In this document: positions 1-64,000 of the stretch, piece by piece
Layout of the letters: each line of letters opens with the position of its first letter
Position numbering within the stretch: the first letter of the stretch is position 1
From: Desulfoscipio sp. XC116
GTDB lineage: Bacteria; Bacillota; Desulfotomaculia; Desulfotomaculales; Desulfallaceae
Assembly (NCBI RefSeq): GCF_039851975.1
Contig: NZ_CP156660.1
Span: 4,035,035-4,099,034, forward strand
Reading direction: 5' to 3'
DNA length: 64,000 bases
The notes under the pieces: generated by a model
Told to the model about the DNA's origin: nothing
What the model saw: only the letters and a program-made list of their open reading frames with translations
Database searches by the model: none
Program-made: the position numbers and the translations under genes

Positions 1-470
1 TTTTTTCCGTTATTAATGTCTTTTTTTATAAGTTTAAAGGTTTCTTGGGTATCGCTTTGTACATATTTTGAGCCTCTGCAAGAAGCACTTTCTTCTTTTG
101 TTGTTGCCCGAATATGGCGGCACACAATATCTTCATCATATGCTGCACCGTAGACCGCACCGTTCTTGTTTAAAATATGGTCAGACAACGCCGTGAACAT
201 TCCCCCGGAAGAACTCTGCATCCTTACATATTCATTGCGGTGCTTTGCGGCATAAACCAATGGCATTACCTGGAAATCCTTTTCATCGGTCTTATGTTTA
301 AATCTACAAACCTTCAGACACAACCCGCAATCAATGCATAATGCTTCATTAACAAAGGGATATTTAAAACCTTTTTCATCTGATCTCATTGAAATGGCCG
401 CTCTAGGACATATGCTCATACAAGCCGTGCAGCCACAACAATCCTGCTTTTCTTTAAATAATTTAGGCAT
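1..470 (-). CDS. Coenzyme F420 hydrogenase/dehydrogenase beta-subunit-like Fe-S protein (partial)
   Basis: The open frame begins at ATG 470 and runs off the left edge, so only about 156 N-terminal residues are visible. Two ferredoxin-type cysteine clusters are seen near the start: CCGCTACMSICP at about residues 11-22 and CIDCGLCLKVC at about 44-54, each fit to bind a 4Fe-4S cluster. The stretch after them (MQSSSGGMFTALSDHIL) is typical of the F420 hydrogenase/dehydrogenase beta family found in polysaccharide clusters next to pyruvyl transferases. The start overlaps the flippase stop by 8 bp, so it is the distal gene of the same operon. The family annotation rests on Fe-S motifs and context; the actual electron donor and substrate are unknown. 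Confidence 0.8.
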   Translation of the reverse strand, partial: MPKLFKEKQDCCGCTACMSICPRAAISMRSDEKGFKYPFVNEALCIDCGLCLKVCRFKHKTDEKDFQVMPLVYAAKHRNEYVRMQSSSGGMFTALSDHILNKNGAVYGAAYDEDIVCRHIRATTKEESASCRGSKYVQSDTQETFKLIKKDINNGK

Positions 471-1977
471 GGATATACCTCCGATATATTTGCATAACTG
501 CAGATTTTTCTTTTCGATTTAAACCAAACCCATACAAGAGCAAAGCATAAACTAAACAAAATATGCTGCATTCGGTAATTAACCATACCATGCCAGATGC
601 CGGAATTAATAGCATCGGTACACAGATAATGGCTGTCCCTATGGCACACCAGAATATTCCCGAGAATATTTCTTTAAACATTCGTGGGATATTGAATCCA
701 ATCTTTTTTTGATAGTAAACATTCATTACTACAATATTTCCTACAAGATATGCAAGCGCGGTGCCAATAGGTGCACCTAATATCCCTATTTGCTTCACCA
801 ATACTATTGTAAATAAAATGTTAACTGCCGTTATGCCTAGTAAAACGACGGAACGAAAGGTTCTTCTGTTTTTAGCCGTTAGTACCACTAAACAAACATT
901 CTGAACTAATGGAATCATCATTGGTACCATAATAATCAACGCAATGTTCCATGCCTGTAAAGTTTTTACCCCTGTCCAAAGGGATATAAATTGTTGTCCA
1001 AATAAAAGAAATCCGCACAACATCCCCATACAAAGTATGAGTTGAATTCGTCCCGGCCCAATCACAAGATCAGTTAGTTGTTCATTATCTGCACGCTTTA
1101 CTACCATTTTTGTAGCCTGTGGAAGATATACGCTTTGTATTGTGGTAGGAACTGCACTAAATACACTGATGAACGTCATAGCAACCGCATAAATGGCAAC
1201 AGTGGTAGTATCTATCATTCGTCCTAAAATCGTCATATTAATGGCATTGTTTGCATAGGTAACTATAGACTGTAGCAAAAGAGCAAACATAAGTGGTGTA
1301 GCTTCCTTTATAAACTGCCTATTAAAATAATGCCATTTTGCTTTAAAATTCAAAACAAGTTTTATATATAATAAAACCATAGCACAACATAATAACATCA
1401 CAAGAACATCAGCATAAACTATACCCATTACGCCCATTCCGAATTGGATAAATAAAATAACTATAGCGGTTTTCAGGAGTATTCGCATCAAGCCAATACC
1501 TTTTACAATCGTATACCGCTCGTAGGCTAATGCTACACCTTGGAAATATTGGTCTAATACAATCAGCACAATCTGAACAATCATCCATTTAAATAACGAA
1601 TGTGCAACAGAAATCTCTCCTGTTGTAAGATTTGGAAAAAGATTCTCAATATTATTTTCTACTACCCACCCAGCCATAACAATCAATAAGCAAAGGCCTA
1701 ACACTAAATACAAGCAGTGCATTGCAAAGTTTTCTTCTTCCCGCCGATCATTTTGAATTCGGTATTGCAAGATGTAGCGCGTCATAACCATGCTAATACC
1801 AAACTCCAGCATTAAAATATATTGAGCGACAGAAAAAATCAACTGGTAAAGTCCATATGTATTAATTCCCAAATGCTTTAGATAAAAGGGAGTAAGTACC
1901 AACATCGATAGCATATTGGTACCAAGTGCGATATATGCAATAATAATCGCTTTATTTCTTGAACTGCTGTTACTCAT
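463..1977 (-). CDS. Wzx-type polysaccharide flippase
   Basis: A 504-residue, highly hydrophobic protein with about 12-14 predicted membrane segments. The N-terminus (MSNSSSRNKAIIIAYIALG then a long helix) matches the polysaccharide biosynthesis/RfbX/Wzx group of the MOP superfamily. The length is usual for the family. The likely role is moving lipid-linked repeat units across the cytoplasmic membrane. Its ATG overlaps the stop of the pyruvyl transferase as ATGA, and its own stop overlaps the next start by 8 bp, which indicates translational coupling. The exact substrate cannot be told from sequence. Confidence 0.87.
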   Translation of the reverse strand: MSNSSSRNKAIIIAYIALGTNMLSMLVLTPFYLKHLGINTYGLYQLIFSVAQYILMLEFGISMVMTRYILQYRIQNDRREEENFAMHCLYLVLGLCLLIVMAGWVVENNIENLFPNLTTGEISVAHSLFKWMIVQIVLIVLDQYFQGVALAYERYTIVKGIGLMRILLKTAIVILFIQFGMGVMGIVYADVLVMLLCCAMVLLYIKLVLNFKAKWHYFNRQFIKEATPLMFALLLQSIVTYANNAINMTILGRMIDTTTVAIYAVAMTFISVFSAVPTTIQSVYLPQATKMVVKRADNEQLTDLVIGPGRIQLILCMGMLCGFLLFGQQFISLWTGVKTLQAWNIALIIMVPMMIPLVQNVCLVVLTAKNRRTFRSVVLLGITAVNILFTIVLVKQIGILGAPIGTALAYLVGNIVVMNVYYQKKIGFNIPRMFKEIFSGIFWCAIGTAIICVPMLLIPASGMVWLITECSIFCLVYALLLYGFGLNRKEKSAVMQIYRRYIHA

Positions 1978-3083
1978 TCTAAATCCTTCAGATGCATAAG
2001 ATATTCATAAGCACGTTTTCGTTCTTTTGCCAAGTACTTATCTGCACCCAAATATAACCTCTCAACATCTGAATTTTTAATAATAACATCTTCTAAAAGG
2101 CGCGACAAGTTGCATCCTTCTATCAATTCTACAATACGGCACTGGACGGTTGGCGGTATAAATATGCGAGCCTTTTTCTTAAAAAGGACAGAAAAACATG
2201 TTCCGTGAAAAGAGTTAGCCACAACGTATTCCGCATTTGCAATACCCCAAACAAATTGTTCAGGACTTAAGCTTTTATCACTCAGGATTCGATTTTGGAA
2301 AGCCATACCGTTGCCGACTGAAAGGATTTTTAGGTTTAATTTTTTGGACAAGTCATTTGCATATTTCACTAATTTGGGCTGATTTGCCAGCATGTAAACA
2401 AAGATATACGGTCCCTGAATTTCAGTTATTGGTTTCCCAAACTCAAGCCAATCTTTTTTTTCTCGCAAAAGTGTAGGATCTACATGCCGTTGCACATCTT
2501 TATCTATAAATGGTGCCAGGATATTTTTTGCTTCCTCTTCACGTACTGATATTGCATCAAACCGCGTTAAATACTCCTTAGTTAAAGCAATTTTATCCGT
2601 TGGAAATTCCGCCAAACCTATGCTAGCTGCATAGGAGACCAACTTACCTTGGGAAGAATATACAAAATCCAATAATCGTGTCTCAAACCCTTGCGCATTA
2701 ATGGTAGGATTCCATACCTGATCACTGCCGGTAAGATAAATATCATATTGAGGTGGCGATTCACGTAATTGCTGTGCACTTTTATATCGTTGTTTTGAAA
2801 AATGCAAATTATTGTACACACTTTCCTTCATAATTGCAGTTCTTTTTTTTGTTTTACTAAATAATACTAGTTTTTTTAAAACGGACGCACAAAATTTAAT
2901 TGGTTTATTTATATTGCTCCATGGTATCCCTAACAAAGTTCTGTCTCGCATGTAGTCATAATTAATAAGCTCACAGTCAAACCCTATGTTCTTCATCGTC
3001 TTTTGCAGAGCATATGCCTGCAAAAATGCACCGTAATTATAAGCAAAATATGTAATAACTCCAATACTTTTCTTATTTTTCAT
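1974..3083 (-). CDS. Polysaccharide pyruvyl transferase family protein
   Basis: The protein starts MKNKKSIGVITYFAYNYGAF, the usual opening of the polysaccharide pyruvyl transferase family, and carries the family's internal segments LTGSDQVWNP and VANSFHGTCFSV. It would transfer pyruvate (or a related group) from phosphoenolpyruvate onto a sugar of the repeat unit. I chose ATG 3083 because a GGAGG lies 6 nt upstream. The longer open frame upstream to 3140 overlaps the polymerase gene and lacks a site. It is coupled by ATGA to the flippase. Pairing with an F420-beta-like protein downstream is common for this family. Confidence 0.85.
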   Translation of the reverse strand: MKNKKSIGVITYFAYNYGAFLQAYALQKTMKNIGFDCELINYDYMRDRTLLGIPWSNINKPIKFCASVLKKLVLFSKTKKRTAIMKESVYNNLHFSKQRYKSAQQLRESPPQYDIYLTGSDQVWNPTINAQGFETRLLDFVYSSQGKLVSYAASIGLAEFPTDKIALTKEYLTRFDAISVREEEAKNILAPFIDKDVQRHVDPTLLREKKDWLEFGKPITEIQGPYIFVYMLANQPKLVKYANDLSKKLNLKILSVGNGMAFQNRILSDKSLSPEQFVWGIANAEYVVANSFHGTCFSVLFKKKARIFIPPTVQCRIVELIEGCNLSRLLEDVIIKNSDVERLYLGADKYLAKERKRAYEYLMHLKDLE

Positions 3084-4425
3084 ACACATCCTCCATTCCG
3101 TTATGGCTTTTAATATTATTTTGAGAAAAGCTGCTACCATTCGTAATCATCCCGGGAATTGCACAAGCAATTATATATATTATAAATTGGAAATGATCAT
3201 AAATCGGGTTACCAGTTAAACCGTATAGTATTACAAAGAGTTGTAAATACAAAGAAATCTGTAGATAATAAATCAATCTATGGGGCCCTGTAGTATTACT
3301 CTGCATACGAATCTTGCGAATCGTCCGTTCCAAGGATTTATACATAAAAACCATCAAACAAAATGTTCCAATTAAGCCTATATCATTTAGGCTTTGAAGA
3401 TATACATTATGTCCTGTGGAATGACCTAAAGTTCCCACTAGTGTGCTTGTTGAAGCCAATCCATGTCCTAGTAATGGTTTTTCCAAAAACCCTTCCCACA
3501 TCAATAAGAACATTGGCAAACGGCCACTATATATATCACCATAGCTTCCATAGAAGAATCGGCTCGTTAAGGTTTGACCATAGTCTGTAAATAGCAGCAA
3601 CATCATAATAGCCACACCTAACAAGGTCACTAACCAGATAAAACGAAAGATATTTTTCTTTGTTTTTGCATACCAAATATACAATATCCCTAAGATGCTT
3701 AGTACACAAAATAATAACGGGCCACGTTTTTGAGTCGCAAGCAATGCTAGAAAGGCTGCACCAGCAAGGCATATAAATACGAATTTGGTATTTCTTTGCT
3801 GCTTAGATAATGTAATCAATTTGCAGACTGCAATGCCAACAAAAACCGACAGATAAAATGCATTGGTTCCAATTTGACCTGTTATTCCCGTATACGCATT
3901 TTGCCTCAAAAATAAATTATTCCAATATAATGTATTAGCATCCAAAATTACTGCATTTATTGATATCATTAATGCCGGAAACATAATTTGCAGCAATGTT
4001 GCCAAAACATGCAAAGTCGAAAAAGCAAACAAACAGTTAATAATATACTTCGTGTTATTTCTAAAATAAGGCAACCATAGCTTAATTAATATGCCAAAAC
4101 TCCAAATACCCAAATAAACAAGTGCTCGTGATAACGAATCCGTATAAAACAGACTAATAATCCCGGATAAAAGGTATAGTAGAAAAAAAATATCCTGCGT
4201 TTGAAACACAATTAAGGCGTTATACTTATTTAAAGATGAAAACAATAATAAAAACAAAGCACCAAAAATTAGCACATACTTCACGGGATAATCCAGATAA
4301 CCAAAAAAAAACGCGAAAAGCATTAAAGGAAATATGGATACTTTGAAAAGCATACTTTGCACATTTAAGGATTTTATTTTATGAATTCCAATTTCATATG
4401 TAGTTGAAAATTCCGATTTATACAT
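3073..4425 (-). CDS. O-antigen polymerase/ligase-like membrane protein (Wzy/WaaL type)
   Basis: A roughly 450-residue polytopic membrane protein with about 10-12 hydrophobic helices and a large outer loop near the C-terminal third (GSYGDIYSGRLPMFLLMWEG ... LGHSTGHNVYLQSL). The R-x-P-M-F and GH-N-x-Y-L-Q patterns are seen in O-antigen ligase/polymerase proteins. It probably polymerises flipped repeat units outside the membrane. The frame is open further upstream to 4527 and beyond, but that part resembles the end of a glycosyltransferase (separate entry). ATG 4425 with AAAGGA upstream is the better start. It overlaps the pyruvyl transferase start by 11 bp. Confidence 0.78.
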   Translation of the reverse strand: MYKSEFSTTYEIGIHKIKSLNVQSMLFKVSIFPLMLFAFFFGYLDYPVKYVLIFGALFLLLFSSLNKYNALIVFQTQDIFFLLYLLSGIISLFYTDSLSRALVYLGIWSFGILIKLWLPYFRNNTKYIINCLFAFSTLHVLATLLQIMFPALMISINAVILDANTLYWNNLFLRQNAYTGITGQIGTNAFYLSVFVGIAVCKLITLSKQQRNTKFVFICLAGAAFLALLATQKRGPLLFCVLSILGILYIWYAKTKKNIFRFIWLVTLLGVAIMMLLLFTDYGQTLTSRFFYGSYGDIYSGRLPMFLLMWEGFLEKPLLGHGLASTSTLVGTLGHSTGHNVYLQSLNDIGLIGTFCLMVFMYKSLERTIRKIRMQSNTTGPHRLIYYLQISLYLQLFVILYGLTGNPIYDHFQFIIYIIACAIPGMITNGSSFSQNNIKSHNGMEDVYEK

Positions 4426-4715
4426 TATATTGATTTCCTTTTCTAACTGATCGTAGTATTCATAAAGAGGCTTTTTGATAGCTGCTCCAGTATGGCAATA
4501 TAACAAATACTTCCATATAAACTCCAAGTCGTATTTTGCATTTGGTGTAAATCTAATATTATAATCTTCAAGAATTGATTTCTTATAATTGAAAATGTTA
4601 AGGTATGGCTCATAGAGTTAGTAGACATATCCCATAATGAAATAATTACCGCAGGAGATATTAAAGCAAAATATCCGATGTTTTTAGCCTGATTCTTATG
4701 CTGCTGCTTTGACAT
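4426..4715 (-). pseudogene. Remnant of a GT2 glycosyltransferase fused in frame to the polymerase ORF
   Basis: Reading upstream of the polymerase start in the same frame gives DYNIRFTPNAKYDLEFIWKY, then a YC, then IKKPLYEYYDQ. This matches the C-terminal region of the intact GT2 at 5072-6007 (NIKF...FEDMVF...YC...IKKPLYYY). An in-frame TAA lies about 20 codons upstream of the DYNIRF segment, and coding-like sequence continues in another frame (ISPAVIISLWDM). The remnant has therefore lost its N-terminal catalytic half and is frameshifted. No stop separates it from the polymerase. The assignment rests on alignment to the neighbouring gene by eye. Confidence 0.5.
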
Positions 4716-5071
4716 TACATGTCAAAGGAATCCTATTAACTGCATACAAGGAGTTTAAGCCTATCGAAAATAAACTTATAAAGATTAATTGATTAAAGAA
4801 AAATCATTAATTTTGTTCTTTCAATAATCAACCCGAGCAGCAGTTTGTAACGAGAAGCAGAGATGGTCCTTTATAAAATCTGTTATTTTATGAAGACAAC
4901 TAAATTTTATTGTAAGTGACTCATTTGGTACGTACGTATATTAAATTGGTAATATTTTACCCGGGCCTGACCCTAACAATGTAAGGCATTTCTGGAAATT
5001 TTTTACGGGGCAGACTCCGAGGATAATTTGGAAAGAACTGTTTTCTCTTTTCAAATTTTCTCGAGCAATAA
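4716..5071. other. Intergenic, AT-rich, no gene seen
   Basis: About 356 bases without a convincing open frame, ribosome site or strong hairpin. It separates the intact GT2 from the GT2 remnant and may hold more decayed coding sequence. Confidence 0.5.
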
Positions 5072-6007
5072 TTAAATTTTTTTCCTTATATAAGCCATTA
5101 ATCGCAAACCCCAAATAATTCTAAATTGTATCAATTTCAAAAAAACTTTTTGATGAAAAGCAAAATTTTTTATGCCATCATTTTTGTTCCAGTTAGGATA
5201 ACTACTTTCCAAACTTTTTATATGATGAATAATATTTTTTCGTCTTGCCCTATTCGAAACCAAAGTTAGCACAGTTGAATAAAGCATTTCCCTAACAAAA
5301 ATTGTTTCAATCTCATTTGGGAATTTATTTTTCAGTTCTTTTTCCAAGGTTTGAAAGGCCTCTATAGCATATTTCTCGCTAGCATTTTTTTTATTGTTCA
5401 CTATTGAGCTTTCATTAGAAATATAATAATATAACGGCTTTTTTATATAATGTATATTGTTGCAATATACAAGGGATCTTTTATTAAAAACCATATCTTC
5501 GAACCTTAATATATCCGGAAACTTTGCACCATTAAATTTAATATTCTCAGTTCTATATACTTTGCAGCACATACTCCCATTAGCATTAGCTATTGCAAGT
5601 TTTTGGTTTATAGCACCTTGCTCAAAACCTGGAATAGTTGAACCATGAATTATACTTTCACCTCTTCTTTTATAGTAATCAAACATCACACAATCGGCAC
5701 CAGTATTTAATATTGTATCGCTAATTTCTTTCAAACAATGGAAATCTATATAGTCATCACTGTCAATAAACATGACGTATTTTCCTATTACTTTTTCTAG
5801 ACCTAGATTTCTAGCCAATCCTGGTCCGCTATTCCTTTTTGTTTTTAGAAGAACAATATCCAAGCTACTATTTTCCTTGTATGTCATTAAATGATTATAT
5901 GAATCATCCGTTGAGCAATCATCAATAATTATAACTTCAAAATTTTTATATGTCTGACTTACCAAACTCTCAAAATAAGGACCCATTAGGGAAAAAGAAT
6001 TATACAT
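5072..6007 (-). CDS. GT2 family glycosyltransferase with abnormal start
   Basis: A GT-A fold, family 2 enzyme. Visible motifs are FEVIIIDDCSTDDS (nucleotide-binding DD), NSGPGLARNLGLE, and the metal-binding FIDSDDYID, followed by a C-terminal part with FEDMVF and IKKPLYYY. It would add a sugar to the lipid-linked repeat unit at the inner membrane face. From the first ATG (6007) the protein has 311 residues and begins inside the first beta strand. The missing strand residues (KFSIITP) are encoded just upstream, preceded by ATA at 6029-6031, an in-frame TAA at 6032-6034 and AAGGGG 9 nt before the ATA. The original start is therefore probably lost or is a non-standard AUA. Function is uncertain for that reason. 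Confidence 0.75.
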   Translation of the reverse strand: MYNSFSLMGPYFESLVSQTYKNFEVIIIDDCSTDDSYNHLMTYKENSSLDIVLLKTKRNSGPGLARNLGLEKVIGKYVMFIDSDDYIDFHCLKEISDTILNTGADCVMFDYYKRRGESIIHGSTIPGFEQGAINQKLAIANANGSMCCKVYRTENIKFNGAKFPDILRFEDMVFNKRSLVYCNNIHYIKKPLYYYISNESSIVNNKKNASEKYAIEAFQTLEKELKNKFPNEIETIFVREMLYSTVLTLVSNRARRKNIIHHIKSLESSYPNWNKNDGIKNFAFHQKVFLKLIQFRIIWGLRLMAYIRKKI

Positions 6008-6127
6008 AGGAGTTATTATTGAAAACTTTATTTAAACCAACCCCTTGCTCAATTTAAACAAAATAAAATAATTCTTATCATTTAGGAAGAGTACTTCCAA
6101 AAAACATCTTCCAATTTATTCCCCGGC

Positions 6128-6277
6128 TTATTGCGCAGTGCATACATGATCTTTGGGCAAAATTATCTGCCAAGCAAAAAAACCAAAGTAGTGCTTAGGT
6201 TCTACCTCAGTACAAGCGTGAACAAAATAGTATATTTCTTTCAATGAACAATTCCTAACATCAACAGTTCCAATTAA
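6128..6277 (-). pseudogene. Unrecognised coding-like remnant in a 455-base gap
   Basis: The minus strand holds a 49-codon open stretch with coding-like composition (VRNCSLKEIYYFVHACTEVE, then YFGFFAWQIILP), bounded upstream by an in-frame TGA and with no ribosome site. I do not recognise the family. It is probably the tail of a decayed biosynthetic gene. The rest of 6035-6486 shows nothing else. Confidence 0.3.
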
Positions 6278-6486
6278 TCAAAAACCGGCCATCATTACTA
6301 CAAACGGTGTTAGTCAGCTATTCACAGGTATTTTTCGATATATAAAATAGCAGATGTAAAATGAAAACAATATTAATATTATTGTGAGTAACCAAAATCA
6401 CTTAATGTACTTATCGAATTACAATAAATTATTATTCCCTTAATGCTTCTCATCTCACCAGTTCTTTTAAGTTAGGTCTAAAATAA

Positions 6487-7746
6487 TCATCTACACAACC
6501 GTCTATCACGCTCATTAATAACATACAACCCTCTCTTACCTTCAAACGCAGCATCAAAGCACACCTTTTCTCCTGACCGATTCCATCTAGGATGCAAATC
6601 ACATCGTACATCATTGTCATATTTAAACGGTGCAAATACTCTAGCCAATTTACTAATCCTACCATCATCTATACAATAAACAGTGGCAATTCTTGCTCTA
6701 TCCGGATATGTGTCTGTAACAATCAACCTCCCATTCGGTGAGTAACTAGGATGACCATCTGAGTTTAGTTCAGACCAAAGTTTATAAAAATTTGGTGTTT
6801 TATCCTCCATCAAATAATATCCATTGCCACTATCCTTCTTATTAGCAAAAGCTAAAATCTCTGTATCATTTTTCCAACAGCAATGCGAAGTCATATTATC
6901 GTCACTTAAGTTGTACATATCCCTTCCATTGCAATTCACCGTAACTAGCCTTGTATATTTTCTTGAACTGTGAAACCATCTATGTAGGACCATAAACCTT
7001 TTACCCGAGGGGCTAATCATAATATGATTCACCTTATGCTCAGCACCCTCCATTTCAGGTCTTGGTTCAAAATTTACAAAATCAGTATATTTCAATAGTT
7101 GTGTTACTTGATGGCTTCTAAGATTGATATGCCAAATACATGGCTTGTCTGGACACTTTTCACCACGATATTTTTCTGTTTGGTTAGAATAACCATAGCC
7201 TTTTCTTAACCGATGCAAACGTGCAAAATCCAATGATAGCGCAAAATCCCCATCTTGTGAAACACTGTATACTGGCATGAGAATGACTCTCTCTTCACGT
7301 GTTATTATGTTTAAAATCACAGAGCAATACTGTCCGTCTCGGAAATCGTTATAGATAATCTTATCTGAATACTTAGGTCCTAGCCACTGAAGCATACATC
7401 CCTGTTGTACATTCCAAGAATTAGTCTTACCTAGCAATTTATATGAATTATTGTTTAGAGTGTCAAATAAAATAATATCTGCAGTTTCTCTAGGGGCAAC
7501 TGAAGAATGTGCATCTTTTGCCCTTAAGCAAAGCATGTACCTATCAGTGATATCCCACGGTGATTTATCATAGTACCCAAAAAAATATTCCATCCCATCG
7601 TTTGGGGAAATTCGTGTTATATTTCCCTCAAATTTTATTTTAGGGGATATAGCATACATTCCTATTTGATAGATTCTTTTTGCTACTCTCTTTATTTTAG
7701 GGGCTTTATTTAGCAAGTTATTAACTTTTGATTCAATTACTGACAT
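6487..7746 (-). CDS. Beta-propeller-like protein of polysaccharide cluster, unknown function
   Basis: A 419-residue protein with repeated short segments that read like propeller blades. Examples are MEYFFGYYDKSPWDITDRYM, ILFDTLNNNSYKLLG, HIMISPSGKRFMVLHRW, SYSPNGRLIVTDTYPD and CDLHPRWNRSGEKVCFD. These resemble the TolB/WD40-like six-blade fold. Similar hypothetical proteins occur in glycan clusters, sometimes proposed to act on or bind sugars, but no catalytic residues can be named. No signal peptide is seen. Its start overlaps the preceding GT2 stop by 14 bp, so the two are probably coupled. Confidence 0.6.
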   Translation of the reverse strand: MSVIESKVNNLLNKAPKIKRVAKRIYQIGMYAISPKIKFEGNITRISPNDGMEYFFGYYDKSPWDITDRYMLCLRAKDAHSSVAPRETADIILFDTLNNNSYKLLGKTNSWNVQQGCMLQWLGPKYSDKIIYNDFRDGQYCSVILNIITREERVILMPVYSVSQDGDFALSLDFARLHRLRKGYGYSNQTEKYRGEKCPDKPCIWHINLRSHQVTQLLKYTDFVNFEPRPEMEGAEHKVNHIMISPSGKRFMVLHRWFHSSRKYTRLVTVNCNGRDMYNLSDDNMTSHCCWKNDTEILAFANKKDSGNGYYLMEDKTPNFYKLWSELNSDGHPSYSPNGRLIVTDTYPDRARIATVYCIDDGRISKLARVFAPFKYDNDVRCDLHPRWNRSGEKVCFDAAFEGKRGLYVINERDRRLCR

Positions 7747-8575
7747 GATTCACCTCACGATGGCTCCGTAAATACTTTTTATAAATCCACTTTTGAAAAC
7801 CAATTGGCATTATATAAATTAATAATTGTACAAATAACACTCTCAAAAAGTCTGTAAAACTACTAAATCCAATTTTAAAAGCATTGTATCGCGTTGCTAT
7901 CAATAATTTTGTATTAATCCAATTTTTCCTTCTTTTATATGTATCTTCTTCAAACCTGAATAAAAACAAAGATTGGTTGATATTCTTAGTTCTGCAACCA
8001 TCCATTAACATTCTGATCCACAAATCAGTATCTTGGTTTTTTCTTAAATCTTTATATCCGCCGATTGCTAACACCTTGCTCTTTCTATACATCACTGTCG
8101 GGTGATTAAATGGATCTCTTTGTTTTGCATATTTATATATTTCTTCATGAGTTTCAGGAACTAACCTTGTACAAATTATGTTGTTCTCATGTCCAATAAA
8201 CTCATCTACAGAACATCCAACAATATCGAGCTCACTATTTTGTTCAAATTCTTTTAGTTGCCGTTCACACCGTGTACTTAAAGATATATCGTCAGCATCC
8301 ATTCTAGCAACGACATCATTTGTGCAAATCTTAAGACCCTCATTTAGTGCTACTCCTAATCCGACATTCTCCTTCAGATCCACCTGCTTAATTATTCCTG
8401 AAAAATCTCTATCTATAGAATCAATAACCTCTTGCAATTCCGCAGTAATAGGCCCATCTTTAACAATTACGAATTCATTTGTTTGCATACTTTGATTTAG
8501 CATACTTAAAATGCTTTTTTTCAAATAAATTGGCTTATCTTTTTTGTATACCGTCATCAACACACTATACTCCAT
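7733..8575 (-). CDS. GT2 family glycosyltransferase (AmsE/EpsE-like)
   Basis: A 280-residue family 2 transferase. It starts MEYSVLMTVYKKDKPIYLKK (first beta strand of the GT-A fold), followed by EFVIVKDGP, NVGLGVALNEGL and the metal-binding RMDADD. The C-terminal half carries a family-typical RDPFNHPTVMYRKS segment. It is close in layout to AmsE-like enzymes of amylovoran-type clusters. It overlaps the next gene by 14 bp. Donor and acceptor sugars cannot be inferred. Confidence 0.85.
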   Translation of the reverse strand: MEYSVLMTVYKKDKPIYLKKSILSMLNQSMQTNEFVIVKDGPITAELQEVIDSIDRDFSGIIKQVDLKENVGLGVALNEGLKICTNDVVARMDADDISLSTRCERQLKEFEQNSELDIVGCSVDEFIGHENNIICTRLVPETHEEIYKYAKQRDPFNHPTVMYRKSKVLAIGGYKDLRKNQDTDLWIRMLMDGCRTKNINQSLFLFRFEEDTYKRRKNWINTKLLIATRYNAFKIGFSSFTDFLRVLFVQLLIYIMPIGFQKWIYKKYLRSHREVNHVSN

Positions 8576-8642
8576 ATTCTAACTCCTAGTGCCTAGTATT
8601 TGTCCTTAATAAACATAACAGGTAAAAATTTAATATTTTAAT

Positions 8643-9467
8643 CTAGTCGTTAATTCTATGAAACTTTCTATCAGAATTCACCACCATAAAAGAGTCCCCA
8701 CTTTTATCATAACTATTAATTACTGCTATTACAGTTCTAAACATCGTTTTAATTTCACCAAGGAAACTAAATGCATCTATGCTTCTCAAGTTATATTTCA
8801 TCTTCTTAGGCAAAACATCATTTACATATGCCTCATCAACATCATCAGCATTGGCCAAAAGCTGTTCTTCGTTTTTATATTGAATACTAGCTTCCGAAGT
8901 AACCCCAGCTGGCAGAAGTAACGTTGCCATCATCTCATCTGTATATTTATCAACATACCTTACGACCTCCGGCCTTGTACCAACAAAGCTCATGTCACCT
9001 GAAACTATATTGAAAAGTTGTGGAACTTCATCTAGCCTAAACTTCCTTAGGATATTACCAACCTTAGTAACTCTAATATCATTCTTTGCGGTTATTTGCG
9101 CACCAATCTTATCGGCATTATTTACCATCGTTCGAAATTTAAAGATTTTAAACTGTTTCCCGTATTGCGTAACTCTAACTTGACGAAACATAACCGGTCC
9201 TTTGGAATCCATTTTGATAGCTATGCTTATAATAATAAACACAGGGGAAAGCATAATAAATGTAAAAATAGCAATTACTACATCAAAAATTCTTTTTACA
9301 AGTAAGCTTAGCCTTTTCTTATATAAAGAGTCATAGTACTTCTTAACACTATCTTTTTTCATGTTATCCGGTAAATCCTCCCATTTTCTTAGTATCATCT
9401 TCATCTTTTCTATTTTCCTTTCAAGCTCTTGTTCTATTAATTTCAAATAGCTACTCTGAAACCTCAT
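8643..9467 (-). CDS. Initiating sugar-phosphate transferase (polyprenyl-P glycosylphosphotransferase)
   Basis: A 274-residue member of the bacterial sugar transferase family (C-terminal WcaJ/WbaP module). One membrane hairpin (RIFDVVIAIFTFIMLSPVF) is followed by GPVMFRQVRVTQYGKQFKIF, KFRTM, LRKFRLDEVPQLFNI and GDMSFVGTRPE. The DE and the RPE are the conserved catalytic and phosphate-binding parts. It starts each repeat unit by moving a sugar phosphate to undecaprenyl phosphate. An N-terminal extension of about 55 residues, rich in charged residues, precedes the core; the true start within it is uncertain. It overlaps the aminotransferase by 17 bp. Confidence 0.88.
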   Translation of the reverse strand: MRFQSSYLKLIEQELERKIEKMKMILRKWEDLPDNMKKDSVKKYYDSLYKKRLSLLVKRIFDVVIAIFTFIMLSPVFIIISIAIKMDSKGPVMFRQVRVTQYGKQFKIFKFRTMVNNADKIGAQITAKNDIRVTKVGNILRKFRLDEVPQLFNIVSGDMSFVGTRPEVVRYVDKYTDEMMATLLLPAGVTSEASIQYKNEEQLLANADDVDEAYVNDVLPKKMKYNLRSIDAFSFLGEIKTMFRTVIAVINSYDKSGDSFMVVNSDRKFHRIND

Positions 9468-10668
9468 CTATTGCCCACTTGAAACTACCGCACACATACT
9501 CTACATCCTCATCACTAAGTAAAGTATGTAGCGGCAATGTAATCTCATTCTTATATGCATTAAACGCATTTTGATAATCATTAATATCAAATCCTAAATT
9601 CTTATAAGCCGTAAACATAGGTAATGGCTTATAATGTACGTTACATGCTACCCCAACCTCGGCCATCTTAATAATAAGCTCGTTTCTTAGTTCTTCGTCA
9701 ATTCCAGGTATCCTCGCTAAATAAAGGTGCCCTGAAGAGGCAAAACCATCACCATAATGTTGTAAACTCTTAACCCCTATCGGCAGCAATGCTCTATCAT
9801 ACATCTTAATAATCCCTTTACGTCTCTCCATCAAACCTTCATATCTACTTAACTGCATTAATCCAAACCCAGCCAATATATCAGTCATGTTACATTTATA
9901 GGCGGGATATATAATGTCGTACTCCCATGCCCCTTTTTGGTTTTTCGCTAGTGCGTCTTTAGACTGACCATGAAGGCTGTATAACATAAATTGTTTATAA
10001 AGCCACTCATCATCCAATCCAATATCACTACGCCAAACCACTGCACCGCCTTCAGCTGTGGTTATATTTTTAACTGCATGGAAAGAAAAACAGGTAAAGT
10101 CCGCGACTTGCCCACACTTGAATCCGTGTCTTTCAGCCCCAAAAGCATGGGCGGCATCAGCCATTACGATTACCCTATTAAACAACTCTTGAAGTTCACT
10201 ATTAGCTTTGAAGAGCCCCCTCCTGCTTTCGATAGCTTCATATATGGTATCGTAATCACACATCTTCCCCGCTATATCAACAGGAATTATTGCTTTTGTC
10301 TTCTCTGTAATGGCATCAGCAAGTTTTTCATAATCCATCTCAAAAGAATCCGGAGCGGTATCAACCAGCACGATTTTTGCACCAACGTGATCTATTACAG
10401 AAGCAGATGCCGTATATGTATAAGCTGTAGTTATAACTTCATCCCCAGGACCAATGCCTAAAATACGAAGAGTAAGCTCCATAGCTGCAGTAGCAGAATT
10501 TAAACACACTGCTTTATTCGCACCAACATATTCTGCTATTTTCTTTTCAAATTTTTTTGTTCTGGGTCCAGTTGTAATCCAGCCGGACTTCATCGCTTTT
10601 ATGACTTCTTCAATCTCCGCATCCGTAATATCCGGTGGGGAAAACGGTATATTTCTACTATTAGTCAC
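9451..10668 (-). CDS. DegT/DnrJ/EryC1/StrS family sugar aminotransferase
   Basis: A PLP-dependent enzyme of 405 residues. Key parts are LNSATAAMELTLRILGIGPG (PLP phosphate binding), DAAHAFGA, and FSFHAVKNITTAEGG with Lys200 as the expected Schiff-base lysine. The C-terminal HYKPLPMF is family typical. It probably aminates a UDP-4-keto-6-deoxy-hexose made by a CapD-type dehydratase, two of which lie further along this window. It is the first gene of the variable glycan operon. AAGAGGG lies about 9 nt before the ATG. Substrate is inferred from context only. Confidence 0.88.
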   Translation of the reverse strand: MTNSRNIPFSPPDITDAEIEEVIKAMKSGWITTGPRTKKFEKKIAEYVGANKAVCLNSATAAMELTLRILGIGPGDEVITTAYTYTASASVIDHVGAKIVLVDTAPDSFEMDYEKLADAITEKTKAIIPVDIAGKMCDYDTIYEAIESRRGLFKANSELQELFNRVIVMADAAHAFGAERHGFKCGQVADFTCFSFHAVKNITTAEGGAVVWRSDIGLDDEWLYKQFMLYSLHGQSKDALAKNQKGAWEYDIIYPAYKCNMTDILAGFGLMQLSRYEGLMERRKGIIKMYDRALLPIGVKSLQHYGDGFASSGHLYLARIPGIDEELRNELIIKMAEVGVACNVHYKPLPMFTAYKNLGFDINDYQNAFNAYKNEITLPLHTLLSDEDVEYVCGSFKWAIDEVSE

Positions 10669-10717
10669 TTTTTACCCTCTTTTAAAATTTAATAAATTCA
10701 TATTTATGTACACTCAA

Positions 10718-10746
10718 AATATATCCTGATTTTTCCAGTTCACCAA
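10718..10746 (-). promoter_or_regulatory. Candidate promoter of the variable glycan operon
   Basis: On the minus strand TTGGTG (10741-10746) and TATATT (10718-10723) are separated by 17 bases, placing a start about 45 bases before the aminotransferase ATG. The -35 box matches the consensus poorly. The rest of the 320-base gap 10669-10989 shows nothing else. Confidence 0.35.
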
Positions 10747-10989
10747 CTAACCAACTCAAACCCATAAACTAAAAAAAGACACCACACAATTTGCACTCAC
10801 CCCAAATTGGCATGTCCTAATTATGTATACATCACATTCCCAATACCCCGCTCCATATGTAAACTATTCATCAATATGTATAAAATCGCTCGCCACCCCC
10901 AAAGCCCCGCTCCACATAACGTTTGCCACAAAACTGCCCCGGAACTTATTTCTTCTAAATAGTAAACTTCAACAAGCACTTCAAAATTC

Positions 10990-11934
10990 CTACTCATTTT
11001 CCGAAAAAATCTCATTCAATAAACAACAATATATGCTCCTGGTTTCTTTGACCTGATCCGCCTTAGCGGCCAGTTCCAGTACAGCTTCCGGTGCTGTTTT
11101 AGCATAACGCCGGGTAGTGGAAATGTTTTCATGCCCCAGTATTTCCTGCACCTTGTCAATGGCCACACCCTTTTGCAGCAGCTTAGTGCCTACTGTATGC
11201 CGGCAACGGTGGGGGTAAAAATGCACACCAATTTGTTTTATGCACTTGTATGACCAATTCCTGTATTGAATTGGAGTAACATCTATAAGGGGTATATCAT
11301 CAATCCTTTCCCTTTTAATCTCCGCCAGTTTCCTGGCCACATCTGCATCCATTACCGGTACATATCTTTCTTTATTCCCTTTGTCATGTCTAACCCTGAT
11401 AATATAACCACCATTGTCTAATCTAATTAAATCGCTGCATTGCACGGCTACAACTTCACTTGTGCGCATCCCGGTGGCCAGCATGGTACGGAAACCCAAA
11501 GCAATTTTCTCCGGTATAGTATTTAACCAGTCATTTAACAACTCAAGCTCAGCATTAGTCATAAATTTGGGCAGAGCTTGTCCTTCTTTTACACGCAATC
11601 TTCTGGTGTTTATAGGGTTGCCGCTGATTTTGCCTTCTTCAATCAAAAAATCATAAAAACCTTTCACAACTGATATAGCATCGTTTACAGACCGCGGCTT
11701 TAGTCCCGCTTCCACAAGGTGATTTCTATACATCCTTGCGTGGGAGGGGTTCGGAATAAGAAAATCTATATCATTTTTTTCAACAAAGAGTACAAACTTA
11801 CTTAATTTATAAGTATAGCCTTTGACGGTAACCTCCGAATTGCCCCGCATTTTGAAATCAACCAGGTATTCTTTTATTAGTTGTCTTAATTTGGATTCCA
11901 TTGTTATATATCCCATGTGAAATTTAACAGACAT
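10990..11934 (-). CDS. Tyrosine recombinase/integrase (XerC/D-like)
   Basis: A 314-residue phage-integrase-family protein with an N-terminal SAM-like core-binding domain (about 10-105) and a C-terminal catalytic domain. The catalytic signature is complete: TGMRTSEVV (Arg), HFYPHRCRHTVGTKLL (His-x-x-Arg), LGHENISTTRRYA (His and Tyr nucleophile). A short tail rich in charged residues follows. It would cut and rejoin DNA at paired sites. A second, broken copy of the same type sits at about 14958-15255, suggesting this region is a site of repeated rearrangement. No attachment site could be identified. Confidence 0.88.
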   Translation of the reverse strand: MSVKFHMGYITMESKLRQLIKEYLVDFKMRGNSEVTVKGYTYKLSKFVLFVEKNDIDFLIPNPSHARMYRNHLVEAGLKPRSVNDAISVVKGFYDFLIEEGKISGNPINTRRLRVKEGQALPKFMTNAELELLNDWLNTIPEKIALGFRTMLATGMRTSEVVAVQCSDLIRLDNGGYIIRVRHDKGNKERYVPVMDADVARKLAEIKRERIDDIPLIDVTPIQYRNWSYKCIKQIGVHFYPHRCRHTVGTKLLQKGVAIDKVQEILGHENISTTRRYAKTAPEAVLELAAKADQVKETRSIYCCLLNEIFSENE

Positions 11935-11953
11935 CTATGACATCTTGTTATGC

Positions 11954-12922
11954 TTATTTAACTGCTCCCCTTACTATGGTCGATGCATCATCCAAGCTAT
12001 TGGCAGTATATATATTGTTAATGATTTCATCCAGTATAACTACGTCATTAATTTTCTTTACCTCTGCTTGCAAGCTAAAGGATGCCTCTGCGAATTTAAT
12101 ATCCAGGTACTTGCAAATTGCATCATGGGCCATTTCCACCTTGCCTTCAGCTTTGCCCTCAGCTTTGCCTTCAGCTTTGCCTTCAGCCTTGCCTTCAGCT
12201 TTTGCCCCAACCACCATTGAGATTTCATCCCTGACAGCTTTTTCTCTGAGTTCGTATAGCCTGCGCTCTTTCTTGTTCTTGAAGAAGATCTGCTCAATGG
12301 TCATAGCTTTGCGAATACCGGGGTTTCCCATAGCGATTGCCTCCATTTCTTCTCCCTGAATGTTATTGAGATAAAGCAACCATTCCTCCAAGCCATTTTG
12401 GGGCTTGCGTTTTACCTTAGCAACCTTCTGCAGCTCCAAGAAATGAATTTCCAGATCGTCGTTCAATAACTCTCCCGTTTGATCCTCCCTGACGTGGAAG
12501 GTGTGGTGGTATTTATATGTATCCTCGAACCAATCAAATCCAAGAATATTTATAGTGATGGTCTTCCTAAGGCAAATGAAATTCTGGCCGCTGGCCAATT
12601 GTCCATGATACAGTCCTGCCCAATAAAACAATGTGCGTTTATCAATGTTGTATCTGTTTACTATCTGGACTTCTACATTCACCAATGCCCCGGTGACTAT
12701 TCTAGCCAAAATGTCAAGTCTGGCGGCTTTGTCCAGTAGGTATTTAGGATCCAATTCCCGATCCAGCAACTCTACTGCAGCCAGTTCCTGTCCCGGCAAT
12801 GGCTTCAACACGGCGTTCAGTAAGCTTATTAATGCTTCTTTGCCCTCTTCCGATCCGAATATCCTTTTGAAGGCATAGTCATTTATACGGTTAATGGCTT
12901 TCATTTCCGACAATAACTTCAC
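11954..12922 (-). CDS. Rpn family recombination-promoting nuclease/putative transposase, copy 1
   Basis: A 322-residue PD-(D/E)XK family protein of the Rpn/PDDEXK_2 type. The N-terminus NDYAFKRIFGSEEGKEAL and the core LDILARIVTGALVNVEVQIV (D...E-x-Q nuclease motif) are typical. Five copies of AEGK follow at about residues 240-260, a usual hydrophilic linker in this family. A mature C-terminal helix region differs from copy 2. Known Rpn proteins are DNA endonucleases that promote recombination. The start is ambiguous: GTG 12922 sits right on a GGGGG, and TTG or ATG a few codons later are alternatives. Confidence 0.82.
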   Translation of the reverse strand: MKLLSEMKAINRINDYAFKRIFGSEEGKEALISLLNAVLKPLPGQELAAVELLDRELDPKYLLDKAARLDILARIVTGALVNVEVQIVNRYNIDKRTLFYWAGLYHGQLASGQNFICLRKTITINILGFDWFEDTYKYHHTFHVREDQTGELLNDDLEIHFLELQKVAKVKRKPQNGLEEWLLYLNNIQGEEMEAIAMGNPGIRKAMTIEQIFFKNKKERRLYELREKAVRDEISMVVGAKAEGKAEGKAEGKAEGKAEGKVEMAHDAICKYLDIKFAEASFSLQAEVKKINDVVILDEIINNIYTANSLDDASTIVRGAVK

Positions 12923-13075
12923 CCCCTTACCATAGATATTCCCTCAATAGAACTTTGACGAAAGCAATAGTGATTCCCACTTCAAAATAAATATTCAACC
13001 GTTACCGTTCAGCCATTGAACATTTTACTTTATATTAATAATTTTATCAATAGATGCAACTAATTCCGTTAAATT
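12170..13075. repeat. Long direct repeat, copy 1 (Rpn gene body and upstream region)
   Basis: This segment is nearly identical to 13969-14874 (offset 1799). By eye there are only about seven or eight single-base differences in about 905 bases. Identity stops inside the AEGK-coding repeats on one side and about 150 bases upstream of the gene on the other. Confidence 0.85.
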
Positions 13076-13101
13076 GAAAAATGACGTGATACACAAAGCA
13101 C

Positions 13102-13626
13102 CTACAAAATTTCAAGTATGTTTATAACATTATATTCGCTGTCAAGCTGTTTAACCCAAGCGTCGCCCCAGGTGATCACCAGCACGTTTTTCAAGACATC
13201 TCCCGGAAAATCGCCAATTTCTTCAACTATCCTGTATTTCATACCAAGATTATGAAAAACGATTTTCAATATCGCCGGTACATCACCGGGAGATCCGCAA
13301 AGTATTATTTCCCCTGCGGGTCCGTGGGCAGCCTGGTATTCGGCGATAACTTGTTCCACCGCCCGGCTTATTTTGATAATCTGCCCGTACGATGCTTTAA
13401 GGTACTGATAAGCCAGCCGGGTTTTTTCGGCCATGCCCCCGGGGGTAAGGATATAGCGCAGGGTCCTGCCGTTGACCCTTTCTAGTTTAAGCAACCCTTT
13501 ATGAACCATTTTTTTCAACAGCAGGTTTACGGTACCCACCGAAAGGCCGGTTCCGCCGGCGATTTGACGCTGGGATATTTCGGTATTTTTTTCTATATAG
13601 CTAAGTATTTCGTATTCATGGTTCAA
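13102..13626 (-). CDS. EPS-associated MarR-type winged-helix regulator
   Basis: A 174-residue protein with a winged helix-turn-helix at about residues 1-65 (YEILSYIEKNTEISQRQIAG, GLSVGTVNLLLKKMVHKGLL, then the wing RTLRYILTPGG). This layout matches the small MarR-like regulators often encoded at exopolysaccharide loci. The C-terminal part (IILCGSPGDVPAILKIVFHN) looks like a separate small alpha/beta domain, possibly sensing a ligand. The start is probably TTG 13626 with GGTG 7 nt upstream. It lies between the two Rpn copies and upstream of the variable glycan operon, which it may regulate; that is inference. Confidence 0.7.
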   Translation of the reverse strand: MNHEYEILSYIEKNTEISQRQIAGGTGLSVGTVNLLLKKMVHKGLLKLERVNGRTLRYILTPGGMAEKTRLAYQYLKASYGQIIKISRAVEQVIAEYQAAHGPAGEIILCGSPGDVPAILKIVFHNLGMKYRIVEEIGDFPGDVLKNVLVITWGDAWVKQLDSEYNVINILEIL

Positions 13627-13755
13627 ATATTTTCACCACTTTAATTTTTAGACAACCCAATTCATTTTTGTTCGATTATATCCAATTCAGGACGTGAAGT
13701 ATGGACGACATAAAGTTCCCTTCAGGTTTCATCCTGACCCACACTTAGGTGGCGT

Positions 13756-14721
13756 TTAACTTCCGGCTTTTGTTGCCCCCCCCAAAATGGCTAATACTTC
13801 ATCGAAACTATTGGCTGCATAAACTTTTGTTATAGTTTCTTCCAATACAACCAAGTCACTGATTTTCTTTACCTCCGCTTGCAGGCTAATAGATGCCCCC
13901 GGGAATTTAATGTCTAGGTATTTACAAATAGCATCATGAGCCATTTCCACTTTACCTTCAGCTTTACCTTCAGCTTTGCCTTCAGCCTTGCCTTCAGCTT
14001 TTGCCCCAACCACCATTGATATTTCATCCCTGACAGCTTTTTCTCTGAGTTCGTATAGCCTGCGCTCTTTCTTGTTCTTGAAGAAGATCTGCTCAATGGT
14101 CATAGCTTTGCGAATACCGGGGTTTCCCATAGCGATTACCTCCATTTCTTCTCCCTGAATGTTATTGAGATAAAGCAACCATTCCTCCAAGCCATTTTGG
14201 GGCTTGCGTTTTACCTTAGCAACCTTCTGCAGCTCCAAGAAATGAATTTCCAGATCGTCGTTCAATAACTCTCCCGTTTGATCCTCCCTGACGTGGAAGG
14301 TGTGGTGGTATTTATATGTATCCTCGAACCAATCAAATCCAAGAATATTTATAGTGATGGTCTTCCTAAGGCAAATGAAATTCTGGCCGCTGGCCAATTG
14401 TCCATGATACAGTCCTGCCCAATAAAACAATGTGCGTTTATCAATGTTGTATCTGTTTACTATCTGGACTTCTACATTCACCAATGCCCCGGTGACTATT
14501 CTAGCCAAAATGTCAAGTCTGGCGGCTTTGTCCAGTAGGTATTTAGGATCCAATTCCCGATCCAGCAACTCTACTGCAGCCAGTTCCTGTCCCGGCAATG
14601 GCTTCAACACGGCGTTCAGTAAGCTTATTAATGCTTCTTTGCCCTCTTCCGATCCGAATATCCTTTTGAAGGCATAGTCATTTATACGGTTAATGGCTTT
14701 CATTTCCGACAATAACTTCAC
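13756..14721 (-). CDS. Rpn family recombination-promoting nuclease/putative transposase, copy 2
   Basis: 321 residues, nearly identical to copy 1 through the PD-(D/E)XK domain (one visible change, EAIAMG to EVIAMG). It has four AEGK units instead of five. After the repeat the two proteins diverge: KFPGASISLQ and a GGATKAGS end here, against KFAEASFSLQ and GAVK in copy 1. The gene looks intact. Its downstream side faces the MarR gene and its upstream side faces a broken tyrosine recombinase. Confidence 0.82.
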   Translation of the reverse strand: MKLLSEMKAINRINDYAFKRIFGSEEGKEALISLLNAVLKPLPGQELAAVELLDRELDPKYLLDKAARLDILARIVTGALVNVEVQIVNRYNIDKRTLFYWAGLYHGQLASGQNFICLRKTITINILGFDWFEDTYKYHHTFHVREDQTGELLNDDLEIHFLELQKVAKVKRKPQNGLEEWLLYLNNIQGEEMEVIAMGNPGIRKAMTIEQIFFKNKKERRLYELREKAVRDEISMVVGAKAEGKAEGKAEGKAEGKVEMAHDAICKYLDIKFPGASISLQAEVKKISDLVVLEETITKVYAANSFDEVLAILGGATKAGS

Positions 14722-14874
14722 CCCCTTACCATAGATATTCCCTCAATAGAACTTTGACGAAAGCAATAGTGATTCCCATTTCAAAATAAATATTCAACCG
14801 TTACCGTTCAGCTATTGAACATTTTACTTTATATTAATAATTTTGTCAATAGATACAACCAATTCCGTTAAATT
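13969..14874. repeat. Long direct repeat, copy 2
   Basis: Partner of 12170-13075. The shared segment covers the 5' three quarters of the Rpn gene plus about 150 bases of its upstream region. Confidence 0.85.
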
Positions 14875-14957
14875 ACATTGCATTTAAATCCCTCCCTTAC
14901 ACGGATCAGTAACTTCCAGGCATATCCTTCTTACAACTATCCAGGCAACAATGCAAA

Positions 14958-15255
14958 CTACCGCAGCCAAAACCTATACAGCACCCGGCGTTCCTTTATT
15001 TCGTCAACTTTGGCCGCCAATTCATAGATGGCTTCCGGGGCGGTTTTGGCGTAACGTCGAGTGGTAGAGATGTCGGCGTGCCCCAGTACGTCCTGCACCT
15101 TGTCTATGGATATCCCTTTTTGCAAAAGTTGGGTGCCCGTGGTGTGCCGACACCTGTGGGAGTGAAAGTCCACCCCGGTTTTCAGGCGACATTTGCGTGC
15201 CCACCATTTAAAGGCATGACTGGTTATCCCGAATAAAGGTTTATCATCCCGGCGA
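14958..15255 (-). pseudogene. Broken tyrosine recombinase (C-terminal part)
   Basis: The C-terminal catalytic end is present (HSHRCRHTTGTQLLQKG, LGHADISTTRRYA, then a tail), very like the intact enzyme at 10990-11934. The N-terminal domain and the first catalytic Arg region are missing. Upstream, in frame, the sequence reads GDRRDDKPLFGITSHAFKWW and then changes into a nucleotidyltransferase-like piece, so this is a fusion of two broken genes. Confidence 0.7.
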
Positions 15256-15448
15256 TCTCCTACAAAGTCAATTAAATAATATTCATAACTTCCGCATATA
15301 CCCGCCAGAAGTTTTTTTCGCTACCCAGATTTGCTATGGCCATGTCTATATCGGAATGCTCCATGAATTTTCCCTTTTCCAGCAAGGAACCAAACAAGAA
15401 CACCCGGCGCGGTAACCGGCCAATTGTTCCGGTGTTGGCACGTTAACC
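15255..15448 (-). pseudogene. Broken MNT-type nucleotidyltransferase
   Basis: Minus-strand reading gives RRVFLFGSLLEKGKFMEHSD followed by IDMAIA, the GS...SDID motif of minimal nucleotidyltransferases. A GTG with GAGGTGG upstream begins VPTPEQLAGY in another frame, so at least one frameshift separates start and motif. A second frameshift lies near the EYYLIDFV segment before the recombinase remnant. It is a decayed toxin-antitoxin type gene. Confidence 0.6.
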
Positions 15449-15492
15449 ACCTCAACAATATTATATCAAACTACCGCGTAAGTTACTTCCTC

Positions 15493-17361
15493 TTAACCCG
15501 CCATTTCTTTTCTGTAGTGATTGAAATTGGCGATCAGACCGGCGAGAACTTCGAAAACGTCCTCTCCGGCTATCCCGCCGTTGCCGGTTTGAATCAAAAG
15601 TCTATGTAATTCGGCTTCCAGCCGGGCAAAATCCACCGCGGTGGGGCGGGCAACGAAAATTCTTTCATGTTTTGTGACATCGGAGCCCTCTTCCGCGGTG
15701 AGCAGTTCTTCAAACAGTTTTTCACCGGGCCTTGCACCGGTGAATCTTATTTCAATATCCTTACCGGGCTCCAGGCCGGACAGAGTAATCATCAGCTTGG
15801 CCAGATCAACTATTTTCACCGGCTCGCCCATGTCCAGGATAAAAACTTCCCCTCCCTCGGCCATGGCCCCGGCCTGAATGACCAGTTGAACCGCCTCGGG
15901 TATGGTCATAAAGTATCTTTTCATTTCGGGATGGGTAACGGTGACAGGTCCTCCCCGCAGTATCTGTCTTTTGAATGTAGGCACCACGCTGCCACTGCTG
16001 CCCAGCACATTGCCAAAACGTACGGCGGTAAAAGTGGTCCGGCTCATTTTGTCGAGGTGCTGGACCACCAGCTCCGCCAAACGCTTGGTGGCGCCCATGA
16101 CGCTGGAAGGATTGACCGCCTTGTCGGTGGAAATCATTACAAATATGTCCGTCCCCACCCTATCCGCCGCCTCGGCCACGTTCCTAGTGCCGAAGACATT
16201 TGTTTTAACGGCCTCATCGGGGTGCCGTTCCATCAAGGGAACGTGTTTATGGGCCGCAGCGTGAAAAACCACGGAGGGCCTGTACAATTCAAAAATACCG
16301 TCAATTCTCAGCTTGTCCCGCACATCGGCAATTTCTATGTCAACGGTGAGGTCATGATACGATTCCCGAAGCTCCATTACTATATTATGAATGCTGTTTT
16401 CCCCATGTCCCAGTACAATCAAGCGTGAAGGTGAAAACCCGGCCACCTGCCGGCAAAGCTCGGAACCGATGGAACCGCCGGCTCCGGTTACCATCACTGT
16501 CCTGCCCGTCAGGTATCCGGCTATTTGCCTCATGTTCACCATTACAGGATCTCTTCCCAGCAAGTCCTCCACCTGAACGCTGCGCAGTCCGTTAACCGTT
16601 ACTTTTCCGTCAATTAATTGGTAGATGCCCGGCAATATTTTCAACCTGGCATTGGCGCCTTTGCAAGTTTGCACTGTTTGACGAATGATCTCCCTTGGCA
16701 CCGAGGGCATGGCAATAATAACTTCGGCGATAATACGTTTTTTAATTATCTCCGGAAGTCTGTCGCGGCCGCCAAGCACCGGTATACCCAATATAGTCAT
16801 GCCGTGCTTTTTCACATCATCGTCTACAAAACCGACAGGGATCAGTCCGTTGCCGTGGTTTCGCAATTCCCTGACCACCATTGCCCCGGCATCGCCCGCG
16901 CCCACAATAAGGGCTTTTCTCTTTTCTTTTTTATACCCGCTGTCCTGGCCCATCGCTTTTTGGGCTTGCACGTACACACGCCAGGCACCCCTGGAACCGC
17001 CAATGATCAATATATTAAAGGCCCAGGACATCAGCACGACGCTTCTGGGCAGAGGTGTTTGAATAAAAAAGCTCAATATGAACACACCCGCCGTCCCGGC
17101 TGATACAGCTATGGTGATGGCGATAAGCTCGCCAATGCTGGCATAGGCCCAAACCTTATGGTATAGCCTGAACAGGTAAAAAGATATAATCATCAGCCCG
17201 GCGGCCAAAGGCGCAAAATTAATATATGATTGCAGATAATACAGAGCATTGCCCGATTCATAAAAACGAATCAGCAGCGTCAGCACCATCGCCAGGTTGA
17301 CCAGCACAAAGTCGCAAAAAATCAGGATGGCTGTCCGCAATACCAAGTTCAAGCCCATCAC
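15493..17361 (-). CDS. Membrane-bound nucleoside-diphosphate-sugar 4,6-dehydratase (CapD/FlaA1/PglF-like), paralog 1
   Basis: 622 residues: four N-terminal membrane helices (to about residue 130), a CoA-binding-like Rossmann fold (ALIVGAGDAGAMVVRELRNHG), then an extended SDR domain with TGAGGSIGSELCRQ (NAD binding), FHAAAHKHVPLME, and STDKAVNPSSVMGATKR containing the modified catalytic site of this family. The likely reaction is 4,6-dehydration of UDP-GlcNAc, giving the keto sugar used by an aminotransferase. GGAGG lies directly before GTG/ATG 17361/17358, so the true start may be a few codons later. It is downstream of the large kinase-regulator gene. Confidence 0.87.
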   Translation of the reverse strand: MMGLNLVLRTAILIFCDFVLVNLAMVLTLLIRFYESGNALYYLQSYINFAPLAAGLMIISFYLFRLYHKVWAYASIGELIAITIAVSAGTAGVFILSFFIQTPLPRSVVLMSWAFNILIIGGSRGAWRVYVQAQKAMGQDSGYKKEKRKALIVGAGDAGAMVVRELRNHGNGLIPVGFVDDDVKKHGMTILGIPVLGGRDRLPEIIKKRIIAEVIIAMPSVPREIIRQTVQTCKGANARLKILPGIYQLIDGKVTVNGLRSVQVEDLLGRDPVMVNMRQIAGYLTGRTVMVTGAGGSIGSELCRQVAGFSPSRLIVLGHGENSIHNIVMELRESYHDLTVDIEIADVRDKLRIDGIFELYRPSVVFHAAAHKHVPLMERHPDEAVKTNVFGTRNVAEAADRVGTDIFVMISTDKAVNPSSVMGATKRLAELVVQHLDKMSRTTFTAVRFGNVLGSSGSVVPTFKRQILRGGPVTVTHPEMKRYFMTIPEAVQLVIQAGAMAEGGEVFILDMGEPVKIVDLAKLMITLSGLEPGKDIEIRFTGARPGEKLFEELLTAEEGSDVTKHERIFVARPTAVDFARLEAELHRLLIQTGNGGIAGEDVFEVLAGLIANFNHYRKEMAG

Positions 17362-17483
17362 CCTCCACTAATACTATACTATTGTCCGTTACGGGACGAC
17401 ACTTCAATTATTTTATAATATCTCTTTTCCGCTGGGATCAACCAAAAGTATGAGATGGATGGATTTAAACTCCGACTAATTGA

Positions 17484-20400
17484 TTATTCTTGCAAAAGCT
17501 TTAATTCTCTGGCCCTGATTACAGCCTGCACTCTCCTGTTCACCTGAAGCTTGCCGTATATGTTGAGAATGTGGGTTTTAACAGTACTGACGGTTAGCTG
17601 CAGTCTGTGAGCAATTTCCTTGTTTGACATGCCCAGAGCAATCAACTCCAGCACCTCCAGTTCTCTTTCAGTAAGAGAGACGACCGGAGCCCCGGGCATT
17701 TCATCCTTTATCCCCGTGCTGTCTCCCTCGATGAATGGCTGCATATTTTTCACATAAGCCATCTGAGTGGATAAAAGCTTCAGCACTTCCAGCCGGTCCG
17801 GTATAAATACTCCCGCCATCAGGCTGTTTTCCAGGTAAAGAACTCCCACATGCATACCCCAAAACAGCACGGGCAAGCAAACAATGGATTTAGTCCGGGA
17901 TTGGGCGATATAGGGGTCCCCGGCGAAAACCCCGGCCTGATCCCCGCCGTTCAGCACCACGGGCTCAAGAGTTCTGGCCACATACCGTACTACCGATATG
18001 GGCAGGTTGTTATTTTTTTCCAGATAAACCGGCACAATTACCTCCGCCGGGCGTCCGCTTTCTTTTAAGGCTTCAATAAATAATTCCCCGTCCTTTTCCA
18101 ACAATACATACCCCTTGTCGGCGCCGGCGTTTTTAACGGTGATTTCCAGAAAACTTTTCAACAGCGCTTTGGGGTCGGTTTCTTCAGACAGTTTTTTTAG
18201 CTCTACCCTAATGGCATGCAGATCCAAATCGCCGACAGAGTCGCTAGCGGTGCTGGAAATGCGAAGGGCACTTTTTAATACTTTTGCGGGATCATATTTC
18301 CTCTCCTCAGGCGCTATCCCCGCCAGCAGATGCGGAAAGCGTTCCCGCAGCGCCCTGACCTTGGCCATGGCCCCCCACCGCCAATACCCGCGGCAGGCAT
18401 CGACCATGTAGGCCCGGGCGATTTTTTCCCGGCCCTCGGCCAGATAATATTCGGCCGCCAGTTCGTTGCTCAGCGCCTCAATCTGGATATAGCCGTTCTC
18501 ACGGGCGGACTGCATGGCCCGGTCATACAAATCCATAGTTTTTTGGCTTCCGCCGCTCAGACGTGATATTTCCGCGGCTACCAGCAGGTACTTGTGCAGA
18601 AAGTTTTCGCTGCAAAAATCCGACCATCTTTTCATTTGGCGCTGATTCTTTTTTAGTATCTTCCGGTATTTTCTCTTCTTTCCAGGGGACAGCCTATCAT
18701 ACACCGCGACAATCGCCAGAGAATAGTAGAAATTATATTCGGCAAGATTTCTAAATCCCATGATGGCATCAATATTTTTTTGGGCTTTTTCCGCCAAAGC
18801 CAGGGATTTTGCATAATCACCCAATAAGTAGCATAATTGCATCTCAGTAATATAATACGTCAGCAGAGATGGATTATCGTCTTTCATTAATTCCATTAAA
18901 CCGTTTTCATCTAAACTGCTTTCATCATAGACGCCGGCGCTAAAAGTAAAAGGATCTCCGGACAGACCCATAATAGCTGAAACAAGACGCCGGTAAATAA
19001 TTGCGTTAATAAACAAATTATCATGTTTCATCCTCTTGGCAAAGTTATAGCAATTTTTAACTTCCTCAGCGACTTCTCCAAGGGGAATGCCCAGCAGGTA
19101 TTTATTTTCAATAAGCACCGCAAGAGCATAACCGGCATAAAGAACCTGACCGGATTCCCGGCCATACCGAACGGAATCACACAAATAATCGATACCGGTT
19201 TTCCCGTGTTGTGTCCAATGAGCAACAAATGAACCCAATAAAAAATAAACGATACATTTGTATGAGCTATTGTCATATTTTTCAGCAAGCTGCAAGCACA
19301 CTTTTTCGAACTCATGCCCGGCAGCATGGTTTCCCAGAATGCTGCCGGCTGCAATGCCGCACCCGGCATATCCAATGGGGGAAAGGTCAGTATGGCCATG
19401 TTTTATCGTAAAATTGCCTATTTTTAATAGAATCAGCCCGTACAAATCAGGGTTGGAAAGGTCGGCGGCGTCCGCAATCAATATAATGAGCTCCAACATC
19501 TTCCTCCGCAGCGGATCGCTCATTTCCGGCAGGCTTGCCAGTTCTTCTGTTTTTTTGCCGCGCATGTACCATTTGAAGGTTATCAATTCCTTGATAAAAT
19601 GAATTTTTCCGGGGCTGGGCGGCAATCCAACGCCCAGCTCTCGCAATGCCTTGACGCCAAGTTGAACAGCCGCGTCGTATTGTCTGGTCGTCGAATAAAA
19701 TTGAATTTTTTTGCCGTATACATCGGCTCGTTCCAGTTCCGTTTTCGCTCGGGCAAGAATGATATCAAACAGCCGTTCCGCCGTCCCCGAATCGGCGCAA
19801 AGATATTCACACTGAGAACGCTCTATATAAAGGTCGTAGGTTAATTGATAATGTTTGTCCCATGCATCTTCCGGCAAAAGCTCCGCACCGGCCCGAAAAT
19901 AATTCAGCGCCGCGGCGCAGGCGGCGGAGGCTTTAGCCTTGCGGCCGGCTGCCAGGTTATAACCGGCCAGCTTTATTCTCTCGGCCGGATCGCCGATTAA
20001 ATTTGGGCCGCAGTTCATAAGATCCATAACGGAAAATATTTTCCCGTCCAGCTCATCCCGGCCGATACGCTCCAAGATCAAGCGCCCGATTTTCAGGCGC
20101 AGTTCCTTTTTCTGTTCCCCCGGTATCAGGGAATAGGCCGCCTGCTGGACACGGTCGTGCAAAAACTCGTACTCATGGCCGGGGCAAGATACTTTTAGGA
20201 CAAGTCCTTCCAAAACCGCCGGCAAAAGAGTCTCGACCGCCGCGGCCGGATTTTTCTCACAGGCTATGGCCAATGTTGGCAAATCGAAGGCATTTCCGAT
20301 ACAGGCGGCCGACATTAAAATATGGCGCGTCTCCCTCGGAAGGGTATGCAGTCTTGCAAGCATGAAATTAATTATATCGTCCGCTATGGGAATTGCCCGC

Positions 20401-22166
20401 AAGGATTCCGTGTCCCATTCCCAGCAGCCCTTCTCCCGGTTAAAGGCAACGTGGTTTTCCTTATATAGGGACCGTAACAATTGGACAAGAAAAAAGGGGT
20501 TGCCTCCCGTCTTCCGATAGAGGATTGCTGCCAGCGGCGCCGCCTTTTCCTCTGAACAGCCGAGAGAATCGGCAATGAATTGGCCGGTATGGGTTGGATC
20601 AAGAGGTGCCAGTGCAATATGCCGCACCGGGATATCCGCTTTTTGAAGTTCTCCCAGGATCTCCAACAGCGGTTGCGTCCCGGCTGCATCATTATCCCTG
20701 TACGCACCGATAATCAGCAGACAGCGGCTGTCCGAGCCGTCGCTCAAAAACCGGATTAATTGCAATGATGCCGGGTCCGCCCACTGCAAGTCATCAAGGA
20801 ATATGACCAAGGGATGTTTTCTTTTGGCAAATACCCGGACAAAATTCCGAAACGCCATACAAAAGCGGTTCTGAGCTTCCACCGGCTGCAGCGGCGGAGC
20901 CGCCGGCCGGGGTCCCGTAATCAGCTCCACTTCGGGAATTACTCCGGCGATGACCGATACGCTCCCGCTCAGGGCGCGGAGAAGTCTTTTCTTCCAGGCA
21001 GCGAGATTTTCCTTACTTTCAGTCAGCAGCTGCCGCATTAAATTGCCAAAAGCTTGAATGAAGGGGGAATATGGCACATTATGCCGGAGTTGGTCCGACT
21101 TTCCGGTAATAAACCAAGCTCTGCCTGCCGCCAGAGGTTTCAATGTTTCATTAACCAACACCGTTTTCCCGGTTCCGGCATAACCACTCACCATGACTAA
21201 TCCCGCTTGTCCGGAACATACGTCTCCGAAAGCATCCGTCAAAGCCGCTGTTTCTTTTTCCCTGCCGCAAAGCTTTTGAGGAAGCTGAAAACGACCGGCA
21301 ATATCCGCCTTTCCCGGGGGAAACGGATTAATGATTCCGTTTTTATTCCACTGCCGCCGACATTCTTCCAGGTCCCATAACAGGCCGTAATCGCTCTGGT
21401 ACCGCTTTTCCGCCGACTTGGAGAGCATTTTCATAATAATAGCCGAAACTGCCGGAGGAACCTCCGGATTGATTTCAGACAGGGGTAGCGGGTTCTGTGC
21501 CGTATGAACGTAAACCCATTGAGCGGGATTCTCCGCCAGCAGAGGAAGCCGCCCGGTCAACAGCTCATAAAAAACTACGCCCAGAGAGTAAAAATCACTT
21601 CTGCAGTCGGTAGTCCTGTTTACCCGGCCGGTTTGTTCCGGGGACATATAAGCCGGTGTGCCTATCGGAATGGCAGAAAATGAGGCGTTTTCACTTTCCG
21701 CGGGAATAAGCGCGGCAATGCTGAAATCAATTATTTTCACTTCTTCGTTAGCAGGATGAATAAGTATATTGTCGGGCTTCAAGTCCCTGTGGATAACGCC
21801 TTGTTGATGAAGTTCCCCCAGGATTTTTACCAATTGAACGGATATGGAAAAAAAACCGGATAGGTCCGGGCGGTTGTCAGCCAGGTATTCTCTAAGGGAT
21901 ATGGCTCCAGTATCTTCCATAATCAGGGCAAGGGTTGCCCCGTTCTGTTCCAAACGCGCGGGTTTAACAATCCCCTCAATGTCAAGGCTGCGGCTAATCT
22001 CGTATTCGTAGATTAGCTTCGATATATTAACCGGGTCGGCCATTCCCGTCTTGATGGCTTTGATAATAACCGGTGACCGGTCCCAAACCGCATGCCCCCG
22101 GTAAACTTTGATCCGATTGTTTTCATGAATTTCTTCAGTAATTACATAATTAGGTAAAGTAAACAT
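17484..22166 (-). CDS. Kinase-AAA ATPase-TPR-GAF-LuxR giant regulator
   Basis: A 1560-residue protein. Residues 1-270 are a Ser/Thr kinase domain: VIIKAIK near 33-39, HRDLKPDN at 126-133, DFS at 147-149 in place of DFG, and GTPAYMSPEQ. Residues 300-560 are an AAA/STAND-type ATPase with Walker A GYAGTGKT at 328-335 and a Walker B near FLDDLQWAD. A long helical, TPR-like region follows. A GAF-like domain lies near 1290-1440. The last 65 residues are a LuxR helix-turn-helix (LTERELEVLELIALGMSNKE, TVSTVKTHILNIYGKL). Proteins of this plan usually end in a histidine kinase; here DNA binding replaces it. It lies between two dehydratase paralogs and is a candidate master regulator of the locus. The ATG has only a weak ribosome site. 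Confidence 0.85.
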   Translation of the reverse strand: MFTLPNYVITEEIHENNRIKVYRGHAVWDRSPVIIKAIKTGMADPVNISKLIYEYEISRSLDIEGIVKPARLEQNGATLALIMEDTGAISLREYLADNRPDLSGFFSISVQLVKILGELHQQGVIHRDLKPDNILIHPANEEVKIIDFSIAALIPAESENASFSAIPIGTPAYMSPEQTGRVNRTTDCRSDFYSLGVVFYELLTGRLPLLAENPAQWVYVHTAQNPLPLSEINPEVPPAVSAIIMKMLSKSAEKRYQSDYGLLWDLEECRRQWNKNGIINPFPPGKADIAGRFQLPQKLCGREKETAALTDAFGDVCSGQAGLVMVSGYAGTGKTVLVNETLKPLAAGRAWFITGKSDQLRHNVPYSPFIQAFGNLMRQLLTESKENLAAWKKRLLRALSGSVSVIAGVIPEVELITGPRPAAPPLQPVEAQNRFCMAFRNFVRVFAKRKHPLVIFLDDLQWADPASLQLIRFLSDGSDSRCLLIIGAYRDNDAAGTQPLLEILGELQKADIPVRHIALAPLDPTHTGQFIADSLGCSEEKAAPLAAILYRKTGGNPFFLVQLLRSLYKENHVAFNREKGCWEWDTESLRAIPIADDIINFMLARLHTLPRETRHILMSAACIGNAFDLPTLAIACEKNPAAAVETLLPAVLEGLVLKVSCPGHEYEFLHDRVQQAAYSLIPGEQKKELRLKIGRLILERIGRDELDGKIFSVMDLMNCGPNLIGDPAERIKLAGYNLAAGRKAKASAACAAALNYFRAGAELLPEDAWDKHYQLTYDLYIERSQCEYLCADSGTAERLFDIILARAKTELERADVYGKKIQFYSTTRQYDAAVQLGVKALRELGVGLPPSPGKIHFIKELITFKWYMRGKKTEELASLPEMSDPLRRKMLELIILIADAADLSNPDLYGLILLKIGNFTIKHGHTDLSPIGYAGCGIAAGSILGNHAAGHEFEKVCLQLAEKYDNSSYKCIVYFLLGSFVAHWTQHGKTGIDYLCDSVRYGRESGQVLYAGYALAVLIENKYLLGIPLGEVAEEVKNCYNFAKRMKHDNLFINAIIYRRLVSAIMGLSGDPFTFSAGVYDESSLDENGLMELMKDDNPSLLTYYITEMQLCYLLGDYAKSLALAEKAQKNIDAIMGFRNLAEYNFYYSLAIVAVYDRLSPGKKRKYRKILKKNQRQMKRWSDFCSENFLHKYLLVAAEISRLSGGSQKTMDLYDRAMQSARENGYIQIEALSNELAAEYYLAEGREKIARAYMVDACRGYWRWGAMAKVRALRERFPHLLAGIAPEERKYDPAKVLKSALRISSTASDSVGDLDLHAIRVELKKLSEETDPKALLKSFLEITVKNAGADKGYVLLEKDGELFIEALKESGRPAEVIVPVYLEKNNNLPISVVRYVARTLEPVVLNGGDQAGVFAGDPYIAQSRTKSIVCLPVLFWGMHVGVLYLENSLMAGVFIPDRLEVLKLLSTQMAYVKNMQPFIEGDSTGIKDEMPGAPVVSLTERELEVLELIALGMSNKEIAHRLQLTVSTVKTHILNIYGKLQVNRRVQAVIRARELKLLQE

Positions 22167-22215
22167 ATATAATCAGCCTATCAAATAGTTAGTTTGGTTG
22201 GTCACAACTATACCA

Positions 22216-24051
22216 TCACACCGCCCGCATTTGCCTGCAGCTCTTAAAATTAGGCAAGACCGCCGCCAAGGCGGCGAATACATCGTCATCCTTAAGTCGG
22301 GTGGGGTTTTGGGCCAAAAGCAGCAGTTCCTGCTCCAGAGCAGCTATCTCCACCGGGCAGGGGTGGGCCACAAATATTCTTTTATGTCTGGTAGCGGCTG
22401 AGCCTTCCTCAGCGGTGAGCAGTTCCTCGAACAGTTTTTCCCCGGGTCTGATGCCCACGAATTTTATTTTGATGTCTTTATCCGGCTCCAAGCCGGAAAG
22501 TCTGATCATTTCCGTGGCCAAATCCACTACCTTCACCGGCTGCCCCATGTCCAGAATAAATATTTCGCCCCCGTCAGCCATGGAACCCGCCTGAATGACC
22601 AACTGCACCGCTTCCGGAATAGTCATGAAGTAGCGCTGCATTCCCGGGTCGGTCACGGTAACCGGGCCGCCGTTTTTTATTTGCTCCTCAAATATGGGTA
22701 CCACACTGCCCCGGCTGCCCAGCACGTTACCGAACCGCACGGTTACAAACCGGGTTCGACTGATCCGGGCCATGTGCTGCACGATAAGCTCGGCCATGCG
22801 CTTGGTAGCCCCCATTACACTGGAGGGGTTTACCGCCTTATCGGTGGATATCATTACAAATGTTTTGGTGCCCGCGCTGTCCGCCGCCTCGGCCAGGTTT
22901 CTGGTGCCGAATACATTGGTTTTAACCGCTTCGTCCGGATGCATTTCCATCAGGGGCACGTGCTTGTGAGCAGCAGCATGAAACACCAACCCCGGCCTAT
23001 ATTTTTGAAATATGCAATTAATCTTGACTTTATCCCGCACATCTGCAATTTCTATCCCCAGAGGCAGTCCGGGAAAGTTAGCGGTCAGTTCCAGCCATAT
23101 TTTGTGGATACTGTTTTCTCCGTGGCCCAGCAGGACCAGCCTTTTGGGGCCAAAGCCCGCCGCCTGGCGGCAGAGCTCCGAGCCTATGGAGCCCCCGGCC
23201 CCGGTTACCAGTACGGTTTCCCCTTTGATGCAGCCGGATATTTCACCCAGGCCCAGTTCCACCGGCTCGCGCTGCAGCAAGTCTTCAATTTTAACCGGAC
23301 GCAAACGGTTCACGGATACTCGCCCGTCGATAAGCTGGTACATGCCGGGCAGTATTTTTACCTCCAGCTTGGTTTCCTTGCACAAGGCGAAGATTTCCCT
23401 GACGGTTTGGGAATCCGCGGAAGGCATGGCGATAATGATGGTCTCGATATTGCGACGTTTGGTTATGTTGGGAATCCGTTCGCGAGTACCCAGCACCGGC
23501 AGGTCCAGCACCCGCATTTTTTGCTTGCTTATGTTATCGTCAATAAAACCTACCGGCAGCAGACCGCTGTCGTGGTTTTTGAGTTCCCGGGCCACTAATA
23601 CCCCGGCGTCTCCCGCGCCGATAATCAAAGTGCGTTTACCGTGGTGGCCGTTGCCTTTTTTGTGCTCCACCAGCACCCGCCAGCTTAAGCGGAAGCCGCC
23701 CACCAGCAAAATCAACAAAGCCCAGGAGGATAAAATAACGCTGCGGGGCAGCAGGTATTCCAATAGGTAGGTAAGAGCAATGACGCCAAGGCTGCCCAGC
23801 GTTACCGCCTGCACAATAGCGGATAGCTCGCCGATACTGGCATAGGCCCATACCCGGTTATATAGTTTCATGACATAAAAGCTTACCAGGTAAACAAACA
23901 CGACAATGGGGGCTATCTCGTAATATTGCAAAAGGTATGTACCGGATAAGTTTAAGCTGTCAAACCTCAGCATATAGGCAATAATAATTGACAGATTAAT
24001 TAAAAAAACATCACAAATAAGTAAAAGAGCTGACCGCATGTGATTGTTCAC
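22216..24051 (-). CDS. Membrane-bound nucleoside-diphosphate-sugar 4,6-dehydratase (CapD/FlaA1-like), paralog 2
   Basis: 611 residues with the same layout as the gene at 15493: four membrane helices, LIIGAGDAGVLVARELKNH, TGAGGSIGSELCRQAAGFGP, FHAAAHKHVPLMEMHPDEAV and STDKAVNPSSVMGATKRMAE. The two paralogs share long identical stretches but differ throughout, so the duplication is old. One may make a keto sugar for a conserved wall polymer and the other for the variable glycan; that is speculation. Confidence 0.87.
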   Translation of the reverse strand: MNNHMRSALLLICDVFLINLSIIIAYMLRFDSLNLSGTYLLQYYEIAPIVVFVYLVSFYVMKLYNRVWAYASIGELSAIVQAVTLGSLGVIALTYLLEYLLPRSVILSSWALLILLVGGFRLSWRVLVEHKKGNGHHGKRTLIIGAGDAGVLVARELKNHDSGLLPVGFIDDNISKQKMRVLDLPVLGTRERIPNITKRRNIETIIIAMPSADSQTVREIFALCKETKLEVKILPGMYQLIDGRVSVNRLRPVKIEDLLQREPVELGLGEISGCIKGETVLVTGAGGSIGSELCRQAAGFGPKRLVLLGHGENSIHKIWLELTANFPGLPLGIEIADVRDKVKINCIFQKYRPGLVFHAAAHKHVPLMEMHPDEAVKTNVFGTRNLAEAADSAGTKTFVMISTDKAVNPSSVMGATKRMAELIVQHMARISRTRFVTVRFGNVLGSRGSVVPIFEEQIKNGGPVTVTDPGMQRYFMTIPEAVQLVIQAGSMADGGEIFILDMGQPVKVVDLATEMIRLSGLEPDKDIKIKFVGIRPGEKLFEELLTAEEGSAATRHKRIFVAHPCPVEIAALEQELLLLAQNPTRLKDDDVFAALAAVLPNFKSCRQMRAV

Positions 24052-24470
24052 CAGTTAACACCTCTTAAGACTTTGTTTCCATACCGCATACCTTCCCTGC
24101 CGGGCTGTGCTGTGATGAAGACGGCCATAAAATATGTATTTGAATCTTAACCGGGACTTTTTACTCAACTTAATAAGACTATTTTCCTATTGCTTAATAG
24201 AATGGTGTATAATACGATGATTTATGAGAAGTTTACCGATTATACTACATTATATTGATACAATTGGATAATTTTGCCGAATTAAGTTATAGATTAGTTG
24301 CCTACCTATCCTGAAAATAGTGATCGGTAGTTTTCATTTTCTGATGGTGCCGCGTTTGGCGGCATGGGTGTCCATGTCCATAAAGGCAATCAAACCTTAC
24401 TTCGCTATTTTTTGGGAAATTCCTTTATATCTCTTGAAGAATTTACTTAATTGTTAAGTATTGTTTCGAC
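24052..24470. other. Intergenic upstream of dehydratase paralog 2
   Basis: AT-rich stretch that probably holds the promoter of paralog 2, although no box pair with good spacing was found. A 36-codon plus-strand open stretch near 24340-24450 has no start or ribosome site and is not called. Confidence 0.4.
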
Positions 24471-24508
24471 AAAAAGCCCGGGCAGTTTCTACCAGCCCGG
24501 GCTTTGCA
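24471..24508 (-). terminator. Rho-independent terminator after the phosphohexomutase
   Basis: Perfect GC-rich stem AAAGCCCGGGC/GCCCGGGCTTT with an 11-base loop, followed on the minus strand by TTTTTG. It lies about 95 bases past the mutase stop. Confidence 0.85.
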
Positions 24509-24600
24509 CTTTATAGATGGCGCCGAGCCGCTAACACCCGGCGCCGACACCCGATAACCAGACGCCCTACGCCTGATACCAGGCACCTACGCCAAAACCG

Positions 24601-26097
24601 CTAACCGTCCAGCCCAAGTTGTACCGCAACCTCACGGCCCAACTCCTTGATCCGCTCCTGTCGGTCGGATTCCACATAAATTCTAAACAGCGGTTCGGTG
24701 CCCGAGGCTCGCACCAGGACCCACTCGCCGCTGTCCAGCACCAGTTTGATACCGTCCAGAGCAATCCGTCCGGTTACTTCTGTTCCGGCCAGTCCGGCCG
24801 GGCTGAATTGCCGCAGCTTCTCCAGGACCGCTTGCTTTTTGTAGGGCGTGGTGCGCACATCCAAACGTTCGCTGTACAACCGAACGCCATATTCCTCCGA
24901 TACATCATCGGCTATGGCAAGCAGACTTTTACCATGCACGGCTACCATTTCCGCCACCAGCATACCGGCCAGGATACCGTCCTTTTCGGGGATATGCCCC
25001 TTTATGGACAGGCCGCCGCTTTCCTCGCCGCCCAGTACGCATCCCTTTTCCAACAGGTTTTGACCGATATATTTAAAGCCCACGGCAGTTTCATATACCC
25101 GCAGACCATGCCGGGCGGCAATGCGATCCAGCATGTGGGTGGTGGCCACGGTGCGGGTGACCGGGCCGACTATACCTTTAACCGTTATCAGGTGGTGATA
25201 TAAAAGGGGCAGGAACTGGTTGGGAGTGATATAAACTCCGCCGGAGTCAATTATACCAAACCGGTCGGCGTCCCCGTCCAGCGCCAGGCCCAGACTGCCT
25301 TGCTCCCCCTTAACCCAGCTGCACACTCCGTCCAGGGTTTCACACGTGGGCTCAGGCATGCCGCCTCCGAAAAGCGGATCGCGGCAGCAGCGGCATTCTT
25401 CGACCCGGCAGCCGGCCTTTTTCAGCAGCACATCCAGGTAACCCATACCGCTGCCGTACATGGGGTCTACCATTATCTGCAGATTGGCCCGGCCGATGGC
25501 CTCCATATCCACCAACTGCTCCAGATGCTCGAAATATTCCGCGCGGGGATCAATAATAATGCGCTCGGCAACGCGAGGTTCCCCAGCACGAACCGCTTTT
25601 CCGGCCGCACCAGCTCCGTTAAGGACGGCGGCCAATTCCATCGCTTGTTCCTGGTCGCCCCGGTACATTTGAGCCGCCCGGCCCTGCAGACGGGCGATAT
25701 TTTCCTCAATAGCCCCGGTGATATGCGGCAGCGCGGGCCCGGCATAATCGGGTATAAACTTAAATCCGTTATATTCCGGCGGGTTATGGCTGGCCGTGAG
25801 CATCACCGCACCGGCTGCCTCATGTACTTTAACGGCAAAGGCGGTCACCGGAGTGGGCAGCGGCTCGCCGGACAGGTATACTTTAATGCCGTTTTGGATC
25901 ATTACATCCGCCACGGTATCGGCGAACCGGTCCGATAAAAAGCGGTTGTCGTAACCCACCACTACCCCTTTATGCCCCGCGTCGAGACCGTTAATGTATT
26001 CGGCCACAGCCTGCGATACTATGCGCAGGTTGTCAAATGTAAAATCATCGGCAATAATTCCCCGCCAGCCATCCGTACCAAATTTTATTTTTTTCAA
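24601..26097 (-). CDS. Phosphoglucomutase/phosphomannomutase family protein
   Basis: A 498-residue alpha-D-phosphohexomutase. Motifs in order: TASHNPPEYNGFKF with phosphoserine Ser103, LALDGDADRFGI (metal-binding loop), GGEESGGLSI (sugar-binding loop) and VRASGTEPLFRIYVES (phosphate-binding loop). It interconverts hexose 1- and 6-phosphates, feeding GalU and the nucleotide-sugar pathway nearby. The start is TTG 26097, with AAGGGG 9 nt upstream. The terminator at 24471 closes the unit. It could act on glucose, mannose or glucosamine phosphate; the sequence alone does not decide. Confidence 0.88.
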   Translation of the reverse strand: MKKIKFGTDGWRGIIADDFTFDNLRIVSQAVAEYINGLDAGHKGVVVGYDNRFLSDRFADTVADVMIQNGIKVYLSGEPLPTPVTAFAVKVHEAAGAVMLTASHNPPEYNGFKFIPDYAGPALPHITGAIEENIARLQGRAAQMYRGDQEQAMELAAVLNGAGAAGKAVRAGEPRVAERIIIDPRAEYFEHLEQLVDMEAIGRANLQIMVDPMYGSGMGYLDVLLKKAGCRVEECRCCRDPLFGGGMPEPTCETLDGVCSWVKGEQGSLGLALDGDADRFGIIDSGGVYITPNQFLPLLYHHLITVKGIVGPVTRTVATTHMLDRIAARHGLRVYETAVGFKYIGQNLLEKGCVLGGEESGGLSIKGHIPEKDGILAGMLVAEMVAVHGKSLLAIADDVSEEYGVRLYSERLDVRTTPYKKQAVLEKLRQFSPAGLAGTEVTGRIALDGIKLVLDSGEWVLVRASGTEPLFRIYVESDRQERIKELGREVAVQLGLDG

Positions 26098-26182
26098 TCC
26101 AACAAGCCCCTTCCGTGTTTATAGTGCCAATTCGTGTATTAACCCGCTAAATGTTTCCATCCTTTTGTTTGTGCGGGTAATC

Positions 26183-26345
26183 TCATTGCGAGCGCGGCAA
26201 AGCAATCCCAGACTCCAAAGCAGGTCCCAAGAAAATGCGGGCCATAAAGCGAGGATCGCTTCGCCGCTTTGCCCCTCGCAATGACAAACTTCAAGTATCG
26301 CACGCAAATTGTCACGCAGATTATATTCATAGCGATGACGGACTT
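26183..26345. repeat. Dispersed CATTGCGAG-type palindromic repeat, copy A
   Basis: The segment starts CATTGCGAGCGCGGCAAAGC and returns as GCTTTGCCCCTCGCAATGAC, an imperfect palindrome of about 100 bases. A tail follows with ACTTCAAGTATCGC and ATATTCATAGCGATGACGG. Related copies are at 43790 and 48355 and a fragment is at 37031. The remaining gap 26098-26534 holds nothing else recognised. Confidence 0.8.
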
Positions 26346-26534
26346 TAAGTGTGGCAGATTTGTATACCGGATTCCCAGTGAATAATTCTCCTAATGAATA
26401 ATTATAACATATGTATACATATTTTGCCATTGCCGTGCGTATTATGTACAAACATTATTTTGTCTGGGTTATGCCTGTTTATGCATTTTTCACCAGTCAT
26501 GCCATGAATTCATATAAGAAGGGATTGAAACATT

Positions 26535-26732
26535 ATGCATGATGATTTTTATTTTAGGCTTGGCAGAATTGGGGGTACCGGCCGCACGGATATGTACCGG
26601 GATTATTTGGAACGGTTAAAGGAGGGCAAAAAGCAGTCCGGCTCACGGGGCGGTTCTTCTCCGGACATCAAAAGGGATATCGGCTTATGTGCATATAGCG
26701 CCGCAATAAAGATCCGGCTGCTCTCAACGTAG
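26535..26732 (+). CDS. Small hypothetical protein
   Basis: A 65-codon open frame on the plus strand with AAGGGA 10 nt before the ATG. The protein is basic (RLGRIGGTGRTDMYRDYLER) without recognised domains. It may be real or chance; the GTGRT segment and the ribosome site are the only support. Confidence 0.35.
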   Translation: MHDDFYFRLGRIGGTGRTDMYRDYLERLKEGKKQSGSRGGSSPDIKRDIGLCAYSAAIKIRLLST

Positions 26733-26870
26733 TCAGCCTCGACACTGCGTTTCATTTTTTCCTGCTATTCACCGGTTTGACTTTTCATTGTTATCGTTAT
26801 ATTATTATTTTAAATAGGGAATATTGGTAATACGGCGTGGGTTGCCTCAACTGTCGAGGTTTTTATCTAG

Positions 26871-26904
26871 GACCTCTGAAACTGTTCCCGCAGTTTCAGA
26901 GGTC
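26871..26904. terminator. Perfect 14-bp inverted repeat next to the small toxin ORF
   Basis: GACCTCTGAAACTG and its exact complement CAGTTTCAGAGGTC enclose a 6-base loop. On the plus strand TTCAATTATTT follows, and on the minus strand the hairpin lies just past the small ORF stop. It probably terminates or stabilises a short RNA. Confidence 0.7.
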
Positions 26905-26909
26905 TTCAA

Positions 26910-26999
26910 TTATTTCCGTCGGTCAGCTATTAGCACGACGAGGGTTAGCAGAAGGATAAGGGCTATTACAGCTTGTATTGCGTCTGATATTTGAATCAT
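26910..26999 (-). CDS. 29-residue holin-like membrane toxin candidate
   Basis: A short open frame: MIQISDAIQAVIALI, then a stretch of leucine, valine and isoleucine, ending in IADRRK. This is one hydrophobic helix with a basic tail, as in the putative holin-like toxin (Hol_Tox) and TxpA/Fst type peptides. GGTGAGG lies 5 nt before ATG 26999. An in-frame ATG 11 codons upstream is an alternative start with a poor site. An extended -10 promoter lies about 75 bases upstream and a perfect hairpin follows, so this looks like a self-contained small gene. No antisense RNA partner could be identified. Confidence 0.55.
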   Translation of the reverse strand: MIQISDAIQAVIALILLLTLVVLIADRRK

Positions 27000-27073
27000 T
27001 TCTGCCTCACCGCCTTCTTTGGATGCTTCCATCCCCGGCAGGTGAGGCCCGTATCTCAATATTCCCTTATTAC

Positions 27074-27082
27074 ATTATAACA
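27074..27082 (-). promoter_or_regulatory. Extended -10 promoter of the small toxin ORF
   Basis: The minus strand reads TGTTATAAT, an exact extended -10 box (TG, one base, TATAAT). No good -35 box is visible, as is common for extended -10 promoters. Confidence 0.5.
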
Positions 27083-27142
27083 CAAATTGGCTTATTTCTT
27101 GGAAAAATCAACCTTCATTTTTGTAAATTAGTGCGTCCTCTA

Positions 27143-28063
27143 TTATCTGTAATAATCCACCGTATCACGCAAGCCCTTGGCCAGACTGTGCATGGCCTGC
27201 CAGCGCAGGCCGGTGATTGCCTTTTTTTCGGCCAGATAACTGTGCTCGATATCCCCGGCCCGGGGCGGACAGTATTCCGGCTCCAGGTTGCTGCCGGTAA
27301 TCTGACGCAAAGTATCGTACAGCTCATTAACCGACGTAGGCATACCGGTGCTGATGTTATAAATACCGGAATTGGCCGCTCCGGCCATATCCAGTGCGGC
27401 CAAATTAGCCCGGACTACATCGCCGACGAATATAAAGTCCCTGGTTTGCCTGCCGTCGCCGTAAATCCGGCACCGCTCGCCCCGCAGCAGCCGGTCCGTA
27501 AATGTGGCCACCACACCGCCTTCCCCGGTGGCATCCTGCCGGGGGCCGTATACGTTGGCGTAGCGCAGTGCAGTGTAATCCAGACCGTAAATCGCCCGGT
27601 ACACCGCCAGATAGTGCTCCACAGTGTGTTTAGACACCCCATAGCCCGACAGCGGCTGCAGAGAGTGCTCCTCGTCCACGGGCAGGTAGCGGGGATTGCC
27701 GTATACCGCCGCAGATGAAGCATAGACAATTTTTTTGACCCCGCAGGAGCGGCAGGCTTCCAGCAAGTTAATGGTCCCTATAATATTGATGGCGGCATCT
27801 GTCGCCGGGTCGTCCACGCTGGTTTGCACATCAATCTGGGCGGCGTGGTGGATAACATAGTCCGGTTTTTCCGCCCGCAGCGTTTCCCGCACAAATTTTT
27901 CATCCCGCAAATCGCCCTTGTAAAAATTCACCCGGGGATCGACATTCTCAAACCGGCCGGTGGACAAGTTATCCAGTACGGCAGTGCGTATCCCCCGGGC
28001 AATCAATGCATCAACTATGTGAGAGCCGATAAACCCGGCTCCCCCCGTAACCAATACCTGCAT
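27143..28063 (-). CDS. NAD-dependent UDP-sugar epimerase (UDP-glucose 4-epimerase-like)
   Basis: A 306-residue extended SDR enzyme. TGGAGFIGSHIVD at 6-18 binds NAD, YASSAAVYG around 114-122 contains the catalytic Ser, and YGVSK gives Tyr141 and Lys145. YANVYGPRQDATGEGGVVATF is the usual substrate-binding stretch. It probably converts UDP-glucose to UDP-galactose (or the N-acetyl forms) for glycan synthesis. It lies directly downstream of galU. ATG 28063 has GGAGG 5 nt upstream. Substrate specificity is not certain. Confidence 0.85.
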   Translation of the reverse strand: MQVLVTGGAGFIGSHIVDALIARGIRTAVLDNLSTGRFENVDPRVNFYKGDLRDEKFVRETLRAEKPDYVIHHAAQIDVQTSVDDPATDAAINIIGTINLLEACRSCGVKKIVYASSAAVYGNPRYLPVDEEHSLQPLSGYGVSKHTVEHYLAVYRAIYGLDYTALRYANVYGPRQDATGEGGVVATFTDRLLRGERCRIYGDGRQTRDFIFVGDVVRANLAALDMAGAANSGIYNISTGMPTSVNELYDTLRQITGSNLEPEYCPPRAGDIEHSYLAEKKAITGLRWQAMHSLAKGLRDTVDYYR

Positions 28064-28129
28064 GCACGCCTCCTTGGCACCCCTCCGGTGCCGGATGTTG
28101 AAAGGTTGAAAGTTATAGGATTAATCCCG

Positions 28130-29002
28130 TTATATTTTGTGCGCTACAACGTCTTCAAGGTAACCGCGAAACTCTTCGGCCAGATCGGGCCGTTTCAGGG
28201 CGAATTCCACCATGGCCTTGAGGTAACCCAGTTTATCGCCAACGTCGTAACGCTTGCCGTCAAAAATCAGGCCGTACATGGCCCCTCGCACGGCCAGTTC
28301 TTTCAGCGCGTCGGTAAGCTGGATTTCCCCGCCCGCACCGGGCCTGGTGCGAGCTAGAATATCGAATATGCCGGGCTCTATGATATACCTGCCCATAATG
28401 GCCAACCTGGAGGGCGCTTCTTCAGGAGCCGGTTTTTCCACCAGGCTGCGCACCCGGTAGATATTTTCCTTAACAGGTTCGGCGTCCAAGACACCATACT
28501 TGCTTACATCCGACAGGGCAACTTCCTTGACACCGATAACCGAAGCCTGCACCTCATCATACAACTCCATTAATTGTTTCAGACAAGGCACTTCACTATG
28601 TACAATATCGTCACCCAACAGCACGGCAAAAGGCTCATCGCCCACAAACCTGCGGGCACAGTGCACCGCGTGTCCCAGCCCGCGGGGCTCTTTTTGGCGA
28701 ACGTAATGAATCTCAGCCAGGCTGCCCGTTTCCTCCACTATCTTGAGCAAATCCTGTTTCCCCTTGCTGCGCAGATGATTCTCCAGACTGGTAGATTTAT
28801 CGAAGTGATCTTCAATAGCCTTTTTATCCCGACCCGTTATGATTAATATATCTTCTATGCCCGATTTTACCGCTTCTTCAATTATGTATTGGATGGTAGG
28901 CTTATCCACGATGGGAATCATTTCCTTGGGGAGTGCCTTGGTGGCCGGTAAAAATCGCACTCCTAAACCGGCAGCGGGGATAACCGCTTTTTTGATACGC
29001 AA
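28130..29002 (-). CDS. galU: UTP-glucose-1-phosphate uridylyltransferase
   Basis: 290 residues with the GalU signature VIPAAGLGVRFLPATKALPK at the N-terminus, IVDKPTIQYIIEEAVKSG, AVLLGDDIVHSE, and VEKPAPEEAPS. It makes UDP-glucose from glucose 1-phosphate and UTP, the substrate for the epimerase next to it and the UDP-glucose dehydrogenase near the right end. The start is TTG 29002, with GGGGG 8 nt upstream. Length and motifs are normal. Confidence 0.93.
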   Translation of the reverse strand: MRIKKAVIPAAGLGVRFLPATKALPKEMIPIVDKPTIQYIIEEAVKSGIEDILIITGRDKKAIEDHFDKSTSLENHLRSKGKQDLLKIVEETGSLAEIHYVRQKEPRGLGHAVHCARRFVGDEPFAVLLGDDIVHSEVPCLKQLMELYDEVQASVIGVKEVALSDVSKYGVLDAEPVKENIYRVRSLVEKPAPEEAPSRLAIMGRYIIEPGIFDILARTRPGAGGEIQLTDALKELAVRGAMYGLIFDGKRYDVGDKLGYLKAMVEFALKRPDLAEEFRGYLEDVVAHKI

Positions 29003-29137
29003 CTGTTATACCCCCTTACATTAGAACATCTTGCAAATTACCCCAAAGCGGTGGTGACTCGCTGTGGCAGATGTTATATTTACTTAAATTACAGTACTTC
29101 CATATAAATCTTAAAACTCCTTCCCTTCCCGATTGGC

Positions 29138-29190
29138 GCCGGGTGTTAAAATGTTGAAAAACTAAGATTTTCAACATTTTAACACCCGGC
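29138..29190. repeat. Perfect 23-bp inverted repeat (CCGGGTGTT family)
   Basis: GCCGGGTGTTAAAATGTTGA (continuing AAA) at 29138-29160 is exactly complemented at 29168-29190 across a 7-base loop. The outer half (GCCGGGTGTT) recurs in the tandem array at 30710-30886, and a related GTGCCGGATGTTGAAAGG occurs at about 28088. Confidence 0.85.
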
Positions 29191-29195
29191 ACCCA

Positions 29196-29229
29196 AAAAG
29201 GCGGTCCTACATTTTTGAGGACCGCCTTG
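29196..29229 (-). terminator. Rho-independent terminator after the TagO-like gene
   Basis: Stem AAGGCGGTCC/GGACCGCCTT with an 11-base loop, followed by TTTTT-like bases on the minus strand, about 55 bases past the stop of the glycosyl-phosphate transferase. Confidence 0.8.
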
Positions 29230-29230
29230 A

Positions 29231-29315
29231 CCGGTGTTCATCAGTTATTCCGTGGACCCCTCGAAGGGGCACGGCACGAGAAATTCAGCGCCGATGTTCG
29301 TCAGTTATTCCACGG
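29231..29315 (-). repeat. Duplicated 3' end of the TagO-like gene
   Basis: Bases 29291-29315 (end of the gene, coding RGITDEHR) recur at 29231-29255, 60 bases further, with four changes in 25. The second copy is in frame with the gene but lies after its TGA. Confidence 0.75.
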
Positions 29316-30358
29316 CCCCACCTGTGGGAAACGCCCAGCACCCCCACGCGATTGGCCAGATAAATAAGCAGAATCGCCAGTACAACCAACATAATCAATG
29401 CCTGATCTCCGCTCACCAGATTCAATACTATAGCGGTTAGTCCCAGAAAGCCGCTGATAGCATATATGACCAGCACTGTCTGTCTGTGACTCAGACCCAT
29501 CGCCATAAGTTGATGGTGCAGGTGCTCACGGTCAGGCTGGAATATGGGACGGTGTTTATTATATCGCCGGATCACCGCAAAGAAAGTATCCAGCAGGGGT
29601 ACCCCCAGTATGACCAGCGGTATAATTACCGAAACTGCGGTAGCACTCTTGGTCAAGCCCATTATGGACATTACCGCCAGGGTAAAACCAAGGAACAGCG
29701 ACCCTGAATCACCCAGAAATATTGTGGCGGGATGAAAATTATGCTTCAAAAAGCCAATTACCGCAGCTGCCAGTATCAGCGCCAGCATAATCACTTCCGG
29801 CAATCCACTGGTGCCTAGTGTCCAGGCCACCGCGGCCATGGTCAGGGCGGCAATACATGACACACCGCCTGCCAGTCCGTCCAAACCGTCAATCAGGTTT
29901 ATCGCGTTAGCAACGGCTACTATCCAAAAAACAGTAAGCGGTATGCTAAGATAACCCAGATATAGCAATTGACCGGTTAGCGGGTTAGTCACATAGTGAA
30001 TTTGGATACCAAATTGTATAACCGTTAGCGCCGCTAAAATCTGCCCCAGCAGTTTGACCCGCGGGGACAGGCCGCGAATGTCGTCCAATACCCCCACCAG
30101 CAGCATTAGCGAAGCTCCGGCAAGTAATCCCCATACCGGCAGCGACGATTCCGGCAGCATGTACCTGAGCAGCAACACCGCGGGGACAAAGGCCAGATAT
30201 ACGGCCAGTCCGCCCATACGGGGCATAACTCCGCTGTGGACTTTGCGAGGATCGGGGTGATCCAGAGCTCCCACCTTGATCGCCAGCACCCGCACACCGG
30301 GGGTAACCAAGTAACCCAGCGCAAGAGCCAGCACCAGGGGCAGCATGTATTTTTCCAC
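29285..30358 (-). CDS. tagO: Undecaprenyl-phosphate N-acetylhexosamine 1-phosphate transferase (TagO/WecA-like)
   Basis: A 357-residue membrane enzyme with about 10-11 helices. Diagnostic motifs: NLIDGLDGLAGG (Mg/substrate-binding aspartates), NFHPATIFLGDSGSLFLGF, and PDREHLHHQLMAMGLSHRQT with the family HLHH loop. It moves GlcNAc 1-phosphate to undecaprenyl phosphate, the first step of teichoic-acid-like or secondary wall polymers. The start is GTG 30358, with GGAGGG 7 nt upstream. The C-terminal tail (GRGITDEHRR) is repeated in frame past the TGA stop. With the TagA-like and CsaB proteins in this window it suggests a pyruvylated wall polymer pathway. Confidence 0.88.
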   Translation of the reverse strand: MEKYMLPLVLALALGYLVTPGVRVLAIKVGALDHPDPRKVHSGVMPRMGGLAVYLAFVPAVLLLRYMLPESSLPVWGLLAGASLMLLVGVLDDIRGLSPRVKLLGQILAALTVIQFGIQIHYVTNPLTGQLLYLGYLSIPLTVFWIVAVANAINLIDGLDGLAGGVSCIAALTMAAVAWTLGTSGLPEVIMLALILAAAVIGFLKHNFHPATIFLGDSGSLFLGFTLAVMSIMGLTKSATAVSVIIPLVILGVPLLDTFFAVIRRYNKHRPIFQPDREHLHHQLMAMGLSHRQTVLVIYAISGFLGLTAIVLNLVSGDQALIMLVVLAILLIYLANRVGVLGVSHRWGRGITDEHRR

Positions 30359-30542
30359 TTTATATCCCTCCAGCCGTCAATATTCGGCTTAAGAAAAGTC
30401 AATTCATTTTATCACCAGCAACGGTGTTTGCACAAAGCGCAGTTATTGCCAATATTCAAGCGAAAAGCTCAAATATCTTATAAATGCGCGTAGTTTGTCC
30501 ATTCATCCCCGCTGCACGGCAATATTTGAGTTGTGTTGGCTG

Positions 30543-30680
30543 TGTTGACTGGTTTTAGGTGTGTTAGCCATTAGCTGTCTAGTTGGTTGACTGGTTTTAG
30601 CTGTGGCAGCCGTTAGCTATCTAGTTGGTTGACTGGTTTTAGCTGTGGCAGCCGTTAGCTATCTAGTTGGTTGACTGGTT
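30543..30680. repeat. Tandem 42-bp repeat array
   Basis: A unit beginning GGTTGACTGGTTTTAGCTGT starts at 30585, 30627 and 30669, exactly 42 bases apart, preceded by a degenerate copy at 30543. The last copy is cut short. It has no coding content and lies between the TagO-like gene and the next array. Confidence 0.9.
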
Positions 30681-30709
30681 AATGTTAGGCTTTCTGGTGC
30701 TTTGGCAGG

Positions 30710-30886
30710 TGCCGGGTGTTGAAAGTTGAAAATCAAAGATTTTACAACTTTCAACACCCGGCACCCGGCACCAAACTTTCAACACCCGGCACCCGGCACC
30801 AAACTTTCAACACCCGGCACCCGGCACCAAACTTTCAACACCCGGCACCCGGCACCAAACTTTCAACACCCGGCACCCAAACTCAC
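30710..30886. repeat. Hairpin followed by a tandem 28-bp repeat array
   Basis: A GTGCCGGGTGTTGAAAGTTG palindrome (about 30710-30764) leads into five units starting AACTTTCAACACCCGGCACC at 30746, 30774, 30802, 30830 and 30858. The right arm of the hairpin is the first unit, so the array seems to have grown by repeated copying of one hairpin arm. Open frames across it are artefacts. Confidence 0.9.
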
Positions 30887-30914
30887 ATCCCGGAGGAGGT
30901 TACTTTGTTCCCTT

Positions 30915-31358
30915 TTAATCCCTGTCCACCAGTGCAAAAAGCAGCTCGGCCTCGGCCACTGCTTCATCGCCCACCCGCGCGGTACCCTTGCCCTTGCCCA
31001 GGCTGCCGCGCACGCGCAGCAGCTCCACTTCCAGGCGCAGCACATCCCCGGGCACAACCTGCCGCCTAAAGCGGGCTTTGTCGATGCCGGCAAACAGGGC
31101 CAACTTGCCGGTAAATTCCGGGGTGCTGAGCACGGCCACGGCACCCACCTGAGCCATTGCCTCAATAATGAGCATCCCGGGCATCACCGGGTGCCCGGGA
31201 AAGTGCCCCTGAAAGTACTGCTCATTAACAGTAACGTTTTTAATGCCCACGGCCCGTACGCCGGGCACCAGTTCATCGATTCTGTCCACCAGTAAAAACG
31301 GGTAGCGGTGAGGCAATATCTCCATGATTTCCTTTATATTCATACTACCGTTGGCCAT
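30915..31358 (-). CDS. fabZ: 3-hydroxyacyl-ACP dehydratase
   Basis: A 147-residue hotdog-fold dehydratase. [17 protein letters not shown] at the N-terminus, [20 protein letters not shown] with the catalytic His and Glu, and [14 protein letters not shown] are all present. It removes water from 3-hydroxyacyl-ACP in fatty acid synthesis. ATG 31358 has AAGGGA about 8 nt upstream; the frame is open 20 codons further but lacks a site. Its presence inside an envelope locus without other fab genes is mildly unusual. Confidence 0.93.
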
Positions 31359-31530
31359 TTCGGAACATCCCTTCTTATTCTTACCGGCGCATATATCATT
31401 ACAATTATGCCGGATCATTTTGCCGCATAAACTGCCAGCGGCAGTTAAAGAAGCTACTATTATTATCCCACATATTGACTATGCTTAAAAGTACAAACAG
31501 TTGTTGCTAAGGGTCCCGTCAAAGTTGAAT

Positions 31531-31702
31531 GTTACTGTTCACTCCCCCGCAAAAAGCAGCAGTTCCGTTAGCAATAACACGCTTCGCGATGCATACGAAA
31601 CGCAAAAACAGCGTTTTGGCACTGCAATTCTCCGGTTTTCTGTGACCTTCGCTCGCTACACGCACAAAAAACACGTCGCGTTTATCACCTGTGAACAGTA
31701 AC
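31531..31702. repeat. 172-bp element with 12-bp terminal inverted repeats (MITE-like)
   Basis: GTTACTGTTCAC at 31531-31542 is exactly complemented by GTGAACAGTAAC at 31691-31702. Flanks are also similar when inverted (TTGAAT against TTCAACA). The inside has no gene. The rest of the gap 31359-31905 holds only the cpsD tail repeat. Confidence 0.5.
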
Positions 31703-31818
31703 TGTTGAATTTTTTCACAACATATAAATGGGACAGACTCTATTAAACACTAAATATTGACTAATATAACGACTTTGACGATATCGCAGCTATTCCAAGG
31801 CATGAGTCCGCCAAAGGT

Positions 31819-31912
31819 TATACATAGCCTTGATTTTACACCCGGCGGCATGGGCGGCGATCCCGATTATTTAAGAGTCACGGGAGGCTATATACAGCCT
31901 TGATTTTATATA
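31819..31912 (-). repeat. Duplicated sequence spanning the cpsD stop
   Basis: TAAAATCAAGGCTGTATATA at the cpsD stop recurs 70 bases downstream as TAAAATCAAGGCTATGTATA. Unlike the other tail repeats here, the offset is not a multiple of three. Confidence 0.6.
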
Positions 31913-32625
31913 GCGGCCCGGGGTATGCTATTTTTCTTTTCATCCTTGGCGTAATAGTAGTAATAATAGTAATTGCCGCCGTTAACGTCCACCTGGTTTA
32001 AAACAACACCGATAATTTTGGCGTTGGTCCTGTCCAGCAGAGATTTGGTTTCCTGCACCAGTTCTATTTTGGTAGAGGCCGTTTTCACCACCAGCAATAC
32101 CCCGTCAACCATAGTGGATAGCAACGACGCGTCAGTTACCGTCATGACAGGCGGCGAGTCCAGCAAAACAATATCATAAGCATCCCGGGCGGCGGCAATC
32201 AGTGCCGCCATCTTAGTTGTGCCGATTAATTCAGCCGGGTTGGGGGGTATAGGTCCGCAGGTCAATATGTCCAAACCTGCCATTTCCGTGCTCTGAATCG
32301 CCTTATCCAGTTTTAAATCATTAACCAGGCAGTTGGTTACGCCCACAGCATTATCTAAATAAAAGTTTTGATGCTGTACAGGTTTTCTCAGGTCGCAGTC
32401 AATAATCAGCACCTTTTGCCCGGCTTGCGCTATCACGACGCCCAAGTTGGCTGTAGTGCTGGATTTACCCTCCGCAGGGACCGTACTGGTCACCAATATA
32501 GTTTTATAGGGCTTGTCCACTCCCGCAAAGCTTAAGTTGGTACGTAAGGTTCGAAACGCCTCAGCAAACGGTGAATGGGAATCAATACTGCTGAAGACAG
32601 CAGCCCGGCTATGCTTTTCGGACAT
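31906..32625 (-). CDS. CpsD/CapB-type bacterial tyrosine kinase
   Basis: A 239-residue BY-kinase. Walker A is VPAEGKSSTTANLG at about 49-62, Walker A' is LIIDCDLRKP, and Walker B lies at the IVLLDSPPV segment. The C-terminus holds a run of seven tyrosines (GGNYYYYYYY), the autophosphorylation cluster. It works with the membrane co-polymerase encoded just upstream to control polymer export and chain length. Its ATG overlaps the co-polymerase stop by 17 bp. The CpsB-type phosphatase that would reverse its action is two genes upstream. Domain order is the Gram-positive split type. Confidence 0.9.
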   Translation of the reverse strand: MSEKHSRAAVFSSIDSHSPFAEAFRTLRTNLSFAGVDKPYKTILVTSTVPAEGKSSTTANLGVVIAQAGQKVLIIDCDLRKPVQHQNFYLDNAVGVTNCLVNDLKLDKAIQSTEMAGLDILTCGPIPPNPAELIGTTKMAALIAAARDAYDIVLLDSPPVMTVTDASLLSTMVDGVLLVVKTASTKIELVQETKSLLDRTNAKIIGVVLNQVDVNGGNYYYYYYYAKDEKKNSIPRAAI

Positions 32626-33964
32626 TTAAAAACCCCCTTCCGGACTTGCCGCCGGAGCTTTTATATACCGGTATGGTGCCGATTACGACAAGCCCCAGGT
32701 GTTTTTGCACGTCATCGGGACCCTTAATAGTATTATCCATAAACTCCAGCACAAAGGCCAGACCCACCGCCACCATCAAACCCAGCACCAGAGCCACGGC
32801 CATATTCAGCTGTTTATTGGGTTTCACCGGCTTGGCGGGTACCAGAGCCGGCGACGCTACGTTAATACTGGTTTCACCCATGTCTATTGATCTGGCGATT
32901 TGAGTTTGAGTGATCTTTTGCGCCAGCATATTCTGGGTTTCCTCCAGGCGGGCAATTTCATTGTCCATTTGCTGCCGCTTAATCTGCTTGCTGCTAAGTG
33001 CCGTTTGCAGCGATGCCAGATTGGACCGCAGCCGGTCAATAGTGCTATTCATAGCTGCCAGGCCGGCTGTTTTTTCCGCCAACTCGGCTTCTTTTTCATT
33101 TAATTTTTCCGACAGTGAAATATATACCGGGTTCATTTCCTCGGAAGCAAACGCTTCCATTCCATCCTGGCCGGCTTTAGTTGCAGTTACCGTTTCCGGG
33201 GTGCCGGCCAGCTTCGCCTTAAGACTGGCCACGCCGGCCTCCAGCTGTCTTACTTCCGTATATGCCGTATCCACACTGGTCTGGTACTTATTTAAATCAT
33301 CCGTAACGCTGGCAAATTGCTTTTGCAGATAATCTACACTCTGGACATCGGAATTGAATATCCTGTAATCTTCCAATAGTTTATTTAATTTTTCATCGGT
33401 TTCCTTCTTTTGCTCCTGCAGAAAATCAGTAGAGCGGGTCATCTGTTTCTGGTTTCTTTCCGAAAGGTATGCCAAATATGCCTCACCCAACACATTGGCC
33501 ACATCGGCGGCCAGCCTCGGGTCGGTATGCTGCACCTTGAGTTCAATGATATTACTGTCCTTGGCCACTTCGGCCTTTACCATGCCGGCCAGATTTTTGG
33601 CGGTGTACCCCTGTTCGTCCAGCTTTAACTGATCGACTACCCGCTGGTATATGGTATCGCTGGTTAGCTGGCTAACGTATGTATTCATGGTCATAAAGGG
33701 CAAGCGCGACATGGTATTGATTACCGATTCAAGGTCGTCCCCATTTTGTAAAGCCGCCGACTGCTGGTTGGCGGCCGGCATGGTTACCAGCAGCATGGAC
33801 TTGGCCTCATAAACCGGATCGATGACCAGGTAGCTCATTATGCCGCTCATAAAAACCGCAAGTATAGTGATAATTATGATAATCCGGCGCCATTTCTTCA
33901 GCACCTCAAATATTTGCCGCAGGTCTATTACATCGGACTCAACGTAGTCGGGTTTTTCAGACAT
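32609..33964 (-). CDS. Wzz/CapA-type polysaccharide co-polymerase
   Basis: About 451 residues. An N-terminal membrane helix (IIIIITILAVFMSGIMSYLV) is followed by a large external coiled-coil part (about 150-360) and a second helix near the C-terminus (LNMAVALVLGLMVAVGLAFV). The Wzz/GumC-like family sets glycan chain length and activates the BY-kinase. I prefer ATG 33964 (MSEKPDYVESDVID) because GGTGAGG lies just upstream. The kinase ATG lies within its last 17 bases, so the pair is coupled. The short cytoplasmic tail is rich in Gly, Lys and Arg. Confidence 0.88.
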   Translation of the reverse strand: MSEKPDYVESDVIDLRQIFEVLKKWRRIIIIITILAVFMSGIMSYLVIDPVYEAKSMLLVTMPAANQQSAALQNGDDLESVINTMSRLPFMTMNTYVSQLTSDTIYQRVVDQLKLDEQGYTAKNLAGMVKAEVAKDSNIIELKVQHTDPRLAADVANVLGEAYLAYLSERNQKQMTRSTDFLQEQKKETDEKLNKLLEDYRIFNSDVQSVDYLQKQFASVTDDLNKYQTSVDTAYTEVRQLEAGVASLKAKLAGTPETVTATKAGQDGMEAFASEEMNPVYISLSEKLNEKEAELAEKTAGLAAMNSTIDRLRSNLASLQTALSSKQIKRQQMDNEIARLEETQNMLAQKITQTQIARSIDMGETSINVASPALVPAKPVKPNKQLNMAVALVLGLMVAVGLAFVLEFMDNTIKGPDDVQKHLGLVVIGTIPVYKSSGGKSGRGFLNVRKA

Positions 33965-34104
33965 TACCTCACCACTCCTGTACACTGTACTGCTCATATA
34001 CTCTATAAAAAGTAAAGGTACCCAAGTACCATAACCTGTAATTGGCGCACATTAACGGCCGGAGGCGTCTCTTCCCTCGCCACAGCCCGCTTAAAAAATA
34101 CGGA

Positions 34105-34914
34105 TTACTTACCGGGGAAGGTATCTTTTCTCCGCCACAGCCTGCTCAAAAATCCCAGTTTACCTTGGGGGGGCGGTTTTTCTATAGTAGGCGGGCGAAC
34201 AGGAGAGCGACCCTGCAGCAAGCGGGTCGGGTTGTCCCCGGTTAAAAGTTTCCCAAGACCCGTACTGTAACCTTCCGCCACCCGGCAAGCCTCGGACAGC
34301 ACCGGGGAGCGTCTGTCGGTTCCGTGAGCATCGCTGCTGATAAAATGATAGCAGCCATCCAGCAGATAATCCACAGCCAGCCGGCGCGCCCGGCTGCCGA
34401 ATAAACCGGTGAAACTGCCTGCCGTGCCCTGGCACAATGCGCCTTTTTCAATGAAGGATAACAATTTATCAGGGTCCTCCATAAACTTACTGTTTCGTTC
34501 AGGATGAGCAATAATCGGGGTAACACCCTGCAGGGCTATTTCAAAAAACGTCTGATCGGCATAAATAGGAATTTCCGCGGCAGGAAACTCCACCAGCAGA
34601 TATTTGCCTCCATCATACAGAGTTAACGCCCGACCTTCTTTCAGCCACAACGGTATATCCGGGTCCAGCATATATTCCGCTCCGGGATATACTTCAAGAG
34701 GTATACCTTGGGCTTGCAGTTGACCGCGGAATGTCTGCACCGCATCCAGTATTTTTTCTTTACTGTTGTTATATACGCCGACCATTATATGGGGGGTGGC
34801 CACCACTGCTTTGATCCCGTCCGCAGCCGCACAGCGGGCCATTTCCAGTGATTCCTCCATATCCCGGGAACCGTCGTCTATGCCGGGGAGAATATGTATA
34901 TGCAGATCAATCAC
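34105..34914 (-). CDS. CpsB/CapC-type tyrosine-protein phosphatase (PHP domain)
   Basis: 269 residues opening with MIDLHIHILPGIDDGSRDME, the metal-binding H-x-H of the PHP fold, then VVATPHIMVGVY, PIIAHPERNSKF and FISSDAHGTDRR, which supply further His and Asp metal ligands. It removes phosphate from the kinase tyrosine cluster. The usual length is about 255, so the C-terminal 20 residues (basic and proline-rich) are extra. The start is GTG 34914, overlapping the upstream small membrane protein by 8 bp. Confidence 0.9.
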   Translation of the reverse strand: MIDLHIHILPGIDDGSRDMEESLEMARCAAADGIKAVVATPHIMVGVYNNSKEKILDAVQTFRGQLQAQGIPLEVYPGAEYMLDPDIPLWLKEGRALTLYDGGKYLLVEFPAAEIPIYADQTFFEIALQGVTPIIAHPERNSKFMEDPDKLLSFIEKGALCQGTAGSFTGLFGSRARRLAVDYLLDGCYHFISSDAHGTDRRSPVLSEACRVAEGYSTGLGKLLTGDNPTRLLQGRSPVRPPTIEKPPPQGKLGFLSRLWRRKDTFPGK

Positions 34915-35572
34915 CGGCGTATCTCGCCACCTTCTGCAACATATCTTTACGCAGCTGACTTTTTAGATCTTTATAATGTTCTTGCGCCTGATCGGCCATA
35001 TCCATGGGTAATCCCTGTTCCTTTAATTCAGAGCGCAAATCGCCCAGAACTCTGTCAAAGTTCCGATCGGCATCCTTTTCCAGTTGTTTGCCGGCATTAA
35101 TATACTCAAGCGCCAAACGGCCGATGGAAATGTCCTTTTGTCCCTTCTTAACGGCAATATAATCCGCCGTGGCTGAATCCAGCAGGCGAGTCAGCTCCCG
35201 GCGGTACCGGTTCTCCATGCTTGTGAAGATCCGCATATAAGTGTTTTCTACGATATTTTTTTTATCCGCTTTATCTGACTGCGGATCATAGAATATTTCC
35301 ACATCTCCCTCGGGAGTGAAAGTAACATTTTCAGGCCAGTCCAGCTTTAATTCTTCCACATCCCAGCCCGGACCGGCATCACCGTCATATGAGGCGCCGG
35401 ATGAACTGCCGTCCAGCGATTTATAGGAAATGGGCTGAAAATTATCACTGCCCAGCAAGCTAACGGCTATAACAACAGCCATACAAACCAGGGCGCCGGT
35501 AAAAACTATCCATTTAGTCTTTGAGTTAAGCAACTTATTACTGCTGCGTTTTTTCTTTTTGCGCACCGGCAA
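34907..35572 (-). CDS. Single-pass membrane protein of unknown function
   Basis: 221 residues: a very basic N-terminus (MPVRKKKKRSSNK), one helix (WIVFTGALVCMAVVIAVSLL), a Ser/Gly-rich linker and an external alpha-helical region of about 140 residues rich in charged residues. The orientation suggests the C-terminal part lies outside the membrane. I do not recognise the family. It overlaps the phosphatase start by 8 bp and sits in the tyrosine-phosphorylation unit, so it may be an envelope adaptor of that system. Confidence 0.65.
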   Translation of the reverse strand: MPVRKKKKRSSNKLLNSKTKWIVFTGALVCMAVVIAVSLLGSDNFQPISYKSLDGSSSGASYDGDAGPGWDVEELKLDWPENVTFTPEGDVEIFYDPQSDKADKKNIVENTYMRIFTSMENRYRRELTRLLDSATADYIAVKKGQKDISIGRLALEYINAGKQLEKDADRNFDRVLGDLRSELKEQGLPMDMADQAQEHYKDLKSQLRKDMLQKVARYAGD

Positions 35573-35722
35573 TAAACCACCTCCGGTTTAGCACGTAAGC
35601 TTCAATAGCATATAATTCAACAGAAAACCGGCGACTCCTGCATGATTTCCACATTTTTCGCATGTGTTCGCACCCCGCGGGCCGGGTTTCCGCGCTTTTC
35701 TGTTTGGGTTTTGGCTTTCGAT

Positions 35723-36847
35723 TTAGATTTCAGCGCCCGATATCAGGTTCCGCACCAGCCGGACTGTATAATCGGCGTTTTTTTGCAAATCGTTAAGCTT
35801 TCGTGCCATATCTTGCACCAGCTGTTCTCTGTCGGCCAGGTATATTTTAGCCAGGTTCGCCAGCGCCTGTCCTTGAATTTCAGCCGGTTTTCCCGCGGCG
35901 GCCAATCCAAGACGGCTTAAGAACCGCTCCACCTTGGGATCGTACGCGATACCCACCGGGGGAACACCACAAACCGCCGCAAATATCAGGGCATGCAAGC
36001 GCATGCCCACCAGCAGGTCCATATTGCCCACCAAGGAGATCATTTGCGGCACGGTTAGCTTTTCACTGATGATTGTATGCGGCTCCTTCATTATCGCCGC
36101 CACTTCCCGGGAGGCCACCAAATCCGCCGGGCTGTGCATGGGCACAAAAACTATAGTCAGACCCGCCCGGACAAGGCGGTCGCAGGCCTTGGCCAGCTCT
36201 ATCTCCCACATGACCGCACCCGGCAGCGGGCGCACTGAAACCCCAACAACGCCCGTTCCCGCCGTTATGTCATAACGTTTCAATATTTCCGCTCCGGCGG
36301 ATAGGTCAATATCGTCAAGACGCAGGCCCAATACCGGATCGGCGGTCACTTCCACAGGCCGCCGCACCCCCATGGCCCGTAAGTCTTGCAACGACTCTTC
36401 ATCACGCACGGTGACGGCTTGCACACGCCGGGTGGTGATGCCCACCAACCGCCGGCCTGTTTTGGTGGTCACCGGGCCGATGCCCTGGGCATAATACATC
36501 ACGGGCCGGCGAAACAGCCGGGCCAGCCAAATCACCCCCAGGTAGTACAGCAGGCTTCGCGGACCGGTAACATCCTGCAGCAGGCTTCCCCCGCCGCTGA
36601 TTAAAAGATCCGCCCGCCGGATCACCCCGGCCACCTCCCGCATATTCCAGCGATCCACCGCGTGCACCCCGTAGTCCCGAGCGGTAGCCTCGGGGTCATT
36701 GGACAGCACGGTGATTGTAAGACCGGGGATGTCGTGACGCAGGGAACGTAATATACTATAGAGCACTGCCTCGTCACCCAGGTTGTTGAAACCGTAGTAA
36801 CCGGATATAACAACCCGGTTATGTCTTTTGTTGGTTTTATTTTCCAC
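35723..36847 (-). CDS. csaB: Polysaccharide pyruvyl transferase CsaB
   Basis: A 374-residue protein. SGYYGFNNLGDEAVLYSILR at the N-terminus, LLISGGGSLLQDVTGPRSL, YYAQGIGPV, and the C-terminal VGMRLHALIFAAVCGVPPVG are hallmarks of CsaB. It adds a ketal pyruvate to the secondary cell wall polymer, the modification that SLH domains bind. Two SLH-domain exported proteins are the next genes downstream, which strongly supports this role. Length is normal for the family. Confidence 0.92.
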   Translation of the reverse strand: MENKTNKRHNRVVISGYYGFNNLGDEAVLYSILRSLRHDIPGLTITVLSNDPEATARDYGVHAVDRWNMREVAGVIRRADLLISGGGSLLQDVTGPRSLLYYLGVIWLARLFRRPVMYYAQGIGPVTTKTGRRLVGITTRRVQAVTVRDEESLQDLRAMGVRRPVEVTADPVLGLRLDDIDLSAGAEILKRYDITAGTGVVGVSVRPLPGAVMWEIELAKACDRLVRAGLTIVFVPMHSPADLVASREVAAIMKEPHTIISEKLTVPQMISLVGNMDLLVGMRLHALIFAAVCGVPPVGIAYDPKVERFLSRLGLAAAGKPAEIQGQALANLAKIYLADREQLVQDMARKLNDLQKNADYTVRLVRNLISGAEI

Positions 36848-37118
36848 GGGATACCCTCTTCGCGCAAAAGATTGATGAATATATTATCTATTAACTTCTG
36901 CGGTTGTGCAACCAGCCATTGGTCCTGCTCACGCGGAATAGGCAAAAACTATTGGTTTTTTAGCACATCTTCGCTGTATCGCAGTGATAATTGCAAGTAT
37001 AGCACTCAGTCCGGAGTTGCCCTCGCTTGATCCGGTGAGATCGCCGCGTCGCCGCCCCTCGCGATGACAGGGGTAAACGTAAGCATCAGATAACGGACGC
37101 TCCCTCTGTGTTTTAGAG
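36848..37118. other. Intergenic with a fragment of the dispersed repeat
   Basis: Bases 37031-37071 (GATCGCCGCGTCGCC, then CCTCGCGATGACAGG) are the right end of the CATTGCGAG family repeat. No promoter with good boxes was found for csaB. Confidence 0.5.
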
Positions 37119-37162
37119 CAAAAAAAATATTGCACAACGAATTACTTGGTTCGTTGTGCAAC
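37119..37162 (-). terminator. Terminator of the first SLH gene
   Basis: TTGCACAACGAA stem with a loop of 8, followed on the minus strand by ATTTTTTTTGCTC. An almost identical terminator follows the second SLH gene. Confidence 0.9.
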
Positions 37163-37215
37163 GATCTCTTCCATATTCATTGTCCCAAGGCATAGGTTTC
37201 TGAAATGGCAAAAAT

Positions 37216-38811
37216 TTAATGTTCAGGGGGCAGCTTAATATTTACTGTTACTTCTTCTGCATCGTCGTCACTGTATATTTTAATATCCATGTTGGGGGAA
37301 TCACCCAGGAATTCTCTCATTGATTGCAAACTGACACCGGGTTCCCCACTATCAAGAGCACCTAGAATATCCTTTACGGTAACATTTGCAGTACCCTGAT
37401 TTAATCTAATTTCTTCCGAAAAGCCCATCATGGAAATGCTGGCCTCGGTCGCGTTTGTGGTTGCTTTGATAGTTAATTCCGTGAACATATCCGTATCATT
37501 ATAGTCTGTTAAATCAATTGTAAAGACATTATTTACTCCGGGAACCGTAACGGGCCTGCCGTCAACCACAAACGTTACGGATTTAACCAATAAATCCGGT
37601 TCTTCCTGGTTGCCGCCAGCGCTGCCGGCGCCACCGCCAACCGTAACAACTTCACCAGCAAAGGAGGCTTCTATAGCATCAACATTATGACTCCCTGCGC
37701 CTTCCACTTTCAATTCATTCTCTACTACTACCGGTTTTTCATCTTCATTGTCCGGATCAACGGCCCGAACTTTATAGGTTTTGCCAGGGTAAACCGGCAG
37801 CTCAAATGCCCCGCTGGCATCGGTCTTAGCAACAAAGGTGGGATTGGTTGTAAAATACATGGTGGTTTTTTTTATGGGCTTATCGTTATCGCCCATTAAT
37901 TTACCTTTAAGCACAGCAGCTTTGGTTAAATCAAGGTCCGTCCGGGTCAGCTTTTGATCGGCAACCGCAACATCACTTTTATAGGAAATTTCCGAGTCCG
38001 TAACGGCTGTAATATCATATTTTCCAGGCTCAAGCTTAACTTTAAAATTACCCTCGCTGTCAGTTTTGGTTTCTTTCAGCACCTCATAGCTGCCGGCTTC
38101 AAATATATTAACTGCAGCATCTTTAACGGCCTGACCGTTATAAGTAACCGCACCTTCCAGACCGGTCTCCCGCACCGGCTGTGTCTCAACCGGCTTTGGA
38201 CCTCCGGGCGCATATTCCAGGGCGCGGTCCAAAGACGCTACCGCCTCGGCGCGAGTGATGCTTTTTAGAGGCATAAATGTATTATCCGGCATCCCGCGCA
38301 TCAGCCCCTTTTGGGCCACAGCGCCAATATTGCCCCGGGACCAGTCCGATATCTTAGCGGCGTCTGTAAACGCACTAAGGCCCTCGGTGGTAGTTTCAAT
38401 ATCAAGCAGTCTGACCAGGATACCGGCCACTTCCTGGCGGGTAATGGGGGTGTTGGGCTTGAAAGAGCCATCGGTGTAACCGCCTATGTAACCGGCCTTC
38501 TTGGCGGCCGCCACATCACCGCAATACCAGGCGTCAGCCTTTACATCTCCGAAACCGGCCGCGGCTTCTTCTTTATTAATGCCAAAAGCCCGGTTGGTCA
38601 GCGCCACGAATTCGGCCCGGCTCACCTGTTGATTGGGCTTGAAGGTGCCGTCCGCATAACCGCCGGCCAGTCCTTTTCCCGACCATTTGTTGATTTGACT
38701 CTCCGCCCAGTGGCCGTTCACATCCGTAAAGCCGGCCGCAAAGGCATATCCCGAGGCAGCCAACATCAGAAACGCAGTTAATAATACCGTTAAGTATTTC
38801 TTACCATGCAT
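37216..38811 (-). CDS. SLH-domain exported protein with carboxypeptidase-regulatory-like repeats
   Basis: About 531 residues. Signal peptide: MHGKKYLTVLLTAFLMLAAS then GYAFA-AG. Three SLH domains follow (residues about 30-200), each with a GYADGTFKP or similar turn. Then two beta-sandwich, CarboxypepD_reg-like domains (EGAVTYNGQAVKDAAVNIFE; LKGKLMGDNDKPIKKTTMYF) and a C-terminal region without a clear family. The SLH part binds pyruvylated wall polymer; the rest may be structural. A GGAGG lies 12 nt before ATG 38811; TTG 38820 is an alternative. The N-terminal half is strongly similar to the next SLH protein, so they are paralogs. Confidence 0.88.
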   Translation of the reverse strand: MHGKKYLTVLLTAFLMLAASGYAFAAGFTDVNGHWAESQINKWSGKGLAGGYADGTFKPNQQVSRAEFVALTNRAFGINKEEAAAGFGDVKADAWYCGDVAAAKKAGYIGGYTDGSFKPNTPITRQEVAGILVRLLDIETTTEGLSAFTDAAKISDWSRGNIGAVAQKGLMRGMPDNTFMPLKSITRAEAVASLDRALEYAPGGPKPVETQPVRETGLEGAVTYNGQAVKDAAVNIFEAGSYEVLKETKTDSEGNFKVKLEPGKYDITAVTDSEISYKSDVAVADQKLTRTDLDLTKAAVLKGKLMGDNDKPIKKTTMYFTTNPTFVAKTDASGAFELPVYPGKTYKVRAVDPDNEDEKPVVVENELKVEGAGSHNVDAIEASFAGEVVTVGGGAGSAGGNQEEPDLLVKSVTFVVDGRPVTVPGVNNVFTIDLTDYNDTDMFTELTIKATTNATEASISMMGFSEEIRLNQGTANVTVKDILGALDSGEPGVSLQSMREFLGDSPNMDIKIYSDDDAEEVTVNIKLPPEH

Positions 38812-38952
38812 TAAAAACAAATACCTCCTTTGAAATAGCGTCGAAAATTACAATTATACACTTATGGATTCTCTGTACTCAATGCTATTCCCTGCATTCA
38901 TGTTTAACTACTTTTTTAAAATAATAAGCGGGGCTCCCTCTGTATTTTAGAG

Positions 38953-38996
38953 CAAAAAAATGTTGCACAACGAACTACTTGGTTCGTTGTGCAACA
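38953..38996 (-). terminator. Terminator of the second SLH gene
   Basis: Perfect 14-bp stem GTTGCACAACGAAC/GTTCGTTGTGCAAC, loop 6, followed on the minus strand by ATTTTTTTGCTC. The flanking GCTCTAAAATACAGAGGGAG is also shared with the other SLH terminator. Confidence 0.92.
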
Positions 38997-39015
38997 GCCA
39001 CTTAAACAGCTTAAA

Positions 39016-42000
39016 TTATTGCTCTACATTTACAGTATAAACAGTTTGATTGGATGTATTTGCCTCATCCTTAACGATTACCTTCAAATCGTCACCGGTC
39101 TTATCGCTTAGCGCCACCATCAACTGGTTAATATTGACTGCGTTTAGGATTTCTGCTTTAGCCGGCGGTGCAAGGCTATCCAAATAGTCGTAAACCACAA
39201 GGGCCATGGCCATGATAGTTGTCTTTTCCGCATTTTCGCTTATAGCTTCAATAACATCTTTCTCATTAACAGCGTCAATAAGGGCACTGTAGTTGGCAGA
39301 TGAAGTTATGGCATCATAAAGACCGGTAATGTTAACAGCATTGTAGAAGTCTTCTTTGCAGGTTGATGCGTCAATCGCGGCCAACACGTCTACGCAATCA
39401 CTGCCAACCAGATCGCTAACGGTTATTGTATCGCTTGGATCGTCAACCCGGCTGTTGTACACATTTACAGCAGGCTGTAATATATCCTTGATTTTCTGCT
39501 TGGTTGCCGTATCGGCAGCATTATTGATAGCAGGAATGTTCAAGGCTGCATATATTTCTTTTCTGGCATCATTAGTTAAGTTTTCGTCATCATTTGCTAT
39601 ATCCATTATTTCTTGAAGAACATTTTCATAAAACGCTTGTTTGCTTGAGGAATTTTTAATAGCCTCAAACATCCGGCTGAAGTTTACGGCATCCAGCACA
39701 TCCTGATGACTTAGACCCACTTCAAGCAGCGCAGCTGCGGTTTGACTGATATTAACACCCGCTATACTGCTGCCCAGTGCAATATCGTTACTACCGTTTT
39801 CAAAATTCCAACTGCCAAGCAAACTACCGTTAAGTTTTATTTCCAAGATGCTTTCACCGGAAGGTGAATACAGCTCAATCTCTGAATCGGATAAGTTGCT
39901 TGGATTTTTATCTAAGATAATCTTTTTATTCTGTTGATCAATTGTTCCATTGGTAATACTATCAATACGAGGATTTTGCTCCGTGACTGTATACTCAAAA
40001 GTTTTCACATGACTGTTCTTCATATTATTTTTAACAGCTATGGCTTTTATAGTGGTGTTTGCATTTACTGTAATCGGTCCTTCATATAAAGTCCCATGTT
40101 TTTTAGCAATAGGATTTTTGCCGTCCTTGGTATAGTAGATTACGGCCCCGTTCGTGCTTGTGCTCAACACGACTTCGGTACCCTTGGCTACCGTTCCGGC
40201 CTGCGGAGAAGCCGCCGGCGCTTCCACTCTTGCAGCTTTCACAACCCCCCATTTGGAGAAGTGATATACCGTTGCCCTAACTACTTTATTAACTTCGTCC
40301 ACTGTGGAATCGGCACATTCCCAATCTCCAGTAGTTTCGTTATAATAGAAGATAGCTAATCCGTCACTTGCAGTTCCCTCAAAGGGCAGTGTTATTTCAA
40401 CCCCATCACTTAAATCAAGGTTGGAGCTAAGTGATACATTGATTACCTTACCCGCTACCTCGAACGTCTGCCCGGTGGTGGGGGTCTCATAATCGTCTTC
40501 ATCGCATTCGGTAACCGTCACGGTTACGCCACCAGAAATACTCGGTATATTAGTAAAGTCAACGGTTACTCCATCTTCAAAGGCCAAAGGAACTTCATTA
40601 TCTACTGTCACGTCATCGCCTAACGGCGCTTCTACCCTCAAGATCAGTTTTGCTTTTTGATTATATCCGCTAATGGTGCCTTCAAAGGTGAATACCCCGG
40701 CTTTATCAGTGGATACAGTATTGGGCACCCATGTTACAGCAAACTCTTCGGTTGTGTCGTTGCTCATTTTAGCTGTAACTTTATCGGGTAAACTATAACT
40801 ACCGTTTAAGGCAACTGTAGCCTTGATATCGTCGATAGATTTTATTGTGGGGCTAGAGATACCACCGCCGCCGCCACCGCCGCCGGGTGCCGATGTTAAG
40901 CTAAACGGAGCTTTCAGGATACCCACGTCACGGGCGCCGGCAGCTCCTACTGCCACATCTTCGGCGACAAGTACCGGCTCATCGTCCTCTTTACCCGGTT
41001 TGTAAACCCGAACGGCGTATTTTTTGTCGGGCAGCACAGCCCCGGTAAAACTACCGTCACTACCCGTGGTAATAACAAATGTGGGGTTGGTGGTAAAGAG
41101 CATTGTAGCTTTTTTAACCTTGCTGCCGCTTTTATCGTTCAAAGTACCGGAAATAACCGCCGCGGGCACAAGCTCCAAATCCGCCGCGGCGCTTTTGTCC
41201 TGTGCTAAAACGATGTCGCTTTGATAAGCTACGCTGTTGTCTGTAACCACTGTTATATCATATTTACCGGCAGCTAATGCAAATTTATAACAGCCTTTGC
41301 TATCGGTTTTGGCTTCTTTCAGCACTGCATAACCATCAGCCTTGAAAACGCGCACGGTGGCGCCGGCAACGGCTTTATCGTCCCGGGTGACGGTTCCTTC
41401 CAGGAAAGCATCCTCAACCTCAACCGGCGGCGCCGTTTCCCGGGCCCGGTCCAGGGAAGCCACCGCTTCAGCCCTGGTAATGCTTTTGCCGGGTTGGAAA
41501 GTGCCGTCGGGATAACCGGCCATAAAACCGGCCTTTGCAATGGCGCCAATACTGCTGCGAGACCACTGCGGAATCCGGGTGGCATCTTTAAATTTATCCA
41601 ACCCCTGCGTGGTCGGTTCCAGTTTCAGCAGCCTTACCATAATACTGGCCGCTTCCTGGCGGGAAATAGATTGCTTGGGTTTAAAAGTACCGTCGGGATA
41701 ACCGCCGGTATAGCCTGACGCACTGGCAGCCGCTATATCGCCATAGTACCACTGCCCCGCGGCCACATCACTAAAATCTGCGGTAAACCCCTTGGTATCA
41801 ATTCCAAAAGCTCGGTTGACCATAGCTACAAATTCAGCTCTGGTTATTTGATTATTAGGTTTAAAAGTGCCGTCGGAATAACCGCCGGCCAAACCATTTT
41901 GCGCCCATTTGTTGATTTGACCCTCGGCCCAATGGCCCGAGGTATCGGAAAATCCTGCCGCAAATGCATATCCGCCCACAGCGAATACCAGGGATAGCGC

Positions 42001-42045
42001 CATCAAAACCGATATAATGTTTTTCCTGTTAACCACATAATTCAC
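39016..42045 (-). CDS. Large SLH-domain exported protein
   Basis: 1009 residues. Signal peptide IISVLMALSLVFAVGGYAFA, three SLH domains to about residue 200 (GLAGGYSDGTFKPNNQITRA, YTGGYPDGTFKPKQSISRQE), one carboxypeptidase-regulatory-like domain, a Gly-rich hinge (GGGGGGG near 395), an Ig-like region, and a chitobiase C-terminal-like beta-sandwich (ATTIKAIAVKNN with YYTKDGKNPIA). The last 300 residues are helical repeats of an unknown type. It is an S-layer-like surface protein anchored through CsaB-modified polymer. AAAGGAG lies 6 nt before ATG 42045. Confidence 0.88.
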   Translation of the reverse strand: MNYVVNRKNIISVLMALSLVFAVGGYAFAAGFSDTSGHWAEGQINKWAQNGLAGGYSDGTFKPNNQITRAEFVAMVNRAFGIDTKGFTADFSDVAAGQWYYGDIAAASASGYTGGYPDGTFKPKQSISRQEAASIMVRLLKLEPTTQGLDKFKDATRIPQWSRSSIGAIAKAGFMAGYPDGTFQPGKSITRAEAVASLDRARETAPPVEVEDAFLEGTVTRDDKAVAGATVRVFKADGYAVLKEAKTDSKGCYKFALAAGKYDITVVTDNSVAYQSDIVLAQDKSAAADLELVPAAVISGTLNDKSGSKVKKATMLFTTNPTFVITTGSDGSFTGAVLPDKKYAVRVYKPGKEDDEPVLVAEDVAVGAAGARDVGILKAPFSLTSAPGGGGGGGGISSPTIKSIDDIKATVALNGSYSLPDKVTAKMSNDTTEEFAVTWVPNTVSTDKAGVFTFEGTISGYNQKAKLILRVEAPLGDDVTVDNEVPLAFEDGVTVDFTNIPSISGGVTVTVTECDEDDYETPTTGQTFEVAGKVINVSLSSNLDLSDGVEITLPFEGTASDGLAIFYYNETTGDWECADSTVDEVNKVVRATVYHFSKWGVVKAARVEAPAASPQAGTVAKGTEVVLSTSTNGAVIYYTKDGKNPIAKKHGTLYEGPITVNANTTIKAIAVKNNMKNSHVKTFEYTVTEQNPRIDSITNGTIDQQNKKIILDKNPSNLSDSEIELYSPSGESILEIKLNGSLLGSWNFENGSNDIALGSSIAGVNISQTAAALLEVGLSHQDVLDAVNFSRMFEAIKNSSSKQAFYENVLQEIMDIANDDENLTNDARKEIYAALNIPAINNAADTATKQKIKDILQPAVNVYNSRVDDPSDTITVSDLVGSDCVDVLAAIDASTCKEDFYNAVNITGLYDAITSSANYSALIDAVNEKDVIEAISENAEKTTIMAMALVVYDYLDSLAPPAKAEILNAVNINQLMVALSDKTGDDLKVIVKDEANTSNQTVYTVNVEQ

Positions 42046-42267
42046 TCCTTTCGTCTAGCAGGGTGAGCACATCTACTACATTTTCAATAATCTCCAACAA
42101 ACACCCCCTCATATCTTGGATATTTTATCAACTATTGGAATAATATAAAACCAAATGTAAAACTATTTAATTCTACGACAGTATGCGAAACTCCTTCCGA
42201 CAAAAACAGAATCTTAATATGCCAAAATGCGCACACATCCGCACCTTTCCCGCAAGGCCAAACAAAA
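42046..42267. other. Intergenic between the LCP and SLH genes
   Basis: Holds the upstream region of the large SLH gene. No convincing -35/-10 pair was found. Confidence 0.4.
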
Positions 42268-42315
42268 CGAAAAAAACAGGACGCAAGTCCCGGCTGGAAA
42301 TTACTTGCGCCCTGC
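42268..42315 (-). terminator. Terminator after the LCP gene
   Basis: GGGCGCAAGT/ACTTGCGTCC stem with a loop of about 16 bases, followed on the minus strand by TTTTTTTCG. It lies about 85 bases past the LCP stop and just past the duplicated tail. Confidence 0.8.
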
Positions 42316-42328
42316 TTATTTTCTCTCA

Positions 42329-42436
42329 TCAGGAATTTATGATTATGTCTACATGTCCGTTTTCAAGCGGGCAAAGAGAATACCAACCCAACTTGGATCA
42401 TGGATTTATGATTATGTCTACGTGTCCGCTTTCAAC
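42329..42436 (-). repeat. Duplicated 3' end of the LCP gene
   Basis: The last coding bases (ESGHVDIIINP then TGA at 42398-42400) recur 69 bases further as ENGHVDIIINS followed by TGA at 42329-42331. The second copy is in frame with the first. Confidence 0.85.
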
Positions 42437-43690
42437 GGGTTCCCCCTGTTTACCCTCATCGGGTGCAGTCGAGGTGGAGGTATGGGGCGATGTATTACCC
42501 GGCTGCTGCTGCTCCCCACTTATATTGCCGCTGTCGCCACCGGCATTATCTTCACCGCCGGCAATGGATTCATCAACATCTGTCTCAGCAGTACCGGTAT
42601 TGTCGGCAGGATCAGTACTCTTGGCGGCATCATCGGCATCATTTGCATCAGCGTCCGCGTCCGAAGCCTTCCTCTGCTCCTGCCCTGTGGACCGGTTCGA
42701 CTCCATAGCCACTTGTTTGGGCGTATCGTTTGAAATTGCCCCCTGCACTACCTCAACGACCTTACCTTCTTCAAACAAAGCCGTGGCAACCTCTCTGGCT
42801 TTTTCAGGGTCCACATACCAATAGCTGGCCCCATCATCCAAAAACCAGCCCGGCATCGTTTGCGTTACTATTTGCACGTTATCGAGATTTCTAGCCGCCT
42901 TAGCCAGCGCCGCCATTTCCGCCGGCTTCAAATTGGTTTTTACGTTTTTATATATTTGCGGAACAAGCTTGTGCAGCTTGGTAATGGTACCTATTTGCAT
43001 CGTTTCATTACCAATGGCTGTCAATAATTTAAGCTGGCGCTGGGTACGGGTGATATCTCCCAGTCCATCGTGGCGGAAACGGACGTACTGCAATGCTTTA
43101 TCCCCATCCAGCTCCTGAACGCCTTCTTTTAAATGAATACTATAAGCACCGCCGTAAGCCTTTTCATCGTAATTCAAGTCGTCTTCGACATCAACCGTAA
43201 CCCCGCCCAGAGCGTCCACGATATCCTTAAATCCGCCAAAATTAGTTAGCACATAGTAATCCACTGCAACGCCGGTAAGCTCGGACACCTTTTCCATGGC
43301 CAGTTCGGGACCGCCGTAGACGTTAGCCGCATTGATTTTATTCACCCCGTGACCCGGAAGATTCACTTTAGTATCGCGCGGTATGGAAAGCAGCGCCACA
43401 CGGTTATCCTTGTTATTGATATTGGCCAAAATCATGGTATCGGTACGCAGACTGGTTTCATCGCTGCGTTCATCGACCCCCATCATCAGCACATTAATGC
43501 CGGGCATTTTGGCAAACTTATCCGCTTCGTCATCAGTGGGATCAAGATCAACCAGAGGCTCACCGGCAATCAAAGGCCACAAAAAATTATTGGCCGCCGC
43601 AAAACCACCGGCGAACAGGCCGACCAGAATAAGCGAAAACATAAAAAGACGCAGTTTGCTTTTTAACTTTCTTTTTCTTTTCACGGACAT
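42398..43690 (-). CDS. LytR-CpsA-Psr (LCP) family wall-polymer ligase
   Basis: 430 residues. A basic cytoplasmic N-terminus and one membrane helix (LFMFSLILVGLFAGGFAA) are followed by the LCP domain: INVLMMGVDERSDETSLRTD, TMILANINN, LLSIPRDTKVNLPGHGVNKI, YVLTNFGGFKDIVDALGGV, and QYVRFRHDGLGDITRTQRQ. These hold the conserved Arg and Asp residues that bind polyprenyl pyrophosphate. It moves finished wall polymer from lipid carrier to peptidoglycan. The C-terminal 90 residues are disordered, acidic and rich in Asp/Ala, ending GHVDIIINP. The tail is duplicated past the stop. Confidence 0.9.
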   Translation of the reverse strand: MSVKRKRKLKSKLRLFMFSLILVGLFAGGFAAANNFLWPLIAGEPLVDLDPTDDEADKFAKMPGINVLMMGVDERSDETSLRTDTMILANINNKDNRVALLSIPRDTKVNLPGHGVNKINAANVYGGPELAMEKVSELTGVAVDYYVLTNFGGFKDIVDALGGVTVDVEDDLNYDEKAYGGAYSIHLKEGVQELDGDKALQYVRFRHDGLGDITRTQRQLKLLTAIGNETMQIGTITKLHKLVPQIYKNVKTNLKPAEMAALAKAARNLDNVQIVTQTMPGWFLDDGASYWYVDPEKAREVATALFEEGKVVEVVQGAISNDTPKQVAMESNRSTGQEQRKASDADADANDADDAAKSTDPADNTGTAETDVDESIAGGEDNAGGDSGNISGEQQQPGNTSPHTSTSTAPDEGKQGEPVESGHVDIIINP

Positions 43691-43789
43691 ATCTGATAGG
43701 ACACCTCCCTTTCGCCGCCGCTTACCGTACTAACGGGGCAACTTATTCTAAAAAAACTTAAGTTACTTTCTTCCAGTATGCTTGCAACT

Positions 43790-43935
43790 GTCATTGCGAG
43801 CGCAAGCGAAGCAATCCCAAATGCGCGGCAGGTCCCCAAAGCAATGCGGGCTGTAAAGCGGCGATTGGCTTCGTCGCTTCACTCCCCGCCATGACGGACT
43901 TTAAGCGTTGCAGACTGTACTCATAGCCATGACAG
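43790..43935. repeat. Dispersed CATTGCGAG-type repeat, copy B
   Basis: CATTGCGAGCGCAAGCGAAG ... GTCGCTTCACTCCCCGCCATGACGG, then the tail ACTTTAAGCGTTGCAG and ACTCATAGCCATGACAGG. It fills most of the gap 43691-44057. Confidence 0.8.
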
Positions 43936-44057
43936 GCCAAGCTATTTTTTTATCCTTCCGCTGGTATCGCGTTAATAACATGGACGTCTATAACGACATA
44001 ATATATCTTTTTGAAGTCTCATTCAATTGTAATTATCGCGCATACCGAAAAACATTT

Positions 44058-44792
44058 TTATTTTCGACCTAAACGATATGTCCTCAACACCAGCCAGGCA
44101 AATCTAGGCAGCACCAACATGCGCCGCCAGCGCGACGGCTCACTGATCAGCCGCCCCAGCCATTCTATTTTTAATTTCTGCATCCACAGGGGCGCTCTGG
44201 CTACCCGGCCGGAAATTACGTCCAAACTGCCGCCCACGCCAACAGCCACCACATGGCCAATGCTGTCAATATGGCGATCAATCCATTTTTCCTGGGCCGG
44301 AGCCCCCAAGGCCACAAATAACAGCCGCGGTGCTTTTTGTTTTATGGATTGTACAATATCGACTTCCTCATCCGGCTTAAAGTAACCATGCTGTGTTCCG
44401 GCTACCTGCAATCCGGGAAAGCGAATGGTTAGTTGTTTTGCCGCTTCTTCAGCCACCCCGGGGGCAGCTCCCAAAAGGTATATTCTCCACCCCTCGGCGG
44501 CGGCCCGCTCCACCAGGCGCAGCATCAAATCAATACCGGTAACCCTTTCCGGGAACGGCGTACCGGCCACCCGGCCGGCCCAGACAATGCCCTCCCCGTC
44601 GGCGGTAACCAGATCCGCTCTGCCTACCAGTTCCAGCAAAGCATGGTCGGCCCGCACGGCCCGGTAAAGGATTTCAGGGTTCAGAGTGATTACCCGGCGC
44701 GGACCTCCAAGCTCTATCAATTCCGCCACCCGGTCAATACATTGGTCCATGGAAAGGCAATCAATTGATGCGTTTAATAGTTTAACTTTCAT
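44058..44792 (-). CDS. tagA: WecG/TagA/CpsF family glycosyltransferase
   Basis: About 244 residues. Motifs: RRVITLNPEILYRAV, ADLVTADGEGIVWAGRVAG, PFPERVTGIDLMLRLVE, IYLLGAAPGVAEEAAKQL and LLFVALGAPAQEKWIDRHID. This GT26 family adds N-acetylmannosamine or a related sugar to GlcNAc-PP-undecaprenol, the product of the TagO-like enzyme. I prefer ATG 44792 with GGGTG 6 nt upstream; GTG 44801 is possible. A conserved 50-bp element about 110 bases upstream is shared with the gene at 50627. Confidence 0.9.
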   Translation of the reverse strand: MKVKLLNASIDCLSMDQCIDRVAELIELGGPRRVITLNPEILYRAVRADHALLELVGRADLVTADGEGIVWAGRVAGTPFPERVTGIDLMLRLVERAAAEGWRIYLLGAAPGVAEEAAKQLTIRFPGLQVAGTQHGYFKPDEEVDIVQSIKQKAPRLLFVALGAPAQEKWIDRHIDSIGHVVAVGVGGSLDVISGRVARAPLWMQKLKIEWLGRLISEPSRWRRMLVLPRFAWLVLRTYRLGRK

Positions 44793-44898
44793 ATGTATCA
44801 CCCGGTATATTATTTCGACGCAGAAAGCCGGTCATATGTTTCATGAAATAAAGCGCCGCGTAAAAAATTTTATCCAAGCAGATGGACTTATGCTTTTA

Positions 44899-44950
44899 TT
44901 TCGACAAAACCGATATATTTCCTGCATATTACCTTGTCCCGGCCAACTCC
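44899..44950 (-). promoter_or_regulatory. Shared upstream element, copy 1
   Basis: The minus strand reads GGCCGGGACAAGG, then ATATGCAGGAAAT, then TTGTCGAA. The same order and spacing occurs at 51118-51168 before another gene. It sits upstream of tagA and may be a promoter or leader element. Confidence 0.5.
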
Positions 44951-45018
44951 TTATATACCCGGGCACGCCCCGAACCCAGCCTCGCCCTTTGCAGCCGGGT
45001 TAAACCGGCTCCGGAAAT

Positions 45019-45052
45019 AACAGGGAACCGAGTATGCATCCGGTTCCCTGTT
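45019..45052. terminator. Bidirectional hairpin downstream of the stalk-domain gene
   Basis: Perfect 12-bp stem AACAGGGAACCG/CGGTTCCCTGTT with a 10-base loop, about 45 bases past the stop at 45098. No strong T run follows. Confidence 0.65.
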
Positions 45053-45097
45053 GTTTAAATTTGTTATCCCAACGAATATTAATCTATACCTCAACGC

Positions 45098-46168
45098 CTA
45101 GTAAAGGATTTCAATGTCAAAATCGTATCTGTAACTGTCCAGCGATTTATCGTTTTCATCAAAAAAATATGCTCTTACATTATCAACTTTTACATCCTCA
45201 TCATCAAATTTTTCAGCTATGTCCCGGCAAATATCTTCCACATCATTTCTAATGGTGTTATTGTTTGAATCCGCCCAAAGCTCCGAACAGTCATCATCCC
45301 TGGCATCCAAATACACGGTAACCTCGTCATCATCTTTATCGTATTTTATTTGGGATACTATAAATTCCATATTGTCTACATCATATTTATCATTCAAAAG
45401 CTCATCTTCCACATCGGAAGCATTACCGCTGTCACCCCGGTAGTCTTCGTCTTTAAAATCAACGTCCAGCCTGTCGTCACCGTCTTTATCGAATTTCACA
45501 AGCTCCTCATCATCGTGTGTATCGATGATCACACCTTTAACCACCGTATCTTCAGTTAGCTCATCCTGGATATATTCAGTCAGGTCCTCCAGCCAGTCTT
45601 CAATTTCTCTGTCCGTTAAATCTTCCCACTCGTCGCCATAATCCCTTAAATCCACTTCTATCTCTACGTCCACATCATCCTCGTCGCCGTCCAGCTTGAT
45701 ATCCTCTATAGCCACACGTTCCAGTTTATCGTAATCATCCAGCAAATCATCTTCCAAGCCATCTAAATCATCTTTATCGTATTTGTCCTTTTTATCCAGT
45801 TGATATTTTAAGTCTTCCACTTGTTTTTTCAGATTAGTTATTTCCTGATCTTTTGCGGTCAGCTGTAATTTTAGGCTGTTGGTTGCCGCGGTGTCGCCAC
45901 CGATTATCTGAATGGTTTTTGTTTCAGCCTGCCAGTTTATTGTACTGTTTAATGCCTCCCCGGCCACGCGCAGCGGCACATAAGTGACTCCGTTCAATAA
46001 AAAAGGCTCCTGGTCGGCTGATACGCTAACTGCTTTTCCATCGGCGTATATCACTATATTATTGTATTGAACCTTAATTTGCTTGCTGGCCACCGATGCC
46101 TCGGCCATACCCCCCAAGGCCAACAGTAAAAACCCGGACATAAGCAGTACCATGAATTTCCTTTTCAA
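45098..46168 (-). CDS. Exported copper amine oxidase N-terminal (stalk) domain protein, acidic
   Basis: 356 residues. Signal peptide (MKRKFMVLLMSGFLLLALGG, cleaved near AEA-SVA), then one stalk domain (IVIYADGKAVSVSADQEPFL, NGVTYVPLRVAGEALNSTIN), a coiled-coil of about 35 residues, and a long Asp/Glu-rich region (DDLDGLEDDLLDDYDKLE and onwards). The acidic part might bind calcium; no EF-hand loop is clear. Stalk domains are common in surface proteins of Clostridia. It is separated from DUF5693 by about 150 bases. Confidence 0.8.
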   Translation of the reverse strand: MKRKFMVLLMSGFLLLALGGMAEASVASKQIKVQYNNIVIYADGKAVSVSADQEPFLLNGVTYVPLRVAGEALNSTINWQAETKTIQIIGGDTAATNSLKLQLTAKDQEITNLKKQVEDLKYQLDKKDKYDKDDLDGLEDDLLDDYDKLERVAIEDIKLDGDEDDVDVEIEVDLRDYGDEWEDLTDREIEDWLEDLTEYIQDELTEDTVVKGVIIDTHDDEELVKFDKDGDDRLDVDFKDEDYRGDSGNASDVEDELLNDKYDVDNMEFIVSQIKYDKDDDEVTVYLDARDDDCSELWADSNNNTIRNDVEDICRDIAEKFDDEDVKVDNVRAYFFDENDKSLDSYRYDFDIEILY

Positions 46169-46318
46169 AATGATAACCCCTCCTTAATAATTTGACTTGT
46201 CGATTAGTTAGACGTCCTAATCCGGCAAGTTGTTCCTTGTACAGTAAAAATTTTATATTTTTATGCTCAGGTCCCGCACCAACGAAAGATTTCCAAGCCA
46301 CCGTGCGGCGCACTGCCG

Positions 46319-48280
46319 CTAATCTCCCCGCAACCAGCCCCAGCGCGTGATGAGGAGGTTTTCTCCAATACGCCAAAGGGCAATCAGCGCCAATCCGATA
46401 ATAATACCTAGCCAGAGGCCGTGCAAGCTGCGGGTCAAAGAAATAAGCAGGGGGGTGTGAATATGGGCATAAGTATTGACCAGAGAAATCTGGCCGATGG
46501 CCCCGCCCAACAACAACGGCATATATTGATTGTTCCGGTACCCCAGGTACAGCAACAGCAGCATGAGCGGGTGCCCCAGCAAAAACTCCTTGGTGCGGGG
46601 ACGCACGCCCAGAATATTATCGAGCAAACTGCGAAACTGTAATTCCCAATCGGATATGGCCGCCGACTCGTTGCCGGTGCGGGAAACATAAACCAGCAGA
46701 GCCACCAGCAGTATTCCGCCAACAACGGTAAACTTGACCAGCACCGGTTGCTCTAAAAGGTCCCGCACTTTCTGCTGCCAGCCGCCACCGCCCTTTGCTC
46801 CCCTAAAAAAGAATATCACTGCCAGCAACAGCAAAGGGACGACGTGGGCCAGCTTAACCCCGGTAAACTGATCCATTTTTAGCATAAAACCAACATCGCC
46901 CAGCAGTCCGACCATTAAAAGCGCCCCGACAAGCGAGTAGAGAGAAGTGCGCAGTAATAACAGCACACTATGGACCACCGAAGCCCCGCCCTGCCGTACA
47001 TTGAGCATCAGGGACAGGGTGGGGAAAACCACCACGGCAATAAAGGCCATTATCTTGCGGGCCAGGCCGACCATATCCACGGCCAGTAACCCGGTCCAGG
47101 CCATAATGCCTATAACACCGCAGCCAAGGGCCGCCACAGGCCAACCCATTGACAGAGCAAGCAGCATCACCCCGGCAATGACCCCCAGCCCGACCACAAA
47201 CAATAACAAACGGGAAAGCCCCAGGGGCTGCAGCAGAGACGCCTCACCCACTTGCAACCCTTCCGCCTCCAGATTTTGCCGAACCTCTTCGGCCAGCTGT
47301 AAATTCGTGGCCAGCATATCCGGCATATCGGCTTTCATGTAGGTATGCAAAAGCAGAACCCTGATGTTGCGCTCCGTGACCGCCAGGTTAAACCGGTCCA
47401 CCATGGCAGCCAGATCGTAATTTTTCTTGTTATCTTCCTCCAGGGTCAGTGTGTGCAGCCTGACCACGTTCTTGTCCAAAAGCAAGCCCAGTTTCGACAG
47501 GCCCACCTGGTTGGTGAACTCAATCTGCACCAGGGGAACCTGCAGTTCCTTCATTAAATATGAAAGCAATTTTACTTGTTCGGGAAAACCGGGCAGCACC
47601 GGATCGTTAAACAATACCCCGGATAAATTGGGTATTTTTCTAATCTCCCGAAAAACATAGGTTAAGCCCTCCGGGGTTACCTGATTCCAGGTACGCACCT
47701 GCACCATGGCCTGTAATCCGGCTGCATTGACATCCTCCACCGCCCCGGCCGGAAATCCGAGGCCCATTTGTTCAAACAGGCCCCAGTTGTAGGCAACCTC
47801 TATAATATAAACACCCGTTTCAGCCGCGCCTTCCCAAAATCTAATCGGTACTTTCTTGGCCTGCAGCTGTCCCTGAATCCTTTGGAACACGTCGGCGTCG
47901 GGAATAATTAGATACCGGTGATCCGGTTTAATCTGCGCCCGAAATTGTTCGCCAAATTGCTGCCATATAGCAGCGTTGCCCGGCAACAGCAATTCACTGC
48001 CGGTACGCATCAGCAATTCACCGTCAGCCTCGGCACTACTAACGGTGGGCTCTTTAATCAGTACGGTGTTGACTCCCTGTTCCTTGAACTTATTTAACAC
48101 ATCCACCGTGCTCAGGCCGTTCATCCGGGCCAGGGAAGCCGCCTCATCATAGACCACCGACATGGCCACGCTTTGATTATTCGCTTCCAGCCCGTACCTT
48201 TGCCAGGCTGTATATCCCGCGGCCAGCAAAGATATAAAAATTATTCCGACCAATATTAACTTCCACTTATTCTCGCGCAC
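46319..48280 (-). CDS. DUF5693 family membrane protein
   Basis: About 653 residues with an N-terminal helix (LILVGIIFISLLAAGYTAW), an external domain of about 330 residues (MNGLSTVDVLNKFKEQGVNT and onwards, reminiscent of a TIM-barrel-like fold), then about 8 membrane helices. The function is unknown; such genes are usually near csaB in Clostridia, which suggests a role in wall polymer or S-layer assembly. I chose GTG at about 48280 because GGAGG lies 8 nt upstream. The frame is open to 48535, but that extension reads through a dispersed repeat and is not credible. Confidence 0.8.
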   Translation of the reverse strand: MRENKWKLILVGIIFISLLAAGYTAWQRYGLEANNQSVAMSVVYDEAASLARMNGLSTVDVLNKFKEQGVNTVLIKEPTVSSAEADGELLMRTGSELLLPGNAAIWQQFGEQFRAQIKPDHRYLIIPDADVFQRIQGQLQAKKVPIRFWEGAAETGVYIIEVAYNWGLFEQMGLGFPAGAVEDVNAAGLQAMVQVRTWNQVTPEGLTYVFREIRKIPNLSGVLFNDPVLPGFPEQVKLLSYLMKELQVPLVQIEFTNQVGLSKLGLLLDKNVVRLHTLTLEEDNKKNYDLAAMVDRFNLAVTERNIRVLLLHTYMKADMPDMLATNLQLAEEVRQNLEAEGLQVGEASLLQPLGLSRLLLFVVGLGVIAGVMLLALSMGWPVAALGCGVIGIMAWTGLLAVDMVGLARKIMAFIAVVVFPTLSLMLNVRQGGASVVHSVLLLLRTSLYSLVGALLMVGLLGDVGFMLKMDQFTGVKLAHVVPLLLLAVIFFFRGAKGGGGWQQKVRDLLEQPVLVKFTVVGGILLVALLVYVSRTGNESAAISDWELQFRSLLDNILGVRPRTKEFLLGHPLMLLLLYLGYRNNQYMPLLLGGAIGQISLVNTYAHIHTPLLISLTRSLHGLWLGIIIGLALIALWRIGENLLITRWGWLRGD

Positions 48281-48354
48281 AGGCAAAACCTCCAACGGTT
48301 TATAGGCAAATAGAAAGACAGGGGAACGCAATATCATTGCAAACGGAACGCATG

Positions 48355-48505
48355 TCATTGCGAGCGTAAGCGAAGCAATCCCAAACTCCAAAGCAGATCC
48401 ACCAAAGAAATGCGGGCTGCAAAGCGGAGATTGCCACGTCGCTTCGCTCCTCGCAATGACATATTTTAAGCATCGCGGGTTATATTCATAACCATGACAT
48501 ACTTT
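48355..48505. repeat. Dispersed CATTGCGAG-type repeat, copy C
   Basis: CATTGCGAGCGTAAGCGAAG ... CGTCGCTTCGCTCCTCGCAATGAC, then the tail ATTTTAAGCATCGC and ATATTCATAACCATGACA. This is the most symmetric copy in the window. Confidence 0.85.
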
Positions 48506-48529
48506 CACCTTTCCCAGTGCCATGCTTAT

Positions 48530-48655
48530 TGGCACTGGGCGCTTACTGCATTTGGCGCTATCGGCACTTGGCGCTTATAGCGCTTGGCATGTGTCGGCAT
48601 TCGGCGCTATTTGCGTTTGGCGGTCATTGGCACTTGACACATACCGGCGTTTAAC
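48530..48655. repeat. Degenerate short repeats (GGCACTTGGCGCT type)
   Basis: About eight degenerate variants of TTGGCGCT/TTGGCACT follow one another between DUF5693 and the FAD oxidoreductase. No coding frame is plausible. Confidence 0.5.
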
Positions 48656-48660
48656 GTCTA

Positions 48661-48723
48661 ATATCCCTTATCCCGCAGCATATCCGCCTACTGCGGGATA
48701 TCCGCTTCTTGCAGCATATCCAC
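48661..48723 (-). repeat. Tandem 18-bp repeats crossing the FAD oxidoreductase stop
   Basis: Units at 48706-48723, 48688-48705 and 48670-48687 share GxGGATATxCxGC. The stop TAG ends the middle unit, and the third unit continues in frame (ADMLRDKGY) to another stop. Confidence 0.75.
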
Positions 48724-50574
48724 AAACTCTTTTATCAGCAGATAAGCCGCCCCGTGGCTTAGCGGTTGTCCAGGGTTCATATAATCCTGCCAGTAATCTT
48801 CATGCTCCGCGAAAACACCTTTTTCCGCAAGATAATCAAACGATGCTTGCTTGCTTAGATCCATGCCCAGGAATTTAACCAGCATGCGACAGGCATCATA
48901 AAGGTTAAAGACATTTCCCTCGGGATACAGAGCAGGATGTTCTTTAATACCCAGACCGGTCTGTTTGGCTGCCTGGTACAGAATATTGATATATCTTTGC
49001 TCGGCGATATCCCGGTCCAATTGATAATCATTATTATACCCACCCGAGGCCAGCCCAAGCCCGCGCACTAATTTCAAACCGGCGTAAGCTTCGTGACCGG
49101 TCAATTCGTTGGCTATACGGAACGGCTTCAGCTCCATACCCTGTTCGTTTAACCGGCGCTGTAATGCAGTGATTAATGGCCGGCTGCCGGCCATTTCCCG
49201 AAAGGTTAATTCGTTTTCCGCCGCCAGGGCCGCTGCCGCACCGGCGGCCTGTCCCGCAGCCATCCCCACGGGAATTGTCCTGGCGCTGCCGTGGGCCAGG
49301 GAGTCAAAGCCGGCCGACCGGCCCACCACCAGCAGTCCGTCCACCTGCCGCGGCACCAAGCACCTGAAGGGTACGGCATATTGCTGAGGCGCGCCGATGA
49401 TGATACCTGGGATACCGGGGTCGGCGGGTTGGATATCTACGGGATATGATCCGAAAGCTATCCTGTCGTCAAAATCCCTGTTTTCCAACACATCATCCAA
49501 GGTCAACCGGTACTCGCCCCAAATATGCCTTGACTCGCGCACGTATAACTCGGGGGCCATTCCTCCCGAAACGGCCTTATTTAAACCAGGTATATGCTTA
49601 TTTATGAAATCTACAATTAAAGGTATTTCCCTGGCGGCAATCTTTTTGGCCTCCTGCCTGGAACCGGGGTCAAGGGGGTCGACTCCGAAAATCAGCAGCG
49701 CATTAATCAACAAACTGCCGTCATTTTGCCGGCCGATATTCAATCCTCTCAAAAAAAGCCTTTCATCGGACGGTTTATATAAGGATGTCTGCTCATAAAA
49801 ACCCCAGGCGCTGTGTATATTGGCGCCGGTACTTTTTTTATCGTCGGTAAATCTCAGATGATATAGAATCTTCAGCCAGTCCAGCCAATTCACATTCTCC
49901 AGCCTGAATACCCGGGTAACCGCCATTAGACCGGATTGTCTGCCGATATCCTCCTGGCCCAGGCTAAAAGGCACTCCGGCCAGGGCCGCCATGTCCGCGT
50001 CCTGAGTAGCGTCAATAACAGCCCGGGCACTAATTTCTTCAAGCACGCCATCATGAACCAGCTTAATGCCCGTGACCGCTCTGCGGCCCAGTGGTTCATC
50101 TTCCACCACGGGTGTTATAGTTTCAGCGTTAAGCAGCACACTCAATTTTTCTTCACGGTTCACCAACCGGTTAAAAGTCCGGACGGCGGTTCGCACATCG
50201 AATGAATCGCCTTCCACCCGGTTATAAAATTCCTGAAAGATGCCTTTGTTTAAAATCTCCCCGTCGGGGCCGTAGTTCATATCTATGCTGTTCAGCCAGC
50301 CCCGGGTCATCAGCCCCCCCAGTTCCGGCCCGGTGTCCACCAGCAGAACGTTAAGGCCGTTCCGGGCCCCCGACACTGCGGCGGCCACCCCTTCGGGCTC
50401 TCCGCCCACAACGAGCAAATCATAAGCATCCTCCGCGTGAGAAAGCGGATGTAAATATTCATCCTCCATAACCCTGTTGTTGATGGCGTTAACAAGCACG
50501 CAGGCCAATATTATAACTGCCGCCCCGGCCAATAATGCCGACAAAGCAAACCTTCTGTTAATAATCATCAGCAA
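48688..50574 (-). CDS. Membrane-anchored FAD-dependent oxidoreductase
   Basis: 628 residues. An N-terminal helix (FALSALLAGAAVIILACVLV) precedes the FAD-binding Rossmann motif DLLVVGGEPEGVAAAVSGAR. Further FAD contacts are seen at LVDTGPELGGLMTRGW, ARAVIDATQDADMAALAG and DGLLVVGRSAGFDSLAHGSA. This matches the FAD_oxidored family found in exported or membrane-linked oxidoreductases. The substrate is unknown. The gene is followed by tandem 18-bp repeats over its stop codon. Confidence 0.85.
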   Translation of the reverse strand: MLMIINRRFALSALLAGAAVIILACVLVNAINNRVMEDEYLHPLSHAEDAYDLLVVGGEPEGVAAAVSGARNGLNVLLVDTGPELGGLMTRGWLNSIDMNYGPDGEILNKGIFQEFYNRVEGDSFDVRTAVRTFNRLVNREEKLSVLLNAETITPVVEDEPLGRRAVTGIKLVHDGVLEEISARAVIDATQDADMAALAGVPFSLGQEDIGRQSGLMAVTRVFRLENVNWLDWLKILYHLRFTDDKKSTGANIHSAWGFYEQTSLYKPSDERLFLRGLNIGRQNDGSLLINALLIFGVDPLDPGSRQEAKKIAAREIPLIVDFINKHIPGLNKAVSGGMAPELYVRESRHIWGEYRLTLDDVLENRDFDDRIAFGSYPVDIQPADPGIPGIIIGAPQQYAVPFRCLVPRQVDGLLVVGRSAGFDSLAHGSARTIPVGMAAGQAAGAAAALAAENELTFREMAGSRPLITALQRRLNEQGMELKPFRIANELTGHEAYAGLKLVRGLGLASGGYNNDYQLDRDIAEQRYINILYQAAKQTGLGIKEHPALYPEGNVFNLYDACRMLVKFLGMDLSKQASFDYLAEKGVFAEHEDYWQDYMNPGQPLSHGAAYLLIKEFVDMLQEADIPQ

Positions 50575-50626
50575 TAATGACCTCCTCCCCCACTAAGGCG
50601 AGGGGCACCCGAGTCAACCCCGGATA

Positions 50627-51076
50627 CTAATATCCCCGGTACATAATGGTAGTCGGTTTTTGAGCCTTAACGCCCCGGCCGTCAGATCTGGGCAGGCTGA
50701 GCAAATGGTTGTTTTCCACTGTCTGGCCGGCCATGACGTTTTTCCCGGCCGTCAGATCGGGTATACCGCCACCGCTGGGATCCACCACTGCGGCACTGCC
50801 GCTGCGCACAATGATTTCGGTACCTGCCTTACCAATGAACTCCTGGCCGGTTTCCAGTTCGGCAACGCTCCAGGCCAAAGAACCGGAGCCACCCGAATTG
50901 CTCATGCCGCTAATGTATTTCTGCACATATTCTTCCACAAAGCTTTTGGTAACCAGGGGATCGCCTGCGGAACCGGGGTCTCCGCCGCTGGCAGCGGCCA
51001 AACCCGTATATCCGATAATAGCCGCGGCCATGAGCAGCAAAGATACCATTATAGCTTTAGTTTTCCTATTACCCAT
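50627..51076 (-). CDS. Small exported protein of unknown function
   Basis: 149 residues from ATG 51076, with GGAGG 7 nt upstream. A signal peptide (AIMVSLLLMAAAIIGYTGLA, cleaved after ASG or nearby) is followed by a Gly/Ser-rich part and a compact C-terminal domain (GTEIIVRSGSAAVVDPSGGG, IPDLTAGKNVMAGQTVENNH). I do not recognise a named family. The frame is open further upstream to 51145, but that part crosses a conserved upstream element and is probably not translated. Confidence 0.65.
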   Translation of the reverse strand: MGNRKTKAIMVSLLLMAAAIIGYTGLAAASGGDPGSAGDPLVTKSFVEEYVQKYISGMSNSGGSGSLAWSVAELETGQEFIGKAGTEIIVRSGSAAVVDPSGGGIPDLTAGKNVMAGQTVENNHLLSLPRSDGRGVKAQKPTTIMYRGY

Positions 51077-51117
51077 TGAAAAACCTCCGCTCCGTTTATT
51101 CATACCTGGTTTTCTAC

Positions 51118-51168
51118 TTCGACAAGACGAGTGCATTTCCTGCATATGGCCTTGTCCCGGCCAGACCC
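51118..51168 (-). promoter_or_regulatory. Shared upstream element, copy 2
   Basis: Same arrangement as 44899-44950: GGCCGGGACAAGG, ATATGCAGGAAAT and TTGTCGAA in order on the minus strand, about 45 bases before the small exported protein. Confidence 0.5.
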
Positions 51169-51273
51169 TTTCTGTATAATTAACATAATCCGGGTGTCAT
51201 TACCGCGCATACAACCTATGTGCGATGCCTGGAGCCCTGAATATCCCCGTGTTTTAGAAAGGTGGTATTTGAT

Positions 51274-52968
51274 TTGAAAAAACTGCGGGTTATTATTGTC
51301 GCATTACTTTTGACATCCTTAACTATAGCATGCGCATATCAAGCCCCGGCCCAGGAAAGCACATCGTCAGGTAAAACAACCGTCCGCACCCCAACTGTAT
51401 TATACATACCGCTTGACGACCGGCCGGTTAATTACAAAAATGCGCTTGAATTGGGCCAAGCAGCAGGTTTTAGTCTGAGTTGCCCTTCCCCGGAGCAGCT
51501 TACCACCAATGCCAAGTTAAACAGTTGGTTGGCGGAGAAAACTCCCCAACACGAGGCTGCCGTGGTTTCTGTTGATATGCTGTTATACGGTGGTCTGGTG
51601 GAATCCCGCAAGCACAACCTGGAACCGAATGAATTATCAAGCCGGGTCAACGCCATAAAAAGCATTAAGAACAACGATAATACCGTTTACGCTTTTGTCT
51701 CTGTAATGAGGGCTCCAACGGCCAATACGCCCCACACTATGCCTGATTATTACGCCAGGCACGGCGCCCAAATTTTTAAATATGGCGCATTGCTGGATAA
51801 AAGCCGCCTGGGCACAATCGAGCCGGCTGAAGCTGAAAAGCTGAGCGAGCTGACAAAAGCCATCCCCGCAGAGTTTCTTAAGGACTTTACCAGCAGACGG
51901 GATAAAAATTATCAGGCAACCGAGCAAGTTCTGGAATTAGTGCGGCAGGGTTATATTGACCGCCTGCTAATAAGCAAGGATGATACCTCGCCCCACGGGT
52001 TCACTCGTATGGAAGCCGAAAAATTGGGCAAATTGGTGCGGCAGTATAACATCGCTGACAAGGTGCTGTTCTTAACCGGTACCGATGAATGCGGCCAGGT
52101 GCTGCTGGCCGCTATGGCCAACAGTCCAGGCGTCGGCAAGGTATCCGGCGGCGCGAATGGCAGTAGCGGGAACGACGCAAGCAATGGCGCGGGCGGCGAC
52201 GGATCGGCAAGCGACATAAGCAGTCGGTTGGGCGGGGGGGCGCCCCGGGTTTACGTGGATTATGCCTGCCCGTCATTGGCCGGGAATATCCCTTTGTATG
52301 AGGATGTTCCCCTGCGGCAAAACGTGGCCTTGCATATTGAAGCCGCCGGAGCCGCACCCGCGCAGCTCCCCGGTGAGGCGGACATCGTACTTGCTTTAAA
52401 CAACGGTTCAGGAAACGAGGAAGCGCATTCGGAAGCCGCCGACGGGCCCGCCGCTGAAAGGCGGCAATTTATCGATCGCATCAAAAGCTACACCGCACAG
52501 GGCATTCCGGTAACCATAGCGGATGTAAATTACCCCAATATGGCGGATGCCGGGTTTATGAATACGCTCAACAAACAATACGACCTGTCACAATTGGCGG
52601 GCTACTCGGGATGGAATACAGCCGGCAATTCAGTGGGTCTGGCGTTAAGTCAGGGAACCATAGCCGCCGGACACGCCGCTTCAGACAGCCCCGGCGCCGC
52701 CCAAACCAAGCAAAGCATCATATTGAAAAGCCTGCTTGAGGACTGGGGCTATCAGGCGACGGTCAGACCGGTGATTAAGGAAAAGGTACCCGCTGCACAG
52801 CATACTTTAATAACCGACCCCGAATTGGAGCGGCGGATCACGGCGGAGATAGAAAAAATGCTTAATGATTTCGCCGAACATAACTTGCGGGAGGACTTTG
52901 GCAACGTTAACGCAAACAAAGTAAACCTGCCCTGGCACAGGTTATTTGATATTGATTTTGATGTTTAA
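51274..52968 (+). CDS. DUF4127 family exported protein
   Basis: About 564 residues and the first large plus-strand gene. A signal peptide (LRVIIVALLLTSLTIACAYQ, possibly a lipoprotein with Cys after TIA) precedes the DUF4127 core: VLYIPLDDRPVNYKNALELG, VSVDMLLYGGLVESRKHNL, YYARHGAQIFKYGAL, ISKDDTSPHGFTRMEAEKLG, and VTIADVNYPNMADAGFMNTL. The catalytic role is unknown. A Gly/Ser/Asn/Ala-rich insert of about 35 residues interrupts the domain near residue 290. TTG 51274 with GGTGG 8 nt upstream is preferred over GTG 51262. Confidence 0.85.
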   Translation: MKKLRVIIVALLLTSLTIACAYQAPAQESTSSGKTTVRTPTVLYIPLDDRPVNYKNALELGQAAGFSLSCPSPEQLTTNAKLNSWLAEKTPQHEAAVVSVDMLLYGGLVESRKHNLEPNELSSRVNAIKSIKNNDNTVYAFVSVMRAPTANTPHTMPDYYARHGAQIFKYGALLDKSRLGTIEPAEAEKLSELTKAIPAEFLKDFTSRRDKNYQATEQVLELVRQGYIDRLLISKDDTSPHGFTRMEAEKLGKLVRQYNIADKVLFLTGTDECGQVLLAAMANSPGVGKVSGGANGSSGNDASNGAGGDGSASDISSRLGGGAPRVYVDYACPSLAGNIPLYEDVPLRQNVALHIEAAGAAPAQLPGEADIVLALNNGSGNEEAHSEAADGPAAERRQFIDRIKSYTAQGIPVTIADVNYPNMADAGFMNTLNKQYDLSQLAGYSGWNTAGNSVGLALSQGTIAAGHAASDSPGAAQTKQSIILKSLLEDWGYQATVRPVIKEKVPAAQHTLITDPELERRITAEIEKMLNDFAEHNLREDFGNVNANKVNLPWHRLFDIDFDV

Positions 52969-53029
52969 ATATACTGAGTCTTCACCTTTAGCCCATCCAC
53001 TTTAGCTCATCCGGATGCCAGACCGGACA

Positions 53030-53073
53030 AAGCAGAGGCGGCCACCATTTGTTTCGGTGACCGCCTCTGCTTA
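53030..53073. terminator. Hairpin after the DUF4127 gene
   Basis: AAGCAGAGGCGG and CCGCCTCTGCTT pair around a loop that includes CACC...GGTG. T-rich sequence follows about 12 bases later. One arm plus loop is copied at 55489-55530. Confidence 0.7.
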
Positions 53074-53085
53074 AGCACAAACAAT
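53044..53085. repeat. 42-bp direct repeat, left copy
   Basis: From ACCATTTGTTTCGGTGACCG to GCACAAACAAT. Identical to 55489-55530. The two copies bracket the ATPase/nuclease pair. Confidence 0.9.
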
Positions 53086-53208
53086 ATTTTTTCCGACATT
53101 AGGAATATTTTAAGTTAATGCCCGCATGAATATCAGCTCCTAAAGTAACCATCGTATATTTCCAATTTCCCCCACTGGTTTCCGCTGCTGCAGTATAGTG
53201 ACCGTATG

Positions 53209-53217
53209 TGATATAAT
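53209..53217 (+). promoter_or_regulatory. Extended -10 promoter of the ATPase/nuclease pair
   Basis: TGATATAAT, an exact extended -10 box, about 80 bases before the ATPase ATG. The -35 region (TGCAGT) is weak. Confidence 0.5.
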
Positions 53218-53295
53218 CGGAAAGAGTCAAGAATTATCGCCCGGTGAAAAAATAACAACGCCAACAATAGCAGCCTTTTGAAAGGTGATAAATAT

Positions 53296-54600
53296 ATGGA
53301 TAAAAAAATATTAATTAGAAATTTTGGTCCTGTGTCCAATTGTGAACTAGAAATAAATGATTTTATTCTGTTTATTGGCGAACAGGCAAGTGGGAAAAGC
53401 ACTATATGTAAATGCATTTATTTTTTCAGAGCCATGCGTGATGATATTTTCACCTATCTGGTTGAGTCTATCAATAATAGAAGCTTTGATAAGTTTCCTC
53501 GTGTTTTATACACAAGAATTAGACAGAGATTCCTCGATTTCTTTGGTTCTTCCAGGCATCTAGATAATACGTTTTTAAAATTTAATTATAGCAGTACGAG
53601 CTACATTGAAATCACTCTATCACCCAAGGAAAGAAATATTACAACCGATTATAGCTCTGATATGTTAAAAAGTCTAATAAACCTCGAAGAAAGGGCAAAA
53701 AGGTTTTGTAATGATCTTTATCAATACAATGATAATTTATCCAGCACACAAGTACAGTTAATTGAGAAACGTGCTTTTTATCAAGAGCTTAAACTTGAAC
53801 TTAATAGAATTTTTAACGACGATAGAGAACTTGTTTATATTCCAGCAGGCAGAAGTCTGTTGTCATTGCTTTCAGACCAATTATCCACAATATCCCTGGC
53901 TAACCTCGACTATATTACAAGCCAATTCCTAAGAATAATTCAAGAGGAAAAAATAAGTTTTAAGGATGGTATTGATGAACTAATATCAAGAAAAAAGCAT
54001 ACAACAATCGAACCAATAAATAGAAAGATGGTCGAACTTGCAAAGGTTACACTAAGGAATATATTAAAAGGAGAATACAGGAACGATATAAATGGGGAAA
54101 AAATTATACTGGATAGCCAATCCAGTAAATTTGTTAAAATAAATTATGCATCTTCAGGACAACACGAATCAATTTGGATACTATACATGATTTTTAGTTG
54201 GATTTTAAATCAGAAAAAAATGTTCGTGGTTATTGAGGAACCTGAGGCACATCTATTTCCAGTAGCCCAAAGGGATTTAGTAAACCTAATTGCACTTTTC
54301 TCCAATCAAAATAATAATCAAGTGCTTATAACTACCCATAGCCCGTATATTTTAACATCAATAAATAATCTTTTATATGCTTATAAGGTAGGTCAAGAAA
54401 AAGAAAATGCTGTTAATAGAGTCATAGACAAGGAATATTGGCTTAATACTAAAAGAGTATCGGCTTATTATCTTGAAAGCAATAAACAGCCTCAAAGTAT
54501 GATAGACAACGAAGTTAACTTGGTAAAAGCCGAAAAGATTGATGATATTTCGAGTATAATTAATGATGAGTACACCAAACTATATGATCTGGAGGATTAA
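53296..54600 (+). CDS. AAA/ABC-type ATPase (OLD/RecF-like) of a two-gene module
   Basis: 434 residues from ATG 53296, with AAAGGTG 8 nt upstream. Walker A GEQASGKST at about 28-36, an ABC-like signature ASSGQHESIW, Walker B MFVVIEEPEAHLFP and a following LITTHSPYIL with the conserved His place it in the AAA_15/AAA_21 group related to RecF/SMC and OLD proteins. The region between Walker A and signature is helical, and no TOPRIM domain is present. It ends in an 85-residue tail. The next gene starts right after its stop, with the ribosome site inside this gene, so the two are coupled. AT-rich base use unlike its neighbours suggests horizontal acquisition. Function, perhaps phage defence, is inference. 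Confidence 0.8.
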   Translation: MDKKILIRNFGPVSNCELEINDFILFIGEQASGKSTICKCIYFFRAMRDDIFTYLVESINNRSFDKFPRVLYTRIRQRFLDFFGSSRHLDNTFLKFNYSSTSYIEITLSPKERNITTDYSSDMLKSLINLEERAKRFCNDLYQYNDNLSSTQVQLIEKRAFYQELKLELNRIFNDDRELVYIPAGRSLLSLLSDQLSTISLANLDYITSQFLRIIQEEKISFKDGIDELISRKKHTTIEPINRKMVELAKVTLRNILKGEYRNDINGEKIILDSQSSKFVKINYASSGQHESIWILYMIFSWILNQKKMFVVIEEPEAHLFPVAQRDLVNLIALFSNQNNNQVLITTHSPYILTSINNLLYAYKVGQEKENAVNRVIDKEYWLNTKRVSAYYLESNKQPQSMIDNEVNLVKAEKIDDISSIINDEYTKLYDLED

Positions 54601-55089
54601 ATGATTTCCTTAGGATATCCTGAATGTGAAAAATCAAGAAGAGATCAAACAATAACTCTAAAAGATCGTACCGGCGGGAATAGTAGGTATATTGGAAGCA
54701 ATCCCGGCGCAAAGCTAATTATGCAAATTGAAATTGACGGATGCGTTATTAATGATCAAGACAAAAGAAAATGTGATTATCTAATTCTTAATTGTGATGA
54801 TAATGTATCATATTTTATTGAACTAAAAGGAAGCAATATTAGTGATGCTTATAAACAAATAGCTGAAACATATTTTGAATTAAATAAGATTGCTCAATTC
54901 AGAACTAACGTTATTGACGAACACTTCAAAATGATGGCAAGGGTTGTTCTAGCCAAAGGAAATGTCCCCAGGATCATACCCAGTTCTTATCGCAAACTGG
55001 TTAAAATATTGGAACAGGTCAATGGTGAAAAAGTTAAAGATGGTATACATATCAAAAGAATAAAATCCGGTCAACCAGAAATATTATAG
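54601..55089 (+). CDS. Small PD-(D/E)XK nuclease-like protein partnered with the ATPase
   Basis: 162 residues. The core KRKCDYLILNC followed by SYFIELKGSNISDAYKQIAE fits the PD-(D/E)XK nuclease pattern: Asp59, then Glu74-x-Lys76 on the next strand, then a helix with Gln. The N-terminal part (RRDQTITLKDRTGGNSRYIG) is basic and may bind nucleic acid. Nothing else is recognisable. ATG follows the ATPase stop directly (TAAATG), with GGAGG 5 nt upstream. I infer an effector nuclease controlled by the ATPase; this was not confirmed by any search. Confidence 0.65.
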   Translation: MISLGYPECEKSRRDQTITLKDRTGGNSRYIGSNPGAKLIMQIEIDGCVINDQDKRKCDYLILNCDDNVSYFIELKGSNISDAYKQIAETYFELNKIAQFRTNVIDEHFKMMARVVLAKGNVPRIIPSSYRKLVKILEQVNGEKVKDGIHIKRIKSGQPEIL

Positions 55090-55106
55090 TTAATTAATTA
55101 TATAGT

Positions 55107-55549
55107 CTACCTATAAATTTTCAGCATCAACCAACCGCATGTGATACTGAGTTTATTACCAAAGTTTATTTGCTCCAAAGCTACTGCTTGTTTTTCATCA
55201 AATACCACCTTAGGACCGTTAGGTATAGGATAAATTTCCTTCACCCTGGGAAATTTATCAAAAACCTTCACAAAGGTTTCTAACTGTTCGGCTTCCAATA
55301 CTTGTTTTAAAACAACACCATTCTCATCCGCTTGTTCCTCTTCACAGAGAATGGGCTCCACTTCAATTATATCTTCATCGACTTTTTTAAACGAATACTA
55401 ATTTTAGATGGAGCTACCACCTGTTCGCTATTTAAATAAGCATCAAGAGTTGCACCCGTTTCCTTTGCTAAACCTTTGATTTTAGCGAACCATTTGTTTC
55501 GGTGACCGCCTCTGCTTAAGCACAAACAATGCATGCTCAGTATCATCAT
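55107..55549 (-). pseudogene. Broken gene fragment, unrecognised (possible helicase-type defence gene)
   Basis: Two frames make one coding track: KIKGLAKETGATLDAYLNSE, APSKISIRLKK, then after a shift at a run of six A (about 55383-55389) VDEDIIEVEPILCEEE, VFDKFPRVKEIYPIPNGPKV and FDEKQAVALEQI. Both ends are missing. The 5' end merges into the right 42-bp repeat. The last segment is reminiscent of the lead-in to an ATP-binding site in large helicases, but this is weak. Confidence 0.45.
55489..55530. repeat. 42-bp direct repeat, right copy
   Basis: Exact copy of 53044-53085, here without the other hairpin arm, so the left copy is likely the source. Confidence 0.9.
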
Positions 55550-55658
55550 TGCAAATACAGTAGCTTTATTTTTAAATCTAATTATATCAAATTAACCAAG
55601 GATGATCATCCACAGCACCACTGTTTTGTGACAAAGCTGACCATTGTATACATGGCAA

Positions 55659-56021
55659 TTATTCCGTCAGCCCGAGCTCCAGTGCTTTATTTACCGAGTA
55701 CTGTTCTATTGCGTCTTCAATGTACTGGTTTAATGACTTTCCTTCTATCATCGCCATTTGTGCGGCCTGCTTATGGAGCTCGGGCCTAATCCTTATATTG
55801 AAGCTGCCTTTATACATTCTTTCAGGTTCCTTCTCATTCAAACGGCACAGTTCAAAATAATCCTCGACCGCTTCCTCAAACGCCGCCTTGAGTTCTCCGA
55901 CACTGGCGCCTTCAAAACTGATCAGATCATTTATGCCTTCAATCTTACCGAAGAATGTTTCATCCTCTGTACTATAATGCACTGAACCAATATAATCTTG
56001 ATATATCATAACATCTTTCAT
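55659..56021 (-). CDS. hicB: HicB-type antitoxin
   Basis: 120 residues. The N-terminal HicB fold (YQDYIGSVHYSTEDETFFGK, IEGINDLISFEGASVGELKA) is followed by a C-terminal ribbon-helix-helix (NIRIRPELHKQAAQMAMIEG, KSLNQYIEDAIEQY). It would neutralise a HicA mRNA nuclease and repress its own operon. Only a broken hicA lies upstream, with its stop 2 bases before this start, so hicB is an orphan. Confidence 0.88.
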   Translation of the reverse strand: MKDVMIYQDYIGSVHYSTEDETFFGKIEGINDLISFEGASVGELKAAFEEAVEDYFELCRLNEKEPERMYKGSFNIRIRPELHKQAAQMAMIEGKSLNQYIEDAIEQYSVNKALELGLTE

Positions 56022-56023
56022 GG

Positions 56024-56181
56024 TTAAAGCACTCCTTGTTTTTTTAATTCTTCTATCAGTTGCTCAATCTGATACTTCTTCAATAGCTTTCCCGGATGCG
56101 GCCTATGAAGTCTCACGATTTGCCCTGTATCGTTATTAATAAAAGCAACCCTTGATCCAGAAGTGCGGCCTCTATGATCTG
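56024..56181 (-). pseudogene. hicA: Truncated hicA toxin
   Basis: The C-terminal part is intact in sequence (GRTSGSRVAFINNDTGQIVR, LHRPHPGKLLKKYQIEQLIE), typical of HicA, including the catalytic His in the HRPHP segment. The N-terminus is gone; the frame meets TAA at the junction with an IS256-type fragment. Confidence 0.7.
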
Positions 56182-56305
56182 TTTATGGTCTCGGAGAACC
56201 CCGAAAGCCCATCTTTACAGGCAATCAGGATGTCTTCTACACCCCTGTTTTTAGGTCATTACGCACACCAAGCCAAAAGCTGGCACTTTCATTTTCCCCA
56301 ATTGT
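56182..56305 (-). mobile_element. IS256-family transposase remnant
   Basis: Minus-strand reading gives ENESASFWLGVRNDLK, then after a one-base shift RGVEDILIACKDGLSGFSET, a well-known stretch of IS256/Mutator transposases. Only about 40 residues survive. It abuts the broken hicA and may have caused the break. The stretch 56306-56500 shows nothing else. Confidence 0.7.
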
Positions 56306-56503
56306 GCGGGTTTTTCGTGACCATTTATGAGAATTTTATCATGTTCTTTAACAAAAAGAGGGTCCTGGTACAGAATAAAGTAGTTGCTAACAATAAGTCT
56401 TTCGATTATAAGCAAGGACTATGAGACTTGCCCCGCCTCGTTCGGCACCGTTCCCTAAATGCGGAGTTATCAAATAATATCGGGATTTGGTTCCTTAAAT
56501 GTG

Positions 56504-56532
56504 TTGACCGGTGAATGATCCGGGAGTACAAT
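56504..56532 (+). promoter_or_regulatory. Sigma-A type promoter of the AAA_14 gene
   Basis: TTGACC (56504-56509), 17-base spacer, TACAAT (56527-56532). The start would be about 25 bases before the ATG. Confidence 0.65.
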
Positions 56533-56562
56533 GGAAATAATAAAAGCGTGTGAGGTGGTATC

Positions 56563-57840
56563 ATGGTCAACCGAATAGCAAGAAACGAATACCTGGACTG
56601 GTTAAAACGCTGGCGGGAAAAGCAAATCATCAAGGTCGTGTCGGGCGTGCGCCGAAGCGGAAAGTCCACGCTATTCGATATATACCGTGATTATCTGCTT
56701 GGTAACGGTGTTGAGAAAGAGCAGGTCATCATGCTAAACTTTGAGGACATTGAGTATGAAAATCTATCTGATTACCGGCTTTTGTACGATTATGTAACGG
56801 AGCGGCTTGCGCCGGACAAGATGAATTACATCTTTCTGGACGAGATACAGCACGTTGCCGCCTTTGAAAAGGCGGTAGACAGCTTATTCCTGAAAAAAAA
56901 CTGCGACGTGTATATTACAGGCTCAAACGCATGGTTTCTTTCCAGCGACCTTGCCACGGTGCTTTCCGGCAGGTATGTGGAACTCAAAATGCTGCCGCTT
57001 TCTTTTCGGGAGTATTATACCGGTCTTGAAGAAACGAAGCAGCACGGTCTTTCCAAAAGGGAAAAGTTTGAACGCTATCTGGAATTCAGCTCATTTCCCT
57101 ACATCCTGCGGTTTGAGCTGAACAAACGGGAAACCCGCGAGTATTTGCAGGGCCTGTATAACACGGTGCTGCTCAATGACATCGTGGCTCGTAAAAAGAT
57201 AACAGATGTGGAACAGCTCAAAAAGGTTGTACGGTTCATGCTCCACAACATTGGCAATAAAACCTCCGCAACCAAAATCGCCAACACCTTAAGATCTTCG
57301 GGGAGCGGCGCGGACCAAAAGACCGTCGGTAAATATCTTGACGGACTCACGGAAAGCTTGCTTCTGTATGAAGCGCCGCGTTATAACATCAAGGGCAAGC
57401 AGTATCTGACGACGCAGCCGAAATACTATGCGGTAGATATCGGCCTTAGGAATATGCTTGTGCGCGGCAAAGAAAGCGACATCGGGCATATTTTAGAGAA
57501 TGTAGTCTACCTGGAGCTGCTCCGGCGCGGCTATGAGGTTTATGTCGGAGAGATAGACGACGGTGAAGTGGACTTCGTGGCACGAAATGACGAGGGGCTT
57601 GAATACTACCAGATCGCGGCAACAACGCTCGATGAAGAGACGCTTGCCCGTGAGCTCGCCCCGTTCAGGAAAATAACGGACAACTACCCCAAAACCTTGC
57701 TGACGCTGGATGATGTATTTGGCGCAGCAGATTACGACGGCATCAAGAAGAGGAATCTGCCGGAGTGGCTGCTTGAACAGGCGGAATACAGCGGGCATTT
57801 TTTAATGTGCCGCCCGCCGGACCCAGCCAGTTCTGACTAA
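56563..57840 (+). CDS. AAA_14/DUF4143 ATP-binding protein
   Basis: 425 residues. Walker A VVSGVRRSGKSTLFDI at about 25-40, Walker B YIFLDEIQHV, sensor-like YITGSNAWFLSSDLATVLSG, then the C-terminal DUF4143 domain (LLYEAPRYNIKGKQYLTTQP, YAVDIGLRN, ENVVYLELLRRGYEVYVGEI, DGEVDFVARN). The last part resembles a restriction-endonuclease fold. These proteins are common accessory ATPases of unknown role. GAGGTGG lies 4 nt before the ATG and a good promoter lies upstream. The GC content is higher than that of the ATPase/nuclease pair. Confidence 0.9.
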   Translation: MVNRIARNEYLDWLKRWREKQIIKVVSGVRRSGKSTLFDIYRDYLLGNGVEKEQVIMLNFEDIEYENLSDYRLLYDYVTERLAPDKMNYIFLDEIQHVAAFEKAVDSLFLKKNCDVYITGSNAWFLSSDLATVLSGRYVELKMLPLSFREYYTGLEETKQHGLSKREKFERYLEFSSFPYILRFELNKRETREYLQGLYNTVLLNDIVARKKITDVEQLKKVVRFMLHNIGNKTSATKIANTLRSSGSGADQKTVGKYLDGLTESLLLYEAPRYNIKGKQYLTTQPKYYAVDIGLRNMLVRGKESDIGHILENVVYLELLRRGYEVYVGEIDDGEVDFVARNDEGLEYYQIAATTLDEETLARELAPFRKITDNYPKTLLTLDDVFGAADYDGIKKRNLPEWLLEQAEYSGHFLMCRPPDPASSD

Positions 57841-57871
57841 TGGTATCAACCCAGACCCAGCTCTTTTTTGA

Positions 57872-57900
57872 TTGACAAACGCTAGTGCACATGATATTTT
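57872..57900 (+). promoter_or_regulatory. Promoter of the MNT nucleotidyltransferase
   Basis: Consensus TTGACA (57872-57877), 17-base spacer, TATTTT (57895-57900). The leader to GTG 58038 is about 130 bases. Confidence 0.55.
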
Positions 57901-58037
57901 AGTCATATACCATATTTTAGTAGAATTAAATTAACTCTTAGGGTTTAACAACCATTAACGTATATTACGGACTTTCGCGAAAGGTACTTCTAAAGATGTT
58001 TGTGTATCCCCAGTCGCAAGTGAATGGAGGACTTAGT

Positions 58038-58319
58038 GTGAACCCAGTTGAGTGTATACAAGAGCATATGTTAGAATTACGCGATAACTATAAGGTTTCC
58101 AAATTAGGAATTTTCGGCTCATTTGCCCGAGGTGAAGCTAAAGGATCAAGTGACATTGATATACTGGTGGAATTTAGCGACTACGTGGATTTGTTTCACT
58201 TCATCAAGTTGCAATATCACTTGACAGAGATTCTTGGTCGGAAAGTGGACCTGGTTACGCCGGATGCCTTAAAACCGATCATAAAAGACCGGGTTCTACA
58301 GGAGGTACTGTATATATGA
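58038..58319 (+). CDS. MNT-type minimal nucleotidyltransferase (antitoxin-like)
   Basis: About 93 residues from GTG 58038, with GGAGG 7 nt upstream. KLGIFGSFARGEAKGSSDID contains GSFARG and the metal-binding S-D-I-D; KVDLVTPDALKP follows. In MNT/HEPN pairs this protein adds AMP to its toxin. The usual HEPN partner should follow, but only a 22-codon frame is present. Confidence 0.85.
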   Translation: MNPVECIQEHMLELRDNYKVSKLGIFGSFARGEAKGSSDIDILVEFSDYVDLFHFIKLQYHLTEILGRKVDLVTPDALKPIIKDRVLQEVLYI

Positions 58320-58384
58320 CAATACGTGAATCCCTGCCTGCATTGGCGCCGCTGATCAAGCGAGTAATCGTAGAAAGGCAATAA
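58316..58384 (+). CDS. Very short frame coupled to the MNT gene
   Basis: 22 codons starting with ATGA overlap at the MNT stop (MTIRESLPALAPLIKRVIVE). It ends one base before the TagH stop. It may be the stub of a deleted partner gene; no HEPN motif (R-x4-6-H) is visible. Confidence 0.3.
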   Translation: MTIRESLPALAPLIKRVIVERQ

Positions 58385-59119
58385 CTATTTCTTCGCCAAA
58401 AATTCTTCATACCGGTCGCAAAGCTCCCTGGTTTCCCCAAAGGCAATCTGCTTGCCTTTGTCCAGCCAGAGCACCTTGTTGCACATCCTTTTAATTTGAT
58501 CTAACGAATGGGACACCAGGATGGTTGTCACTCCGCTATGAATGATCTCCATCATTTTGGCTTCGCTCTTCTTCCGGAAGGCCCCATCGCCGACTGACAG
58601 CACTTCATCCAAAATTAAAATCTCCGGATTAACCAAGCAAGCAATGGAAAAAGCCAGCCTGGATTTCATACCGGATGATAATTGTTTAAAGGGCCTGTCC
58701 TGAAACTCTTCAAGCTCGGCAAAAGCTATGATTTTTTCATACATCTCGTTCATGAACGCTCTTGTATATCCCAGCATGGCCCCGCGCAAATAAGTGTTTT
58801 CCTTCACCGTTAAATCACCGTCAAAACCGGAAGCCAGCTCGAGCAGCGCGGCAATATTGCCATTAACATTCACATGGCCCTTTGTAGGCACCATAATACC
58901 GGTAATTACCTTCAGCAACGTGGATTTCCCCGCTCCGTTGCTGCCGATAATTCCGCATAAATCCCCCTTTTCAAGAGCAAAGGAAACGTCATCCACCGCC
59001 CAAAATTCCCTTATATCATATTTCCCCTGCAAGCGTCTGACTATATATTCCTTAATGCCGATTTCTTTAAAATCCCCTGTGATGTATCGAACGGATACAT
59101 TACGCAGCTTCACAATCAT
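58385..59119 (-). CDS. tagH: Polysaccharide ABC exporter ATPase (TagH/Wzt-like)
   Basis: 244 residues. Walker A IIGSNGAGKSTLLKVI, signature LSSGMKSRLAFS, Walker B PEILILDEVLSVGD, and an H-loop at TTILVSHSLDQ. The insertion GIKEYIVRRLQGKY near the start is typical of teichoic acid and O-antigen exporters. No C-terminal carbohydrate-binding domain is present, as in short TagH/Wzt forms. It is 11 bases downstream of the permease gene. Confidence 0.9.
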   Translation of the reverse strand: MIVKLRNVSVRYITGDFKEIGIKEYIVRRLQGKYDIREFWAVDDVSFALEKGDLCGIIGSNGAGKSTLLKVITGIMVPTKGHVNVNGNIAALLELASGFDGDLTVKENTYLRGAMLGYTRAFMNEMYEKIIAFAELEEFQDRPFKQLSSGMKSRLAFSIACLVNPEILILDEVLSVGDGAFRKKSEAKMMEIIHSGVTTILVSHSLDQIKRMCNKVLWLDKGKQIAFGETRELCDRYEEFLAKK

Positions 59120-59130
59120 AGTAGTCCCTC

Positions 59131-59937
59131 TTAAACATAGTATAGGAATTTGTAATTGTACTTTTTATAGATAACACCACCGACAATCATTGCCGCCAGA
59201 GCGTAAAACGCACAGAGCAAATGGTAATTAACCGATGGAACCGTATTGTCAATAACGATTGTTCTGAAATAAGTAATATACACAAAAATAGGGTTTAGGT
59301 GAAACATATATTGCATTGTTAGTGAATAAGAATCAATGGTATAAAATATGGCTGAAAGATACATTATCATCATCGTAAATACATCATATAGGTACTGAAT
59401 ATCCTTAAAAATAATAAATAATGCCGATAAGATTAAACCTATCCCAATGTTGAATATGAGCAAACAAGCAGTGGGATAGATTAACAGTATAAATTTCCAT
59501 GTAAAAGGTATGCCGTCCATAGCCACAAAAATAAAAAATATAACCAAAGTAAGAGCAAAATTAATTAACGAAGATACATTTTGGGAAAACACAAATAAAT
59601 ACTTGGGCACATTCACCTTGGTAAAGATCGAAGAATTAGCGACAAGAGCGGTCATACCACCGCCGGTAGCCTCCCGGTAGTAAAAGAATACCAAGTTTCC
59701 GGCAAACATATAGATAATAAAATGGGGAGTGGTTCTGCCGAAAAACTCCGTAAATACAATAGCCATCACTAAGAGTGTCAGCAGAGGCGCAAGCATGCTC
59801 CACAAAATTCCCAAAACAGTCCGCTTATACTTCTTTTTAAAATCCCTTTTTACAAGTTCCTCAAAGAGAAACTCATGCTTTTTCAGTTTTTTAAGCAACG
59901 AAAAAACTTTAATATTAATCCTAAAACTCTTTAGCAT
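59131..59937 (-). CDS. tagG: Polysaccharide ABC exporter permease (TagG/Wzm-like)
   Basis: 268 residues with about six helices and the ABC2-type start FEELVKRDFKKKYKRTVLGI followed by LWSMLAPLLTLLVMAIVFTE. It forms the membrane channel that exports lipid-linked polymer with the ATPase encoded next. Together they are a second export route besides the Wzx-type flippase. The ATG is 11-30 bases after weak ribosome sites. Confidence 0.9.
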   Translation of the reverse strand: MLKSFRINIKVFSLLKKLKKHEFLFEELVKRDFKKKYKRTVLGILWSMLAPLLTLLVMAIVFTEFFGRTTPHFIIYMFAGNLVFFYYREATGGGMTALVANSSIFTKVNVPKYLFVFSQNVSSLINFALTLVIFFIFVAMDGIPFTWKFILLIYPTACLLIFNIGIGLILSALFIIFKDIQYLYDVFTMMIMYLSAIFYTIDSYSLTMQYMFHLNPIFVYITYFRTIVIDNTVPSVNYHLLCAFYALAAMIVGGVIYKKYNYKFLYYV

Positions 59938-60109
59938 GGGAGTTCTCCTCTTTAATCCCTAAATGATGATACCAAAGAAGAAGAAACTAAAGCCGAAACC
60001 ATCTTAAAAACACAGCTTTTTCTGCACTGCAAATACCATACTTTAGCATAATAACATTAAATAACTTCATGTATCTTCTATTTCTCCATAATAAATAAGG
60101 CAATATCAT

Positions 60110-60968
60110 TTACTCGCCAAACTCGATGGCAACAGCCTTAAGTGCTGCGTCAATCACCTTATCCATATCATAATAACGATAACTACCCAACCTACCGCCA
60201 AAAATCACATTATTTTGGGTTTCAGCAAGTTTTGCATATTGAGTATATAACATATTATTTTTTTATCATTAACCGGGTAAAACGGTTCATCACCGGGCTT
60301 CCATTCTGAAGGATACTCTTTTGAAATCACAGTCATAGTTTGTTTTCCAAACTCAAAATGCTTATGCTCGATAATTCTGGTATACGGAATTTCACGATCA
60401 GTATAATTGACAACAGCATTGCCTTGGTAATTGTCACAGTCCAACAGCTCATGCTCAAAGCGCAAGGGCAACCTTTTAATAATAAAAGCCGGAAGCTCTG
60501 TACAGGGACGGCCCCATTGTTTCTCAGTATATCCTTTAATCAACTTCTCATAGACATCCCTGCCAACCAATGATAAAGCCTGTTCCTCCAAATTAAGAAG
60601 GTTCGATAATATTTAGCCGCCGGGTTTGCTCTTTTACTTTTGCCCTGGCTTGAGCCAGAGTCTTGAAGGTATTCATATTGAAAGGTAAATTATATAATTC
60701 ACCTTTATAAATAGCAACAGGAGAATTAATGTAATTATTAAACTCTGCAAACTGATTGATGTATCGCCAAACCTTTTCATTGCAGGTATGAAAGATCTGT
60801 GCTCCATATTTGTACACATTGATTCCATCTACGGATTCACAATATTATATTACCACCAATGTGGCCACGTTTATCTATCACAAGACAATATTGGCCCCGC
60901 TTGTAGGCATCATAGGCAAAAATGGAACTCAACAGACCTACACCAACGATAAGATAATTGTATTTCAT
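60110..60968 (-). pseudogene. glf: UDP-galactopyranose mutase with three frameshifts
   Basis: Coding track: MKYNYLIVGVGLLSSIFAYD, GINVYKYGAQIFHTCNEKVW, NLPFNMNTFKTL, then LVGRDVYEKLIKGYTEKQWG, GDEPFYPVNDKK, and NNVIFGGRLGSYRYYDMDKV to the stop at 60110. Single-base shifts are needed near 60842 (extra base at ATATAATATTG), near 60600 and near 60256 (a short A run). All are in low-complexity AT stretches. The FAD-binding GxGxxG is also altered (GVGLLSS). The gene is almost surely inactive. It stood between the exporter genes and UDP-glucose dehydrogenase. Confidence 0.85.
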
Positions 60969-61023
60969 TATCTTATCGGCAGGATACTAGATCTTTATGG
61001 AAAGGCTCATCTAAACTCCTTAT

Positions 61024-62328
61024 TCAGTCCAGATAGGATACCACTGTTCTCCCGATAGAATCATAAACCAAAGGATAGCCTTCCATACCCCCTGGGTCGT
61101 AACAGTTCCTTCCATCTAGAATGATTGGCCGCTTCATAGTAAGAAAATGCACAGGCTGCAGTTCTAGCACTTCCGGCCACTCGGTAAGGATAAAGCAAAT
61201 ATCAGCATCTTTTAAAGTTTCTTCAGGGGTGTCGCAATATATTATATTGCCGCTAACTTTCCTTTTAAATTTCTCCACTCCGCAGGGGTCAAAAGCCTTG
61301 ACCTTCGCACCGCTATCCAGCATGATGGGTATATTTACCAAGGACGGTGCCTCGCGCAGATCATCCGTGCCAGGCTTAAAAGTTAGGCCAAGCACTGCGA
61401 CTATAAGGCCTTCAAAACTATCATAATACTTACGTGCCTTTTTAATAAGACGCAGCTTTTGGTTTTCGTTAACCTCAATAGCCGCTTTTACCGTCTTCAA
61501 CTCGTGATCATGGAAGTTGCCCAGCCAATGGAGTGCTTTCGTATCCTTTGGAAAGCAGGAGCCACCGTAACCGATACCGGCCCGAAGAAACTTATCCCCA
61601 ATGCGTGGGTCCATACCCATGCCCCGGGCCACATCCTCCACATTTGCCCCCAGCACCTCACAGAGATTGGCAATCTCATTTATGTAGGAGATTTTTAGGG
61701 CCAAGAAATCGTTGGAAGCATACTTAATCATCTCCGCACTGCGGCGATCGGTGAATACAACCGGCTGCTCCAGATTTTCATAGATGTTTGCCATCACCTG
61801 ACGGGCGGATTCCGATTCCGTACCCACCACGATACGACTGCCGTAAAGCATATCTCTTATTGCAGTGCCCTGAGACAAAAATTCCGGATTAGAAACCACC
61901 TCAATGGTAACATCATGCTTTAGATGGCTTTTCAAATGCTGTTCTATTTTTTCATTAGTGCCGATAGGTACGGTAGACTTCACTATCACCACGCAATCAC
62001 AGGTAACAGAGGCGGCAATCTGTTCGGCAACGGCAAAAACATATGACAGATTGGCAGAGCCATCCGCCTTTTCCGGCGTCCCTACAGCAATAAATATAGC
62101 ATCCGTGTTCGAATAGGCAACGGCATAGTCAGTAGTGAAGGTAAGGCGACTGAGGTTTTCCGCCATCAACTCGGGTAGAGCCGGCTCGTGGATGGGGCAA
62201 GGGCCTTTTTTCAATTGTTCAATCTTGGCCTCGTCCACGTCCACACAGACAACTTGGTGACCAACATGAGCCAGCACAACGGCGGAAGCAAGACCAACAT
62301 AACCGGCCCCGGCGATTGCAATATTCAT
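61024..62328 (-). CDS. ugd: UDP-glucose 6-dehydrogenase
   Basis: 434 residues. NAD-binding IAIAGAGYVGLASAVVLAHV at the N-terminus, VIVKSTVPIGTN, EFLSQGTAIRDM, AEMIKYASNDFLALKISYIN, and GIGYGGSCFPKDTKAL with catalytic Cys258. It oxidises UDP-glucose (from GalU) to UDP-glucuronate. The C-terminal UDP-binding domain is complete (GLTFKPGTDDLREAPSLVN). The start ATG is preceded by AAGGAG. The GDP-mannose dehydrogenase activity of some relatives is less likely. Confidence 0.9.
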   Translation of the reverse strand: MNIAIAGAGYVGLASAVVLAHVGHQVVCVDVDEAKIEQLKKGPCPIHEPALPELMAENLSRLTFTTDYAVAYSNTDAIFIAVGTPEKADGSANLSYVFAVAEQIAASVTCDCVVIVKSTVPIGTNEKIEQHLKSHLKHDVTIEVVSNPEFLSQGTAIRDMLYGSRIVVGTESESARQVMANIYENLEQPVVFTDRRSAEMIKYASNDFLALKISYINEIANLCEVLGANVEDVARGMGMDPRIGDKFLRAGIGYGGSCFPKDTKALHWLGNFHDHELKTVKAAIEVNENQKLRLIKKARKYYDSFEGLIVAVLGLTFKPGTDDLREAPSLVNIPIMLDSGAKVKAFDPCGVEKFKRKVSGNIIYCDTPEETLKDADICFILTEWPEVLELQPVHFLTMKRPIILDGRNCYDPGGMEGYPLVYDSIGRTVVSYLD

Positions 62329-62376
62329 ATATAATTATCTCCTTATTAAAATATCCTTACTTCAGCCGCTATTTTC

Positions 62377-62578
62377 TTATCTGCTGTGGGTGGTACTTGA
62401 ATCAACATCACTCTTAAATACTACAAGTTTACTCAAGATGTAGTTCAATATGATAACCAGCGCATTTGAAATGTTTTTCATTACCAGACAACTCTATTTT
62501 GGCTAATCAACGCTGATAATCATGATAGTCAAATCAAGCAACCCGGTTATAAGTACTTTGATAACCATCCCTTGAATT
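62377..62578 (-). pseudogene. GtrA-like membrane protein remnant
   Basis: In one frame: MVIKVLITGLLDLTIMIISV, two TAG stops, then MKNISNALVIILNYILSKLV and VFKS. The end matches the last helices and NYILSKxxVFK motif of GtrA proteins, which help flip sugar-linked lipids. The gene is internally stopped and shorter than normal. The rest of the gap 62329-62862 shows nothing else. Confidence 0.5.
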
Positions 62579-62862
62579 TATTTGCACCTTCTGGTGCATA
62601 AACTTAATTTAACAGAAGGGTCTTGCGTGGGGTTCAATTTTACCCAGCATATTGACCAAACCCACAACTTCTCCAACGCAAATCCACATGGATATTGAAT
62701 TCTTATATTTAAAATTCATAATATATGCCTATTTACTGTCGAACATGAGCTTATAGAGTGACTATATGTGCCAAAACCACAGTATTTACAAGCCCACATA
62801 TCTAGTCAATGCGACTGCAATTTTCATTCAATTATCTCCTAAAATCCAATTTTATTTAAAAT

Positions 62863-64000
62863 TTATTCTACCTCTGCAATTAATAAAACTTCTCTGGATA
62901 TGGTATAATCAATCGGCTTATGTATTCTAAACCTATATCCAAGATTCCACTTTTCTATCTCAGGTTTGATTTCGAAAAAGTCTACCGGATTGTGATAAAT
63001 GCTAAGCAGCAATGTTGGACGTTGTTTTTTTATCGTCCGTTCAGCTCCTTTGAGAAATTCGCGCTCATAACCTTCAATGTCGACCTTTATAAGCCCTACT
63101 TCAATCATATTTTCTTCGACGAAATCATCCAAAATCATCATCCTAACGGTTTCTTTATACTGTAAAGTTCCAGTCGGAACGTTAATGGAGCTTGATGAGC
63201 TGGCAACGTTAATCTCCACAGTTCCATTTGAGGCACCAAGTGCTACATGTATTGGTTCAACGTTTTCCAGTTGGTTGATTCGCAAAGTCTGTTTCATCAT
63301 CTCAAAATATTCTGTTGTTGCCTCAAAAGCATACACCTTACCGCTGGTCATAGGTGCAAGTATTAATGCAGAATCACCTATAAAAGCTCCTGCATCAATA
63401 ATGCATTTAGTATTGAACCATTCAGGGTGCCTTAGTGTGTCAATAAAGTATTTATCAATAAATACACTTATCTCAAAATGTTTTATTGGCAAAAGGTAAT
63501 TATTATAACTATATAGGTTATCCGAAACTTTTAATATATCTTGCATATTTTGATTTATATATCTAATCCTCTCAGCCTCCGCGTCGGTCATTATGTCTAT
63601 CGGCAAGTCTTTTACATATGTTATTCTTTTTTGTCTTGCAAGAACCTTTGAGACAGTTGCACGGCTATCCGGGCCTAACCCATTTATCAACGATAAAAAT
63701 TTGTCTTCAAAATCTGCTCTGCCCATGTATTCAATAAAACCTCTAATTACTCTCCGCTCACTCTCATTGTTATATAAATGTCTTTTAGGCACAGAGGAGT
63801 ATATGCTTCCTATATTATAGTGGATCCGGCCAGTGGAGTCATGTATCAGCTTTGTTTGAGCTTTTACCTCCATCATAGTATTATTAATGTTGCCTAATCC
63901 TTCCTGAGTAGTTTTCTGCTTTTGATCCATTTCGGCCAGTTGACTATTCAAGTTATTAAATACCTGTTTCGTATCTTCTATATTACTTTCTACCAGATCG
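62863..64000 (-). CDS. FkbM family methyltransferase with N-terminal coiled coil (partial)
   Basis: The frame is open to the right edge, so the start is outside the window. About 379 residues are visible. The first 70 are a predicted coiled coil (LNSQLAEMDQKQKTTQEGLG). The C-terminal 200 form a Rossmann-like methyltransferase: CIDAGAFIGDSALILAP (SAM binding), VYAFEATTEYFEMMKQTL, VEPIHVALGASNGTVEINV, IKVDIEGYEREFLKGAERTI and LLLSIYHNPVDFFEI. FkbM enzymes O-methylate sugars in glycan clusters. A middle part (MPTDAEAER-like region near IDIMTDAEAERIRYIN) is unassigned. Confidence 0.85.
   Translation of the reverse strand, partial: DLVESNIEDTKQVFNNLNSQLAEMDQKQKTTQEGLGNINNTMMEVKAQTKLIHDSTGRIHYNIGSIYSSVPKRHLYNNESERRVIRGFIEYMGRADFEDKFLSLINGLGPDSRATVSKVLARQKRITYVKDLPIDIMTDAEAERIRYINQNMQDILKVSDNLYSYNNYLLPIKHFEISVFIDKYFIDTLRHPEWFNTKCIIDAGAFIGDSALILAPMTSGKVYAFEATTEYFEMMKQTLRINQLENVEPIHVALGASNGTVEINVASSSSSINVPTGTLQYKETVRMMILDDFVEENMIEVGLIKVDIEGYEREFLKGAERTIKKQRPTLLLSIYHNPVDFFEIKPEIEKWNLGYRFRIHKPIDYTISREVLLIAEVE

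Follow-up and report, generated by a model that had tools for sequence, protein, structure and literature searches.

Short spaced repeats at gene ends of Desulfoscipio sp. XC116 as possible scars of small insertions with target duplication

Short tandem duplications that arise by replication slippage leave close direct repeats in bacterial genomes. A different route to a duplicated sequence, the non-canonical (off-array) integration of spacers by Cas1–Cas2, has reportedly been described in a 2018 study by Nivala, Shipman and Church. In a 64,000-nucleotide stretch of the Desulfoscipio sp. XC116 genome (the window), several gene ends occur twice around a short intervening sequence, and these sites can be compared with both processes. 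Like slippage duplications, they consist of direct repeats lying close by, with decaying copies and local hot spots; unlike them, the stretch between the copies at a gene of the LytR–CpsA–Psr (LCP) family copies neither flank. Like off-array integration, they appear to combine an inserted short piece of spacer size with a duplicated target, in a genome with two cas1 genes, one for a type I-C Cas1 and one for a second Cas1, and the inserts at four sites measure 34, 37, 37 and 38 nt. By contrast with such integration, the duplications measure 19–39 nt instead of 30 or 32 nt, they bear no likeness to the array repeats, and they are placed at gene ends and clustered. No account of this gene-end pattern was found in the portions of the literature that our search covered.

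Gene-end repeats in the polysaccharide cluster

The LCP gene (42398–43690, minus strand; Pfam PF03816, E 8.5e-46) encodes a protein of 430 amino acids whose translated C terminus reads ESGHVDIIINP. The true 3′ end of the gene forms copy 1 of a direct repeat (R; 42397–42435, minus strand; direct repeat D6, also recovered by the gene-end scans). It is followed by an intervening stretch, S, of 30 nt (42367–42396, minus strand; 37 nt for a duplicated target of just 32 nt) and by copy 2 (R′; 42328–42366, minus strand), 3′ of which lies the core of a terminator-like hairpin (42277–42292, minus strand). Past the TGA of the gene, the frame continues with SKLGWYSLCPL (11 codons), ENGHVDIIINS and a further TGA. 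As an earlier note on this DNA had claimed, the second copy of the gene end is in frame: the repeat spans 39 nt, 35 of them identical, its copies lie 69 nt (23 codons) apart, and a silent CAC/CAT change separates them. With a score of 29.8 it outranks every other gene end in the first 864 kb scanned, which hold 683 predicted genes. The best of 5,055 Markov-resampled gene-end windows reached 14.4, and chance was therefore rejected as the origin of the LCP repeat.

The sequence of S was compared with its surroundings. In register with its own flanks, it matches at 6 of 30 and 5 of 30 positions, which is chance level, and a gapped alignment to these flanks was no better than shuffles. Nor did gapped alignment give a significant match to the flanks of two relatives, G003 and G004. 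A whole-genome search found no other place for S within 3 mismatches. When the reverse complement of S was compared with the flanks, nothing was found, and template switching via the opposite strand was rejected for this reason.

The LCP protein was matched in 58 of the 59 relatives searched, and the best 19 relative loci were cut out and read at the gene end. A comparable repeat was present in none of the 19. One of these LCP loci (L016) holds an 18-nt repeat with a spacing of 35, which by eye is a member of a dispersed family, and in G004 (locus L003) a hairpin that resembles, by eye, the one found here follows the LCP stop codon.

The polarity of the duplication can be read at a WecA-like glycosyltransferase (family 4) gene (29285–30358, minus strand; PF00953), the present C terminus of which is translated as GITDEHRR. 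On the same strand, copy 1 of the gene end (29291–29319; direct repeat D8) is followed by a 31-nt S that holds a new TGA stop (29260–29290) and by copy 2 (29231–29259). The latter runs on into the ancestral end, a remnant that reads SRRSSKM and a stop and overlaps the terminator (29207–29230, minus strand). The repeat covers 29 nt, of which 24 are identical, with a spacing of 60 that keeps it in frame. The genes of the closest relatives still end in RRSSKM, and the nearest WecA-like gene (G006, 86% identical) has the order upstream part, R, RRSSKM, stop and terminator; here RRSSKM, the stop and the terminator come after copy 2, not copy 1. This order indicates an addition of about 60 nt ahead of the old end of the gene. 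The comparison shows copy 2 to be the old gene end, and the gene now stops at the TGA in the added part. Against the upstream flank of relatives, the WecA-like S gave P values of 0.08 (G006) and 0.92 (G001). Across 36 WecA-family loci, which include at least three genes twice, no comparable gene-end repeat was seen; besides the repeat described here, a score above 13 was reached solely by one AT-rich repeat with a spacing of 24, present in both L105 and L026.

Two further genes of the cluster carry end repeats. At a tyrosine-kinase-like gene (31906–32625, minus strand; CpsD-type by its neighbours and an AAA domain), copy 1 (31885–31908) starts at the stop codon and copy 2 (31815–31838) follows at a spacing of 70, out of frame (both minus strand; direct repeat D11); 21 of the 24 nt are identical. 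Comparison of this S with the flanks of three relatives gave P values of 0.11 to 0.52. The repeat is present in none of the 10 relative loci with a usable match to the kinase gene end, 5 more loci were without a match, and the gene itself has no match in G006. At a CpsB/CapC-like gene (34105–34914, minus strand; PF19567), the copies (34133–34177 and 34078–34122, minus strand; direct repeat D5) are 45 nt long and 71% identical, with a spacing of 55, out of frame. Here S resembles the flank (P about 0.01, gapped alignment), and because of this the repeat looks like, and is likely to be, a plain tandem duplication.

The earlier note had listed the pattern at 29231, 31819 and 48661 besides the LCP gene. 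The in-frame repeat at 29231 stands. That at 31819 is a DNA repeat, but its copies are not in frame, and the site at 48661 was rejected as a true repeat: its best ungapped score, 11.0, is at chance level, with 26 of 1,031 gene ends reaching 11. The CpsB/CapC-like site (34078–34177, spacing 55), a fifth one, was missing from that list. The statement that the pattern is unlikely to be chance holds for the LCP repeat and for the group of four repeats within 13 kb, not for the four sites listed. All four genes belong to one polysaccharide cluster. In simulations, clustering of four of six gene-end cases in 13 kb had a probability of about 2e-5, a value that is flattering, as the window was picked on account of these cases.

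Other features of the window were recorded alongside the repeats. Minisatellite-like arrays lie near genes of the polysaccharide cluster at 30544–30680 (42 nt × 3.3) and 30746–30878 (28 nt × 4.8), and a third, also near genes of this cluster, at 48527–48636 (about 33 nt × 3.4). The neighbouring frames 11954–12922 and 13756–14721 are of like length, each with 12-nt repeats (D1). An Rfam search over 28000–49500 gave no match at gathering scores. Between 29285 and 43690, the best relatives differ from gene to gene, as if the cluster were a mosaic.

Recurrence in the genome and in relatives

Unique two-copy spaced noncoding repeats were collected at a score of at least 15, a spacing of 20–500 and copies separated by 10 nt or more, excluding pairs with both copies in predicted genes; the seed of 9 exact letters misses two cases in G001. 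From 935 raw repeats in this genome and relatives, those present in more than 2 places in the sample or composed to more than 60% of one base were dropped, which left 33. Of these, 21 are from this genome, where 2.164 of 4.261 Mb were covered, array regions included. Nine of the 21 have spacings of 54–70, with R of 19–39 nt and S of 27–46 nt, and the spacings of the remaining 12 are spread from 82 to 478, tRNA-like pairs among them. The near-constant spacing across the scanned half of the genome is suggestive of a size class, one that was noticed first and counted afterwards.

Members of this class were then counted at genes, defined as simple open frames of at least 100 codons that were picked greedily. 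In 2.064 Mb, they occur at 6 of 1,685 gene ends versus 0 of 1,685 gene starts (Fisher P 0.03), and at 0 of 5,055 Markov-resampled windows. When all spacings from 24 to 140 were counted, the figures were 10 of 1,685 ends and 3 of 1,685 starts (P 0.09). An earlier count over 1.264 Mb at a score of at least 15 had given 9 of 1,031 ends, 1 of 1,031 starts, 2 of 740 gene-internal windows and 0 of 1,031 shuffles. In 0.4 Mb of G006, repeats were found at 6 of 317 ends (one convergent gene pair being counted twice), 0 of 317 starts, 1 of 218 gene-internal windows and 0 of 317 shuffles. In the comparisons that the earlier note had suggested, the frequency of repeats at gene ends exceeds that in shuffled controls, and the relatives read have single ends, with no comparable second copy at the LCP, WecA-like and kinase genes.

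A seventh gene-end case is found where a frame of 51 codons ends. This site, near 707.6 kb, has identical 36-nt copies around a 34-nt S, and its frame, which is without a family match, may be no gene. The seven gene-end spacings are 69, 60, 70, 55, 66, 54 and 70; four of the seven are multiples of three, an excess over one third that is not significant. One class member in segment H is intergenic with an R of 19 nt and might represent paired operator sites, and one in segment B overlaps just a 62-codon frame.

Two repeats of other kinds were noted. Units of 38–42 nt that share the core TCATGGCTATGAATA form a dispersed noncoding family, with members near 10221 in L119, near 12063 in L124 and at further places in segments B and C. 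A 569-codon frame near 3,701,900 (segment A, 66844) is followed by 14-nt tandem repeats that are perfect and contain TAACTGA; TAACTGA direct repeats have been described in Beggiatoaceae (PMC4679880).

In relatives, we searched 21 WecA-region loci (378,697 bases), among which L022–L031 represent the closer relatives, and found no gene-end repeats with a spacing of 50–72 and a score of at least 15. A hot spot common to the polysaccharide clusters of relatives was rejected on the basis of these 21 loci. Two lesser hits were noted there, an intergenic one in L034 (spacing 64), the sequence of which recurs within that locus, and a weak one in L026 (spacing 65, score 13.1). The presence of cas1 was also compared with that of repeats, in samples too small to carry weight. 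Both cas1 and similar repeats were seen in G001 and G006, and cas1 is absent from G003; G002 and G004 have cas1, yet no repeats at a score of at least 15 in the 31 and 60 kb that represent them.

Sources of the inserts and the CRISPR systems

One S has a source that was found. Downstream of a prepilin peptidase gene (PF01478; near 2,192,500), copies of 29 nt with a spacing of 66 enclose a 37-nt S (L124 12506–12542, near 2,192,520). These 37 nt are antisense to the start-codon region of ku (TIGR02772; near 1,423,409, L177 3406–4224), and with the letters set side by side they are a copy of its first codons at 34 of 37 positions (31/32 by BLAST and 31/33 by pattern search). The match covers all 37 nt and ends at both R borders; judged by this match, the insert is a piece of DNA captured from the distant ku locus. 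By eye, its junctions are without microhomology. The motif TTC, which we take to be the expected protospacer motif, is absent beside the ku source. No genomic source within 3 mismatches was found for the 24-nt core of the WecA-like insert or for the insert at 707.6 kb. Exact 22-nt pieces of three inserts were not found in viral contigs, and one insert had no match in phages or plasmids; the remaining inserts were compared with the sampled sequence only.

The genome holds a type I-C array at 719–729 kb with 158 core repeats and a full repeat of 32 nt, beside which genes for Cas1c, Cas5c, Cas8c, Cas7 and Cas3 lie at 710–718 kb. A second CRISPR system comprises two arrays with 26 core repeats and a repeat of 30 nt, and is classed as type I solely by its repeat and its genes for a Cas3-like protein and Cas1. 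Array periods are mostly 65–69, and spacers, taken as period minus repeat length, are 33–40 nt. Among the inserts of the nine class sites, those of 34, 37, 37 and 38 nt fit this range and those of 27, 31 and 46 nt do not; the LCP insert is 30 and up to 37 nt long, depending on where R ends, and the stretch at 34105, which is tandem-like, has 35 nt. The duplicated targets do not have the length of the repeats (30 or 32 nt): R varies from 19 to 39 nt, and in the identical pair at 707.6 kb it is 36 nt. We compared 11 R sequences (8 from this genome, 1 from G006 and 2 from G001) with both array repeats on both strands. One of the 44 comparisons, at a G001 site, gave P below 0.05, and the R sequences of this genome bear no resemblance to either array repeat.

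Weighing insertion against other origins

The R–S–R anatomy, the polarity of the WecA-like site and the lack of likeness between the LCP S and its flanks are direct observations. Some 69 bases, made up of a repeated gene end and a short unrelated insert, have been added at the LCP gene, and the gene end is present twice as a result. We put the chances at roughly even that a single small insertion with target duplication, a capture of short DNA, left the second LCP copy behind as its relic. From the anatomy we infer a staggered cut at the gene end, into which a short unrelated piece S (about 30–37 nt at the LCP gene) would have been put; gap filling would then leave the target R (32–39 nt) on both sides, as R–S–R. 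Translation would end at or just past copy 1, and copy 2 would be left untranslated before the terminator. An insertion scar is the best reading at the LCP and WecA-like genes and possibly applies at the kinase gene too.

A real, if lesser, possibility is that a unit of about 55–70 nt was duplicated in plain tandem by slippage near the terminator hairpin and that S decayed fast. The CpsB/CapC-like site fits this origin with its S resembling the flank, as do the minisatellites in the same stretch, the clustering of four gene-end cases in 13 kb and the P value of 0.08 for the WecA-like S against the G006 flank. However, if a 60–70-nt unit had been doubled outright, S should be roughly as similar to a flank as one copy is to the other. 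The LCP S does not: R keeps 35 of 39 positions but S just 6 and 5 of 30, it is unlike the flanks of G003 and G004, and one S elsewhere stems from a distant gene, ku. The earlier note's suggestion of slippage duplication is thus upheld as regards duplication at gene ends, given the single ends of relatives, but not as plain slippage at the LCP gene; plain slippage is likely at 34105 and possible at the WecA-like gene. Gene replacement, in which the body of the gene would come from another strain with 30 nt of its flank (S) and be joined to the native last codons, is very unlikely. It would account for the differences of 10–17% between R and R′ at the LCP, WecA-like and kinase genes, some of them silent, and for best relatives that vary by gene as in a mosaic cluster (G004/G003 for LCP, G006/G001 for the WecA-like gene and G003/G004/G001 for the kinase), but BLAST of S against the sampled loci revealed no relative with a gene end followed by S, and the identical arrangement would have to have arisen repeatedly.

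The other suggestion of the earlier note was occasional stop readthrough. That it would extend the LCP protein by a second C-terminal motif under selection we consider barely plausible, and we rejected it. The LCP frame does stay open for 11 codons to ENGHVDIIINS, a motif HVx(I/V)II stands close to the LCP C terminus in 11 of 14 family-level relatives, and by eye the WecA-like gene and a gene near 2,342,100, which we take to be GGDEF-like, also run in frame from the TGA into the second copy. Yet a comparable second copy occurs in 0 of 19 LCP relatives. Of the other three true repeats in the window, two (spacings 70 and 55) lie out of frame; chance often leaves 10 codons open; and at the WecA-like gene it is copy 2 that represents the old gene end. 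The silent change that the earlier note took as a hint of coding selection on both copies is one of a few differences over a short length. Sequencing error was judged unlikely; one continuous frame through the two copies at the LCP gene is absent from the relatives examined.

If the repeats are insertion scars, Cas1–Cas2 acting off its arrays is the most suggestive agent, a candidate that we hold tentatively and regard overall as doubtful. It is proposed because a number of inserts match the spacers in size and a number of spacings coincide with the array period. Off-target integration does not predict the clustering of four of six gene-end cases within 13 kb, and only the ku-derived S has a known source, with R varying in length. 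The more specific proposal that the gene-end R–S–R scars are fossils of off-array CRISPR adaptation, which prefers or is tolerated at gene ends beside terminator hairpins, is a little more speculative still. Next after Cas1–Cas2 as an agent ranks end-joining capture, in which a break with long overhangs would be repaired with a loose short fragment and the overhangs filled. The genome encodes Ku, the ku-derived insert has junctions without microhomology by eye, and the lengths of R and S vary, all of which this repair would accommodate; it gives no reason for spacings confined to 54–70, and we judge it improbable.

If these repeats are relics of slippage, such scars would be ordinary. If they are true insertion scars, ectopic short pieces of DNA enter gene ends with duplication of the target and alter the C termini of proteins. 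A fixed size class would make it testable whether CRISPR adaptation marks natural genomes in this way and, if the off-array reading is true, CRISPR adaptation would quietly alter both C termini and the 3′ regions of genes.
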